Assembly: GCA_905221615.1 (NCBI GenBank)
Contig: CAJNDT010004891.1
Coordinates: forward strand, 479,501 to 543,500
DNA length: 64,000 bases
Direction of reading: 5' to 3'
Source of the DNA: Symbiodinium sp. CCMP2592
Taxonomy: Eukaryota > Sar > Dinophyceae > Suessiales > Symbiodiniaceae
Positions within the stretch are counted from its first letter, which is position 1. Every line of letters begins with the position of its first letter. The translations under genes were made by a program, and so were the position numbers. Below the pieces are notes generated by a model, which made no database searches, was not told the DNA's origin, and worked only from the letters and a program-made list of their open reading frames with translations. This document shows positions 1 to 64,000 of this stretch, in pieces.

Positions 1-1080
1 AGACATTGAATCATGTAAGCTCTGGGCTTCAGACAAGCTACGGTCTAGAGATATACACGTTTATGTACGCATGGGGAGCACACGGCACCAGCCCGCGCCC
101 GTGAGGATGGCGGCCTCCTGCTTCGTGTCTTGCCAAATGTCGTTGCGCGGCAGCGGCTTGGAATCACTGGGGAGAGTGAACCAGGCGCCTGTGGTGCGGG
201 TTTGGGGGGTGGAAGCACGTTCTGGAAGAGCCCGTCGTGTGCTTTCACTCTCAGTCGTCTTGCCTCAGGGAGCCTTTCTGCCTCGTTGAGTTTCGGTGTC
301 GAGGATATGGACCAGGAGCCTCCGCAACATCACTTCTGCTGCTCCCTGCTTTAGCGGATCATATAGTGACTAATATAGTGCTCTTCGAGAGGATGGGGAG
401 CTTCCGGCAGAGCCTGCTTGTGACGCCTTCGTATCCAGGCTCAAGGTCCGTTGCATCTCAACTCAGCTCCCGTGTGGGAATGTCTGCAGAATGCCTGACA
501 GGCCTCCCCTCATCAGACAGTTTGCGGAGGGCACTGCGTTTGTGTCATCTGCGCAGAAGACATTGTTGAGGTGCGATTCATCTTGCAGCTTTGTGGGCAC
601 GGCCCGTAGCACGGCCGTGGGAAAGAGCATGTTGAAGACCATCAGAATTGGGGACATCGGATTGAGAATAGTTTGCGGGAGGACAATGCAAGCAAACGTG
701 CAATGCATACGCACCCTTCTCAAGCGGACTTGAGCGTGCGGCGCTCCACCTTGTCAGAATGGTACTCCCGTCGTAACGCTGAACTGCCAGCACGTGTTCC
801 ATGAGGCAAGGCGACTGCTGGAGCTTCTTGGGGGCAGGGCCTTTCCCCTCGGATGTCCATGGCCTGGCAGCTGAAGGACTGCATTCGACGCTGGCTGACA
901 CGACGGCACACTTGCCCGACCTGTAGGCCAGCCTCCTGCCTTCCTGGCTTTGGCTTTTTTCAGCCTTGTCAAATTCCATGTCGGCAGGTTGGAGCTGGAA
1001 GTAGATGATGTTAGGCACAGCTGCAGTTGAGGGTGCTATGCTCGTAGCTGCAGCCATTCCGTACCTTTCTCTGCGCCAGG
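1..1080. other. No supported gene
   Basis: I see only overlapping short frames on both strands, with no recognisable domain, no clear splice-bounded exon and no repeat. A 159-residue minus-strand frame ends here but shows no family pattern. Confidence 0.4.
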
Positions 1081-1084
1081 TATT

Positions 1085-1265
1085 TACGCAGCATTGGCCT
1101 TAAAGAAGAGGCCGATGCTCTGGAGAAGGCGCAATGCTTTGTCCAGACTAGCATGAAGAATATGGGGCTAAGTTGCGCAGAATGGTGCTTGTTGCAGGTT
1201 AAGCAGGAACGCATTGCCCAAGAGCAGCAGCAGCAGGCAATTCGGCACACGTCGTTTCATGTCAG
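1085..1265 (+). CDS. Coiled-coil protein exon(s), partial
   Basis: The frame reads SIGLKEEADALEKAQ and, after an in-frame cag/gtt junction near 1199, continues VKQERIAQEQQQQ. It is rich in Glu, Lys and Gln with heptad-like spacing, typical of the coiled-coil exons found elsewhere in this window. No start or stop was fixed. Function is unknown; it could belong to the same gene as the zinc-finger-like exons 400 bases downstream, but the reading frames were not joined. The exon ends are estimates. Confidence 0.4.
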
Positions 1266-1608
1266 GCGTTACCTCCTCTCTCGCTTCATGCTGGTCTTCA
1301 TCTGAACTGTCTCCTCGAAGCATAGCCTGCTGCTTTTGCAAAGATCTCTCGTTCTCCCCACATCTCGGAGCATGCTTGCTTTTCTGTCTGCATGAAGGCA
1401 GCAGAACGACGCAGATGGGTGGAGCATGCTTTGCATGTTTGCATCCAGGTTTTGTGATCGAGGGAAACATGCCAGAAATGTGTTCAGAGGTCTATGCGTC
1501 GTGGTGAGCCTGTTCACTTCGGATTGGTATGTGGTTCGTGTCAGCTTCTCAGGACGAAGCTGTTGCTGTTGCCATGACATGTTTTCTGACTGAGGCGCTG
1601 TCTCGCCA

Positions 1609-1745
1609 GTGGTGGGCGATTGCTACCGCTGCAAGGACTGTGACGACTTTGTCTTGTGCCCGGCGCTCACCTTTGCGTGCTGTCGCAGTTTTGGTTCTCC
1701 TCACAAGTGTTTCGCCGATCCAGGTGGAGAATGCTACAAGCAGCG
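1609..1745 (+). CDS. ZZ-type zinc-finger-like exon pair, partial
   Basis: A frame opened by the acceptor tctcgccag reads GDCYRCKDCDDFVLC, close to the ZZ-finger signature (R-Y-x-C-x-x-C-x-D-x-D-L-C). After a probable short intron (about 1660-1690) the frame FGSPHKCF resembles the finger's second half, in which a His-x-x-Lys-Phe segment follows a Cys pair. ZZ fingers bind two zinc ions and mediate protein or histone-tail contacts. The first Cys pair was not located upstream, so this is a partial and moderately supported call; a chance Cys-rich frame is the alternative. Confidence 0.4.
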
Positions 1746-3579
1746 TGAGGATAAGCGTTGTAAAGCGGCATGTGAGAAACCGCCTGTGACTTGTGGATGT
1801 GCTCGGCTTGTTCGGCTGGCCTTGTTAGGACTGGCATTCTCCGAGTCACAACTTTGTGCCCTTCGGCGTCATGCCAAGCACAGATCCCAGAACTCGGGGC
1901 CCTTCGGCGTATGCCTGAAAGAGCCGGAAGCGCCAAGGCCAGGGCACCCAGGCGACAGGCCAGGGCCCCTCGGCCAATTCCACTGGAAGTCTCCTGACGG
2001 TCGGAGCCTCTACGAGGGCACAGGTTGCCAAGAACTGCGCAAGAGGGTGCAGTGCCTTCCAGGTCTTGGTGCCACCGACGGCAGTTCGGAGCTCGGTGTT
2101 CGCCGGAATCCCTTTACACTGGACACCTACAGTCATGAGTCCGCTTCTCTGCGTCTCTGTTTTCGAGGCACGGGCGCCAGTGGAGGCTCCGCCTGAGTCG
2201 CAGACCGACTCTGCGACAGCAGCTGCCGAGGCGCCGGGAAGACCTGCGCAATCGAGGCAACATGTCATTAGTGCGATGATTGTTTTTATGATGACGATGA
2301 TGATGATAATCACATTGTTGTTGCTGCGGCATTGCGAATATTGCAACAGGTGCAATTAGCATAGCATTGTTTTTGTGTTTATTGATTGCGATTGTTGTTA
2401 TTGTCATTGTTAGTAGTTATTGATATCGAGTTCCTAGGTTGTTCGTATAGTAGTGTTCTTCATGAAGCATGGAGGGCGACATTCTCATGTCACCACAAGT
2501 ACTTTTCTTCGAGGAAGCTCTAAATGAGCACAGATCAAGTTTTCACGGTATGCAATACAGGTACACGCCAGCATTTTGAAACGTACCCGAATCCCGCATA
2601 TGAAGCTGACTTTACTCCCTCATTTTTCCGTTGCGCTCTGGCACTGCTTCATCGCACCGGACAAATGTGAACAGCGGGGGCTTGCCCAGTCGCGGTAACC
2701 GCACCCTGTGAGTTGTTCACCAACTTCCGGTAAAAGAGCATGGGGGCTCATGGGGTGAGAGTTGAGGGCTGAAGTCACCCAGGGGCGGTCAACAGGTTGA
2801 AGTTGATTCATTGTCTACAGTTGCTTGGAAGAGAAGATAAAGGCTTGAAGCACCTGTTGTGGCACAGGTGTGAAGGGTTCGCGCCGCTTTGCTCTTGGGA
2901 TGGAGCTACACCGAAAGCAACACGAATGATTGAAGGTTTGGCCGGCTTGACACGCTCAAAGCTCCCTTTGCCATAAAGTGGGGACTGACACCCACCCCAA
3001 AGCATTCATGGCATATGAAGGCTACGGATTCGACGCACTCAACTCGAAGCCCTGCCAGTAGAAAGCAGTTGTGTGCGTGTATGTCGTGGCCTGCAGAGAA
3101 CCTGCATCATGCTGGATCTGGGGAGCCCAGAAACGGAGCAGTCCACATGCGGAGACGACCTGTGAGTGCAGGGAAGCTGCAGAATCCCCAAGGCCCAGAA
3201 GCAGAATGGCCGCCTGTAAAGCTGCACGGTCTCAACGAATGGAGATCACTACGAAAACGAAGGAAGAAGCTAAGCGGGTTCACGGGCCAAGGCTATTGCG
3301 GTTCCGGATTATGTACCCTTGATGTGAGGCGTGATTCCGCCTGCGGACGTCTCTAAGTGACCTGTAGTGTTTAGCGATTTCTCCCTCCGCACATAGTCGT
3401 GCCAGAAAGCAGCTGCCCATCGGTGAGCAGCGCAAATGGCATTCAGACACGTGAGCTACCACAAAGTGTCAGGTGGCTTTCGCCGCGGTCAGATCTTTGG
3501 CACTGGCCCCATTAGCAGGCCGTTCACAGCACAGGGAATGCTACAAGGAGAGACAGTTTCTTCATGTTGCTTTCTTCAT

Positions 3580-3718
3580 GCAGGCCGAGCCTTCCACCCG
3601 ACTTCACCGGTCTCAGGCGCTGCGAGAAAGCACGTTGAAGAGTCGGGTTTTCCAGTTCGTCTTGCAGGCTTCAATGGTCGAGGAACCAGCGCCAGCCTTC
3701 AATCAGGTCGCGACGTAG
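3580..3718 (+). CDS. Possible 3'-terminal exon, unknown protein
   Basis: The frame contains ALRESTLKSRVFQFVLQ followed by SMVEEPAPAFNQVAT and a stop at about 3716-3718. Its amphipathic composition looks more like protein than the alternative frames, one of which (126 codons, from the ATG at 3436) overlaps it. An aataaa sequence occurs at about 3858, but dinoflagellates do not use this signal reliably. No family was recognised. Confidence 0.22.
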
Positions 3719-4723
3719 TGTCGAAGCGACTCCCCTTTCCTCCTTTGCTCTCATCTCAAAGTCCCGGCAGGCAGGACCCCGCGGCGGTGAGAGCAGCGTG
3801 GGTCCAGCATTGTTAGTGACCAGCTTGCGGTCTGCTAGTTACTGCTAGTTCTAGTGTAAATAAAAGAAGGTGCAGCTCAGGAAGCTGCATCTTGCAGTTT
3901 TAGCTCACTTTCAATTGCACCGTGTGGCTTGTCTGAGGCAACCCACTCTGAAGTGTTGGCCTGTGGAATTCAAGACTACACGATGTGATCTCTGACAGGT
4001 GGTATTCCCAGCCATTGTGAACTTTTGCATATGTCTTCCTGCCCTTGGGGGCGCGCCTGCTTGCAAGCATAACTGGAAGAAGCAGGGCATCGACTTCCAC
4101 AGGAAAACACGGAAACCAGACTGCAAAGCAGTTGCGAAGCACTTGACGCCGACAGCACTCTTCGTAGGCGTACCACCAAATAGATCAAAGGCACACAGGG
4201 AACCGATGGGCATCAGTCAAATGCAGGTTGAGTTGAGCCGTGCTGTGAAGCTTGAGCGCACAAAAGTCAAAGTTGGAACTTGCAGCCGATTTTGCGGCCA
4301 TCGGAGGGTTGGCATTCCGGCATTGACCTGTGGAGTTCAGAGCAGGCGCAGCATGACGATGCCATTCTGCGCCAGCTCGTGGTCGGAGACTTGTCCTTTG
4401 CGGAAGATCTACCAGCGAGAACGTGCAGATTCTCGCCCTGGCTTCCATCAGGCAAAGGGTAACGGCAACAATGGCCGTCGGAAACTCGGCTCAGCTTTGA
4501 AGCTCCAGAGATGAGGATTTGCAGGCTGTTCTTGCGATCTCCGCTTGAAATCGCGAATCGCCGGAGCCTTCCGTGGCCTTTTTGGCTCGGGACGCTGGAT
4601 GCTAAGCTGCTAGCGCTGAAGCCAGCTTTGTGCCTGCCCTTTGCCCCTGCCAGAAGCCCAGTGGGGCGTCTTTCTTGAAAACGGGGCTTTTCTCCGGTTT
4701 CGACTTTCTGCCAGGCTGCAACC

Positions 4724-4960
4724 ATGGCCTTCCGTCGCCCCATTCTCTGCACCCTGGCCCTTGCCGCCGCGTGCGCGTGGCTCTTGCAGACGCCAGCCCA
4801 GGCATCTGACAGCACGGGAGTACTGAATCTAGGTCAAGGTCTGCTGCTGCAAGAGCCGTTTGCGCACAAAATTGCGAGGAGACCGACTTCGTCGCGCCTC
4901 GTGTCCTCAGCACCGTCGCACCTGGCACCGAGACTTTCGCAGAGAAGACCCCGCTTGTGA
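4724..4960 (+). CDS. Signal-peptide ORF (possible first exon)
   Basis: An ATG in a good context (aaccATGg) opens a 78-codon frame. Residues 1-27 form a classical signal peptide: basic MAFRRP, hydrophobic ILCTLALAAACAWLL, and a cleavage-like site after TPAQA. The rest is Arg/Ser/Pro rich with no recognised domain, so the true protein may leave this frame through an intron. A secreted, ER or plastid-targeted product would be consistent. It may also be chance, since alanine/leucine-rich stretches are frequent in GC-rich DNA. Confidence 0.35.
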   Translation: MAFRRPILCTLALAAACAWLLQTPAQASDSTGVLNLGQGLLLQEPFAHKIARRPTSSRLVSSAPSHLAPRLSQRRPRL

Positions 4961-5990
4961 TCATGCAGGCGTTGGTGTTGTGTTTTTGCCCTGGCTGCAC
5001 AGACCGACCTCCACGTTTGTGAACTCTCCAAGAGTTTTGTCCTGAGTCGTGCTTGCCGCCAAAAGTGAAGGCTCTTCCTGAGCCGCGCCCCAACGACGCG
5101 ATGCTTCCCGTCGAGCTGAACCGTACGTGCTGCTCCGAGTATGTCAAGTCTCCGACGGCTGTGACGTCCGCATCGTGAGCATTCCGACTGAGGTCGTTGT
5201 ACTGGGGTCTGCTCCTGATTTGCATCCTCTCGGTTCTCTTTTCGAGCTACTTCTTCAATTGAGGCATGCGTCTCGGTCCGTGTAAGTTGTTTTCGGGCAC
5301 GGTCTTTCTGTCTGGATGAGGGGGTTTTGTGCGCACCGCAGCCGTCTCTCCGCTTCAGAGTGGGAGGCAGCTGGAGCTGGAGCTTTGGGGCGTCTTCGAG
5401 GCGCTGCCACGGCACTTCTTGGTCGAAAGCGGCTGTTTTTGGCGCTTCCACAAAGGAAGCCTACATGAAGCGCCTCACACATAGGCATGTGCCGAAGTGG
5501 GAGTGAGCGCTGTAAGCCTGTCACAAGCGGAAAAGATGTCCGAAGTCAGTGGGGTCTTATAGAACTTCGATGTAGCTGCACAGTCCAGATGTCTCCCCAG
5601 CGAGTTCAAGGGCTTGAAGGAGCAACGTCGTCGTTGATTCGAGGTCTGTGGCCTTCCATGCATGTGAGTGGACTTCATCAGCACACAACCGACCCGAATG
5701 CTTCTTTCGCATGACACCTGGAGATAAGCTTACAGGATGGATGCGTCAGCCACCGGGCACCGCAGTAGCCTGTGGACTTCCTCCACCTATCGCCAGCAAT
5801 TCCTAGTTTGTTTTCTCGCATAACTACAGCAGCCTAGCACCCTGAGTTTCGGCCGAACGTAGCACGTATGTGAAGGGGGCAGCGGCATCTATATCACGAA
5901 GAACCTATCTGGAAACTCCTGAGTATTGTACCACATGCTAACAGTAAAAGTTTGGGGGTCTTCGGGATATGGTTATATATCATACATTGC
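4961..5990. other. No supported gene
   Basis: There are only short interleaved frames on both strands. The longest minus-strand frame (205 codons, 4834-5451) is rich in Arg and Ser without a family pattern. No tandem repeat is visible. Confidence 0.35.
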
Positions 5991-5994
5991 AATA

Positions 5995-6135
5995 CAATCT
6001 GTTTGTCTGTCTGGCTGTCTATCTACTTATTTTTTCCTACCTACCTATCTACCTGCCTACCTGCCTACCTACCTAGCTACCTATCTCCGTGTGTCTGTGC
6101 AAATCTATGTGTATATATATATATATATATACGAG
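5995..6135. repeat. Compound microsatellite (CTGT/CTAC, then TA)
   Basis: A pyrimidine-rich CTGT/CTAC/CTGC tetranucleotide tract is followed by an uninterrupted (TA) run at about 6112-6131. The two plus-strand frames across it encode low-complexity Leu/Tyr/Pro and Tyr/Ile runs and are not credible genes. Confidence 0.85.
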
Positions 6136-7254
6136 CCGGGCAGCTACACAGACTCGATCGGCTTGGACACATCGAAACGGATGCTGCATGTCCGTCTTTG
6201 TTTTTGGTAAGGTATCTAATCTGAATCTGCTACATCCGCTGCAGTGTACAAGATCTGAGTTTGCCGGCACAGCACTGCACGCACGGCACCGATGGTGAAG
6301 AATCCCTTAGTGCCCTCCTCCCTGTGAACACTTCTGCAGCGAAAGACCACCAGCTTCCATGAACGTTACTCGGAAAGCGGTGTATCGCTGAGGCATGGAA
6401 GGCGCGCTGCAGGCAGCGAGCTGTGGAACACGCTAGGCATGAACAAGATACAAGCTGGCCTTTTGCAGAATAGTCTCATCTTGTTCCCACTTTCATGTTT
6501 GTAAGTACATCAACATGACTATCTACATGCAGGAGCCACGGACCCGAAGGTTCCAGCATGGGGCTTTTGAGACCATGTTTGTCAGGCTCTGTTTGCAACG
6601 GACGTTAGCAGCGAATCTGCGGTGATGGACTACAGGGTCGGACTTGCACATTTACGGATGCAAGCGGCAGAAATAGGTGATTCCGAGACCATGGTACAGC
6701 TACAAAGACAGGGGCATTAGAAAGCATGTGGGAGGCATTTATAGCAACCGAATGTGTTGGAAATGTCAGATGCTCGAAGTGGGCAGAGATTGGATGAGAA
6801 CTTACATATGTGATCGTTAATGTAAAACGAAACTGGGCATCAATGCGCTGGCGTATACAGTCGTGTTCGGAAGCACGTAATATCAAGCAAGTCCTCAGGC
6901 TCTGTTGCATGCCGGTGTTAAGTCCAGACTTTGCCATGGATGCACCCGACTAGGCCAAACGGGACGCTGCAGCATCGGCGCAGATGTTAAGGTTCGCAGA
7001 AGGCAACTGCCACAGATTGCGGTCTGCAGGTTCTCCCCTATGCTGCCGTCTGTGTTTGGGTAACTTCATGATGACTCATGATGCTTCCATTGTCTGAAAC
7101 TTTCCTCGTGAGATCAAGTTGGAGTTTGACAGACTCGTCCAGGCGCTCCAGGAACGCGCGGAACCAAAGCTGAAGGCACGTGAAGTGCCTGATGTGTTCA
7201 AGCTTGAGTGTACTTGTATGTACACAGGTTCGCAGTAGACATACATGACAACAT

Positions 7255-7530
7255 CCACACACATGTCCTCTATGTCTAAATGTAGATAAGTATATGTGTG
7301 TATATGCATACCTGCAGCTGTATATGACCGAACATCTGCATCGATTTTGTATTGCAAAAATACATATGTACAAACATGCTTGCATGCATGCATACATACA
7401 TCCGTGCATGTGTGCGAACAAACAAACGAATGCACAAACTTACATACATAAGGAGAGACCGACCGACCGACCGACCGTGCGTCTGTCTTTGTACGTCCGT
7501 CCGTCCGTCGTTCTGCATGTTTGCAGTTGT
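7255..7530. repeat. ACAT/TGCA-rich tract with GACC and GTCC runs
   Basis: Imperfect CATA/CATG repeats run into several copies of GACC at about 7460-7476 and then copies of GTCC at about 7494-7509. GACC and GTCC are not exact complements, but the flanking purine/pyrimidine asymmetry makes the segment prone to fold-back. Frames here encode His/Met/Cys or Arg/Thr/Asp low complexity. Confidence 0.75.
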
Positions 7531-7559
7531 ATGTAGGGGTGAAACTGCGCATGGACGAC

Positions 7560-7860
7560 CGTAACTCTATTATTATGAGCCCCAAAACCCTATTCTAATT
7601 ATTAAGTCTCCTATAAAAAAAACTACTATAGATCCCTTATAGACCCTTTATAAAAGGAACCCCTATTCCAACTATTAAGGCCCCTTATAGTTTGTCGGAG
7701 TTGCGCGGCGAGGTTCTCAGCGTGGCGGCTACGCCGAGTTTGGTCTCCTGGACGGCCGAGGCCGTCGTGTTTATTGCCATAAAGGGGAGGCCATAAAGGG
7801 CCCCCAAAAGGGCCCAAAGGGGAGGCCATAAAGGGCCCCCAAAAGGGTCCAGGGGCCCTT
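7560..7860. repeat. AT-rich CCCTAT-like block and duplicated 32-mer
   Basis: Positions 7560-7690 are AT-rich and contain several variants of ccctat/cttata. A 32-base unit (aaaggggaggcc...) then occurs twice, at 7781-7812 and 7816-7847, separated by three bases, followed by a related G-run. No coding sequence is supported. Confidence 0.7.
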
Positions 7861-8649
7861 GGGGGTGCCGAAGCTTGAGGTTTCGGGATTTGAGCGTCTA
7901 GAGTTTAGCAGTTTGGTGTTCAGGAGTCTAGGGGGTTCTTGATTTGGGATGCCGTGGAGGACAGCTTCGTTATGGGCTGCCCGTTGCACGGAGAACGGCA
8001 CAACCGGAGAGGCGTGGGCAAGATAGGTTCGCTTCAGGCAGTTGTCTTGATGGGTTTTGCAGTGCGTCTCAGGGAATCCGGTCTTAGCAACTGCACTTAG
8101 GTGACCCATCAAGGACACAAAGGGTTCAGACAAGATCGAATGGTGCTTCAATTCTCTGCCGACTCGCTTAAGCTAGTTTTTCTGTTTGGGGGCTTGTCTA
8201 AAGTTCTGGCAGCCACAGCCTGAGGGAAGAGATAATCCAAGCTCCGAATCAGAAGAGGCCGCGCGGAGCCATGCCGGGAAGAACCGGTGCCAGGCATTGC
8301 CCGCCTCCCTTGTCAACTGTCGTCCCACTTGTTTGGAAGTTAAGGGTCGCCTCGGTCACGATTGACGAGGTCATGGAGACGTGGTTGTCTGTGCGCGTAA
8401 AGGTGTGTGTGTTGAGATAGAACATGTGGTCGCACACAGCTACTTAACTAAGATCTTCTGCTATATTATGTGAATGCATTCCGAGATGTGTGTAAGTGCA
8501 AAATTTACATCGTGGTTTAAGAAGCAAAGACCGCAACATAAAGCCCAGACACATGAATTCATACATAAGAAAGCAATCTAGTCTACAAGCACATAGGCAA
8601 AAAGATGGGGTTGTCAGCAGCTAAGCAACCAAACCCATCTGTGAAAAGC

Positions 8650-8935
8650 AGAGATACACCCGTTTATACATTTATACATACATGCATACATACGAACCGA
8701 CATAGGTACGTATGTATGTATACCTGTGTTATATGTACATGTACGGAATTGTACGGATGTGTGTGTGTGTTTATTTCTGTACATGAATAGTCAAAGAAGT
8801 ACGTACATGCACACATGCACATATATGGACTGTATAAGCATAAGAGTTTAGACAGCAAGCACACACTTGCTTGTATGAAAGCCTGAACCATGTATGTGTA
8901 TGCATACACACAGATTTGCAAATATGCATAATGAG
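8650..8935. repeat. CATA/GTAT tetranucleotide microsatellite region
   Basis: Degenerate CATA/TACA repeats and a short (GT) run at about 8758-8770. The overlapping minus-strand frames encode Cys/Tyr/His/Met low complexity and are rejected as genes. Confidence 0.75.
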
Positions 8936-9754
8936 GCAAGGAGATGAGTACATGCGTGGACAAATCCATGAAGGTGAACACAGATCGACAAAGACACGCA
9001 TGCAGGGACAGCTTCGCAGACACAAGGAGAGATTGAAAGACACATGCGGCGACAGAGCGGTTTTCGCCGTTGTCCGCGCAGAGTTGCGCCGCAGTTAGAC
9101 AACACACGAGACTGTTCACAGGTCAGCATGGAAGGAAAGGGCCGTTTCGTCCTTCCACGGTCGCGAGAATGCAGAAATATGCAGAATCTGAAAGTTCAGA
9201 CCTCAAAATGGGTTTTAGGACCACGATGATTCGGCTGCGTGAAATCGTTCAATGGAATGCTCACCATCAGAATACTTTCAGTTCAGGGGTTGGGTGCAGA
9301 ACGTTTTAGCACTGACATGCAAACACATATTGTCACTGTCAGTCTCCACCCTGGTGTTGAAAGGAAAGCTGCAGCACCAACAAGGTCCCGTCATGCGCGT
9401 TGCCCTGAAGTGAAGAGACCCTTTGAAGCCTCGCGTTTGAAACCCTCCGTTCTCTGCAGGCGCGGTTTGGGCCTGGGAGCTGGGCGCGGTGGCCTCTCCA
9501 AGGTATCCGGGGCCACTTGTTGAGTTAAACGCACGCAGACAAAGGGACGAAGATGCAACGGTGTGTGCAGACGCAGCGAGATGCTGGAAGCGAGGTCTCT
9601 GACATGCCAAACTTGGGCTTTGGGGCTTTTGACATTTTTACGCATTTCGACTGAAGGACTTGCAGTAGCACTTGGGGGGACAGCAGGCTGCTTCGAGCGA
9701 CGGGGGATGCCAAGCATCTAGACTCGCAGCACGTGCCTGGGCGTGCGATAGCCG

Positions 9755-12065
9755 ACCTTTGCAGCAGGAATGCTGCATGAGGAGACAACGACCCACATGA
9801 GATCTCTCTGACGGCATATGTACCCTGCTTGTGGGCGGTGCCTTTGGTGTCGAGCTGGTGGCGTCCTTGGCTGTGCGAGCGTATTTGCGGAGACAGGCAG
9901 CAGCTGTGGCACCTAAGCTGTGGTGCTTTGGCATTCAGAGGTTGCGTGGGCGTCGTGTTCCTTCTACGTGCGAAGGAATGACCATGGAAAACGGATCCTT
10001 GCAGCAGGAATGCTGCATGAGGAGATCACAACCCACATGAGATTTCTCTGACAGCATATGCAGAGTGTTTGTGGCGTCACTCAGTAGCATGGCCGGGGGC
10101 ATTCCTGGTTCCATGAGCATGCTTGCAGAACACAGCAGCAGCTGCAGCAATTGGGTGAATTGCAGAACGACTGATGAGTGTACATCCTTTCTGCATGCGG
10201 CGGGATGACCATCGAAAACGGATCCTTGCAGCAGGAATGCTGTATGAGGAGATCACAACCCACATGAGATTTCTCTGACTGCATGTGGAGAGTGTTTTTG
10301 GTTGTATGCTTGCACACCGAAGATGCAGCGGGATGACCATCGAAAACGGATCCTTGCAGCAGGAATGCTGTATGAGGAGATCACAACCCACATGAGATTT
10401 CTCTGACAGCATGTGGAGAGTGTTTTTGGCGTCGCTCGCTAGGGTTGCCGGGGGCGTTCCTAGTTGCATGCATGAGAATGCTTGCAGACCAAAGCAGCAG
10501 CTGCACCAATTCAGCTGCAGTAGTAGGGTGCTTATGTGCACTACCTTTCTACCTGCGGCGCCATGACCATCGAAAACGGATCCTTGCAGCAGGAATGCTG
10601 TATGAGGAGATCACAACCCACATGAGATTTCTCTGACAGCATATGGAGAGTGTTTTGGCGTCGCTGGGTAGGGTTGCCGGGGGCGTTCCCAATTGGCTGC
10701 ATGAGCATGCTTGAAGACCAAAGCAGCAGCTGCACCAATTAAGCTGGAGTAATCGGGTGCTTTGGTGCACTCCCTTTTTACATGCAGCGGGATGACCATC
10801 GAAAACGGATCCTTGCAGCAGGAATGCTGTATGAGGAGATCACAACCCACATGAGATTTCTCTGACAGCATGTGGAGAGTGTTTTTTGGTTGTATGCCTG
10901 CACACCGAAGATGCAGCGGGATGACCATCGAAAACGGATCCTTGCAGCAGGAATGCTGTATGAGGAGATCACAACCCACATGAGATTTCTCTGACGGCAT
11001 GTGGAGATTGTTTTTGGTTGTATGCCTGCGCACCGAAGATGCAGCGGGATGACCATCGAAAACGGATCCTTGCAGCAGGAATGCTGTATGAGGAGATCAC
11101 AACCCACATGAGATTTCTCTGACGGCATATGTACAGTGCTCTTGGCATTAGGGTGACCGGGGTCATTCTTGGTTGTATGCTTGCAGACCAAGGAAGCAGC
11201 TGCAAGTGATAAGTGCGCTTCGTTTCTGGATGCGGCGGGATGACCATCGAAAACGGATCCTTGCAGCAGGAATGCTGTATGAGGAGATCACAACCCACAT
11301 GAGATTTCTCTGACTGCATGTGGAGAGTGCTTTGGGAGTCGCGCAGTAGGGTTGCCGGAGGCCTTTCTGGTTGTATGCTTGCACACCGAAGATGCGGCGG
11401 GATGACCATCGAAAACGGATCCTTGCAGCAGGAATGCTGTATGAGGAGATCACAACCCACATGAGATTTCTCTGACTGCATGGTGGAGAGTGTTTTTGGT
11501 TGTATGCCTGCACACCGAAGATGCAGCGGGATGACCATCGAAAACGGATCCTTGCAGCAGGAATGCTGTATGAGGAGATCACAACCCACATGAGATTTCT
11601 CTGACAGCATGTGGAGAGTGTTTTTTGGTTGTATGCCTGCACACCGAAGATGCAGCGGGATGACCATCGAAAACGGATCCTTGCAGCAGGAATGCTGTAT
11701 GAGGAGATCACAACCCACATGAGATTTCTCTGACGGCATGTGGAGATTGTTTTTGGTTGTATGCCTGCACACCGAAGATGCAGCGGGATGACCATCGAAA
11801 ACGGCTCCTTGCAGCAGGAATGCTGTATGAGGAGATCACAACCCACATGAGATTTCTCTGACGGCATATGGACAGTGCTCTTGGCATTAGGGTGACCGGG
11901 GTCATTCTTGGTTGTATGCTTGCACACCAAGGAAGCAGCTGCAAGTGATAAGTGCGCTTCGTTTCTAGATGCGGCGGGATGACCATCGAAAACGGATCCT
12001 TGCAGCAGGCATGCTGTATGAAGAGATCATAGCCCACATGAGATTTCTCTGACAGCTTGTACCTT
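9755..12065. repeat. Satellite: 14 copies of a ~130 bp unit
   Basis: A conserved core of about 90 bases contains gatgaccatcgaaaacgg, cagcaggaatgctg and cccacatgagatttctctga. It recurs with cores near 9979, 10205, 10334, 10562, 10791, 10919, 11047, 11240, 11401, 11530, 11660, 11790 and 11977, plus a degenerate first copy near 9755. Many neighbouring copies are 128-131 bases apart; others carry an extra 60-110 base spacer that itself recurs (the ggaagcagctgcaagtg variant at about 11190 and 11935). Copies are over 95% alike by eye, so the array is young. Minus-strand frames stay open across several copies and repeat SEKSHVGCDLLIQHSCC; see findings. Confidence 0.95.
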
Positions 12066-12814
12066 GCTTTTGGGCGGTACCTTTGATGTCGAGCTGGTGG
12101 CGGCCTGGGTTCGCATGAGCATTGCATAGTTGCAGAGCCCAGCAGATGCAGCTTTTGCTGTCCCGTGGCGTCGTCCGTGGGGCCTAGGCCTAGGCTTCTT
12201 GATATCTGTTCGTGAACCTGGATTGGACCAGATACAGCTGTCAGCTGGCGAGAGGGAACGGCTTAGCTGCCATGCTTTCCAGCGTTTCGGTCGGATCGCA
12301 GGTGAACACCAACATCATCGAGGATCGTGCCGGCGGCTTAGTCCAAGATGGCTCTTTGCGTCTGATCCTCTTCTTTGCGCACGTGGCGAAGATGCCCTCA
12401 AGGCACCAGTCCTGTGTGCGGAAAGCCCTACTTTCGGGCTGTTTAGTCCGGCAGGCGATTCTTGTTCCTTTACGAACGACCTGGTGGCTTGTGCTGCGGT
12501 TCGTGGGATTCCGGATACGACTGGCCAGGATATTCACAGCTTGGGGCACGAAAGCCAGAAATTGGGATAGGATGCTACTGACCCCACAGCATTTCATTTT
12601 CTGATCTCCATGTCAACCGTTGCTGTCCCAACATAATCTGAGCCTGTGGCTCGAAGTGCAAGCTTAGCTGCCGGCAGGGGAAGCCCACATGAATACATGC
12701 CAGTATGGTTCCAAATCCTGATCAGTCTCCACCTTCCGCATCCTGAAGTAAGCGTGGACACGCATTCCTCTTGTTTCCTGGCTCTTTCCCAAGGCCAAAG
12801 ACGATCTGCAAGAA

Positions 12815-13445
12815 GAGAACTTGCAGCTGCGAAGGCGGCCGGATGGGTGTCGCTGGGAGAGGAGGAACTTGCAGCCGGATGCCAGGACTCAGGCGGAGAT
12901 GAAGTCACGCCTCCAGAAGCTGCAGGCCCTTGTTGTTGCGCTGCTCAAAACATAAAGACGCAATCAATACGGTGACAAGAATGAACCTGCGTGTTGCGTA
13001 TATGCTAAAGAAACCAAGATGAGTCATGATGGCTGTCGAAGTAGCCGTTTGCCGCGGGGTGTGGGTGGGGGGCGGGGGAGCTTTCCTTGGCTTTCCTTTG
13101 CCAAGACGCAAATGCGCGGTGCCCGGGAAGATCCTTGGGAAGCAAAGGTCCTGGAGCAGAAGGCGCCCGGCACAATATGTAAACCATAATCTAATAGCAC
13201 ATGTCGTCTTGTGCCTTCAGGCCGCTGACTTGGAGCAGCTTCAACGAGCTCTCTCCGCGCCCGGCGGGGGCAAAGCCCGGAAGGCGGGGAGGGAAAAGCC
13301 TCCCAGCAGCTATGTCGATCCGCGTTGCGTCCTTGAGGCCTCCACATCTCCTGGAGCTCGCCGCGGCGTCCGCAGCAGGACATGGAATCCAAGTCCCGTG
13401 TGAAGACTCGAAGTCAAAGATGCCTCCTCGCAGGCAGCAATCACA
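12815..13445 (+). CDS. Coiled-coil protein exons, partial
   Basis: Three or four splice-bounded frames read as one kind of protein. They are AKDDLQEENLQLRR (from about 12793, after ttcccaag), NLQPDARTQAEMKSRLQKLQ (about 12862-12930), AADLEQLQRALSA (about 13220-13258, after gccttcag), and DMESKSRVKTRS (about 13380-13415). All are Glu/Gln/Leu/Arg rich with heptad spacing. No ATG or stop was fixed and no homolog was recognised. Exon borders follow nearby AG acceptors and GT/GC donors but were not all proved by phase. Confidence 0.45.
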
Positions 13446-13971
13446 GCGGGCAGGGGGTGGTCGACTCCGTGGCCGCATGACAATCATGCCCTGGGACCAG
13501 GCTCCGAAACCGAGATGCCTTGCTTCAATCTTGCTTCGGTGCGACCCGGACCCGGAGGCCTTCCAGAAAGACGACGCTGCTCGGACCCGAGATGCCGGAG
13601 CTCATCATGGCAGATAGAGTCCAACTGCTGCCTTGCTCAGGGTCGCCTGGCAGATGCTCCAGCTCGATCGCTGTCCCCATCTTCTCGGTGCATGCCACTA
13701 CCTGCCCAAGCCTCAGGGGAGAGGTGTCGTGCTTGGCTTTGGTAGGATGGAGGCACGACAGTCAGGCTTTCTGCTTAGGAGCTCAGTTCTTTGTGCCAAT
13801 GTGTGGACTTGGCAGATTGAACCGCCAATGCCCGCCCGAGGCAGTACATGTACCTACGTCACCGCTGGCACCATCCCCGTGTGCGAGGCTATTGGCATCT
13901 TTGGATTTGCAAGCAGCCCGGGGAAGCTGATTTGCTTCTTTCTGGTCGTGGTGCGTCTGCTGCTCCCTGCC

Positions 13972-14345
13972 CCTGTTGCTTGCTGCTGCTGCTGCTGCTG
14001 CTGCTGCTTACTCGCCTATGCTTCTATCCGTACTTCTCCAGTCTGCAGCAGTATCACAGCATTGCTACTGCTGCTATTGCTGCTGGCGACTGCTAGTGCC
14101 ACTGCTACTGCTACTGCTGGCCGGTGCCGAAAGTGCTACTGCTGCTGCGGCCAACTGCCACTGCTACAGCTGCTGCTGCAGCCACTGCCTCCTCCAGCTT
14201 CGACTACCCCTCCCACAACCGCAGCTGCTGAGACTCCTCCCTGCTGCTATTCATACTCCTACTCCTACACCGACTGCTGCTACTACGACGACGATGGCGA
14301 TAACTGTAGTATAACGACGATCACCACCACTTCCATACCACCGAC
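13972..14345. repeat. CTG/CTA/CCT triplet-repeat block
   Basis: It starts as a pure (CTG) run at about 13981-14008 and decays into mixed CTG, CTA, TAC and CCT triplets. The enclosing 250-codon plus frame is therefore Leu/Cys/Thr/Ser low complexity and I do not call it a gene. Confidence 0.8.
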
Positions 14346-14454
14346 GACCTGCGACATACAGCCAAGATCCCATTACGAGCGATAACTAGCCACTACCCAC
14401 TACCCACCGGCGCTAAACGGTTGAAGCAAGATAGGACTGACCCCCACGATGGCG

Positions 14455-14625
14455 ACGACGAGGATGATGATATGACATGTTATGATGTGGTAATGATGTT
14501 GTCATGATGCGGATGATGATGATGATGATGATGATGAATGAAAAGGATGGTGACGATGACGATGACGAGGGATCATGATCATGATCATAACGGTGATGAT
14601 GATGACGACGACGGCGACCGTGCCG
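14455..14625. repeat. GAT/GAC triplet-repeat block
   Basis: An uninterrupted (GAT) run at about 14511-14536 is followed by mixed GAT/GAC/GACGAC and an atcatgatc palindromic stretch. It lies about 120 bases after the CTG-type block, so two distinct trinucleotide expansions are adjacent. Confidence 0.8.
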
Positions 14626-15149
14626 GTGGTTGTGGTCGTGGTGCCTGCGTTTCTCGACACGAGGCCACCGAGTTTTGGCAGTCTGGTTCCGCCGCCGCCT
14701 GCAGACTCGCCAACTGCATCTTGTCTGCAGTGCGAGTCTTTTCTTCTATGAGTCCTCACGATCACCAGGGCACCTTTGAAAACGCATTCTGCTCGCCGAG
14801 GGCAGAGGCCGCGCATCTCCCAGAGCCCCGCTGGCTCCGAGGCCCATTCTCGTCCTTTGCTTTGTGCCAAGAGAAGCAAGGGTTCATTCGTTCGTGTTCT
14901 GGCCTCAAGCGAATGATTCTGGCAAGGGTAGTTTGTGAGTGCATGTTGACTTTAAAGCCTCAGGTCTGGATTCTTTGGAAGGTGAATGTGGTGGTGTTGC
15001 GTGAGCGTTCTGAGATCTGTGTCGGACCTCGGCAGGGTGGCTCCACCTGCTAGTTTACCGGCGCCTGGACCTCTGCTGGAGCAGTCGTATGTCGAGTCTG
15101 GAAGCACCGACAAGCCCAGGCCTCCTCCGGATGGGAAGGACCAGAGAGA

Positions 15150-15182
15150 AAAGGGATAGAGAGAGAGAGAGAGAGACAAAGA
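15150..15182. repeat. (GA)n microsatellite
   Basis: A short gagagaga run. The surrounding 14.7-15.8 kb contains only short frames with no recognised domain. Confidence 0.7.
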
Positions 15183-16143
15183 GTCGATGCGGTTGTAGTT
15201 TCTCATGCTACTGCTTGCGAAAGGGAAAACAGGTTCCAAAACGGAGCCCTCAAAACAGGGGGGCGAACGGAGCCAAACGGCCCACTTTACAACCAAAGAT
15301 GAGGCCTGGGGGTTCATATAGTTTAGGTAATGGTTTCGCCGGTGCAGCACAGGGCCTCATCGTAATAGGGGGTCTCACCCTGGCAATAGACCAACCAGTG
15401 CGCGGACACGCGCGGGCACAGTCTCGTGCTGTGCTTTGGCTGTGTGCAAGCAAGTCGCGCATCGAGCGACTGCGAGACTCCCCTGGCTGTGCTGACGAAG
15501 AGAGACGGCTCACTCCCCTAGTCTCTACCCTTCTGAAAGGCAAGAGATGGAAGACACGGGGGAGTAAGAAACTCGGGGTCCTCCTCAGAATTTAGTTGTA
15601 TGTGCTATTGGCATGAAGGTGTTGACAATTTGTTTTCTTCCCGGGCAAGAATCGTTAGGGTCGTACCATGTCCCACAATCTCTCCGCTCCAACATGGTGT
15701 GCGTACTGAGGCAGGTGGGGGACCTAGACGAAGAGAGAGGTACCGGAGGCCCGAGGAAATAACAAAGGCAGAGTGTGACAGGTTTAGTTTCATTTTCACA
15801 GAGGCCGGACAGCATGGCTCCTGCCAGCGATGCTTGCTATTCTCCTAGATCTTTTTCAACAAGAAGCAGAAGGTTGCACTGCGGATAGTTCAAGCATGAT
15901 TGCCGTGGTGAAGAGAAGAAAGCAGAGCATGACCGGGAAAACACCTCCTTCGTCTGCCTCTGTCAAGGAGCCGGGGCTGCAGCCGGGCCATACTTGCCTG
16001 GGCCTCTCGCTACCGTCGCTGCCGGAGGTGGGCCTGGACTTTCATCGCTTCCTCGTATCCTCCTCGTCTGCCTCTGCTTCTGATGACCATCATGATGAAC
16101 CTGGCGACTGACGCAATGGCATCGCATCCACGCCTGTGCAGGT

Positions 16144-17515
16144 CCCGGCCCTCTCTGTCGCACCTGCCATGGACGAGCGGGAGAAGCAGCAGGCCAAACA
16201 CCCAGCCCATCGCCGGAGGTGCATCAGCTCCGTCGAAACGTCCAGGCTCTGGAGCTCCGGGATCGCAATCGCGAGCTCTCCAGCCAGCCCGACACCTCAG
16301 AAACATTCAGAGATAGAGAGCTCTCCAGGCCTCCTTGAACTTCCTCCTTCGCTTCATGTCACCTGCTCCGTGCCCGTTCAAGGCTTGACCGACTGCTGGT
16401 GGACAAGTTCTCAGAGGATGCCTTGCACGACAAGTCCAAGATAAGGTCGGGGCGGAGGGCTGGCACAGCCAAGTTCCCAAACACACCACCGGTAAAGATG
16501 GCTGCGAGGTACAAGGAGAAGATCAAAGCCAAGGCGTGTCAGTGGTGCTTTTCCGAAGATTCGCGTTGTGGTCCGTCTCAGATTCGTTTGGCTGCCTTGG
16601 GAGTCTCGTGTACATGCGTCTGAGAGATTTTGTTCAGGATGCGAAGATCAGCTCCTTGGAGACAGCTTTGGAGCGGCTCCGGGAGAAGGCAGCGCGATGG
16701 GCCCATGTTACCATGTTGGACATAGAGCCTAGCCCCTGGGCACTGCGAGCCTTCTGAACCGAGTCCCACCATGTGTCTCAACAAGACCAAAGCCCCGGTT
16801 CTCTCATCTGCTGAGCCTTGCCATGTCTACGGATTCCAGGCTCGCCACATCGAAGGCTCCATGCGCCACGATGCGCAACAGCTCGGGGCCGAGAATTCCC
16901 AAGCTTGCAGGACCACGCCCAACTGAGGAGAGGATGTGGCGTGGGCCAGGGTTCTCAAGTGAATTGTTGCTGACGTTTCACGCAAAAACACCTGCAGTAG
17001 GGAGTTGTCACGGGGACTAGGGTGCCAGAACGAATTATCGCATCCGTTCAGTGGTTTCAGATGCGGAAGCAATCTGCGTAATTCTGCGGCTGTCATCGGC
17101 TGTCGGCTTGGGCTTGCCGCGGATCCGTTTGCGGTGGAGGGCACGTCCACTAAACAGATCGATCCAACAAGTTCTGAAGACTAGCTGCACATTTGAGAAA
17201 CGACCACCGAAGCCAAGCAGCCCGAGACGAATCATGAAGGGGGCTCTGAGTTGCTGGCTCTGAGTTCCTCAGGCTTGCCATCGATGTGGCAGTGCTCTCG
17301 ACAGAACTCCACCACGCGCAGGTCTGGTTTGCCTTTCCTCGGCATGCTGTAGCGTTTCGCCCCGCGGGCTTTGCTTGCAGGTGCATGGCTCCTTGCCAGA
17401 GGAGAACTCCGGTCTACGAGCTCAGCTGGCCCAGGCACGTACCCTCAACCCTGCCGAATCAGCGGTCGCTTCGTGCAACTCTGGCGGTGCCAGGCTATCG
17501 CCTCTGCCGATGAGA
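16144..17515 (+). CDS. Coiled-coil protein gene, multiple exons, partial
   Basis: Several splice-bounded frames have the same Glu/Leu/Arg/Gln character: MDEREKQQAK (about 16169), VHQLRRNVQALELRDRNREL (about 16219-16278), VDKFSEDALHDKSK (about 16399-16440), and RYKEKIKAK ending at 16533. The next exon, 16638-16688, is well defined and reads DAKISSLETALERLREK. ARHIEGSMRHDAQQLGAEN (about 16842-16900) and LPEENSGLRAQLAQA (about 17390-17435) follow. The 16534-16637 intron starts with GC, ends with AG and keeps phase 0. The protein is probably a long cytoskeletal or scaffold coiled coil; no specific family was recognised and neither terminus was found. Confidence 0.55.
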
Positions 17516-17975
17516 TGAAGAGGCGCAAAGGGCAGTGCCTCAGGATTGCTTAGGGACGGCCATGGCCATCTCTCTAAACATGATCGTCAGGGATTCATCT
17601 ATGCCGAGGTTATGGTCGGTGCAATGAGGATGAATCGGCATCAGCATGTCTTCATCACCCACCATTTCTGAGATGTGCATTCGGTGGGAGACGTTTCTTC
17701 CCTTCTCTCCGGGGGGCTCTCGGTGCTCTCGGCCCTGCAAGGGGAGATGCCCGTCCAACCTTCTGGCTCAGGTTGAAGCAGGCACAAAACAAGGAAGGGA
17801 TCCCCAGAGCAAGAGGCATTGGGCGCTACATCGGCCCAGGTCTGTGAAGTTTCTAGATTCTAGTTATTAGATGGGCTAACGCACCTCCAAGAAGAACGTA
17901 CGATAAGTTTCGCTGCCTGCTTGGATGTAGGCATGGCCGTGCCCTGCGTGTGAGACACCGGGGAGCCTGGAGTTC
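17516..17975. other. No supported gene
   Basis: Only short frames with no recognisable pattern lie between the coiled-coil exons and the methyltransferase exon. Confidence 0.35.
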
Positions 17976-17980
17976 GTCCC

Positions 17981-18468
17981 ATGCCGAAGACGGAGACGGG
18001 ACATGGAACCAGCCACGCAGAAGCGATTGCGTGCTTGCAAAAGATATTCGCAAAGAACCACACCGGCTTTGGTTCCGACATCACTGATGAGAACATTGAT
18101 CCTGGGAATCTGCAGTATGGCGAGGTCACCTACCAAGGCATGCAGCCCTTGTACAGTGCTCTGGACCTGAGGCCCGGCGATGTCTTTTACGACCTGGGCT
18201 GTGGTGTTGGGAAGCTGGTGCTCTACGTGGCCCTCCGGGGCGACGCAGCCCGATCCGTGGGCCTGGAAGTGGGCCAGCGCCGCTTTCTGCTGGCGGAGGG
18301 GGCCCGCTGCTCCCTGGATGAGGACCGGGACGGACCTCATCCTCCGCCCTTGTGAAAGAGCACAGTTTTTCCGCGCAGGAGCTTGACTCCCTGAAGAAGA
18401 CGGGCAAGTCCCAGCCCTCTTCGACGGAATACAAGTTCATGACTCTTGGCGGCAGGGACGGGAGATAA
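17981..18468 (+). CDS. DOT1-like histone H3-K79 methyltransferase core, partial
   Basis: The frame from 17981 to about 18355 carries the DOT1 catalytic fold. YGEVTYQGMQPLYSALDL (about residues 46-63) matches the region before motif I, and DVFYDLGCGVGKLVLYVAL (residues 67-85) is the S-adenosylmethionine-binding motif with the acidic D-L-G-C-G-x-G loop. ARSVGLEVGQRR (about residues 89-100) holds the acidic residue that contacts the cofactor ribose. The enzymes methylate histone H3 lysine 79 on nucleosomes. The frame leaves homology near 18310; a second piece, ELDSLKKTGKSQP, follows a cgcgcag acceptor at about 18381 and runs to a taa at about 18466-18468. The C-terminal part of a normal DOT1 core is missing or lies in unplaced exons, so this may be a partial gene or a relic. 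An unrelated class-I methyltransferase is the alternative, but the YGE...DVFYDLG spacing favours DOT1. Confidence 0.7.
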
Positions 18469-18549
18469 ATTTCGAGGGGCCTGGGCTCGGCTGTGAGCTT
18501 TCGGCCCAGGCTTGCGGATATCAGCAGGCCGGGAGCTCAGCCCCAAGCT

Positions 18550-19060
18550 CGGTGCTGCCAGAAGAGCGGTGTGGTGCGTCTCAGCGCAGGCACCGCTACT
18601 TGGACCCAACGGATGCTCGGCTTGATGCCATCTGTTCTGCTATTGACTCTCGCGGCCACGATCTCCCGTCCCGAGGTTGCAGTCCTCACCAACCTCTGCA
18701 TGGACATGGGCGTCCAAAGCCGCACGGTCAACTGTCTCCTGCGCTGTCCCTCCTTCAGGTCGATGCTTCGCAGTCTATTTCTTGCTGGGCCTTGAACTTG
18801 GCAAGCCAGGCGATTGGTGAGCATCACTCCACTTCTTCATTCCAGGCGAGCCTCTTATTGCCGCCGGCTGTAGCGTTCAAGTGCCCAGTTGACTTTGAAA
18901 GTGTTGATTCCTGTCAACAAATGAGCCACTTCCTGGGGAAGACGTCTTTGGCAGATGGTTTCTGCCTCCGCAGGCTGAAGTTGGCGCGCTCCGTGATGGT
19001 CTCCTGCACCTGGGCCAAGGTCTCGGCGTGGCAGGCGACTGACTCAGCAACTGGGGACTA
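18550..19060 (+). CDS. Possible exons of unknown protein
   Basis: Two plus frames compete at 18550-18795. One contains MLGLMPSVLLLTLAATISR followed by PEVAVLTNLCMDMGVQSR; the other reads RYLDPTDARLDAICSAIDSR. Both look partly protein-like and neither matches a family I know. A further frame reads AEVGALRDGLLHLGQGLGV at about 18975. These may be later exons of the methyltransferase-containing gene. Confidence 0.2.
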
Positions 19061-19131
19061 GGGTAGCGCTCTTTGCTATATGCTTTGCTGCTGTCTACCC
19101 AGCCTCTAAAGTGCGGCCTTCTCTTGTCCAG

Positions 19132-19242
19132 GTGTATGACGTTCTGCCGCCGCAGGCGAGGAAGTGGTGGGTCACAGTACAATATAGCTCCCGGTTGCTA
19201 CGTGCTGCAGTCGGAGCAACAAGCATTCTCAAGCCGACTTGA
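19132..19242 (+). CDS. Probable terminal exon, unknown protein
   Basis: After a pyrimidine-rich acceptor (ttctcttgtccag) the frame reads VYDVLPPQARKWWVTVQ, then SRLLRAAVGATSILKPT and a tga at 19240-19242. The sequence is protein-like, with a Trp pair, but matches no family I recognise. It could be the last exon of a gene that begins upstream. Confidence 0.3.
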   Translation: MYDVLPPQARKWWVTVQYSSRLLRAAVGATSILKPT

Positions 19243-21640
19243 ACGGTGTGTCCCCGTGATCCTGTCAGGAGCCGCTCGCCCGCTCCTTCCTGACTACACC
19301 AGCGGTCATCAAAAGATGCACCAGTGCAACGGCGCTGAAGAGGCCGACGACCGGCATCTGAAGTGCTTCGCATGTTGACCATTGATCTAGCGGATCTGGC
19401 TGAGCCCAAGGGTTCTTGGAGTTACCGTAAGAGTGACGGAAAAGAGACTTCATGCGGCTTTTGAAGCATGTGCAGGCGTGGTGCACCTTGGCAGCAGGCT
19501 TTGTCAAGCAAGGCACTTGCTTTGCGGATTGCACCTGACCTGACCAAGTGGGCCACCTGCACACCGAGCATCGCAGCCCATCAAATTCCGTAATGGTCGG
19601 CTAAGGAGTTAATGCTGTCACCGGCAAGGCCCGACAAAAAGGCCGGGCATTGTAGTGATGAAGTCTTAACCTCGGGAGTCGCAAGTTCCCTTGTCAGGAC
19701 ACGCTACCTCCACTGGTGAGCTCGGCAAGCTTGCGGCGGGCGGGTGCAAGAAGTTTGCCAGCCACCAGGCAGGGGGCACGCAGCCGTTTGACGCCAATAA
19801 GAATATAGCCAGTGCCTGCTCACTTGCAGGCGCAGCATGACGTCTGTGAAGCGGAGCGCTCTGACCTTGACTCAGACGACCCAGGAAACTCATCGAGGTT
19901 TCGTTTTTTTTGCAACCCCGGGCCGTGCTGCCACTGCAGGCGCCTGAGCTCCAACCTGGAGCCTGCTACGGAAGAGCCTACGAAGTAGGCTGCGACTGGT
20001 TTCAACGGCTTTCCACGAGGGTCCAAAGCCAGGCCCGCGCTGAAGACTGCCAGAATCCCCCCATTTCGGAGGATTATAGCCAGGGATGCACTGCAGCTAC
20101 AAAGCTCTGGCTGTAACACAGTCATTGCGAAGCAGATGGCACCGTCGCAGCTTCTTGGGGGCTGTTCGCCGTCAGAGAGCTCGGCTTCTGAATTCAGATG
20201 CTCGGTCACTGCAAAGGAATGCATGTGGTTGCACGGGGTGCCTTGCAAGCATTGTCCGGTCGCCTTTGCAGTTTCCGGGCTCCAGTCACCTGCACTTCGC
20301 GGTTCGCGGTGTGTGAGGCACCGGCCGAGAAGTGCGACGAATAGTCTCAACAGCTGGGCATCACCAAAGATGTCGGAGAGGCTGTCTCCATGGCATGGAG
20401 CAGTCGAAGACACGCTTAGATTAGAGACAGCCAGTTGTGTAATCGTCGCAAGAAGCTTCTGAATTCTGTTTGTTCAAACTACACTGGATCTCGTATCATG
20501 TTTCAAGAGCTGTCATGCTGTAGTGCGTAGGCCGATCCTGCTTTGCAAAGGAGATCGTGGTGGAGTTGGATTGAGCTTGGGCTCTCTAAGACTCTAAGAC
20601 TTTAAGCTGTTCGTGTCTGTTGGATCAGGAGCGTGCTGTCTGCAACTCTCCACCACCAGGTCAGAGCGGGTTCATAGGAATAGCTCCGCAGCACCTTAAA
20701 AAAGGCTGCTGCCATCCTCCATAGTGCTGGCCAACGTGTGCACAGACAGTTTGCTCAATCAGACGACTTCATCAATTACGGTTACGGGGGGCAGAAGGTC
20801 AGAAAGTGCACCGAAGTCGGCTTCACTGATGGCCCCTTGTCAAGTTTCACTCTGTTTTTTGGAAAGTCAGATCATCGAATCCTAGCAGGCCAGACATGCT
20901 TCTGCATGATTTTTCATTACTCAAATGCTCCTGTCGCACAAACAGTGTGAATCTCTTGCTTGAAAAGATCACCAGCATGCTGCCAGCGCCTGCTGCAGAC
21001 AGTGTTCTTCCGTGTGTGTGGATTCGGTGCGACATATTCCTTTAAACCCAATGCTCGCGAGTACAATTCATAGTTGTACACGCTCATCTTTTGTTGTTAT
21101 TCTTATGATGTTGAGTGCTACTTTCATTGTTTTTGTTGATGTCATGGTATTTACGTAGTGCTGCTTGTCTATAGAATAGTAGCTGTCGCAGACCGGTGTG
21201 ACCATTTTTCTAGCTCTTATGAAGACGGCCAAGTCACGGGATTACTGACATGTCATGGTGATGTTGTTACGGCTCGTATGACTGTTATTGCCATGATAGC
21301 TTCGTACTTTTTTACGCTAGCGTTTTATGATGATGGCCACGAGTTATGATGAGTTCAACCTGTCATGCCCAACTGAGTGGGCAGGCAGATTCGCGACATC
21401 ACAGTCCAGCGCTCAGCTGCCAGTTTTGTGCAGGGCAGCTGGTTGCACAGTGGAGCTGTCGTTTACATGCACGGCCCACTACCGTTGTGGCATGCCCCAG
21501 CTTTCCGCCGGTCATGCTGTGACTCTTGCTGCTGGTGTGCCGGCAGAAATTCGCTTTCTCCTCCGTCGCGGACCAGCGCATCATCTCCGAACAGCGAATC
21601 AAGGCACCGCACCCGCCAGCCTGGCCCAGTTCTCGAGAGA
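19243..21640. other. Long stretch without a supported gene
   Basis: There are many short frames on both strands. The largest is a 197-codon minus-strand frame at 19820-20413, which has no recognisable motif and heavy Ser/Cys/Arg use. A short ctaagactctaagact duplication lies at about 20585-20600. I see no tandem array or structural RNA. Confidence 0.35.
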
Positions 21641-21654
21641 TGAGAAGCTGTGTC

Positions 21655-22625
21655 GCTGTTCCAGGAGCTGGAGGAGCTCCTGGGCAAGAGAGCCGAGGCG
21701 AAGCGTCCAATCCTCTCCTCGAAGGATGCGCTGAAAGGATGCTCACCTAGCCCAGTAGAAAGGAGAACGAGAAGCTGACGGCCGAGAGTCAGCTGATCCA
21801 GCAGGAGCAGGACCAGGTATCCCTGATGACCTACTCAGAAGTTCTTATTCGGCTGCAACAGCCGTGGAGGTTCGATGTGACATTGCGGAGTTCGAGCAGC
21901 AAAGTCGGGCACTTCTAGAGGAGCTGGGTTTTGATAAGCTGAGCCTTTGATTTTGCATGTGACGGTTGCTGCAGCAGTCTTGTCCACAGCAGCCCTTCGA
22001 TCGCCGCCCGTCCGCCGCCACGTGGCTCTCAGCTGCCTGTCACCCACCGAGTTGGCGGCAACACTTACGCGCAGAGCGAGGGCCTCGGGAAGGGAGGCCA
22101 AGTGGTATGTGCAGCTGTGTCTGTACGGTCTCGATGAAGTGCAACTCTGTCATCACGAGGCCACTCTGTACTATTGCATCTTCGCCACCGCTTTGCGGAG
22201 GCCTTGTGTTGTTGTTTTTGGCACAAGGGTCTTCTTGATGCTGTTCCGCTTGCAGGGCCGCAGGTACGGGGTTTCGAGTGGAGTGATGTTTCCGGTTCCC
22301 TCGCGAGGTTGATACTCAGCGTACACTGCACCTGAGCAATGAACTCGAGTTCATATACAAGCAACATGCCCGGTGCCAAGTGAAGAGTGAATATTCCGAA
22401 ACCTTGACATGGGAACTGGATGATGGCATTATGATGCAGTGGCCGCAAGTGCAAGGTCCGTGGCTGTGGAGGGAGATTTCTTCTCTCAGGCACGGGTCGT
22501 ATTGTTTCCTTTGTTCATTCTCTCGCACTCGGCTCTTCCCAACAGGCATGGACTTTCCTCGTGTCCGCCCGCCTCGAGCTGACCTTGTTCCTGGCAGCTC
22601 TACTGGCCGGGTGCCCGGGCTGTGA
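21655..22625 (+). CDS. Coiled-coil protein gene, multiple exons
   Basis: Four splice-bounded frames read as coiled coil. They are ELEELLGKRAEAKR (about 21665-21712, after gttccag), ENEKLTAESQLIQQEQDQ (about 21761-21816, ending at a gtatcc donor), and VEVRCDIAEFEQQSRALLEE (about 21860-21930). The last, VDTQRTLHLSNELEFIYKQ, starts after cgcgag at about 22310 and runs in the same frame through SEYSETLTWELDDG. Leu/Glu/Gln heptads dominate. The last frame stays open to a tga at about 22623, so that region may be the 3' end. No family assignment is possible; a cytoskeletal or motor-tail-like protein is a guess. Confidence 0.5.
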
Positions 22626-22989
22626 GACTCGGAGTCCGACTGAGCAGAAACTGCCCAGGGAACTTCATTGAAGCAGGGCACATTACAGAACCCTCTAATC
22701 ACTTATGCACGCGGGAGATTTTCGGGTTAGTGACGATGCATCCTGGGCCGAGATGGCGAGTGAAGGACCGCAGCAATCGGAAATCGGGCACATGTAAAGT
22801 CGTGTCCCCAGCAGAGAACGGAATGTCCGAGGCTCATTTCTTGCTGTTTGGCAACTCCACTCCCCAGAAGACGAAGCACAAAAGCGGCAAGGAGCCTTTG
22901 TTTCGATGCAGTTCTCCAAAGGTTGGGCAGGTAGGTTCGCCCCGACCAGGAGGCTTTCCCGACCACGGCGCAGCAATTTGCCTCCGCCA

Positions 22990-23500
22990 AGGCTGCCATG
23001 CACCTGCAGAAAACAAGCAGTGCCAGTTATGCTTCGCCATTCTCGAGGACGTAGAGTCTGCATTGGCAGAAGCCGCTCGTGGCAATCAACCGAAGCAGGC
23101 TGGGCGTTGGAGCGCGGGAGGTTCGAGAGTGCAGACAGTTCCGGACGCAGGTTCTGACTTGCTGGGCTGCCATGAAGAAGTTCAATGACTATTCGATTGC
23201 CGTGCCGCTGGTAAGCTCCTGAGCATACCGAGCATTTGAGGATGGAAATAGATCGAGCAGTCGCATGAATGACCGATGCGAGGCAAGCGTCGTTGAAGCT
23301 ATGCAGAAGTGCAAGAAGGACCTTCAACCAGACTGTTGCTTCTGGTATGTTCCCACAGCGGCATCTGACGAAAGAGTGTGAGAGTGACCGGTGGAAGTTC
23401 GTGTGCAGGATGGAGATTACATCTTGAGAACCTGTGCTGCAAGAGAAGAGTTAATGCTTGCCCAACAGCGGAGCACGTCAGAGTGATTCTGCAAGGAGAG
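22990..23500 (+). CDS. Exons of an unrecognised protein
   Basis: FAILEDVESALAEAARGN occurs at about 23034-23088. Three better-bounded frames follow: AAMKKFNDYSIAVPL, ending at a canonical gtaagc donor near 23210; VVEAMQKCKKDLQPDCCF, ending at gtatgt near 23341; and DGDYILRTCAAREELMLAQQ after gtgcag near 23408. Donors and acceptors are good, so these are probably real exons, but I cannot name the product. They lie 300 bases upstream of the PPR-2 exons and could be its N-terminal part. Confidence 0.4.
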
Positions 23501-23795
23501 GTGTGCAACTTCCTGAACCGTAAGGGAGGCCTTTGACCTGCGAAGCTGTTTATGTTGGGTGGCCATTGGCTTAGCCGTTTAGTTGCTTGTTGCGCAGGTT
23601 CAAGCAGCAGCACGCTGATCAACGCTTCTCTCTCAGTGCAGATCTGCATCCTCGGATCAGCTTTGTGCTTGGTTTGCAAGTAAGCACTAGATTGTAAGGA
23701 CTTGTTGGAATCCTTGGCTAAGCGTCCCGAGCTTGGTTTCAGCTTTGCATCTCTTGGACCGAACGCAGCTGTCTGTCCATGTTTCTGTCGCTCAG

Positions 23796-26400
23796 GTCTC
23801 GATTCCGACTTGGTCGAGCGGCTCCTTGCGGCGCTGCCCTCGACAGGTGGGTGCTAGGCAGATCTGCAGCGTGATAGTCACCTCAGAGAACGTCTGAGCG
23901 CAGGCTTTGTGTTGGACAGCCGCAGCTACGAGATCCTCGTAAACATGCACTTCACGCTGCTGCCCCGGCAACATCAACACTTGCCGTTTTGCCCCCACTT
24001 CTCCTTCTTTCCTCGTTCTCTCCCGTGCCCGTCTCAGGCTGCGGAACTTCGAGATGGTGGATCTGCTGGTCGCGCAGGCAAAGGCCGCCAAGGTCGGAGA
24101 CGCTGAGACGACTCCCCTCGCTTTCTGCGCCTCGCTCCCGTCCCCGAGGTCCCTTTGACGACGCGAGCCTCCATCGTGCTCATCAAGACGGCGCTGAAGA
24201 CGCAGAACTTCAAGGATGCCCGGAGCCCCAGAGGGAGCAGAGCGAGCGAGTCGCGGAGACGTCCCGCCGGCGGGGCCGGGGGCCGGAGCGGTTGGCTTTG
24301 GCCCTCCCCTCTCCCCCCTTTCCGAGGCCTTGAGCACCTTCCGCGAGCTCAAGTCCCTCTGGACAGGCGGACGAAAGACAGACTCGAGAGAGAGATGCTT
24401 TCATATGATGATGCTCTTTAGTCTCTGAGGCTTTCCTCTGCTTTCATATATTTCCGTGTGGCTTTCCAGGCCCGGCCGCGGCGGGACCCTCCACGGCCCC
24501 ACGCCAGATCGCAGACAGCCTGGTTTGCATGCTCGGTTCTCCGCTGGATTCCGGGAACCGCCGTCGGCGCCCATGAGGTTGGTCACCTCGTCGACATGGC
24601 TTGCAAGGAGAGATTTCGGGGACGTCAGCAAACGAGAGCGATGCCCGGTGTGCATCTTGGCTTTAGTGCTGGATTCTGCGACAGGAGCATGAGCTGAAGC
24701 TGTTTCTCCCCGAGCTTGCGACAGTGCCTTTGTCGGAGGATGCCAGAGGCCTCAGTCGCCCGGAGCAGAGTTCCAGGAGTTGGGATGACCTGCTTCAAAT
24801 CTAAGGCCATTCAGGCCATGGTCACCGAAGCCGTGCGAGAGAAGGATGAGGAGCTCCTGCAGCAGGCCTTTCTTCAGACTCACTTCGCGCGCCCCGTGGG
24901 CGGCGCTTGCGGTTCTGCATGCTAGGTCGAATCTCTTGCACGAGAGAAGGACATCGTAAGGGGCCCAGCCCAGCTGTTGCTGCAGCGGAGCCAGCGCCGC
25001 AATACGGGATCCAGAGGCATTTTCCGAGTCGACATACGGCCTGCTCATGAAGGGATACCGAGGCAACATTTTGCTGCCCTCAGTTGCTTGAGATGCTTGA
25101 CCGCGGACCCGCCTCCGCTTGACAGATCACGACAGCAAAGTCGAGAAGCTTTTCCAAGAGGCCGTGGCCAAGAAGCCAGACGCAGGACAGCCCATGCCGA
25201 ACGTCATACCTTGGCTTGGGCACAGAGATCCATGTTCCGCAGATCTCCGTCGCAATGATTGCTCATCACTCCTTGCCCACCACAACTTGCATATATGCGG
25301 CGTGCGCAAGAGTTGAGGGCTTGGACTTTTGCAGGACCCGACTTGTGCCTGGCACTGTTGGCATGCTGCCAGCAGCTTCCGGCTCAGACGAAAAGTTGCG
25401 CTGCTCTGCGGTTAAGCTGTTTAGCTTGAAGTCTGAGGTCGCGAAATTTTGCTCTCGTCAGGGGCTTGGCAATATTCGAAGGGGCTCGTCCAAAAGCAAC
25501 GTCTGACATTCTTGAGTCTGCCTGTCCCCTGCATTCCTCTGCTGAATTCTTGGGAGCTTCGGACTTTGGAGATGTTGAGCTCAGCCGGGCCAGGCTGACC
25601 AGGCGTACAAGCACTTCTCTGAGAACATGCCGCGGGGCTCCTGGCATTCGGCCAATCACATGGTACAGCCTTTGAATGGCTGTAGACTACTGTGGCTTAT
25701 CCATACGGTGTAGAGCTGTCATACTGCGTGCTCGTAGACTCTACATACACGCATACACATGTACCTGCATACACGTATGCATGCAGACATGCACACATGC
25801 ATACGTGTATACATGTACGAATGCATACTATGTAAGTATATACAATGCATACCTGTACACATATGTGTCTTTCGTGCCAAATTCTGTAGTTTTTGTTGCT
25901 TGTACGCAAACGATACTGTGAAGCATTGTTGTTGTATGCAGTTGAAGCTGTGCACCGTGCACGAACGAGGGCGGCAGTCTTGGCTGCTTTCCTTCGCTTC
26001 CACTTCGAGGCGTTTGACGAACGGGCAGAATGCTTGCAGCTTACTATGCACCGTGTGAGCTGCTTGCCAGGTCGAGAACTACGAGAGGGTCTGTGACATG
26101 TATGCCACAGCCCGAGCAAGTCACGGGCCTCGTAGTCCTGGCGGTCACCGGCACGCAGCATGTGCGAACCGCAAACTGATTGCAAGGCTACATAATCAGT
26201 CACTACTCAATCTATGATCTTGCAGACGACACCTCGAAAATTCTCTCCATGTTTGTGACACAAGCCAGCACTGCCTTGACAATGCGCAGCCAAAGCTCAG
26301 GAGAAGGATGCCGCCCCGCTGCGCGAGAAGGCAGCGGCTGAAGGCCCTTCAGACGTCAGACACAGGCTGCTCAAGGTCACTTCATGTTGGTGAAAGTCTG
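23796..26400 (+). CDS. Pentatricopeptide-repeat (PPR) protein, multi-exon (PPR-2)
   Basis: PPR proteins are helical-repeat RNA binders acting mostly in chloroplasts and mitochondria. Phase-consistent exons are 23796-23846, 23904-23958, 24038-24092, 24149-24217, 24327-24366, 24470-24522, 24578-24607, 24685-24741, 24806-24865, 24926-24955, 25029-25062, 25126-25185 and one from 25335. Their joined frame gives helical repeats such as SYEILVNMHFTLL, NFEMVDLLVAQAKAAK, TTRASIVLIKTALKTQNFKD, ALSTFRELKSLWTG, STYGLLMKGYR, VEKLFQEAVAKKPDAG and DLCLALLACC. Later pieces include AYKHFSENMPRG (about 25604) and NYERVCDMYATARAS (about 26076). Introns are 56-149 nt; six start with GC, four with GT and two with GA. 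The order of motifs agrees with the dinoflagellate PPR family as I remember it. No start ATG or stop was fixed; frames to about 26400 (DDTSKILSMFVTQA, EKDAAPLREKAAAEG) are plausible later exons. Confidence 0.75.
25738..25870. repeat. CATA/CATG microsatellite
   Basis: An imperfect tetranucleotide tract (acatgcatac-type). It lies between the AYKHFSENM and NYERVCDMY exons of PPR-2, so it is probably intronic. Confidence 0.75.
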
Positions 26401-27000
26401 AGTGCACTAGGAAATTATCTATCTAGTAGATGCGGATAACTGTCTGGCGATGCCGTGCGTATTAGGATTCGGGCAGGACCCAGACTCCGTGTCACTGTCC
26501 GCAAAGCCATGAAACATCCGTAACCCCAAGCCTTTCACCGGAGAGTTCACGCTCTTCTGGGCCTCCTGTGAAGGCAGAGCCATCCTTGACTCTCGCGTCG
26601 AGCGGGGGAGCCGAGGAATCAGAAGCATGCGCTGAAGTAACACAAACGCTTGCTAGCAGCAATGAGCAAAATCGGTAGAAATGTGTGCAACAATGATGTT
26701 GGTAAGCGCGTGTAAACGATGATCGGAGCGTGGCGGTGGCACGCTTCGCGCATTTGGCATTTGCATCGTGAATTCCCGATGTTTCGGGTGGTGATGCGGT
26801 GATAGGGCACCAATCCGGAAGCCTCGGCAAAGGCGATGCGTCATGAACGCCGCCCTGAAGTGCGGGCGCAGCAAGCTGGTGCTTTCGCCCCCCGTTGCAC
26901 GACTGCTCCTCGGTTGGTGCTCTCTGATACAGGAAGCTTCCGCGAGGGTGTTAGCTGCCGAAATCCTTTGGCTCCGAGCTCACAAGTGAGTCGTTTACAG
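26401..27000. other. Gap with ambiguous frames
   Basis: A plus frame at about 26520-26635 reads PKPFTGEFTLFWASCEGR and ends in a tga; a minus frame over 26492-26830 has a signal-like FCSLLLASVCVTSAHA. Neither has a recognised family and they exclude each other. The last 60 bases lead into the oxidoreductase start. Confidence 0.25.
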
Positions 27001-27028
27001 TTCTTGGTGATCCGCGGCAGTTTGCCGC

Positions 27029-28364
27029 ATGGCTCAGTACGATGTTGTCATCTTCGGAGCGACTGGCTTTACCGGTTCTCTGATCCTGAAGTACTTCCAG
27101 TCGAAGGGAGGGTACAAGTTGGCTGTCTGCGGGCGAAATCAGAGCAAGCTGGACAAAGCGATTGAAGGTTTTCAGTCCAAGCCGGATGTTTATGTGCTGG
27201 ACGTGGTGAGTGCTACACAAGATGAGCTGAAGGAAGTTGTGAACAAGGCCAAATGTGTTTGTACGGCTGTGGGGCCTTTCGTTGAATACGGAGAACCTCT
27301 TGTACAGGCGTGTGCAGAGCTGGGGGTGGACTACGTGGACACCAGCGGCGAAAGCACATTCATGAGAAAGATGATCGAGAAGTATGATACAGCTGCCAAG
27401 AAGAGCGGCTCTCGAATTGTGATCCACTGTGGACAAGATTGTGTTCCCTGGGATTTGGCCGTCTGGAAGCTGTGGAAGCTTCTCGGGTCTGAGCTCACAG
27501 GAGTCAAGATCTTCGGAGAAATGCGGACTTGCCCAAGCGGGGGAACGATGAGCACCGCCATGCTTAACATGCAACAGAAGCCAAGCAAAAGCTCACTAGG
27601 CTTCGACCCGCTCTATCTTGCGGATGGAGCGAAGTCCGAGTGCCTGACTCAGGTCGACCTTCCGAAAGGCAGCTGGGCTTCAACAGCATCTCCTCGGGTG
27701 CAAACGGCCGTAGGCCCTAGGTCCTAGGTCCTAGGGCGCTACTGATCGTGTTTTGAGGGTATGTGCACCTCCATGCCTTGAGATTCCTTTGGGTCTCGGA
27801 CTCGTGTGAGAGAGTGCGGTTGAAGTCTCGGGAGGCAGCCAGTACTACGAGGAAATGGGGCAGAAGGGCGGGCCTTGGATCATGGGACCGGTGATGGCAA
27901 ATGCCGTGCGCAGAACCAACGCGGTCCTAAAGATGGTGCCAGACCTGAAGTATCACGAGGCAATGCTGGAGAGCAGCGAGGTTGGCCTGTCGACTCTGAC
28001 CACCCTCGCCTTGGGCGTGAGCGTCTATCTGCCCTTCACTCAGCCCCTTTGGTACAGGCTGGGTGTGATCCCAGAGCCCGGTGTGGGACCGAGCCAGGAG
28101 GAGATGGAGCAAGGCTTCCTGACCCTCACCGCCTTTGCCGACACCAAGAGCAAGAGCCCCAAGTGCAAGGCCGTCATGAAGTTCTACACGGATCCCGGCT
28201 ACAAGGACACCGCGCGGATGTGCGCAGAGGCAGCCTTGGCCCTGACGGATCTGCCGAAGTCCTCAAAACAAGGCGGTGTCTACTCACCGGCCGCGGCCTG
28301 TGGGGAAGGACTCTTCCAGCGTCTCCTCGCCACGGGCACCACCTGGGAGGTCACAGACCTCTAG
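27029..28364 (+). CDS. Saccharopine dehydrogenase-like oxidoreductase (SCCPDH family)
   Basis: Exon 1 starts at an ATG in a strong context (gccgcATGg). Its N-terminus, YDVVIFGATGFTG (residues 4-16), is the NAD(P)-binding Rossmann loop of the SCCPDH/trans-acting enoyl reductase family. AVGPFVEYGEPLVQACAELG and VDYVDTSGES follow, both highly typical, then a conserved Cys-His region (IHCGQDCVPWD). Exon 1 stays open to 27725. Exon 2 joins near 27812-27838 and continues through GPWIMGPVMANAVRRTNAVL and GFLTLTAFADT to the C-terminal GGVYSPAAACGEGL and a tag at 28362-28364. One intron of about 130-190 nt separates them. Phase-0 donor candidates are gtcgac (27653), gtgcaa (27698) and gtaggc (27710), and the AG at 27811-27812 gives a phase-0 acceptor; I could not choose. 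The total of about 400 residues is the normal family length. The family's substrate in algae is unsettled; lipid-droplet or mitochondrial association is known for animal members. Confidence 0.9.
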
Positions 28365-28403
28365 CCACCACCAAGCAGCTGGCTTGCGGCTGTTTGCATT
28401 CGC

Positions 28404-28771
28404 GTGTACCCGCGCATCAAGACGTGGGGAAAGAGCCTGCTGCCGCCACACCGGTCTGTTGCTGGAGCACCTTCTATCAGAGTTGCATCTGGCCGATCGC
28501 AGGCACAATCCCTCCTCTCCGAGAATCCGCCTGGGCCTCACGAATGCGCAGAGCACAGAGTGCACCGCACTGGCGCTGTGATCTCACCAAGGTTGGATGT
28601 TGCCAAGCACATCACGATGATTCGCAGCTGTGCTGTCGAGCAGAACCTGGAAGGAGCCAAGACCTTGGAGCACGTTTAAGACTGCGGCAAGAACTGTCCA
28701 ATCTTGAGTGCCACATAGTGCCACATATATCTACAGCTATATATATATATATATACACGTATATTATGTGT

Positions 28772-28805
<34 letters not shown>

Positions 28806-29129
28806 CGGTCGTGTGTGTGTATATATATATATATATATACACACATATATACATAAATATTTACATATATATATATATGCATAGGTACATGTCCGTGTAT
28901 ACATACATACATACATACTCCCACACATGCACAGATATTCACGTGCATAACAAGTGCGCGAATGAACAAGCAACAGGAACGTTCATTGAATGAGACATGA
29001 AAGGTTCTCTCTGTCTCTTGTACGCGCCCTGTCTCTTGTGATGTATAAAATAGTAAAGAAATAAAATAACTAAATAGTATATATATATATATATGTATAT
29101 ATGTATATGCACATAAACATATAAGTACG

Positions 29130-29160
<31 letters not shown>

Positions 29161-29226
29161 AGATATCTAGATAGATACAAACATATATATGTTTATATGC
29201 AGACACACGTAGACACACGTACATGT

Positions 29227-29257
<31 letters not shown>

Positions 29258-32200
29258 GATATAGGTATGTATGCATGCAGGATGTACATGTCTGTTCTGA
29301 GGCGATGAACGTCTTTCAGTCCCTGAAGAGCAGCGGAGCTGAGCTCAACAGCGTCGTTTACAACACTGTGCTGGATGCCGGGGGCCGAGGGGGCCGATAG
29401 AGTGCGATGCATGCTTTGCAAGACATGATATGTCTGCGATATATGTGCATGGTGCAAGTGGCTGTGACTTCGTTTCCCTCGCAGCACGCAGCCACACCCT
29501 TTGCTTTTCTTGCCTCCTGCAGGCCTGCGTGGAATGCTCGAAGTTGGAGAAGGCTGAGGCATGGATGGAGCAGATGAAGAAAGACGTGCGGGTCTTGGGG
29601 TGTTCCATTTAAATTTGGTTCACTCTGTAGAACAGACTTGACCGGAGACGGGATGCATGAGACAATATGAAATAGGAGCATGAGCACAGATCCACCGCGC
29701 TCAACACCAAGGGCATGTCTGACGTCGTCAGCTACAACACCCTCATCAAAGCCCACCTCCAGGCAGCGTCGCAGTGGCTACCATGAAAACAGGCCGCCCT
29801 CCACAATTCTTCTCTGCAGGCCGGGCATATGGGAAAGGCCCGAGCGCTGGTTGAAGAGATGAGGGCACCGGCCTCGGCCTGACTGACATCGGCCCGCTTT
29901 GAGGGGAGGGGCGTGCTGCGCATGGACCTTTCGATGCAGGTTGCGCAGCTGCAGCCGCGTGGCCCTCGGTTTGTGTTACGTCTCCAGACAGCCGCTATCA
30001 TTGCTTCACGGTTTGTTGCTTAAGGCTTAGTCACTAGTGCCAAGGAACTGCATCACTTTCAACGAAATTGTCAACGCCACCGTTTCCAGCCCTGACCGGA
30101 GGGTGCGGGCTGAGGCCTCTGCGGTTGTGGCAAATTAGCTTCGTACAGCGTGGAGGGTTCTGCAAGAGGGCGTCGTGCTCATGGAAGGCCGTGCGCAGAC
30201 CGGTTTCTGGAAACACATGGCATCGTGCCTGCAGCTACCAAGCTCAAGTGCAAGCTCGTGCTGGGCTTTGGCAGCTAGTTGATGAAGCCTAGACCTGCTA
30301 CAACCGAGACGGCTACATGCTCGGATAGTTTCGTCAGCCACTTGCCGTCTAAATCCCAAAGCTTTCCTTCGCAAGCTTCACAGATCCTTGGCTCGGGGCG
30401 ACGCTTCTCTCGTCCTGTCGCCATGCTACGGTCATGGATACGGCTTCTGCTTCTACTTCTCAGATCTCAATGTGCTCAAGGTGTATTCACGGAGCTGTCT
30501 GAGACGCACGCTGAAGTTGAGGTCGGAGTTCAAAACTCCAGCTTGCATGGCTGCCATTTTGAACCCAAGTTGTGCTGCTAGGTGCACTGGAAGCGGCTTG
30601 GGGCCCTTGTCGATGATCTGCCACGTGGTGGCAACGGTTTTACTGCTTGGGGCGGGGTGGTTTCGACTGCAACGATGGCTGCCAAATTAAACGCTGTATG
30701 CTGAGGCAAGTGGCTAGTAAGCTTCCACTGCCTCCCGGATCACCTGCGGCTGAAATCGCACCGTGTCTGCAAAGATTTCTCACAAGTCTGCTGCCGTCGT
30801 CAGTGAGACTGCTCGGGGCAGCTCCAGGCTGCGACTGCGCACGATCGGGTCTCCATGAAAGTGGTGCAAGATCTCGAAAGCCTCCAGATCGAGTTCAAGG
30901 CTTTGCAGCGGCAGGCGCGTCACAGTCAGACTGCGGTAAGGCAAGCACACCCCCAGATCCTGCAAGACGACCGCCTCCGCACCACAGGCACACGAAATCG
31001 GAAGGGAAGTCTCCAACAACGGAGAACTGGCGAGGCATCCGCTCACAGAGCCCTACATGCAGAAAGTGCGACTTTTCTTCCCTAAGCTCAGAGACTCGGT
31101 CGCCGTGCTTGAGAAGGCGCGGACAGCGTCTTGCGATGTCTTGCGCTTGTTAGTGCGACTTGCTGCGCCCGTCTCGCCGTGTCGGTGCAGGAATTCAGCA
31201 GGGTGATGGGCAAAGCACCGCCGCCGATGCAGATCGACACAAAAGTGAACACATTCTGCGGACACACCGTCCAAAGTCTCCGTGCAAGGGCCAAGAAACG
31301 GCTGGCACGTGATTCGCGGTCATTCAAAACCAAGGCGATAGAAGCCGCGTCCCTGTATCGCGAACGGCAGCTCCATATGCAAGACAAGCAGCGAGAGATG
31401 CTGACTCGCATGCAAGGTCCGGATTGGCCCAAGGAGGACTGGCCCCTCACCAACTCCGATGCGAAGCACGTGGGGGATGCCGAAAACATCATTCACTCTG
31501 GACTGGATGAGCTAAATAGGCGACTGGGGCCTACTGGTGGTGTGGCACAGGTGCACGAAACAGGGGATGAGATTGTTCTGGAGATTGTCATTGCCCTTGG
31601 CGAGATGATGTCGTGCTACACCAAGCTTATCGATAGACATGCAGAGAAGGTGAAACGAAGCCAGAAAAAGGCAGAGAAGTCAGGGAGGAGAGAGGAGGAG
31701 GTTTCGAGCCCGAACCCAAGCCATCCAAGCCCCGAGCCAAGGCTTGGAGGGTTCGGCTTGGGGAGCTTGGGGACGCTGGGGCTCAGTGCTCCGGAGATTC
31801 CTCTTCCCACGCCAAGCCCTCCCAGCAATCTTGGAGAGTTGGCCTGGGTGGGGAGCAGCTTGGGAGGCCTAGGCCGCCCCGAGCCCGACCTGAATGCCTG
31901 GGGAGGCCTCAGCCCGCCGGCGCCTAGTCCCAAGCCGCAGAACCTGGACAGCCGATGGACGGCCGCGCAGCCCGTGTACAACGACGCCGAGCTCTGACCC
32001 TAGCTTCCCGCTTCCCATCCTCTTCGCCCTCCTCCAGCATGCCGCCTCGCCCCAACCCAGAGAGCCACGCTTCCGATCTCGGAGGTGCATGGAGATGAAG
32101 GAGGTCTGGTCGATCTTGGTCTAAAGGCTGTGACGAATGGAGCAGGAAGGCCGAACGGGCTGGTGACTGGAGCCTGCAGCGTTTCCCAGCAACCGCCTGT

Positions 32201-35200
32201 GAGCTGGCTTGGCAGCGAGGGGGAGGAAAAGCGAGACGCGCAAAGCAGCATTGTTCAGAGCGTCGAAGCCCAGACCCCTAGTCTGTTTAACCCTCCGGCA
32301 AGTCAAGGGGCTTATCGCCGTAAGCCTTAGATTGCAGACCGTGTCAGGTTTGGAAGGTCATCCAGGAGATGCAGGCTGCGGGTGTGAAGCCCAATCAGGT
32401 CACTTGCCGCGGTCTCAGCGCTCCGTTGGCGGCTCTCAGCCGAATCCTAGTTTCTGTCCCTGCCTTGCGGGTTCGAAAAAAGAGTGCCGCCAAAGGCTCG
32501 ATTCTGCTGAAGAACCTCAACGGCTCCTCGCCGGAGTCCGACATCAACCACACGTGGCGGGCTCGGAGCGGAGCACGCGAGTCGCCGCCAGTAGCCTCTT
32601 TGGACTCTCGGCCTCTTTCAGAAGTTTTTCCCGACGAGGATGCAGCTGATCAATGACATGGAGGAGCAGCTCGACGAGGTCCTGCTCTCCTCGGTGGTCC
32701 GGGGCCTTCAGAAGCTCCACCGTCACCGCCGGCTCCACCTGATTGCTCCTTCTGGGAATCAGGTGGAGGCCTGCGTGCGCATCGGGAAGCCGGACCTCCT
32801 GAACACCAAGTTGAGGCAATCAGTGCTCGTGTTTTGCTTGCAGGTTGTCATCTACTTCTATCTGGCACGAGCAGACTGGTCACCCGGCAGGCAGCTCATG
32901 TCGGGTGACATCAAAGTCAATGGCTCCCACACCTTCGGCAGCTTGATCAAGGCGGAGCTGAGAATCTTGCCTTGATCTTTTGCACATTCACGTATATTGA
33001 TCTCCTGAATCCTTGAGGGTTCTTTAGCGCACTGCATTGCTGCACGTTTTTGGAAGGCATACGGGCATGCCAGAGACATGAAGTCGGCCGCGTCCCCGTT
33101 CTGCAGCTCCAAAGCGTCTCCAGAGCGCGCGGCCACCACAGGTCTGGCGCTGCTGGAAGGAGATGCGCACGCGCACCGCCGCCACGTTGTGGCAACTGAG
33201 GGCCTCTCCGTCTCCGCCTCCTCAGCTCGCATGCACAGGCCACATCAAGCCCACCAGCATCACCGTCGGCTGCATGATCGAGGCCGATCAATGCATGAGC
33301 AAAAGCAAAAGCAGCCAAGAACTGTTCAGAGACTTCCTGGAGCTTGAGCCCTTGTGCAAGGAAGGGTTGCGGTAGGTGCACGCGGCGACGTGGCGACTCT
33401 ATCTGTTCTTTAACCTGCGTCGCAGATTCGAGTCCCTGTCCGTTTTCCTTTTGAACTTTGCAAAGGTTTCAGACGGCTGAGTAGCATCTTTGCGGTGTGA
33501 GTCAACTCCAGCTTGCACGGCCTCTTGCTCTCCTTCGCGGCCTTTCGCTTTCTTCGTTCAGCCTCATAGTTTGATTCATGCTGTAAAGTGAAGATTGTAA
33601 AGTTGTGATGCCACGTTGGCATTATGGAGCCGTCTCTTCAGTCTGAATCTAAACGTCGCCTGCTTCCGAGACTTTCTTCCGTGAGGCCGTGGTGTCGAAC
33701 GGGGACCCAGATGGAGCGTGGCATCTCATCCAAGAGCTGGGCGAGGATGTCGGGTCTTTCGGCAGCTCTCACCCGTGAGCCTGAACAGCTTCGACAGCTG
33801 TCTTGCTTTGGACCATGCCCGTCCTGTTCCAGGATCCCCATTGCAAGGGCATTCTCAACGCGGTGATCTACTGCTCCGTGTTGAAGGGCTTCACCCGCGA
33901 GAAGAATGCCGGGAAAGTCTGGTCCGTTTACGAGGCTCGACAGTCACCTGCATGTCCGAGCTGTTTCGGCGGGAGTTTTGTACTTGTATTCTCCTGACGG
34001 CGCAGGAAATGCAGAAGCGCAGTATTGATCTTTCGGCCGTGTCCTCGGACAGTTCGTTGCAGTCTCACACTGTGCACGATCTGATGACATGGGCAGATCG
34101 TCACCTACAACACGCTTCTTGACTGCTGCGCCCGCTGCTGCCGTACCTCCCTCGGTGCGATGCAAGATACAAGATATGATGTGAGCTAATGCTTCCCATG
34201 GCCGGTACAGTAGCTGCTGGTTGCATCGTGTTCTGTGTCGGTGCACTAGGCATGGATGGCGTGCCGGACATTCTGGCTGACATGAAGAAGGCAGCATCCA
34301 GCCCGGCGCCCCAAGCCGCAAAAGTAGTCTGGCAATCCGCGAAGGCCAACATCAAGCCGAACATCATCACCTACAGCACCATGCTGAAAGGTCATTGCCA
34401 AGTCGGCCAGCAGCTGAACCGGGGAGTTTCGCGTCATGTTCTGAAAGCCTCTCAGCAAACCGAGGCGACCTCTCCGCAGCCTTTAAGCTTGTCAAGGAGA
34501 TGAGGGAAGAGGTGACGGGAAGTCTCGAAACGGTTTCTACCAGATTTCTAAGAAGATCTGGAGAAGCGATCTCCCATGTTTGAAGCCGTCTGCGGTGAGC
34601 CATTGGCAGGCTGGATTGGTGCCGGATGAGATCATGTGACCACAGAGTTAGAGAATACCAGAGGAGAGATATCAGTTGGGAAGTTCATGTGCACAGCACT
34701 GGAAGTTCGGCCATGGACTTCATGGATAGTGCTGTGCTACTTGTAGGTACAACTCGCTCCTGGATGGCTGCGCCCAAAGCAGTCTGGTAGACGAGGGCTT
34801 GCGAGTGCTGAAGGAGATGGAGGCCCGCGAGCGGAAGATGCTCTGAGTTGGAGTGCTCCGTGCATCAGAGCGCTTGTAGGAAGCCGGCGTGAAACCGAGC
34901 AACTTCACCCTTTCTGTCCTGGTTCCAGCCTCGAAGAGGGAGCTCACTACCTGGGACGTGTCTCACGAAGCCAGCCTCAGGTCAAGCTGATGAGCCGTGC
35001 CCGTCGTGTGGACCAAGCTTTTGAGCTCGTCCGCTACCTGGGATTCTCAGTCGTGATGCAGTGGGTGTGTTGCTGTCCACTGACATGGCCGAGGTCAAGG
35101 AGTTGTCGGGCAAGTACCACCTCAGCCCGAACTCCCATGTCTATGCCAATCTCGCAGAAGCCTCAGATCTCGTTGTGGCGTCGTTCGTCGACGTGGGGAG

Positions 35201-35580
35201 ATGTCCTTGCACAGGTCCAGGCATGCTGCTTCAGCAAGCAGCTGCAGAGGGGCATCAGGACTCTGGAAGAGATGATGGAGCGCAAGGCGCGAACAGCATT
35301 AGTTTGTTTTCTAAACTTTGGACTTCTATACTATATGTGTCTGACAAGCAGCTTGCAGAATGACGAATGCCCCTTCCACATGCAACTCTTGTCCTACCCG
35401 CCATTCTGGAGAGACAACTGATCACGAGAAGCAGCAGCTAGAGGAGGTAGCAGGAGTGCGGACTGCTACAGGATGGATTTGAGGTTCTGAGCATTTGCGT
35501 CCATACCAGCGAGAGCAAGCGCACCAATGCGCCGCCCCAGACTGGACCAAGCCTCCTACCGCTGCTACAGAATGCATGTA
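28404..35580 (+). CDS. Large multi-exon pentatricopeptide-repeat protein (PPR-1)
   Basis: A PPR protein, presumably an organelle RNA-binding factor, split into more than 25 exons. Phase-consistent exons are: (28404)-28673, 29281-29376, 29523-29585, 29712-29762, 29820-about 29858, about 30045-30087, 32348-32405, 32496-32553, 32639-32696 and 32763-about 32820. Then come one ending 33172, 33239-33371, one ending 33934, 34006-34035, 34097-34136, 34250-34290, 34345-34405, 34465-34511, 34610-34635, 34747-34822, 34880-34921, 34981-35028, 35094-35153 and about 35236-35286. Diagnostic repeats in order: ITMIRSCAVEQNLEGAKTL, ELNSVVYNTVLDACVECSKL, DVVSYNTLIKAHLQAGHMGK, NCITFNEIVNA, EMQAAGVKPNQVTCSILLKN, VEACVRIGKPDLL, HIKPTSITVGCMIEA, NAVIYCSVLKGF, IVTYNTLLDCCARC, NIKPNIITYSTMLKGHC, LVPDEIMYNSLLDGCAQ and NFTLSVLVKLMSRARRVDQA. 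The region just after the oxidoreductase stop lacks an in-frame ATG before codon ITM, so the true start is unsettled. The last exons (to about 35580, PRLDQASYRCYRM) are the least certain. An unrelated gene sits in the 30.09-32.35 kb intron. Confidence 0.88.
28738..29278. repeat. (TA)n/(TG)n microsatellites filling a PPR-1 intron
   Basis: Several long (TA) runs occur (about 28738-28756, 28771-28788, 28819-28838, 28864-28878, 29078-29092, 29140-29160 and 29231-29256), with (GT) at about 28788-28804 and CATA repeats. The block occupies the 607 nt intron 28674-29280 and its last (TA) run ends about 25 bases before the acceptor. Frames through it give Tyr/Ile/Val low complexity and are not genes. 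Confidence 0.9.
30828..31997 (+). CDS. Three-exon coiled-coil protein nested in a PPR-1 intron
   Basis: Three exons join in one frame, all in phase 0. Exon A (about 30828 or ATG 30855, to 30935) reads KVVQDLESLQIEFKALQRQ and ends at a canonical gtaagg donor. Exon B (30988-31137, 50 codons) includes HEIGREVSNNGELARHPL and KLRDSVAVLEKARTASCD. Exon C (31191-31997) starts EFSRVMGKAPPPMQIDTKV and ends with tga. The introns are only 52 and 53 nt, both GT-AG. Exon C has a helical, basic middle (SLRARAKKRLARDSRSFKTK, AASLYRERQLHMQDKQREML), then IVLEIVIALGEMMSCYTKL, then a Pro/Gly/Leu-rich tail of about 90 residues. If ATG 30855 is the start the protein is 344 residues. I do not recognise the family. 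It lies between two PPR-1 exons on the same strand. Confidence 0.7.
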
Positions 35581-35584
35581 AAAT

Positions 35585-38070
35585 CTCAGCGCGCAAAGTG
35601 CAGGCGGGTCAGTGAAGTCCTTCTCTCGCGATGTAGCATTCGAATGTTCACTTCGCTCGCATGGCAAGAGCTCTTCGTGCGTCTTAGTCTTAGCGGATCA
35701 GGGAGTGATCCTAACTGAACGCAATCCCCAACAGCCCCATCATGCCCCATCCATTATCAACCCAGCGTCACACACCCAAAAGAACGCGAAAAGAAGCACA
35801 ACCACAAATCCCACAGCCTGATAGACACCTGCACGCAGTTCAATTTCAACAAAAGAAAGACACCTGGAAAGGGCTTACGCATCAAACGCTGCAGACGGCG
35901 ATGCAGAGGATATGTCAAGAGGAGCCTCAAAGCAGCAAGTGAAGGAGCCCCTTTTGCATGAAGCTCGAGATGCGCCAAACCTTTCATGCTCCCCCCGCGG
36001 GTAACTGGCGATGTTCTCCCTTTCTCGGGGCATGTAGAGCCTTCTGAACCACTGCAGGTCCAGCCGGACAAGAGGACTTACTCCATGCTGTCCGAATCTC
36101 AGGGCGCAGGCCGAGCCTCGGTTCTCCTGAAACTGCTGTGAAGGTTCAGAACAGCTGTGCAGCAGTGCCAATTCGACAAGGCCTCCTCTGATGTTTTCTG
36201 TGATTCTTTCGTAGCTTTGCCTCGGACCCCTAGGTCGACGGCTTGATGCGGGGTGCTCTGGGCCTTTCCGGAGCTCTGCCGGAGCCACAGAAGCAAGCGC
36301 AAGATCGTGACAACACCTGATCCAATCGGCTGCAGGCCCTTCCTCTCAAACCGCTCGCTGGCCACCTGCCCAGGTAGGAAGTTGCGAAGAGCGCTGCCAG
36401 GAGCTGCGCTTCTCATCTGAATCGGTGCCAGGCATCGAAGAAGTCGCCATCTCGGAGACCCTGTCGTCCATGGCGAGCTCTCCCGAAGGGAACAAGGCCA
36501 TCTCTGCCTGATCCAGCGGCCAGTGGCTAGCGGCCAGCGGGCGATGCCTTCGAAGCTCCAGGTAGCCGCCGGACTGCTCGTCGACCTCCGGAAGGAGAAG
36601 CCCAGTGTCTGGGTCGACCCTACCGTGCAGCGCTCGCGCCCGAGAGCTAGGAAGCCCCAGTCGAAGGGCGGCACCTCTGAAGATGCCTCGACTTGCGGAT
36701 GCTGAGGCTGCGTTCTGCAAGGTGGACAGCCCCCACAATCGTGGACGCAGGAGTGCCCTTCCCAGGAAGGGGGGTTGACAGCACTGAATCATGAGGGCGC
36801 CTCCTGGAGCTGAGGCGTAGATCCTCCAAGGGGAAAGGTCGGGCCCTCGTCCTGTTGTAGGCGAGCTCTCTGCTCTGTAAGAGGTTCGAACAACCTTGGC
36901 AGAGCCTCCAAACAAGCGAGCACTGCAGTGTCACAACCAGCGTGCAAGCCCAGGCCCAAGGAATTAAAGGCTCCTGCAGAGCGTCCGGAATTCCGGTTTG
37001 TTTGCTATTTAACAGCATAGCGCGAATCAACAGTGATGAGGAGGGATGCCACAACGCCACCAAGACAAAGCACACCAAACTCGGAAGAAGTCACAAGGGA
37101 TAGCGGATAGCATCCATGCTCCTGTGCCAGTCAGGCAAAAGAACCAGCCCTGTAACTGCAGAGGTGAGATACGGTAAAGTAACTTACTTAGGTAATGCCT
37201 GTGTTGTGCTTGCTGGCGCTAAGGAAAAGGCAAGGGCAACAGCGGCTACAGCCACAGGGCTTGATCACTTCACAGCACAGTTGTACAGCTTCTTTCGGGC
37301 CACACAAGCGAGGTCTTGATGTGAAGTTCCGATTGCCATCTGCCACTTATGTGTCCTTATTGCCAGACAGTAGGCATCGAAGGCAACAGTGATCGAATGG
37401 CACCTGTAGCTACGATAGCCAATAACTTGACTTTGCCTCCTTGCCCACTACGGCATTCGGCATACGGCATAGAGCCACTTGCCACAGTCATGTTGCACGC
37501 TGCTCGCTCTCATTGAGCGGCAGGAGGCGTGCCTTATTCAAGCCAGCAGTCGACCACTTTGCTGTGCTTGCAGGCTGCGCCATCCAAAAAGCAAATCCAT
37601 CATAGCGCACTGCACTTTGTTGTACTGTATCACATTGCATGGCCCTTCCAAGTGTTGCCGTCGTGCTTGAGCTGGTAGACGTTAACAAGCAACGCAGTCC
37701 AAGTTGACGCATAATCCGCAGGACAACGAGCGCAAAGCGATTCAGATGGAGGAGAGAGCCAAGGTGCGGCGCTATCCAACTTGGTGCTTAGCTGCCAAGC
37801 ATGCTCTTCCTTATCTCGGTAATTTAAGCATCACGACGTGCGATGTTGTGGTGGTCCGGACCTTTCGGCTCTGAGCCCAAAGTATCCTAAAGTGTACAGA
37901 AGTTACCAGGCAGGGCCCGCAGCGCTTCGTTTCCTGGCAAGTCTGGTGAGACTGAAGCCAGCTCAGGTCTAGGTCGAGAGCACCATGGGCTACTATGAGA
38001 AGAGCCCTGTTGCAAGAAGACTCGGGATGCAGAGGGGCAGTATCTGGCTCGAGGCTGATGCACCGCACCC
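35585..38070. other. Stretch without a firmly supported gene
   Basis: The overlapping frames are ambiguous. The most protein-like are the two opposed readings at 36346-36915, described separately. The rest shows short frames only, with no repeat array. Confidence 0.35.
36374..36511 (+). CDS. Ambiguous exon, unknown protein
   Basis: After a ctgcccag acceptor the plus frame reads VGSCEERCQELRFSSESV, then IEEVAISETLSSMASSPEGN, and meets a tga at about 36510. A minus-strand frame over the same bases (36346-36915, 189 codons) is also open and contains VDPDTGLLLPEVDEQSGGYL. I prefer the plus reading because every supported gene here is on the plus strand, but the choice is open. Confidence 0.25.
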   Translation, partial: VGSCEERCQELRFSSESVPGIEEVAISETLSSMASSPEGNKAISA

Positions 38071-38077
38071 GTGCATG

Positions 38078-39573
38078 TGAGGAACGTTCAATTGCTGAAC
38101 GATGTGCTGGTAAGGGCTGCCGAGGCCGCCCGAAAGACGACTGTTTAGGGTTAAGGGTTTGGGGTGTAGGGCCAGAGTGTAGGGGAGCTGTTCCATTTTC
38201 CCGTCGAGCGGGGCATGGCCAATCGTTGTGGGCAATGTCTGCAGGACCAGGAGGCCGAAATCGATGCCGAGATCGCCCGCTTGGATGCTCTGAAGGACAC
38301 GGAGATGTTCGTTAGGCCTCGAGTCACTTGGTCTTTGCCTTTATGTTCTGTGGACAGGAAGATGACCTTGAGGAGCTGCGCCGAAAGCGTCTCGAGCAGA
38401 TGAAGAGTGCCCACTCAGAACCTCGGCGAAGCTGCAGCTAAACGGATGGGGCTGGGGATGCTACCGCTACATACCGCTACCTCTCTGCCATGTTTAGCAA
38501 CTGCAGCCTGTGAGCAAAGGACAAGATGAAGAAGCTTGCCGTCGGACACGGTGAGTACACCATGATCGAGGAGAAGGCGCTCCTGCTCGGAAGATAGGTC
38601 TTGTACTGTCGTCGTGGGCCGTCCGGCTGAGCAGTGGTAAGGAAGACAGTTGCAGTAGACCTCTGGCATAAGTCGATGTCCCGCCTTGCCGAGGACTTCT
38701 TCGATGTTTCGAAGAAGAGCGAGCGAATAGTGAGGGCCCTGCCGATGCTTGTCGTTCTTGCTCAATCTCTGTGCTGCTGACCTCGTGAGGTCGTTCACTT
38801 CTGGAGAGAGAGTACTTGGAGATGTGAGGTCATGGACAAGCATTTGAGGTGTGCTAGTCTGCACTTGCTGTGCTGAGGGGAGGGGGTGAACGAGTTGGAA
38901 CACTGCGCAGTGGCCCAGGCAGCTTTGCCAGAAGCACTGGGGTACCCGCTTTGTCAAGATCAACGCCGAAAAGGCCCCGTATCTTGCAGAGCAGCTTGTC
39001 TGACCTTCGAAGGTCAAAGGTCTCAGCACACCAGCAGATGGTCAGATTCCGGGCGTGTGTTGCAACGAAGACGAGAGCTTCAAAGCTGAGGCGATTACAC
39101 ATTTGGTGCCTGCCATCTCTCGTGCTTTGTGTGGACCGGTGCACATCTTGTCTGGAGATGCTTTTCAGCGAATTGCACAACTGCAGAGGGTGATCATGGC
39201 GGTGCTGCAGGACGGCAAGACTGAGCACACCATCGTTGGCTTCAGCGAGTTTAAGACTGGAGACGAGGCCCTCAGCCGTGCTTAAGAAACAGATAAGAGC
39301 CGGGCTTTACCTAGTGTTTCGTATTTAGATGGCATAGACTGAGCTTATTCGTATCCTGACATGTTGAGCTCTTCCCCGTGTGGCCTGCTCCGCTTCATGG
39401 GGAAGGTCACAACAGATGAACTCGAGGAACACCTCGCGAAGTGGGGCGCAGTCAGCTCAGAATGTCTGCCCTGCCAGCCTGTCTTCGACCATCTTCGAAG
39501 TGATGTCGATCTGAGGTCATCAAGTATGACTGCTGAACAGCCGAGTTTTCATGCCGGACTGTTTCCTTGCTAA
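38078..39573 (+). CDS. TXNDC9 / phosducin-like protein 3 homolog
   Basis: A complete or nearly complete gene for a thioredoxin-fold cofactor of the CCT chaperonin that helps fold tubulin and actin. Phase-consistent exons are 38245-38310, 38358-38408, 38520-38576, 38694-38729, 38790-38848, 38919-38997, 39169-39267 and 39406-39573. The joined frame follows human TXNDC9 in order: AEIDAEIARLDALKD (N-terminal helix), EDDLEELRRKRLEQMK, KLAVGHGEYTMIEEK, DFFDVSKKSERI, VVHFWRESTWRCEVMDKHL, WGTRFVKINAEKAPYLAEQL, VLQDGKTEHTIVGFSEF and TTDELEEHLAKWGAV. The thioredoxin active site is replaced by STWRCEVMD, with one Cys only, as is normal for this family. The N-terminal piece QLLNDVLVRAAEAARKTT (about 38080-38130) probably precedes exon 38245. 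Introns are 47-171 nt, three GC-AG and four GT-AG. The C-terminal tail after WGAV is not conserved and the stop is tentative. Confidence 0.88.
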
Positions 39574-39891
39574 GAATTCTATTCGGGGATGCAGGAAGGC
39601 TTTCCAAGGTGCTGTAGTTGCAAGCTGCAAATTGTGATAGACTCTAGACACGAGACGAAGGTGTGAGCACCTCGGAGAGCAAGTAAACGGCTTCGAGAGC
39701 CTCGGGGCTCGTGGAGGGCGTCTCTGCGATATACCGCCCCGGAGCTCTTCTCGGCCATCCTGCAGAACATGGCATGGTAGCTAGGACAGCTAGGACCTTC
39801 CTGTGCATGCAGACCAGAAGGTGCTGGCGCAAAAGAGCAGGGAGTTTTACGTTCCGTGCTGAGACAATGGTTGCTTCTGCCCCATCTGCAG

Positions 39892-42110
39892 GCAGTTCGT
39901 AGGGCACAGTCGCAGCTGACCGACGTCCTTGACACCCTGGAAGAGGAAGACCGGAAGGCCGCGGCATGTCTGCCGCTCTGCGGAGGATTTATTAAGCATG
40001 TGGGGGCAGGGAACGATGGGCAGGTGATGGTTTTCTCCTTGCAGCCGGGGCCTCCTCGACGTCTGTGTCAATTTGTGTGGCCTTTCCTTCGCCTGAAGCG
40101 AGGTTCCTGCGTGAGCGCGAGGAGAAGGCCGCGGAGGAGGTCGCCCAAAGAGCTGATGCCAGGGGCTCGGAGAGAACTGACAGAGCAAAGCAGAGAGCTA
40201 CACTAGACTTAGAGCTCTTTCAAGGCGCAGCGAGCGGCAGGACCGGGCGCAGGGCGCTAAAGCTTTACATGGCCCTGGCTTCTTCGCCATCTTCTGCTCG
40301 AGGACCCAGGGCTCCACCGCCTCCGGGCCAGGGGCCCAGCGTGGAAGAGCTGGCCCGGCGGATCGATGCCCTCAGAGCGGAGAAGGCTCGGCCCCAAGAA
40401 AGCCTTGACAACTCTGAAAGCAGTCTTGAAGTGCTTAAGTCTTAAACTCGTCCTCAAGTCTCAAAGAAACTCTTAAGTCTTGAAGTGCTTAAGTCTTAAA
40501 CTCGTCCTCAAGTCTCAAAGAAACTCTTAAGTCTTGAAGTGCTTAAGTCTTAAACTCGTCCTCAAGTCTCAAAGAAACTCTTAAGTCTTGAAGTGCTTAA
40601 GTCTTAAACTCGTCCTCAAGTCTCAAAGAAACTCTTAAGTCTTGAAGTGCTTAAGTCTTAAACTCGTCCTCAAGTCTCAAAGAAACTCTTAAGTCTTGAA
40701 GTGCTTAAGTCTTAAACTCGTCCTCAAGTCTCAAAGAAACTCTGAAGTCTTGAAGTGCTTAAGTCTTAAACTCGTCCTCAAGTCTCAAAGAAACTCTTAA
40801 GTCTTGAAGTGCTTAAGTCTTAAACTCGTCCTCAAGTCTCAAAGAAACTCTTAAGTCTTGAAGTGCTTAAGTCTTAAACTCGTCCTCAAGTCTCAAAGAA
40901 GCCCTGCAGCCCGGCTCTTGGACTCTTCCTCCCCTTCTTAGCCTCGGCAGGACGAGCTCGGGTCCGAGCTCCAGGCCTTGCAGGACATCTGCCAGCGCGA
41001 GCGGGGCATCGCCAAGGACCGGCCCCTCTCACTGGCTGGGTGGGTCAGTTTGGGGGGCGTATACTGTATTCGTAGTAAGGAAGACCAAAAATAGTATTCG
41101 TAATTTATTTAGGCCCCTATATAACTATGTAGGGTGGGTTAGGGTGGGTGTCTTGATATGTCGAGATCTGTAAGGTAATGTTGCAAGGATCGGCAGAAGC
41201 TTCACCAGATGGACCTGGAGGAAATCCACCTGCAGATGCAGGCTGCATGCTGCATGCCACGCGGTGCTTTGCTAGTTGCATCAGACCGACCTGTCTCGTG
41301 AAAGAGCGCAGAGATCGACTTTGGGATACACCTTGCGGGGTGCTTTTAGGGTGTCTGGTTTGTAGGAGTGGTCTCATCAAGAAGAGGTTGCTCCAAAGCG
41401 TTGCTGGCTGCAGGTCAGGATGTCTGATTCGGAACGCTTGTGGAAGATCGCTAAAGAACGAGAAGGTCGCATCCAGGACTTTTCGGGGGACGTGTCATTT
41501 GGGGATGAACTTGGGACTGCCCTCATGGCGCCCGCAGCCTTCCAGTTTGAGGTCTCGCAATGCTGGGCAGGCTTCTGACGTTAGCCTTGGCATTGGACCC
41601 GAAGCATCACACAGCTGTCCACAGGAGCTGCAGTTGCGCCTTGTGAAGCGCAAGGAGCAGAGGTTTGCTCAGGCGGGACTGCTTTGGGATTCAGGCAGTT
41701 CTGGATTTGCACAAACTAGGTGAACTTGGAACCCCCGCCCCCAAAGCCCCTTCAACCCAAACCCTAAACCCTAAATGCTTCGAGCTCAACTTCCCACTGT
41801 GCCAGCCCCGCATGGTGGGTGCGCGCTCCGAAATCATCAGCGATGGTGGCTTCTCGGAGTCGGCATCCCAGACCTCCAGCCCTGCATGGCTTGGCTTCCA
41901 TCAGGAACATGAGAAGAGTGCTACTCGTAGGACTAAGCATAATGTGAGCAGCGGATGATGATGCTATGTGTACATATCCACAGAATATGTCGTAATATTG
42001 TGGCCATCCGAAGTTGCCCCGCTGCTCAGCCTCTCGGAAATCGCGGATGACAAGAATGTATTGGACTTGTACATCACGCTCGGGCAGATTGAGGACGGTT
42101 GGACTCAAGC
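39892..42110 (+). CDS. Coiled-coil protein gene, multiple exons
   Basis: Splice-bounded frames are: 39892-39963 (AVRRAQSQLTDVLDTLEEED), about 40100-40435 (FLREREEKAAEEVAQRADA, then VEELARRIDALRAEKAR), 40951-about 41020 (ELGSELQALQDICQRERG), 41197-41241 (KLHQMDLEEIHLQMQ), 41414-about 41575 (MSDSERLWKIAKEREGRIQD) and 41625-41672 (ELQLRLVKRKEQRFAQ). A less certain piece, SEVAPLLSLSEIADDKNVLD, lies at about 42005-42070. Composition is Glu/Arg/Leu/Gln heptads throughout. The donors after 39963, 41241 and 41672 are GC. A 54 bp tandem repeat occupies the intron between the 40.4 and 40.95 kb exons. No known family; probably a structural coiled coil. Confidence 0.6.
40424..40905. repeat. Nine copies of a 54 bp tandem repeat
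   Basis: The unit contains cttgaagtgcttaagtctta and ctcgtcctcaagtctcaaag. The marker aaactcgtcctc recurs every 54 bases from about 40444 to 40876, nine times, nearly identical (one t to g change at about 40743). The first copy overlaps the end of the VEELARR exon, so the array starts at the exon-intron border. All frames through it contain taa stops. Confidence 0.95.
41757..41776. repeat. Short telomere-like CCCTAAA pair
   Basis: Two consecutive aaaccctaaaccctaaa units. Similar isolated pairs lie near 38143, 57105 and 58683 and a longer tract at 52.75 kb. Confidence 0.6.
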
Positions 42111-42599
42111 TTGCACGCTGGCCTAGTGTGGACATGCCTGGAGAAGGACAGGGCGCTGCAGGAACTTCCTCGACAAGGTTTTGAGCCAAGCGTTTGTACA
42201 CTTTTCGTCGGAGTTGTGTCTTCTCGCTGTGATTCTCAACTTGTTTCCGAGGCGAGGGAACTTGGCAGATCCCTCCAGAGAACAGCCTGTGCACGCTGGT
42301 GGGTGCCTTTCTTCAATGCCGACGCAGATCGGCTTCTGGGTCTTAGTCTTATGACATTCGTTTCTTCTCGGAGGTCATTGCCGAGTTCATGCACTGCGAT
42401 GTCGGAACTTCCGAGACGGCTGCCGGGAGCACAGTGGCCAAGGTTGCTTGTATTTAGGATGCAGATAGTCCCAGCGGAGTTGGCTGTTTCATCCCACATC
42501 CCATGCAGTAAGGTCGGCCTAAAGCCACGCTACGACTCGTTGTTGTCCTTCGGGCCTTTCGAGGCAGCCCTCTGCCGCTAGCGGAGACCGAGTTCATGT

Positions 42600-42700
42600 G
42601 GGCGAACCCTGTTGGAGGTCGGCGATGCAGAGGTCGAGCACTTTGCCCGGGCAGCTGTGCGGTTGGAGCTCCAAGCCGAGCCCCGAGACATGCCAGCTTC
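42600..42700 (+). CDS. Possible coiled-coil exon
   Basis: The frame LLEVGDAEVEHFARAAVRLE followed by LQAEPRD is acidic and helical, like the exons of the gene upstream. Borders are not clear. The surrounding 42.1-43.7 kb otherwise shows no supported gene; a 176-codon minus frame (41764-42294) has no recognised motif. Confidence 0.25.
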
Positions 42701-43155
42701 GCGACGGCGGCCCTGTCTTCCTAAAAACCTCGGAAGCTCTAGAGACTTTCGGAGTCGAAGCTCGCGAAGCTCCCGTGAGTCTTCCAGCCGCCTTCGAGTC
42801 TGCATCATGTGGTGCGGCGGAACCAGGCCTTCTCGACGGTGGGCTCTGCTTCCTATGCCCCGGGCCCCAGAAAGGAAGCAGGAAATCCCAGTTGGGCATC
42901 CTGCGGGAGCACCCCGGGAAAGTGCTCAGATACATCTATCCTTTGTTGATTGTGCACTAAATACATAAATAGATATGTATATATACACATATACACACTA
43001 TAAGCTATAAAGCTATATGCTGTGCATTGTATGATGGTTCATCTTGTCTGATGTTGAGGTCTTGGGCCGAGCCGCTCTGCCTCTGGCTGCCTTGTTGGAC
43101 TGCACCCCACAGGAGCGGAGGTGATTGGGTGCTGGATTTCGAGTTAGTGGTTTGG

Positions 43156-43157
<2 letters not shown>

Positions 43158-43202
<45 letters not shown>

Positions 43203-43211
43203 CAGTAGTGC
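43158..43211. repeat. (GTA)n triplet microsatellite
   Basis: About 15 consecutive gta/agt triplets. Translated frames are poly-Ser, Val or Tyr and are not genes. Confidence 0.9.
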
Positions 43212-43762
43212 TTTTGGGGTGAAGGTAGGGACACCCGTGAGGATCCCAATCCGGTCATTGCGGGCACTCTGTCCTTCGCGTACGAGGTCTGTTGCCGATG
43301 TTCTCCCGCTCGTCTTCTCCCCTTCCTGCAGCGACACAGACAGGCCGACACCCATGTGCAAATCGCAACCGTCCGGTACAAGGCGCGCTGAGTCCGCACA
43401 TGACCTCCAAGACCTCAATGCAGAACTCCTTGAGGCACGATGGCGAAAGAGCATCATCAAGCCCTTGGAGACGTACACGATCACTCGTGGCATGTGTCAT
43501 TCTTACTAGTAGCTATCGTTGTCTCGACCATGATCTGCTTGGACTGTTGTGGTGTCACTCAATATAAACAGGTCTCCAGTTGCAGCCGTTGCCGCTGTGG
43601 CAGAGAACGCAGGCGCACAGAGTGGTTGCAAGCAATAGCATCCACGAATCCACACCCTCGCTGGAAGCAGATTCGTGGATTCGGCTCGAGGAGTGAAACC
43701 AGAGATTCACAGATCACAGCGACTTAAGCTTGAAGGAGATCTAAGGAATTCGGAACGCAGCG

Positions 43763-44254
43763 ATGGGCGTGATTTCGGGGCTCTCCGCATTGTCTTACAT
43801 CCTGGCTCTCCTGGCTACGGGGGCTTTGCTCACCTTCACTGGGCATTCCCGCCTGGACGGGGAGCAGTGGTGTTTCTCCAACCCGGAAAGCATCAACGGG
43901 CCGTTTATAACTGCTAAGCACTGGTCCCTTGGAAGCTACGGCATTGCTTACATCACTGCGTCGGTGCTGAGAGAGCCGGGTTTCCAATGTACTACGATTG
44001 CCGGAGCGCATCTGGCCGAAAACATCACCTTCACGGGGCCAGCGACTTGCCGCACACTCATACCGATATCTGTGCACCATTATTGGAACACGGTGACGAT
44101 CAAGCAAACAGATGGGACAAACTGCAGCTCCTGCATGTATTCTGACGTCCCTGTGGGGGGCCCCTGGCCTCAAATTCCATGCGCGAAGCTGCCGCCGCAC
44201 ACCGGAGAGGGTGTTCCGGGATTCTTAGGCTTCCGCATCTCATGGGCTCCTTGA
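43763..44254 (+). CDS. Membrane-anchored or secreted ORF of unknown function
   Basis: An ATG (gcgATGggc) opens a 163-codon frame. Residues 5-26 (SGLSALSYILALLATGALLT) form one hydrophobic segment, a signal anchor or signal peptide. The remaining 137 residues contain seven Cys and possible N-glycosylation sites (NIT, NCS), with SYGIAYITASVLREPG and PISVHHYWNTVTIKQTDG, so an extracellular or luminal domain is likely. No family was recognised. The frame ends at a tga at 44252-44254, where a ttgattgcag acceptor-like sequence follows, so more exons may exist. Downstream pieces such as NACSHCPCKVHIYHVTS (about 44515) could continue the same Cys-rich protein. Confidence 0.45.
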   Translation: MGVISGLSALSYILALLATGALLTFTGHSRLDGEQWCFSNPESINGPFITAKHWSLGSYGIAYITASVLREPGFQCTTIAGAHLAENITFTGPATCRTLIPISVHHYWNTVTIKQTDGTNCSSCMYSDVPVGGPWPQIPCAKLPPHTGEGVPGFLGFRISWAP

Positions 44255-44858
44255 TTGCAGGGCTCTACCCTGGTGGAAGAAGCGCCACGTTTCCGAAAGC
44301 CAAAGCAGCTTGAAGACGATATCAAAAGGAGCGCGGCGGTTCCGCGCTATGCCACGCTTGGGCTGCAGAGAGTGACAGTCCAGACGGGCATTGGCATTGG
44401 TGATGCACATCTCCTTTGTGCCAGGGCCAGGCACCGCTGCTGCTCCTGGGTTGATGGATGCTGCGAAGGGGCTCATCGCATCTTCCTTAGAGTTGTGCTT
44501 GCTGCCCTCGCCGGTCAACGCATGCTCCCACTGCCCTTGCAAGGTCCACATTTACCACGTAACTTCCCTGGCAGAGACCCCGGTGTCCGGTGTGTCTCCG
44601 GAGATCACATGCAGAGCTCTTCACGAGTGCAGGTCCCCACGCAACCCGGTATGTCGGCAGAGAGCATGCAGCCCTACGTGACGTACGAGGCCGCAGAAAG
44701 GGTGTGATGTGCACTGCAGTGGTTTCCAAGCCTCTTCGCCAGGTTCCGGGACACAAGGCCCACTTCACCCAGAGCGGGAGCGGGCCCAACGTCACCTTCG
44801 AGGACCGGCTCTTCTTGCATTCTGTGGGGGCGCCACGTGGCCCTTCTCTTGATTTCAG

Positions 44859-45290
44859 GATGCCAGGCGGATGGTCGTTCGTGTGGACAGCGACTTCTGC
44901 AGGCCGAGATCTCCGGTGATCGTGCAGGACCCGGACGAAGAGCCCCCGTGTGCAGTGCAGGTGGGTGCAGAACGGCGGCGGACTTCACTTCCTGGTCTTC
45001 GACGCGTCGATGCCAGCTGCGGGCGACTCTGAGGACGCTTTCGTGGCGCGTTGCGCGTTGTTGGAGCCTGACCATTCGGAGCAGCTGGCAGGAACAGCTC
45101 GGCCTCGTCGGCGAGGCCCGCGTTCCGCTGAACCAGCTGCTTACGCAGCTGCCTCGATGCTTTGACCAGCTGGAGACAATATCCGAGAGTCTGAGAGTTG
45201 CAAGAGCGGGCCGCCAGTTCTGCGCTGAGGTCTCAGTACAATCGCGCGTCGGTCTCAGCCTGCTGCTGGCCTGCCGGGGGTGCTCTCTTG
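44859..45290 (+). CDS. Exons of unknown protein
   Basis: A well-bounded 34-codon exon (44859-44960) follows a pyrimidine-rich acceptor (ttctcttgatttcag) and ends at gtgggt. It contains MVVRVDSDFCRPRSPVIVQD and DPDEEPPCAVQ. A second frame at about 45075-45235 reads SWQEQLGLVGEARVPLNQLL and CFDQLETISESLRVARAG. The 'GEARVPLNQLL' phrase resembles the end of a C2 domain, but the rest is not convincing. These may belong to the EF-hand gene that follows. Confidence 0.4.
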
Positions 45291-45746
45291 ACGTCTTCAC
45301 AGCTGATCGCAGCTGCGTAGCGGTTCAGGTCCAGGGAAACTTCCCGCTGTTCCGATCCGGTGTCGGTGCAGAGCAGTCCGCCCAGAAGCCTGTGCAGCAG
45401 AAGCTTTTACTCTGGCAATCATGTCGTAGAGTCGTAGCGAGAAGGCAAACACGACACACCACAGATCAACATGATCAACAGTGCCATGCGAGGAACCACA
45501 TGGCGTTTGCAGCACTTCTGCAGCATTCAGGCTTCCGCCTGTTGGATACATCGAGCTGTCGGTTTCATGGCAGGCACAACTTCCTTTCGTTTGAGCTTCA
45601 ACTTTGATCAATGGTTTCCGGAATTGGAAGGATGATCCAAGCTCCGTCCTCGCGCCGGGTGTCATCGGCTTGTGCGCATCTCAATTGTCCATGGGACACA
45701 GCACGACATGCTTGCAAACGAGCCTGAACCAGCAGGTCTCCTTTCG

Positions 45747-46330
45747 AGGCTGACCGTGGAAGCATCACGGAGGAGCAATTCCAGGCCTGGGTCACCGAGC
45801 ACGAGGCACTGTCGAGCCACCGAGGGCTCGCTCAGCGCCGAGGTCCTTTGGCAGCGTGTCATCCGCCGCCTGCACGTGCTTAAGCTCGCTCCAGTGGACT
45901 GGCCCGGCGCACAGCCGTGCTGCAACTTTGCCAAAGCGCACCGAATAGCAGGCAACCCAAGGTGCGATTGGCCAGGCATGAAACTTCAAGTCCCAGAACC
46001 GTACCCAGCTTTGCCACCCTCTTGCCACAGTAGGATTTGAGAAGCGACATCTCAAGGGCCTGTGACATTGGAGTCCGCACCACCGGAATGTAGTAGTATA
46101 TTTTGCTATGCCCAAGTGGGCACGAACGAGCCTTTGATCCTTCAGGTTCCACAAGCACGATGTGGACCAGGACGGCTTCTGGTCAAAAGCGGAGTTCACG
46201 GCCCTGTGCTAAGTCCTTTTCCTGCAGCATCTTGCTGGAGACGGGTCTTGTGGACCCTGAGGCCGCGCTCTCGAGCATGCCTTTGGGCTTGTCCGGGGCC
46301 TTCGAAGCTCGAGTCCAGGGTGCAGGGTGC
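45747..46330 (+). CDS. EF-hand protein exons, partial
   Basis: Two exons carry EF-hand-like calcium-binding loops. The first (about 45747-45836) reads EADRGSITEEQFQAWVTEHE, a shortened or spliced loop with the D-x-G-x-I-x-x-x-x-F pattern. The second (46146-about 46208, after ccttcag) reads FHKHDVDQDGFWSKAEF, a near-complete loop (D-V-D-Q-D-G-F-W-S-K-A-E) with its glutamate at position 12. The following frame SILLETGLVDPEAALSSMPL (after cctgcag at about 46226) probably continues it. The complete protein could be a calmodulin-like sensor or a larger EF-hand enzyme or channel. Confidence 0.65.
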
Positions 46331-46334
46331 AAGC

Positions 46335-47480
46335 AAGCGCCTGCGGGCAAAGGTCGGCTCTGGAGACGGACTACATCTTCAACTGGACAGACAGGCGAAG
46401 GCTCTTTTGGGCCTTTGCTCCTGAGACTCCGGCGCTCTCGCGCTCGTCACGTGTGCGCATGTTTGCTCCGCCTGAAGCACAGCACTTTTGGGGAAGTTGA
46501 CTGCATGACATGCCCGTGGATCTGGCTCTCCAGCAAAGCTGGCGTCCAGTGTCGGTGTAAGCCAGAGGCAGGGAGGCCGCTTGCATGTGATTGTTCCGGA
46601 CATGACATGCTCCGACTGTTCGGCATTGCACACATCTTGCTTGACCTTGATAGACTGTTGTCTAACATGTTTCTTGGTGGTGGCTTAAGCTGAGCCGACA
46701 GCATCGGGCTTTCTCGAGAACTCCAGCATACATGCACTTGCAATGTTCTGCGCTCTTCCAAGTACAGGTTGATCGGCCCTTCGTGCCCACTTAGTAGCAT
46801 GACCTGTCTGCTTCGGGGAAGGTCGTGTCGATTCGTGGGATGACATGCGAGGGTTCTGCCTGCGCGAGCAAACATGATGTAAGTCGCAGCCGAGTCGTGT
46901 TTTGATCAGCTAGTGAAGAAGCAAGACGACAACCAGTCTTCTGAATGCAGCGGTCTGGGGCTGCCCGGGAATGACAGTGCCTGTGTCTTGAACCCTAAGG
47001 CAACTAGAAGAGGATACTTTTCCAGCTGCATGCGCTCATCGTAGTCCGTGTCGCGCTGGCAACCAGTTTTCGATGAAGAGAGAGGTCTTCAAACACCATG
47101 GGAAAGCGCGGTGCGGCTCCAGCAGGCTGGGCAAGGGACTTTGCGGACATGGCAAGCAAGGCCCTGTGGTTCCGTGAATCTAGAGGTCCAGCATGGAAGA
47201 AGCAGCGTGCTGTGCTCAGTTGTTGACCAATGTGCTCTCGAAATCCTTGATCACTTCGGGCTGCCGTGCCTTCCGCTTCCTAGGTGGTTCGACCGTGAGG
47301 AGCAAGATAAACACCGTCATAGCGGTCCGGGACTTGGTCCAAGACTACGGCGTGCGGGCTATAGGCTTTCTACGACGTTTATCCCGTTTCGACTTTTGAA
47401 ACCATTGTGCTGTAACGGGTAGTCACGTCTGGCTATGTTGATAGTGCCGCGGGCTACATGGACCAGCTAAACCAGTGTGC
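46335..47480. other. No firmly supported gene
   Basis: One protein-like frame (SKINTVIAVRDLVQDYGVRA, about 47302-47360) could be an exon. The rest is interleaved short frames, and the long plus frame 46103-46693 is not supported beyond 46330. Confidence 0.3.
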
Positions 47481-47499
47481 CAGAATGCCATGTTATGTC

Positions 47500-50400
47500 G
47501 ACAGGCGCTACGCGACGCCAATCTGGAAAGTGAGGCCACCGACGACCTCCTCACTGCGATGGGAAACTCATGGAAACTCACTTACTCCAGTCATGTGCAG
47601 GCAACAGAGACCTCGCGAAAGATGCTAGCAGAGGGTGTGCGGGGCCAAACTACATCAAGTCAGATGTCCCGGATCCCGCCCTAGCGTTGGCAATTGAGGC
47701 AGTCTCTGCACTCTCACAAATGGTGGAAGACAGGCATCCCATGCAGACAAGGTGCCTCTGCAGAGCAGAAAACAAGACGCAGCGGAACTCACGACCGGTC
47801 TCTTGGTGAAGGATTGGCGACTTCATCAAAGAGACCTTGGAAGACATCGCAGCACGGCGGGGCTGTGAGCCTGTGAGCTCCCTTTGCTCTCTTGAGCCAA
47901 AAGCATCCTGCAGGCTTCAGGGGAAGGTCGATGATGCCAAGAAGTCCGTGAGCACCATGGAGTCGGAGCTCGAAGTCCAGAAGGCCCCGTTCGCGGACAC
48001 CGGGCTTGCAGTCTGCGAGAGGGAGGGATTGCAGAAAAGGAAGGTTGTTACCATCCTCTTTTGCATGGCTGATGAAGCTTGTTGTGATTTCTTCGTCTTT
48101 CTATGTCTGCCACGCTTTGTGCCGTTCAGTTCAGTGCTGGCAATGCCACAGGCCGCAGTCGCGCGTGAAATTTTGCCGGCGGCCGTGCGGTCACCTCTGA
48201 AGTGGTGTAGCCGATGAAATTCCGGGTGTGCTTTGAAGACGTTTCCCCAGTGCTTCACATCCACTTCCGGGCACGTATCAGAGCAGAGCTGGCCTTAGGA
48301 CAAGTCTGCGGTTGAGAAGAAACGCAACCAAACCACTGCAGACACTTTGTGCCACTGGGGGTCGGAACATGCTGCAACACCGACTCACATTCACGCACTT
48401 GCTGCAGCTAGACAGCCAACCGAGCTGGAGCGCTTTTTTGATGATGACCGGCGGCGGCTTTCGAGCGCTTACTGTAGCAACTGCGTCGAGCATGACAAGC
48501 AGCTGTGGATATCCACGTGGTCCAACAGTGATGCCTCGGATACTTTCACACGGCTATGCTCGTCCTGTGGGATTGGGTCGCATTTGGGTTGTGAAGGTGA
48601 CAGTGGTGGTTGAAGAAACGGGCAAGAGGTACCATCTGGCAGGGACGTCATCATGGCTTCAGGATCGGAAGGAGAAGAACACACAGCACTGGAGATGTGT
48701 ACGCCAGAGCAGGTAAAGCTCCTTGAAAACTCTCCCGGCCAATCGGACAGAACAGAAGTCACCAGCACGTGCACTGTACTAGCACTGGCGTTAATCCCCT
48801 GAGACAGGCACAGCTCCAGGCCGCCACGGACGAGCTTGCTGAGGTACGCCTGTCATTGCGTTGTCAGGGTTTTGAGGGCCACACACCAATGCATGAGTGG
48901 GGGAAGGAGACGGGATACGGTGTCGAATGTTACTGGTTCAACACGGTATCACTAAGGATCACTAATGCAAGATGAGTGTCATTCCTTTAAGCTAGCTGCT
49001 AGCTTTATAGTACTTATAGGGCCCCAGGGCCGACTTTCACTTCGAGCCTTGGGCTGTGCCTGTCCTGTTTGGGGAGGCCAAAGAGAAGGTGACAAAGAAG
49101 GCTGAAGAAATGGCAACAGCCAAGAAAGCCCTCGGGGAATGCGAGCAGGCGCTTGGCTTGGTCATGTTTTAGCTTGCCATGTCAGCCTCGATCTTGAGAG
49201 CATGTGACGCAAGTCAGAGGCTTGAAACAAAGGTCACGCTGTCTAAAATCGGAAAGTCTTGGTTCAGGCCGATGCCGTAATCGCAAAGGATGAGGCTGGC
49301 TCCAACAGGTCCGCCGACAGCGATGCTTATTGTGCAGAGGAGTGGGCACTTCCCAGTGCGCGAAAGGCGGCAAGGCCAGCTGACGAAGGAGCAGTCGAAG
49401 TTCACGTTGGCCACCCAGCTCCGAGTGCCTGCGCTCTAGGCAGGCAGTTGTCTCAGAATCGAGTCTGTTTTCGTATCGGTGTGAGCCCGACATGCTGGTT
49501 ATGCGGTGATGGCCATGATTCAGAGCTTGAGCAAAGCAAAGGGACTTCCGATGTCACAGTGTGACCGCACCCTGCAGGGTCCGTCTAGAAGGGCCTTGCA
49601 TGACACAGCTGAGGGACGTCAGGGACAATCTCCTCCAGGCAGGATTTGAGAGCTTTTTGGTGTCAAGTTCAGGTTGAGGGGGTGGGCTGGCACAAAGGTG
49701 AGCAAAGACGCCTTGGCAGATGACAGGTGCTGATAGATGATGGCATCAACGCAAACGGAAGTGCCAAAGAGTCAAAGAAGGCTTGCGACAAGTCTGACCG
49801 GCATGTTTGCTGCCTTCTGCCTTCAATCGTCGTCGTTATCGTTCGGGTGCCACGCCATCTCCACAGAAAATCTGACCTGCTTCATCTAGTCATTACTCGC
49901 TGGCATTGTGTCACTGGCCCCTACCCCTGCAGTAGTCGTTCGCCAGGCTCCTGAAGCAGATTACGAACCTCGGTGGCGAATCTGCTCTGCTGGCGGCTGC
50001 TCCTGCGGTGCTGCTCAAGAAGCCCGAGGACAGTCTCTCGTTGAACTAACTGGAGTGACAGATTGACGAATGGCGACTGCATGTGAGGAGCGCGAAGGAT
50101 TCGACAGCCATGTTCTGGACTGCTTGAAGGCCGTGGTGTCTCCTGCCCGAATACTTCCCGGCCATGTGTGGCGGCCGTGGGCAGGCGACTCTGGCCGAAA
50201 AGCTGGCGGAAATCCAGAAAGGCTTGGACGAGATCTCGGCCGAGGCCAGGTGGCCGGCAGCCGTTTCGCATGGCGGTTACAGGATGTCACCATTGGAGCC
50301 GGTATGAAGATGACCCGATGTTTGCCTCGGCAAATGCGTATGGAAAGCCAGCCAAAGCCTCGTGCTTTTGTAGAGGTGGAAGCTAAGCTGCTGGTGACTC

Positions 50401-50560
50401 AGTGTGCATTCTCCGCTCGTTGCAGCAAACTGCTCTCGAACATGCAGATGATAGGCTCGGCTTGATATCAAGCAATTTCTGCTGCTACCGTGCAGGCCTG
50501 AGAAGACAGCGAAGGCTGAAGGGACCGCAAAGGCGCAGCAGACTTGAACGACAGTCACGT
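47500..50560 (+). CDS. Long Ala/Lys/Glu coiled-coil protein gene
   Basis: A series of short splice-bounded frames with one composition: ALRDANLESEATDDLLTAMG (about 47505), ETSRKMLAEGVRG (about 47608), VDDAKKSVSTMESELEVQKA (about 47929-47985), AQLQAATDELAE ending at gtacgc (48811-48842), EAKEKVTKKAEEMATAKKAL and GECEQALG (about 49076-49160), ADAVIAKDE (about 49269-49295), ANGSAKESKKACDKS (about 49752), LAEKLAEIQKGLDEISAEA (about 50191-50250) and EKTAKAEGTAKAQQ (about 50503-50545). Alanine, lysine and glutamate in heptads indicate a long parallel coiled coil. Database hits for such proteins are usually non-specific. Neither end was found, and some pieces may belong to separate genes. Confidence 0.5.
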
Positions 50561-51169
50561 GCTGCCTGTCTTCTGACCATCTCGCTCAGCCTCGGTTTGG
50601 GTCCCAGCAACCTTCAATGCATGGCTGCGGCTCAAGCGGGAACTGAACACAGATAGACACGCCCCCTGGGTGGCACCATGCAGGTGCGTGCTGGACGGTA
50701 GATGTGCAGTCGCAGCGCCAGCATTTCGAGTCAGCTCAGGCCATCCTAAGGGGGCTTCTGCTGGTCTGGTCGGCTCTCGCTCAGGCCGGGGTCCTCCAGC
50801 TCATTGTGTTCTGGGACTTTCGTGTCGTGAAAAAATGCATAGGATTCCAGCTGCCCCGTAAATGCTGACGGCAGCGGCGCCTGTACCGGGCCCAGCAAGG
50901 CCACAGCTGATGTGCACTGCCCCTCTTTGTATGTCCTGATGTTCCGTGTCGACAGGCAGATGCGAATCACACTTCGCGCTGTCGCGCGCAAGGCTTTGAC
51001 CCAGAAAAACTGGGCTGCCAGACATGCCGCGTTTTGGAGCAGAGGCTAGGAGGGCAAGTCTCAGCTGTCTCTTGCATGTGCCTTTGTTGTGAGTAGGCTC
51101 AAGGAAAGCGGCGTGGCTTCTGCGACCCTGGCCGGGAACTGCCTCGAGTGCTGTGAAGAGGCGAGAGCG

Positions 51170-51170
<1 letters not shown>

Positions 51171-51217
<47 letters not shown>

Positions 51218-51405
51218 TCATCTCTATCTCTCTCTATCTCTCTACCTCTCTCTATCTCTCTATCTCTCTCTATCTCTCTATCTCTCTGTCTCTCTCTCTC
51301 TCTCTTTATCTCTCCATCTCTCTATCTCTCTATCTCTCTATCTCTCTGTCTCTCTCTCGCTCTCGCTCTCTCTCTCTCTCTCTCTATCTCTCTCCCTCTT
51401 TCTTT
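51171..51405. repeat. (TC)n and TCTCTA microsatellite
   Basis: About 235 bases of ctctct with tatctc and tgtctc interruptions. Frames here encode alternating Leu-Ser with occasional Tyr/Ile and are not genes. A gaaccggttctcgag frame follows after gtttccag at about 51448. Confidence 0.95.
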
Positions 51406-51447
51406 TTGTCCCGGAAGAAGAAACTCAATGACTCCGTTTCCGTTTCC

Positions 51448-51690
51448 AGGAACCGGTTCTCGAGCTGTTCCCAAAGGCAGCGTCTAGTTCTTGCGGATGC
51501 GATGTCGGCGTGGCCTCAGCCTTTGCAAGGCAAGGCTGATTGCCGACGCTGCGCAGCAGGAACGAGACCAGGACCCTGCTGAGGCTTTTGCACCAGGAGG
51601 GCTGCAGAGCATGGCTGATCTTCTGGCAGGACCTCCATGATTTCATCAAGAGAAAAGCGCCACGTATCCGAAACCTAGAGGCGCAGAAAG
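51448..51690 (+). CDS. Possible exons upstream of the selenoprotein gene
   Basis: EPVLELFPKAASSS follows a pyrimidine-rich acceptor at about 51449, and DLHDFIKRKAPRIRNLEAQ follows tctggcag at about 51630. Both are protein-like. They could be early exons of the selenoprotein gene 1.2 kb downstream or of a separate gene; nothing in the sequence decides this. Confidence 0.3.
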
Positions 51691-52740
51691 TGCCATCACT
51701 TTGCGTGGCATGTATAGGTCCAAGCGCGGAGGCAAAGGACTGTACAGCATGTGCTGTTGCAGGTTTTGGAGGACCATGCAGTTTGATGTGGCTTGATGCG
51801 TTGGCTTCGGATGTATTCCTCCCTATAGGATTCTCATGTTCGGAGACTTTGGTTAGGTGCCACGGTCACGCCCCTCCCGCAACTGGCCGTCCTGGGCTTC
51901 TGTTCAGGATCTTTTCGCGTGAAATCGAAGGCTTTACACATCGCCGCTGCACTCCTGTCCTCCAGACAAGCCTAATTTTAACGCTACGCCGCCCGCCTCG
52001 GCTGTGTAGCGGCAGGGCGAGGGGGCAGTCGATGTTTTTTTATGCTAGGGCGGCCTGTCAAACCCCATCCTTTACACGGTTGTTGATACGAAGTGCGAGG
52101 AGAATGGGTAGGGGAGGGGGGGAGGGCGGGGGGGGAGGGGGGGGGGGGAGGCCTGGGAGGGGGGGGGAGGCTGACAAATCAGGTAAAATGAGGGGAAGCC
52201 GGGCAAGGGGGTGGCAAACGAACGCAAAAAACGGGTGTCCAAACATTTGGACTGCAGGGAGGAGGATTAGGTGGAGGGTACCTGAGCTAACCCCCAAGAC
52301 GCCTGGGCCTGTGGCCTCGGCGGATTCATCGTAGAAATATAATTGACTGCTTCTCATGCGAACATGATGGATCGTGCTCCCGCCACAGGGCCGTGTGCTT
52401 GTTGGCCTTGCGTATCGTTTTCTTGGCGCGGTGCCTGCGTACGCATCCCGAAGTCGTGCTCGGGCCACCTGGCCACAGCGCGCATTTTCCGAGAATCGCT
52501 CCCCTGCCAGACCCGGGCACGTTTGATGTCAGGCTCATGCTTCCGAGAGAGCCTGGCGTGCGTCCGCATCTTTTGCCACCGTCTGGTGTGTGTTTGGACT
52601 CGTCGGGTGGACACTTGTACTTACTTGTTCTCCTGGAAGGGTTCTTGGATATTCTTGGGTATTCGGCTTGGACATGATTGGGCATGCTCAGTTCGACCCT
52701 CTGTTTAGCAAGCCAGGGATGGAGTTCCTGCGATTCTGCG
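51691..52740. other. No supported gene; includes G-run tract
   Basis: The 264-codon plus frame 51540-52334 passes through a poly-Gly tract created by the G-run and has no family pattern after 51690. Minus-strand frames encode Pro/Ser low complexity. Confidence 0.35.
52098..52175. repeat. GGGGAGG-type G-run tract
   Basis: More than seventy bases consist of runs of 4-10 G separated by single A, C or T, so the plus strand could form G-quadruplexes. The strand asymmetry is complete. Confidence 0.9.
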
Positions 52741-52744
52741 AAGC

Positions 52745-52872
52745 TCAAACCCTAAAACCCTAACCCTACAACCCTAACCCTACAACCCTAACCCTACAAC
52801 CCTGAACCCAAAACCCGAACCCTAACCCTAAAACTAAAGCCCTAACCCTAAAACCCTAACCCCTAAACCTTC
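52745..52872. repeat. Interstitial telomere-like CCCTAA(A) array
   Basis: About 16 degenerate units of aaaccctaa, accctacaa and gaaccctaa. It ends at a ccttcag acceptor that opens the first placed exon of the selenoprotein gene at 52875. Confidence 0.9.
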
Positions 52873-52874
52873 AG

Positions 52875-54369
52875 GTGGATTACCAAGCTGGCTCTTGGCC
52901 AGCCATCGAGCTAGAGACCAATGACGGGTCCGGACGAGTTCTGCGTGCAGACGTGAAAGGCCCGGTTTGGAGTTTAGAGTTTAGGGTGCTCCTGTTCGTG
53001 TTAAAGTGGCCGTGTTTCAAGCGCCGGCAGATTGGAAGTCCGATCACTTGGTGCAGTTCCTCAACATGCGCCTGGAGGCCATGGACTCATGGGACGCCCA
53101 GAGTCGAAGAGCTGCCTTCACCGTTCTGCAGTTGCTTTTTTGAGGCCGCAGAGGACGAAGGCAAAACCGGAGCCATCGGAGGAGCTTGGAGCGCTGAGAT
53201 CCAGCCGCTCGGCAGCATCCTGCGAGCAAAAAGCGATTCTCACGGGCCCGCGTGGCCCGCGTGGCACCATGCGGCACCAAGGAGCTGCTCCGGCTGACGC
53301 TTGAATCAACTCCCTGAGGCACGTGCCACAGCGTTTCGAAGAGGTCGAACAAAAGGCCCGCCATCCCACCCGCGGAGGCACGGCGCTTCATCAAGGAGCC
53401 CGGCCACGCTGATACCTACGTTGGGCTGAAGGCGGGGCTCTGGTTCGGATGGCCGAGACCTGGTATCGGTCTGACTGGGAAGGTGAACTTCATCCCGCAT
53501 CACAATCCGGACCTTGTCTTCTTCAATGAGTGCCAGTCCCAACTCCGTTCTGTCGCATGCTTTCACGGTTAAGCTGGTTCTACGCAGGCACGGAGAGGAG
53601 CAGGAGAGGCTGGATCTTGGCCGCTACAACTTGCAGCAGATCCACGATCTCATGGCTGCGAAGGGCTTCAAGCGCTCCCTGACTTCCAACATCTTGGCCC
53701 ATCATAATGTATATATATATATATATATATATGTCTATAGCTATATCTATATCTATATCGAAATCTATATGATGAACATGGTGAACATCACAATTTGGTG
53801 ATTTATCACTCCCAGCCGGTCCGTTTCGAGGCAAGGAGCCCAAGAAGTACAAGGGGGAGATTCGCACCTGCAGCGGCTGACGCTTGAACCAGCTGCCTGA
53901 GGCACCCTTTGCTTTGCTTCTTCGCATTGCCCTGCACGCAAAAGAGACCCTGACGGGAGACGCCAGAGGTTCGTAAGTTCGTCCTTGGGCATGGTAACGC
54001 TGACTCTTACGTTGGGCTTCGGCACCTTGGATCTGCAATGCAGTTGAACTCACACGCTGATGGGTCGACACTGTTCTTCCCGTGCTCCCACTTTCCAGGC
54101 TCAATTTTGTGCCTCACCACCCGCCCGTGTTCTACACCTTTGACGAGAACGGCAACGAGAAAGAGTCGTGTTTCTGCAGCAAATTCAGATGCCCTGTGCC
54201 TAGATTTTAATGAGCAGGGCTTTGAATTGAGGATTGACATGAGCGACTACTCCTTGGTGGAGTTGCAGGACTGTTCAGGGATCCAACCGGGTGCCGGAGC
54301 GCATGCCGTGAGAGTGTCGCATAGGAGCTGATGGCGGAGAAGGGCTTCATAAAGAAGGAGCTGCTCTAG
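52875..54369 (+). CDS. Two-domain Sep15/SelM-type selenoprotein, two in-frame TGA (Sec)
   Basis: Eleven exon pieces join with consistent phase: 52875-52959, 53031-about 53110, one ending 53318 that starts near 53282, 53378-53431, 53483-53529, 53588-53673, 53816-53901, 53969-54021, 54099-54167, 54232-54268 and 54325-54369 (tag stop). Domain 1 reads CSG-(TGA)-RLNQLPE, ARRFIKEPGHADTYVGLK, VNFIPHHNPDLVFFNE, HGEEQERLDLGRYNLQQ and IHDLMAAKGFK. Domain 2 reads KKYKGEIRTCSG-(TGA)-RLNQLPE, VRKFVLGHGNADSYVGLR, LNFVPHHPPVFYTFDENGNE, SIDMSDYSLVELQ and ELMAEKGFIKKELL. This is the Sep15/SelM fold: CxxU before L-N-x-L-P-E, a beta-strand plus F-x-P-x-x-x-P, and a final helix x-L-M-x-x-K-G-F. These are ER thiol-disulphide oxidoreductases in animals. 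The N-terminal exons (GSWPAIELETNDGSGRVLRA, DWKSDHLVQFLNMRLEAMDS) are unrecognised and their join to domain 1 (53110-53282) is unresolved. Introns are 51-142 nt: six GC-AG, two GT-AG, one GA-AG. No start codon was fixed. Two adjacent genes, rather than one, is the alternative. Confidence 0.85.
53295..53297 (+). other. Candidate selenocysteine codon TGA, domain 1
   Basis: The codon lies in tgc tcc ggc TGA cgc ttg, giving C-S-G-U-R-L. In animal SelM the equivalent stretch is C-G-G-U followed by x-L-N-x-L. The reading frame continues past it with strong family similarity and correct splicing. Confidence 0.85.
53710..53775. repeat. (TA)n and TATC microsatellite within the domain-linking intron
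   Basis: A 22-base (TA) run followed by tatagctatatc repeats. It lies in the 142 nt GC-AG intron 53674-53815 between the two selenoprotein domains. Read without splicing it gives a Tyr/Ile-rich tail. Confidence 0.85.
53878..53880 (+). other. Candidate selenocysteine codon TGA, domain 2
   Basis: The codon lies in tgc agc ggc TGA cgc ttg aac cag, giving C-S-G-U-R-L-N-Q. It occupies the same position as the first TGA although the surrounding synonymous codons differ, so it is conserved between the two domains. Confidence 0.88.
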
Positions 54370-54385
54370 CCAATACATGCTTCTG

Positions 54386-54511
54386 GGCTGCAGCCGCTTT
54401 CCAACCCACGTTGTCCCGCACTTGTGCTCGTGACTGTATCGAAACATACAGTCAATTATTCGCAACCCCCTGGCAATCGCGATTTTTCAGCATTGAAAAG
54501 CGGCTGCAGCC
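54386..54511 (+). promoter_or_regulatory. Long-range hairpin just after the selenoprotein stop
   Basis: The 15-mer ggctgcagccgcttt (54386-54400) is the exact reverse complement of 54497-54511. Inside the loop gactgtat (54432-54439) pairs perfectly with atacagtc (54446-54453) across a six-base cgaaac loop. It begins 17 bases after the tag stop, where a 3' UTR structure would lie. The usual SECIS quartet (TGA opposite GA) was not evident, so a role in Sec decoding is only a possibility. Confidence 0.45.
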
Positions 54512-55140
54512 GAATGTACAAAGCCAAGACGTGTGAGGTGCGAGCAGTTCGAATCGTACATCCTTTGGGCGAGCCTTACTGCGATACAGCGGGGCTGTCA
54601 GCAATTCAGCTCCAATGAAGCTTTCACCGGCATCAATGACTGGTTCGGGTACCCCGGTTTACACAGTTACATCTAAAGACACCGGGACAAGCCTGAGCAA
54701 CGGAGACATGGCCCAGCCAGGGGGTACCCGACCGTGATGCCTGCGAGCTGAGCACCTGTTGTCCAGCTGACAGGTCCCTTGCTGCTTCGTGAAGTTTCGG
54801 TTCCGCCCAATGAGGGCTCCTTGTGCATCACGAGTCCTTCGGCTCGTGTGCACATGATAATGTGAGAACCCCGGCTTGAGCTGTGATGAGCTCCAGCAAG
54901 GGTGGCTTAGATGCTGTTTCAGGTCTAGTACTCGTAGTGTATTGCAGCTTCTGTGTGTGGTGCCAGCGGCCAGTTAACATTGCCTGTTGAGTGTGCCAGC
55001 CGGAGCGGAGTTGCCAGTGATCGGCTCATGCCCGGTGGCCATGAATGGCAAAGGCGCAGTGCCAACCACCAGACCGGAGCTGCGAGACCCAAAAAGAGGG
55101 GACTGCAGACCTCGCGGGCGCCCTCGAGCCTTTCGTGCCT
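54512..55140. other. No supported gene
   Basis: Short frames on both strands without recognisable motifs. A possible 64-codon frame (54424-54618) overlaps the hairpin. Confidence 0.35.
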
Positions 55141-55149
55141 TGCAGAGCC

Positions 55150-55840
55150 CTCCTGTGAGGCAAAGGCGGCCTTTGACGAAGCTCAGAAGGAGCTCGACGT
55201 GGCTGACGAGGTCGCTTGCGAAAAGGAGGCCGGGAGAGCACTAAAAGGTTGGGTTGTCAGCTGGCAGAAATGGCATGGTTTTTGGTTTTTGTTTGTGTCA
55301 ACGAGTACTTAGAGAGTTGGCAGAACATCGCACTCACCTCCTGAAGGTGGGCCTTGTCAAAGCCAAGACACAGTTGGAAGCCACAGAGCAAGCTTTGCAG
55401 GCGGGCTCATATCATGAGATTCGTCATAGACACCTTGTGGTGAATTCCGTCTTGAGATTGGTTGAAGACTCTCCGATTCGAGGACAAAGCCAAAGTGATT
55501 GAGGCTGCCACGGGCGAGGTGGACGCATTCTCGGAGGCGTGCTGAGAGCATATCCGGGTTGAGAACTTGGACACCGGTTTCTTCCATGACTGCCTTCATG
55601 GTCTGGAAACAAGTTTCTGAACCACCTGCGTCGCTTGACACTGAAACCCTGAAGGTGCTTGCGGTCTTCACGGAGGTCGCCGAGCGATCGCATCCTCCCG
55701 AAGTGCCAGAAGATGCGAAGGATGCGGAGGCCGAAGGCACCTCCACCGCAGCAGCGGAGGCCCGGACCGGGCTTGCTTCCCGTGCTTCCATTATGTGTGT
55801 TGGTGCCAACTATGCCACAGAGTATAGTATAGTGCAGTAA
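55150..55840 (+). CDS. Coiled-coil protein gene, 3' exons
   Basis: Splice-bounded frames: AKAAFDEAQKELDVADEVAC and EKEAGRAL (about 55160-55245), ELAEHRTHLLK (about 55316-55348), AKTQLEATEQALQ (about 55361-55400), FEDKAKVIEAATGEVDAFSE (about 55479-55545) and a last exon with LKVLAVFTEVAERSHPPEVP and AEGTSTAAAEARTG (about 55650-55840) ending in taa. The Ala/Glu/Lys heptads match the coiled-coil gene at 47.5-50.6 kb in style. Function unknown. Confidence 0.55.
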
Positions 55841-55925
55841 TACTAATAGTCACAGTAATAGGTAGTAGGTAAGAGTCATAGTAATAGTCATAGTCATAGT
55901 AATTGTCTCAGTCATAGTCAGTCTA

Positions 55926-55960
<35 letters not shown>

Positions 55961-57400
55961 CTACTACTACTACTAAGACTAAGACTGAGACTAAGACTGC
56001 GACTAAGACTTTAAGAGTAAGAGTAAGAGCAAGAGTAAGAGTACTGTAATGGCAATGGCAGTGGCCATGGTAATAGTAATGGTCATGGTAACAGTAGTCG
56101 TGATCTAATCGTAATGGTAATGGAAATGGTATTGGTACTAGTAGTAGTAATAGTCTAGTATATAGTATAGCAATAGGTGACAAATAGTTCAGAGTATATC
56201 ACAGTCTAGTACCGTAGAATAGAGTAGAACAGAGTAGAGCAGAGCAGAGCAGAACGGAGTCGAGCGGAGTAGAGAAAAAGAGAAGACGAGAAAAGACCAT
56301 GGGCTTTAGGCTCCAGACAAAGACTGTAGAGTTTCGCAGTTTAGAGAGTACAGGGCGTGTGGGAGTAAAGAGTATGTGTTCATTATACGGTACAGAGTAT
56401 AGGGTACAACATTGCTCAGTACGCGGTAAATGTTACAGTATGCAGTAGACAGAACATAGTAGAGAGTATAGCATATAGCATAGTCTATACTGTATACACA
56501 GTGTGTAGTATGTAGTATGGTAGTATAGAGTGGAGAGTATATAGTGTAAAGCGTATTGTATGTAGTGCATTTCGGCTATGTCGTATCCAGTATACAGCAT
56601 ATTGTGTCTAGAGATAGCATCTCATACACATGTAGCACGCCACGCAGTATGTCGTATATCGTAGAGGGTACTGAGTACATCGCATGTAGTATATGTAGTA
56701 TGTAGTATAGAGTCTAGAGTATGCAGGGATATAGTATAGAGTAAAGTACGGTATATGGCCTCACTCTGGGTAGAACAAAGTATAGAGTATGACGTATCGT
56801 GTTAGCGCAAAGTACAGTGTATAGTACAGTGTATAGTACGGGGTACGAAAATAGTGTACAGTAGGGTGCACAGTATAGTGTATCGTACAGAGGGTAGTAT
56901 AGTGTGCAGTATGTGGTGTAATGTATAGTAACGCACAGTAGAGTCGGAACAATTGCATAGTGTACAGTTTCGTGATCAGATGTCATTCGGTCAGAATATG
57001 TTTTTGATACCAAGATTCTACAAACATGCAATCGTGCGTGATGCATCTTCCCATCACCGTGCGACAGCCTTGCAGTGATACACTCTTTTTAAACAGTGAA
57101 CTTTAAACCCTAAACCCTAAACTCTCCTATGATGTTCTGGTACTTGTGGTAAGAGATGCTGCTTGCTCTTGACGGCTTCTCGCAGGGGGCGGCGACTGAA
57201 CCTCCAAAAGTCGGATCCTCGGTGTCAGGGTATAGTATAAGACAGTATAAGACAGTAGAATATAGTGTGAGATACCAGAGGACAGTATGATTCAACGTAT
57301 AGTATAGTATATAGTATAGTACAGTATAGTACAGTCTAGTATAGTATTAGTATAGTATTAGTATAGTATAGTATACTACAGTATAATATAGCATAACCGA
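55841..57400. repeat. TAG/TAGTA-type low-complexity region
   Basis: About 1.5 kb of degenerate agt, tag and tagtata motifs. It begins with a (AGT) run at about 55926-55960 followed directly by (ACT) at about 55960-55976, which can fold back. Then come aag/act, ggtaat and tatagtata variants. A TTTAGGG-like pair (aaaccctaaaccctaaac) lies at about 57104. No coding sequence is supported except a short unassigned frame near 57180. Confidence 0.8.
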
Positions 57401-57667
57401 AGTCAGACCCTTTACCGAGGCCTGAGCACCTTCCCAGGTCGAGGCCTCGGGCTCTCTCCGAAGGATCGAGCGCAGGTCGCAGGCGTGAGGGCCTTGCAGT
57501 CTGATGCCAGGAGCTTTCGCACCTCCGTGCCTTCCCAAAACTGAAGGCTGTTTGCACACATCAGCTTAATTCGATAAATGAGAAATGCGCTCAACCCGCA
57601 AGCTAGAACATGCTGATGCCTGAGTGCGATGGGAACAGCTACTGGCTGAATCTCGCGCTGGGCAGGT

Positions 57668-58144
57668 GTGAGTTGGGTTGATCTCATGGCAGTGCCAGGA
57701 AGCGACGGGGAAATCGCAGTGGTCACTGCCTCCTTGTATCTTAAATGTGCAGATGCCCAGTCACTCGCACACACACATGCCGACCTCCGTGAGCGCTTGC
57801 GGAGAAATCGAGTGCAGGAACTTGGACTCAAGCTTACGGCGACCCAGGCTACTCCAACCCTCACACTCAGAACCCTCCACAGGCGCAAGCTCGTTGCCTT
57901 GGAAGACTTGGCTCTGGCATTCGAGCAGGACTTCTGCATGCCAGCACATCAGGTGACAAAGAGTTCCGGTTTGGCGTGTGATGCATTCGTGACTGCGGCA
58001 ATCCCGCAGGGCAAGAAGGCTGCGCCTTTGGAACAGTGGCGCTGCCTGTTTGGGTTTCTTGAGCTGGCTCTAGCCACAAGTGCTGGTGTAAATAACCCGG
58101 AGCTCCCCGATACTGGCTTCAGCTCATTTTGCCAGGTGGGCTAG
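57668..58144 (+). CDS. Exons of probable EF-hand gene, 5' part
   Basis: The open frame contains SLAHTHADLRERLRRNRVQE (about 57759) and LVALEDLALAFEQDFCMPAH (about 57890-57950), the latter ending in a cag/gtgaca donor. Both are protein-like. The frame beyond 57955 is probably intronic. A similar acidic-helical style and the same strand suggest they belong to the EF-hand gene downstream, but no frame join proves it. Confidence 0.4.
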   Translation: MSWVDLMAVPGSDGEIAVVTASLYLKCADAQSLAHTHADLRERLRRNRVQELGLKLTATQATPTLTLRTLHRRKLVALEDLALAFEQDFCMPAHQVTKSSGLACDAFVTAAIPQGKKAAPLEQWRCLFGFLELALATSAGVNNPELPDTGFSSFCQVG

Positions 58145-58429
58145 AGACATCTACCGCCGTATAGCCCTGGTGAGTGACTGAGTTGCGGATCCTTGTGGAT
58201 GGAGCCATCTGCCCAGCAAAGCGTCCGCCATGCGCGATACTTTACATGCTTACAGCTGGTATTAATTACATATCTAACACACACATTTATTCGTGTACAC
58301 ACATACACTTGTATACATACAGCTCCTCTGAGGCGCTGAGGAGACAAGGTTGGACTGTCCGGGAGGCAAGGGGGAACACCCAGCTGCCGGCCAGGGACGC
58401 CTGCTTTATTTTGCTATGGTGTACTACGT

Positions 58430-58575
58430 GATACTATATCGCAGCGCATTATTCTGTAGAATTCTGTTTCACTCTATGATATATTAGGCTATAATAGGCT
58501 ATACTACCATACCATACTATACTATATCATACTGTCTTACACTTTAGATTACATTCTCCTATTTCCGGTTTACTA
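58430..58575. repeat. TACTATA low-complexity tract
   Basis: Degenerate actata/tatact motifs, the same flavour as the 55.8-57.4 kb region but in the complementary orientation. A TTTAGGG-like string follows at about 58683-58715. Confidence 0.65.
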
Positions 58576-58602
58576 TAGTCGACTATTACGATGGTTAGCA
58601 GG

Positions 58603-58688
58603 CCTTTGACCTGGTGACCAAAGACCGACGGGCACAGAAGAGCGAATTCTTCACGCTGGTGCGGCCCCCAGAACTATCCAGGAATTAG
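58603..58688 (+). CDS. Probable exon, EF-hand gene
   Basis: After the acceptor ttagcag the frame reads AFDLVTKDRRAQKSEFF, then TLVRPPELSRN and tag at 58686-58688. The protein-like sequence resembles the linker helices of EF-hand proteins. Whether tag is the true stop or lies past a donor is unknown. Confidence 0.45.
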
Positions 58689-59044
58689 GGTTTCAGGGTT
58701 CAAGGGTTTAGGGCCTAGGGCCCTGCAAGAACAGCCTTCGTTTGATTTTAACTCTCACAGCACTTCCGTTCGATGGAGTTCGGATGGGATCGAAGAATGC
58801 GCCCAAAAAGCTTCAGCTGTGCTTCATGGAGTGTTGTTGATGTCAATGTGGAGAATGATGCGGAGACATGGCGAAAGGAATCCTCGAGTCTGTTCAAGTC
58901 TTCTGTTGGAAGCGCAGGTGACCCTAGGCTGTAGGTGGGTGACCAGCCAAATTAACGCAGCACGGCATATGCCAAGCTTCCATCTGAGTGTGAGGTCTGC
59001 AGGTTTGCCGTTCACGGCTAAGAAAGTTGATGTCTAGTTCCGAG

Positions 59045-59880
59045 AGGTGAACAGCCTTGAGCTTGGCCTCCGCTCCGAGCAGCTGGAGTGGCTGTGCCGT
59101 CCTCGGACTCGCATTGCCAGTTCCCATAAAGCGCTGGCGGCTCTCAGGTGGAAGCTGTCTGACACGAATGCAGATGGTCTCCTGGACTACATCGAGTTTG
59201 CTCAGCGCATCGCGGAGGTTGTTGGCGGGGATGGATGGTGGCAGCTGCTGGCTGTTGCCTTCTTGGGAGGTGACAGGCATCAGCACGACAGCCTTCCCAG
59301 TTCCTCGAGACGAGGAGCTGCCGATACTGCCAGCTCCAAACGCCTGCAAGTTAAGGTTTCAGTATGTTTCAGTATTTTTTCAGCCTGTTTGGTGCCAGGA
59401 GGTGCTTGAACCCCCCAGTCCGGGCCCTCGACCTCCCATGTCCTTACTCAACGCGGCGGCCGGAATGTCCGAAGTTTGGGACTCGGGGCTAAGGGTGCAG
59501 TCATCGAGCTGAGAGCGAGTGAAGTAAGAGTGCTGCGAGCAGCTCTGCTTGACTTGCGGCTGAAAGATGCAGACTTGCCCTGTAGCACCACCGCAGATTC
59601 CAAGGCTTGGGCCAATCTTTGCCAAGCTCGGGACCTGTGTGCCCAGCAGGAGATTTCACTTGGCCACCTCTGCTCAGCTTCGGATGGCAGCACATTGCTT
59701 GGAGGAGCGCAGGTTGAGCATCGGCATGGCAGGAACCTCAGACGAGCCCGTGAGCCTACGTCTAGCAGGTCAGTGCTTTCTGGCGCCCTAGGACTCTAGG
59801 ACTCTAGGAACCGAGGGCCCAGGCCAAATCCCGCCCATTTAGGTGGTGCAGACGAGATCAGTCTAGAATACTTTCTTGTG
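59045..59880 (+). CDS. EF-hand exons upstream of the cassette array
   Basis: SLELGLRSEQLEWLC (about 59054) precedes an EF-hand exon from 59148 reading WKLSDTNADGLLDYIEFAQR, a canonical loop (D-T-N-A-D-G-L-L-D-Y-I-E). Further frames are VRVLRAALLDLRLKDADL (about 59528) and GADEISLEYFLVLMKS (about 59844-59890, after catttag), the latter resembling the second half of another EF-hand (E-I-S-L-E-Y-F). These calcium-binding units run directly into the tandem cassettes at 60.03 kb. Confidence 0.6.
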
Positions 59881-60027
59881 CTCATGAAGAGCAATGTGTT
59901 TGGACATCGCCAGGCTCGCCCGGCACACTCGATGCAGGCACGTCCCTACAGCTGTCATGCAGTGCAGCGGCCTTTCTTAACCCCTCCAGGCTCTGTCCTT
60001 GCATGTCGTGCGCCTGTGATTCTGCAG

Positions 60028-63000
60028 GAAATCTGCTCCCGTGTCAACGACGCGTTGCGCCGAAAGGCTCAGCTTTCACAACACCCAAGCTCGCAGAGTG
60101 CCCTACTGCAGAGATTTCTGCTCCTGACCAGTCTTTCAGTGCAGGGACAGACGCCGGACGCGCTGTTCGACGCCCTGGCTGCGGCCTAAGTTCAGACGCC
60201 AGTCGAAAAGTTGCCATAGCCGTGGCTTACAGTCCGTCACGACTTCATCACAGAGACTTTCAGGCGGGTGGTGGTCAAGAAGTACGTTGGCCCGACTTCC
60301 GGGCACTGTTTGCGCAAATCGAGCCCGACCCTTTAAGGGGCACTGCAACTACATCAACAACGACAGGGGACATAACCCTGCTGAGCAGATAAGGCCTTCC
60401 CTGGAAGAGTGGCAGCTACAGGAGCTCGCGCCTCAAGAAAAACACCCGCACGAGCACAACCAACGTGTGAAACAGCAGCTTCCATGTGCTCTTCGTGCTT
60501 CGACAAGGCTGTGGGCCACCTTCGACACCAACGCCGATGGTGGCATTTCTCGCGAGGACTTGTTTTTGGTGGGGTGATCTGCATGCAGCTGCGTGCAACC
60601 TTGGCACCCGTCGCAGGAGTTCAAGAAGCAACTTGCGAACGTGCAGGCGCTTTCCGGCCCGTTTGGCTCTGAAGGGTTTGTAGATTGTACTCCCGTTTGC
60701 GGTGTGGACATTAAGACCATGGGCAGGCTTCGGCAACGGCGGGTGCCGCCCCGCAGGCCAGGATTTGCTAATGCTGAAGTGGTCCAGTTGCAGCTTCCGT
60801 GGATCTCCCGCTAAGCACGCTGTCAGGCTCGAGCAGCAGGATCTCTGCAGGCCAGCCATCTCCGTTCGGAAGTTGCTGCGAAGCTTCCGACGTCATTCGA
60901 AGCTTCGCTTTGGATCCGGAGGAAATCTGCGCGCGCGTGAACGATGCCCTGCGCAGAAAGGCCGGCATTTAACTCACTGCATGAAGCGGAAAATTCCGCC
61001 TCTCGCACCTTTGCACGTATTTCCGTGCAGGGCCAGACGCCGGACGCGCTGTTCGACGCCCTGGCTGCGGCCTAAGTTCAGACGCCAGTCGAAAAGTTGC
61101 CATAGCCGTGGCTTGCAGTCCGTCACGACTTCACAGAGACTTTCAGGCGGGTGGTGGTCAAGAAGTACGTTGGCCCGACTTCCGGGCACTGTTTGCGCAA
61201 ATCGAGCCCGACCCTTTGAGGGGCACTGCAACTACATCAACAACGACAGGGGACATAACCCTGCTGAGCAGATAAGGCCTTCCCTGGAAGGGTGGCAGCT
61301 GCAGCAGCTGGCACCTCAAGAAAAGCAATCCCACCCAACGCAGCGTCCATGTGCTCTTTAAAATGCGTCGACAAGGTTGTGGGTCACCTTCGATTCCAAT
61401 GCCGACGGTGGAATTTCTCGCGAGGATTGGTTTTAGTCGTGCGGCGATCTGCATGCAGCGGCAAACCTGAGTCCGGATGGCTACAGACGCCAGGGAAGGC
61501 GCTTGCTGCGTGTTGCAACCTTGGCACCCGTCGCAGGAGTTCAAGAAGCAACTTGCGAACGTGCAGGCGCTTTCCGGCCCGTTTGGCTCTGAAGGGTTTG
61601 CAGATTGTACTCCCGTTTGCGGTGTGGACATTAAGACCATGGGCAGGCTTCGGCAACGGCGGGTGCCGCCCCGCAGGCCAGGATTTGCTAATGCTGAAGT
61701 GGTCCAGTTGCAGCTTCCGTGGAGCTCCCGCTAAGTACACTGTCAGGCTCGAGCAGCAGGATCTCTGCAGGCCAGCCATCTCCGTTCGGAAGTTGCTGCG
61801 AAGCCTCCGACGTCATTCGAAGCTTCGCTTTGGATCCGGAGGAAATCTGCGCGCGCGTGAACGATGCCCTGCGCAGAAAGGCCGGCATTTAACTCACTGC
61901 ATGAAGCGGAAAATTTCGCCTCTCGCACCTTTGCACGTATTTCCATGCAGGGCCAGACGCCGGACGCGCTGTTCGACGCCCTGGCCGCGGCCCAAATTGA
62001 GATGGTTTCAGATGCCAATCGCTCTGTCGTGTCCGATCGACGGCAACATCGCCTCTTGGCGATAGGCTGCCGGTGGACAAGAAGTTCGCTGGCCAGACTT
62101 CCGGGCCCTCTTCGCGCAGCTCGAGCACGGCCCTCTTGGGGGCAATTCAAATGAATCGAGAGGAAGACAAGAGTACACAAGAGCGCTGGATGAGAAAGCA
62201 TGAACTTATGAGGCCTTCCTTGGGCGAGGGGCAGCTGCAGCAGCCCGCTCCTCGGGGTACCCACTCCTACCAACGAATTTGGAAGTAGGTTGTGTAAGAT
62301 CACCATGGTGTCTTTGTATGCTGCTTGCGTGCTGGCAAGGTTGTGGGTCACCTTCGACACCAACGCCGATGGTGGCATTTCTCGCGAGGATTTGTTTTTG
62401 GTGGGGTGATCTGCATGCAGCTGCGTGCAACCTTGGCACCCGTCGCAGGAGTTCAAGAAGCAACTTGCGAACGTGCAGGCGCTTTCCGGCCCGTTTGGCT
62501 CTGAAGGGTTTGTAGATTGTACTCCCGTTTGCGGTGTGGACATTAAGACCATGGGCAGGCTTCGGCAACGGCGGGTGCCGCCCCGCAGGCCAGGATTTGC
62601 TAATGCTGAAGTGGTCCAGTTGCAGCTTCCGTGGAGCTCCCGCTAAGCACACTGTCAGGCTCGAGCAGCAGGATCTCTGCAGGCCAGCCATCTCCGTTCG
62701 GAAGTTGCTGCGAAGCCTCCGACGTCATTCGAAGCTTCGCTTTGGATCCGGAGGAAATCTGCGCGCGCGTGAACGATGCCCTGCGCAGAAAGGCCGGCAT
62801 TTGACTCACTGCATGAAGCGGAAAATTCCGCCTCTCGCACCTTTGCACGTATTTCCGTGCAGGGCCAGACGCCGGACGCGCTGTTCGACGCCCTGGCCGC
62901 GGCCCAAATTGAGATGGTTTCAGATGCCAATCGCTCTGTCGTGTCCGATCGACGGCAACATCGCCTCTTGGCGATAGGCTGCCGGTGGACAAGAAGTTCG

Positions 63001-63312
63001 CTGGCCAGACTTCCGGGCCCTCTTCGCGCAGCTCGAGCACGGCCCTCTTGGGGGCAATTCGAATGAATCGAGAGGAAGACAAGAGCATACAAGAGCGCTG
63101 GATGAGAAAGCATGAACTTATGAGGCCTTCCTTGGGCGAGGGGCAGCTGCAGCAGCCCGCTCCTCGGGGTACCCACTCCTACCGACTAATTTGGAAGTAG
63201 GTTGTCTAAGATCACCATTGTGTCTTTGTATGCTGCTTGCGTGCTGGCAAGGTTGTGGGTCACCTTCGACACCAACGCCGATGGTGGCATTTCTCGCGAG
63301 GATTGGTTTTAG
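60028..63312 (+). CDS. EF-hand protein region made of four tandem multi-exon cassettes
   Basis: Each cassette contains the same short exons: EICxRVNDALRRK (60028-60066, then from 60922, 61842 and 62754), GQTPDALFDALAA, GGQEVRWPDFRALFAQ, RPSLEEWQLQ, an EF-hand LWATFDTNADGGISRE and its continuation EFKKQLANVQAL. The loop D-T-N-A-D-G-G-I-S-R-E-E is completed only by joining the last two through an intron that starts with GA. The cassettes are about 894, 920 and 912 bases apart. Donors within them are mainly GC. Cassettes 3 and 4 are nearly identical, so the duplication is recent. Cassette 4 lacks the last exon and runs into triplet repeats. If all cassettes are spliced the protein would carry at least four EF-hands here. 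Alternative transcripts using one cassette each are possible. Confidence 0.7.
60028..63312. repeat. Tandem array of four ~0.9 kb cassettes
   Basis: Landmarks recur in order: gccagccatctccg at 60851, 61771 and 62683; ttcgacaccaacgcc at 60521, 61389 (variant), 62353 and 63265. Intron and exon bases are equally conserved, which points to recent unequal exchange rather than selection on protein alone. Confidence 0.93.
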
Positions 63313-63356
63313 TTTCAATCTGCTGCACGCAGCTGTAATTCTTACAGCGTGGCATT

Positions 63357-63494
63357 CTTACGGCGACGACGACGACGACGACGACTACTACTACTACTAC
63401 TGGTGCTGCTTCGGCTACTACTGCTACTACTGCTAAGACAGCTACTACGACGACGACGAACACTACGACAACGACAACAGCAACAACAACAACA

Positions 63495-63529
<35 letters not shown>

Positions 63530-63535
63530 GACTGA
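63357..63535. repeat. Switching triplet repeats (GAC, TAC, AAC, ACT)
   Basis: Runs of gac (about 63362-63382), tac (63383-63400), mixed ctactgctactac, gac again, aac/caacaa (63466-63496) and tac/act (63497-63530). It begins about 45 bases after the fourth EF-hand exon, where the cassette homology breaks off. Confidence 0.9.
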
Positions 63536-64000
63536 TGCTGCAATCCAGCGTCTACAGTGGTTCCACCTTGCTAAGTCTCTGGGTCAAGCAGCAAACTTCG
63601 AAGTCCGACCAACAACAACTGCAACAACAGCAAAACTTCGTTTTCTACGCTACAAGTACTTGTACGTGGGAGCTTTGTTTTGGGGGAGGCGATCTCCTTA
63701 CAGTGCAACCTGGTCATAGTACTGGTCCTCGGAGCATTGACACTCTCATGTGCACCATATATCTTTTATTTGCTCGCCCCTTTTACTCACAACGAGCTCT
63801 TTGTTCAGTTAATATTTTCTTCTAAGACGATGGCGAGCCAGAACATGGGCAACCAGTGCAAGCGTCTTAGCGCCTCTATTGCCAGACTGCGACTGTACGG
63901 CACCTCCCAGATCTGCGGCTGTACTCTCTGGATTCCATGGGCTTCCAATTGCAGCAACGTTTCTGGATCAACCGAGTAGTCCCGTTCGTCGGGTAAGGCT
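63536..64000. other. Window end, no firmly supported gene
   Basis: An ATG at 63831 (acgATGg) opens a 49-codon frame, MASQNMGNQCKRLS, ending at a tag near 63977. It could be a first exon or chance. Nothing else is recognisable. Confidence 0.2.

Follow-up and report, generated by a model that had tools for sequence, protein, structure and literature searches.

SELENOM is a single-domain protein of about 15 kDa with a C-terminal ER-retrieval tetrapeptide, and modules of the SELENOF and SELENOM types form separate proteins in the organisms where they have been described. SELENOF lacks a typical ER-retention peptide and is reported to be kept in the ER through the binding of its Cys-rich domain to UGGT (PMC6266307, PMC8360269); this UGGT-binding domain contains six Cys (PMC8360269), and UGGT activity is raised by SELENOF (PMC6266307). 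Plant and algal homologs of SELENOF include forms in which CMR or DQW replaces the CxU motif (PMC7539508). Fusions and multi-Sec proteins are on record as well: the GST-MSRA protein of Emiliania huxleyi, which has been presented as the first case of two selenoprotein genes being fused, the algal SELENOM-pVHL and SELENOM-ShKT fusions, the two-Sec SELENOJ of Alexandrium and the algal SELENOW with a UxxU motif (all PMC7539508), and MSP, also with two Sec (PMC2375036). The selM gene of Amoebophrya, a syndinean dinoflagellate relative, is reported to have one UGA that is likely to encode Sec (PMC6394959).

The gene described here combines these elements in a different way. In the window, that is, the whole 64-kb stretch of Symbiodinium DNA that was analysed, one gene of 20 exons occupies positions 50678–54369 on the + strand, and it is larger than the stretch in which the domains were initially noticed. 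Probably, this gene is spliced to encode a single ER-type polypeptide that consists of a leader, a SELENOF-like module and two SELENOM domains with UGA in the CxxU motif, with a predicted redox role while docked on UGGT. The window protein resembles SELENOM in having a Trx-like PF08806 domain with CxxU and an in-frame UGA but differs in having two such domains and two UGAs, against the one in Amoebophrya selM, an extra N-terminal module, and a C-terminus (KKELL) without a KDEL-like ER-retrieval end. The N-terminal module resembles SELENOF in keeping the six Cys and the Trx-like domain but differs in that CxU is replaced and that the module is fused to two SELENOM domains; a typical ER-retention or KDEL-like C-terminus is missing from SELENOF and the window protein alike. 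None of the fusions and multi-Sec proteins in the portions of PMC7539508 and PMC2375036 that were covered is described as a SELENOF-like module followed by two SELENOM domains, and a literature search that extended to titles, the beginnings of abstracts and parts of the main text of PMC7539508 turned up no protein named as SELENOF-SELENOM-SELENOM, although such a protein may be in print elsewhere. This is a new domain architecture built from known families.

The sequence-only reading had delimited the gene as 53282–54369. This span proved to hold exons 12–20, whereas eleven further exons upstream (50678–53203) had been left out. The complete model has 357 codons, with two TGA codons and the terminal TAG as the in-frame stops; the two TGAs are the sole internal stops and each falls on the U of a CxxU motif. 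The donors of the 19 introns are GC in 14 cases, GT in three and GA in two, and all 19 acceptors are AG, with G as the next base in 18. Splicing in Symbiodinium has been reported to use GC and GA donors beside GT, with the acceptor AG often followed by G (PMC4083563), so that the splice sites of this gene conform to the reported pattern, which counts for the gene model. The longest intron (51681–52874, 1194 bases) contains telomere-like CCCTAAA-type repeats at about 52747–52870 and long G-runs near 52110–52170, and extended simple repeats of CT and AT are found in the introns 51161–51449 and 53674–53830. On the downstream side of the gene, AGT/ACT-type simple repeats form long runs at about 55821–56000. 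No tRNA was found in the 64-kb window.

A protein search with a query that reached upstream of the first TGA yielded a 195-residue relative, P0063, and the N-terminal exons were placed by tblastn of P0063 onto the window, with matches from about 50737 to 53204. P0063 starts with the leader, continues through the SELENOF-like module and extends as far as the first TGA, ending with C-S-G immediately ahead of it, and is identical to the window protein in 187 of 195 residues. Exon 1 (50678–50683) provides the Met-Gln start, given that P0063 begins with MQAILRG and that the window reads ATGCAG and then enters a GT intron. Exons 2 (50740–50784), which encodes the hydrophobic leader AILRGLLLVWSALAQ, and 3 (50843–50899) come from the tblastn match and the gene model. 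The alignment with SELENOF adds to these two sources for exon 4 (50956–51044; Cys45, 57 and 60) and exon 5 (51097–51160; Cys81, 84 and 85), which encode the Cys-rich domain, and for exon 7 (51530–51571), the site of the lost CxU; exon 6 (51450–51476) was read from the window sequence and belongs to the same model. The Trx-like domain of the module is encoded by exons 8 (51630–51680) and 9 (52875–52959), placed by the P0063 match, the model and PF08806, and ends in exon 10 (53031–53077), where P0063 rules out an extension to CGAAGA. Exon 11 (53145–53203; P0063 match and model) encodes the linker AAEDEGKTGAIGGAWSAEI. The N-terminus, a putative signal peptide, is hydrophobic (mean Kyte-Doolittle value of 1.26 over 17 residues).

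The similarity of the N-terminal module to SELENOF is apparent from several comparisons. PF08806 matches residues 112–170 of the window protein with 27.6 bits, just above the cut-off of 26 (P0063 itself scores 25.6 bits, slightly below), and the match starts at position 17 of the profile, beyond the redox motif, so that the positions of this motif are unmatched in the module. The 195 N-terminal residues align to a hand-entered sequence of human SELENOF with a score of 111, compared with a mean of 30.6 for shuffled sequences, and none of the 2000 shuffles scored as high; the same holds for the Trx-like part alone (0 of 2000), and for the Cys-rich part alone two of 2000 shuffles did. In this alignment, Cys 45, 57, 60, 81, 84 and 85 match the six Cys that human SELENOF has in its UGGT domain, and the CGU of SELENOF is aligned with DAA, leaving neither CxU nor Sec in the module. 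A PDB sequence search with P0063 found no SELENOF or SelM chain, and a search of PDB folds with its structure model, which is poor (single sequence, pLDDT of 55.2), found nothing at E ≤ 0.001. Judging from the alignments, the module is probably SELENOF-like, with a Cys-rich domain of the UGGT-binding type and a Trx-like domain that lacks CxU. The initial impression of a two-domain protein accordingly stands for the SELENOM pair but not for the whole: because a SELENOF-like module without Sec precedes the pair, there are three Sep15/SelM (PF08806) domains in all.

The two CSG-TGA-RLNQLPE segments on which this impression was based are present as reported. The first is in exon 12 (53282–53318), at which P0063 ends, with the TGA at 53295–53297 (codon 196, the putative Sec 1), and SELENOM domain 1 continues through exons 13 (53378–53431) and 14 (53483–53529) to its end in exon 15 (53588–53673), as supported by the gene model and the open reading frames (ORFs) of relatives. 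The same sources delimit exon 16 (53831–53901), which encodes the linker and the second segment, with the TGA at 53878–53880 (codon 282, the putative Sec 2). Domain 2 extends over exons 17 (53969–54021), 18 (54099–54167) and 19 (54232–54268) to exon 20 (54325–54369), which includes the TAG stop; these four exons are supported by P0001, an intron-free ORF cluster found on 52 contigs, none of them longer than 1195 bases. P0001 matches domain 2 of the window except for the start residue.

The domains are joined by a GC-AG intron with an AT repeat (53674–53830) that is absent from the ORFs of relatives, which read GFKR-KEAKKYKGEIRTCSG across the linker where the window has c|GC...GAG|gc. The existence of a GC-AG intron between the domains had been foreseen correctly; its acceptor had been placed at 53815, whereas the exon resumes at 53831, and the residues GPFRG of the earlier frame thus come from the intron. 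A start of domain 2 at GPFRG and a 34-base intron yielding YFNEQGFELR are both ruled out by P0001 and the 84-residue ORFs of relatives. A few intron-derived residues were present in each of the protein-search queries, and the matches are independent of them. In P0011, a relative on another contig, the linker intron is short and the AT repeat is missing, which shows that the size of the repeat varies between relatives.

With the final exon model, PF08806 matches SELENOM domains 1 and 2 with 59.0 and 55.3 bits, far above the cut-off of 26, so that the CSG-TGA domains are not a product of chance. Their motif is CxxU, as in SELENOM, rather than the CxU of SELENOF, and in a PDB search with domain 1, mouse SelM (2a2p) was the best match and scored 36.7 bits (E = 4.5e-08), compared with 14.6 bits (E = 0.41) for fly Sep15. 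NCBIfam profiles gave no match near any cut-off. The copies share 40 of 74 aligned residues, 18 of which are encoded by different codons, so that domain 2 does not look like a recent copy; the observation that the copies differ synonymously yet both keep TGA is thereby borne out. The terminal LL of the window protein recurs in all nine domain 2 ORFs compared (P0001–P0008 and P0010).

A two-domain relative of 229 residues on an NCBI contig of 10801 bases, P0059, has two PF08806 stretches (127 bits) and ends with IVV. Its structure model (mean pLDDT of 70.2, 41 aligned sequences) retrieved SelM 2a2p first in a fold search (E = 2.2e-06), and Sep15 2a4h came eleventh (E = 2.8e-03). Protein disulfide isomerases also string together several Trx-like domains, and some of these domains have no active site. 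They belong to another family, and the alignments of multi-domain isomerases to the P0059 model have an rmsd of about 15–24, which makes the likeness a loose one.

Telomere-like and simple repeats inside the introns might be taken as signs of a decayed gene copy in which the TGAs are mere damage, but the frame is intact across all 20 exons, the splice sites are consistent and domain 2 recurs as the intron-free P0001 cluster on 52 contigs, which leaves this explanation with hardly any credibility.

Evidence that both TGAs belong to one mRNA comes from relatives. The protein set that was searched (about 5.8 billion proteins) treats TGA as a stop, so that a single mRNA predicts ORFs of relatives bounded by the two TGA sites. 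With the stretch between the TGAs as the query, 48 matches were obtained among 52 candidates, and 46 of these (P0012–P0057) are on contigs of 916–1919 bases without the introns of the window. Each of the 46 covers domain 1 sequence and the linker and terminates with C-S-G or C-P-G, that is, at the second Sec position. In 28 of the 46, the ORF starts at an LNQLPE-type sequence directly after the first Sec site and is exactly 84 residues long; the other 18 have later start codons and 60–83 residues. The relatives are known as translations of ORFs, and a stop codon at the Sec sites is deduced from where the ORFs end. These intron-free ORFs place both UGAs in one mRNA in diverse relatives, with a continuous frame from the first to the second UGA. 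The sole named organism among the 46 is Amphidinium carterae (P0052, from EukProt). The identity of domain 1 of the window to six of the 46 ORFs ranges from 76 of 84 residues (P0012) down to 49 of 81 (P0050), a range that suggests that the two-UGA arrangement is old. The searches of viral contigs and of bacterial and archaeal genomes confirmed no relatives.

The single frame across both TGAs that the sequence-only reading had proposed is therefore supported by these 46 of the 48 matches together with P0063 and P0001, all in agreement with the gene model, and the findings that it had named as contrary evidence did not appear in the data seen: Cys occupies the second Sec site in none of the 48 matches, and none of the 46 intron-free ORFs ends after domain 1. 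The remaining two matches, P0011 and P0058, come from long contigs, where their ORFs run on into introns; that of P0011 ends at the second Sec site despite the read-in, as does P0060, which was found by a further search. Together with P0009, P0061 and P0062, also on ENA contigs, P0011 and P0058 are further genomic copies or relatives with ORFs that read into introns.

That the locus consists of two adjoining genes, each for a single-domain, single-Sec SELENOM, might be suggested by the tandem gene arrays reported in dinoflagellates (PMC4083563), by the completeness of each SELENOM domain and by P0058, which ends after domain 1 on a contig of 373,921 bases. The end of P0058, however, is in intron-like sequence and its tail looks like intron read-through, 46 of the 48 matches continue from domain 1 into the linker and are free of stops until the second Sec site, and domain 1 and domain 2 ORFs, three of each and all in single-contig clusters, come from contigs of matching sizes (1358, 1362 and 1215 bases), which suggests, but does not prove, that the members of each pair are on the same contig. 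The two-gene explanation is thus extremely improbable, and a single gene is the preferred reading.

Both UGAs in this gene are probably read as Sec, as indicated by their position in CxxU and their conservation, and because the 357 codons include no further in-frame TGA. The alternative is that these organisms decode UGA as Trp or as a different standard amino acid. The protein sequence of P0059 has Trp at both Sec positions, which may reflect translation of TGA under table 4, a genuine Trp variant or an organism whose code assigns UGA to Trp, and an Amoebophrya, a syndinean relative, has been reported to read UGA as Trp (PMC6394959). A UGA reassigned in this way would not be expected from what is seen here, where both UGAs coincide exactly with the Sec position of a SELENOM-domain CxxU motif, no further TGA interrupts the frame and the ORFs of 46 of the 48 matches terminate at the second Sec position; furthermore, 26 to 29 selenoprotein genes have been reported in Symbiodinium minutum (PMC7539508). 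A residue other than Sec at these sites is very unlikely.

A SECIS element was sought by several approaches. At the gathering score, Rfam gave no match of any kind in the whole window, and at E ≤ 10 in 54300–55900, it gave three weak, chance-like matches, all to C/D snoRNA families, and no SECIS. A strict SECIS pattern scan marked seven sites on the + strand across the window, all of them away from the gene, and a folding scan placed two weak candidates within 54200–55900, at 54494 (24th of the 25 best listed for the window) and at 54235, inside the gene. A further candidate, a SECIS-like hairpin at 54629–54741 on the + strand, was noticed by eye in the fold of 54560–54960 and only afterwards scored, by a scan designed to permit a bulge and a long apex. 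This candidate starts about 260 bases past the stop codon and has 14 pairs and one bulge, with UGA (54637) and GA (54736) facing each other below the stem. Of 140 places scored on the + strand across the window, this one came first by the post hoc score. Its apex greatly exceeds the usual length, and the fold is unremarkable compared with shuffled sequences (z = −1.61). Right after the stop codon, 54370–54560 form a long hairpin with arms at about 54386–54400 and 54497–54511 (z = −2.79), in which no SECIS core was seen and which may be a remnant of a mobile element or a structure of the 3' UTR.

In the proposed mechanism, the leader would direct the chain to the ER, UGGT is the predicted docking partner of the SELENOF-like part, and the two CxxU sites would perform disulfide chemistry on the glycoproteins that UGGT recognizes. 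The simplest division of labor would be a SELENOF-like dock and two SELENOM domains that provide the chemistry.

The position of the first UGA directly after the complete SELENOF-like module and its linker, such that a product stopped there is the whole module, also brings up a selenium switch. At low selenium, translation would stop at this UGA and yield a selenium-free SELENOF-like protein, the short form predominating for at least some of the time, whereas with selenium the two SELENOM domains would be added, so that selenium supply might toggle between the dock and the dock plus catalyst. On its own, this proposal is unlikely, and it is compatible with the two-Sec polypeptide preferred here rather than exclusive of it. 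A broader scenario can be put forward tentatively, although it is unlikely: in dinoflagellates, selenium would have been transferred from SELENOF to a pair of appended SELENOM domains, creating a two-Sec oxidoreductase docked on UGGT, and the first UGA would act as a selenium-sensing switch that leaves a complete, redox-dead SELENOF-like adaptor.

When TGA is taken as a stop, as in standard annotation, the protein splits into three seemingly unrelated pieces, and, as anticipated for such annotation, the protein set contains the relatives as separate ORFs of 195, 84 and 73 residues. If the proposed organization is correct, modules of the SELENOF and SELENOM types would be united in one chain, with the UGGT-adaptor part freed of redox chemistry, and the purpose of SELENOF docking on UGGT would become testable by separating docking from catalysis. 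Work on repeated Sec decoding would then gain a naturally occurring mRNA in which two UGAs lie far apart, each matched to its own domain.
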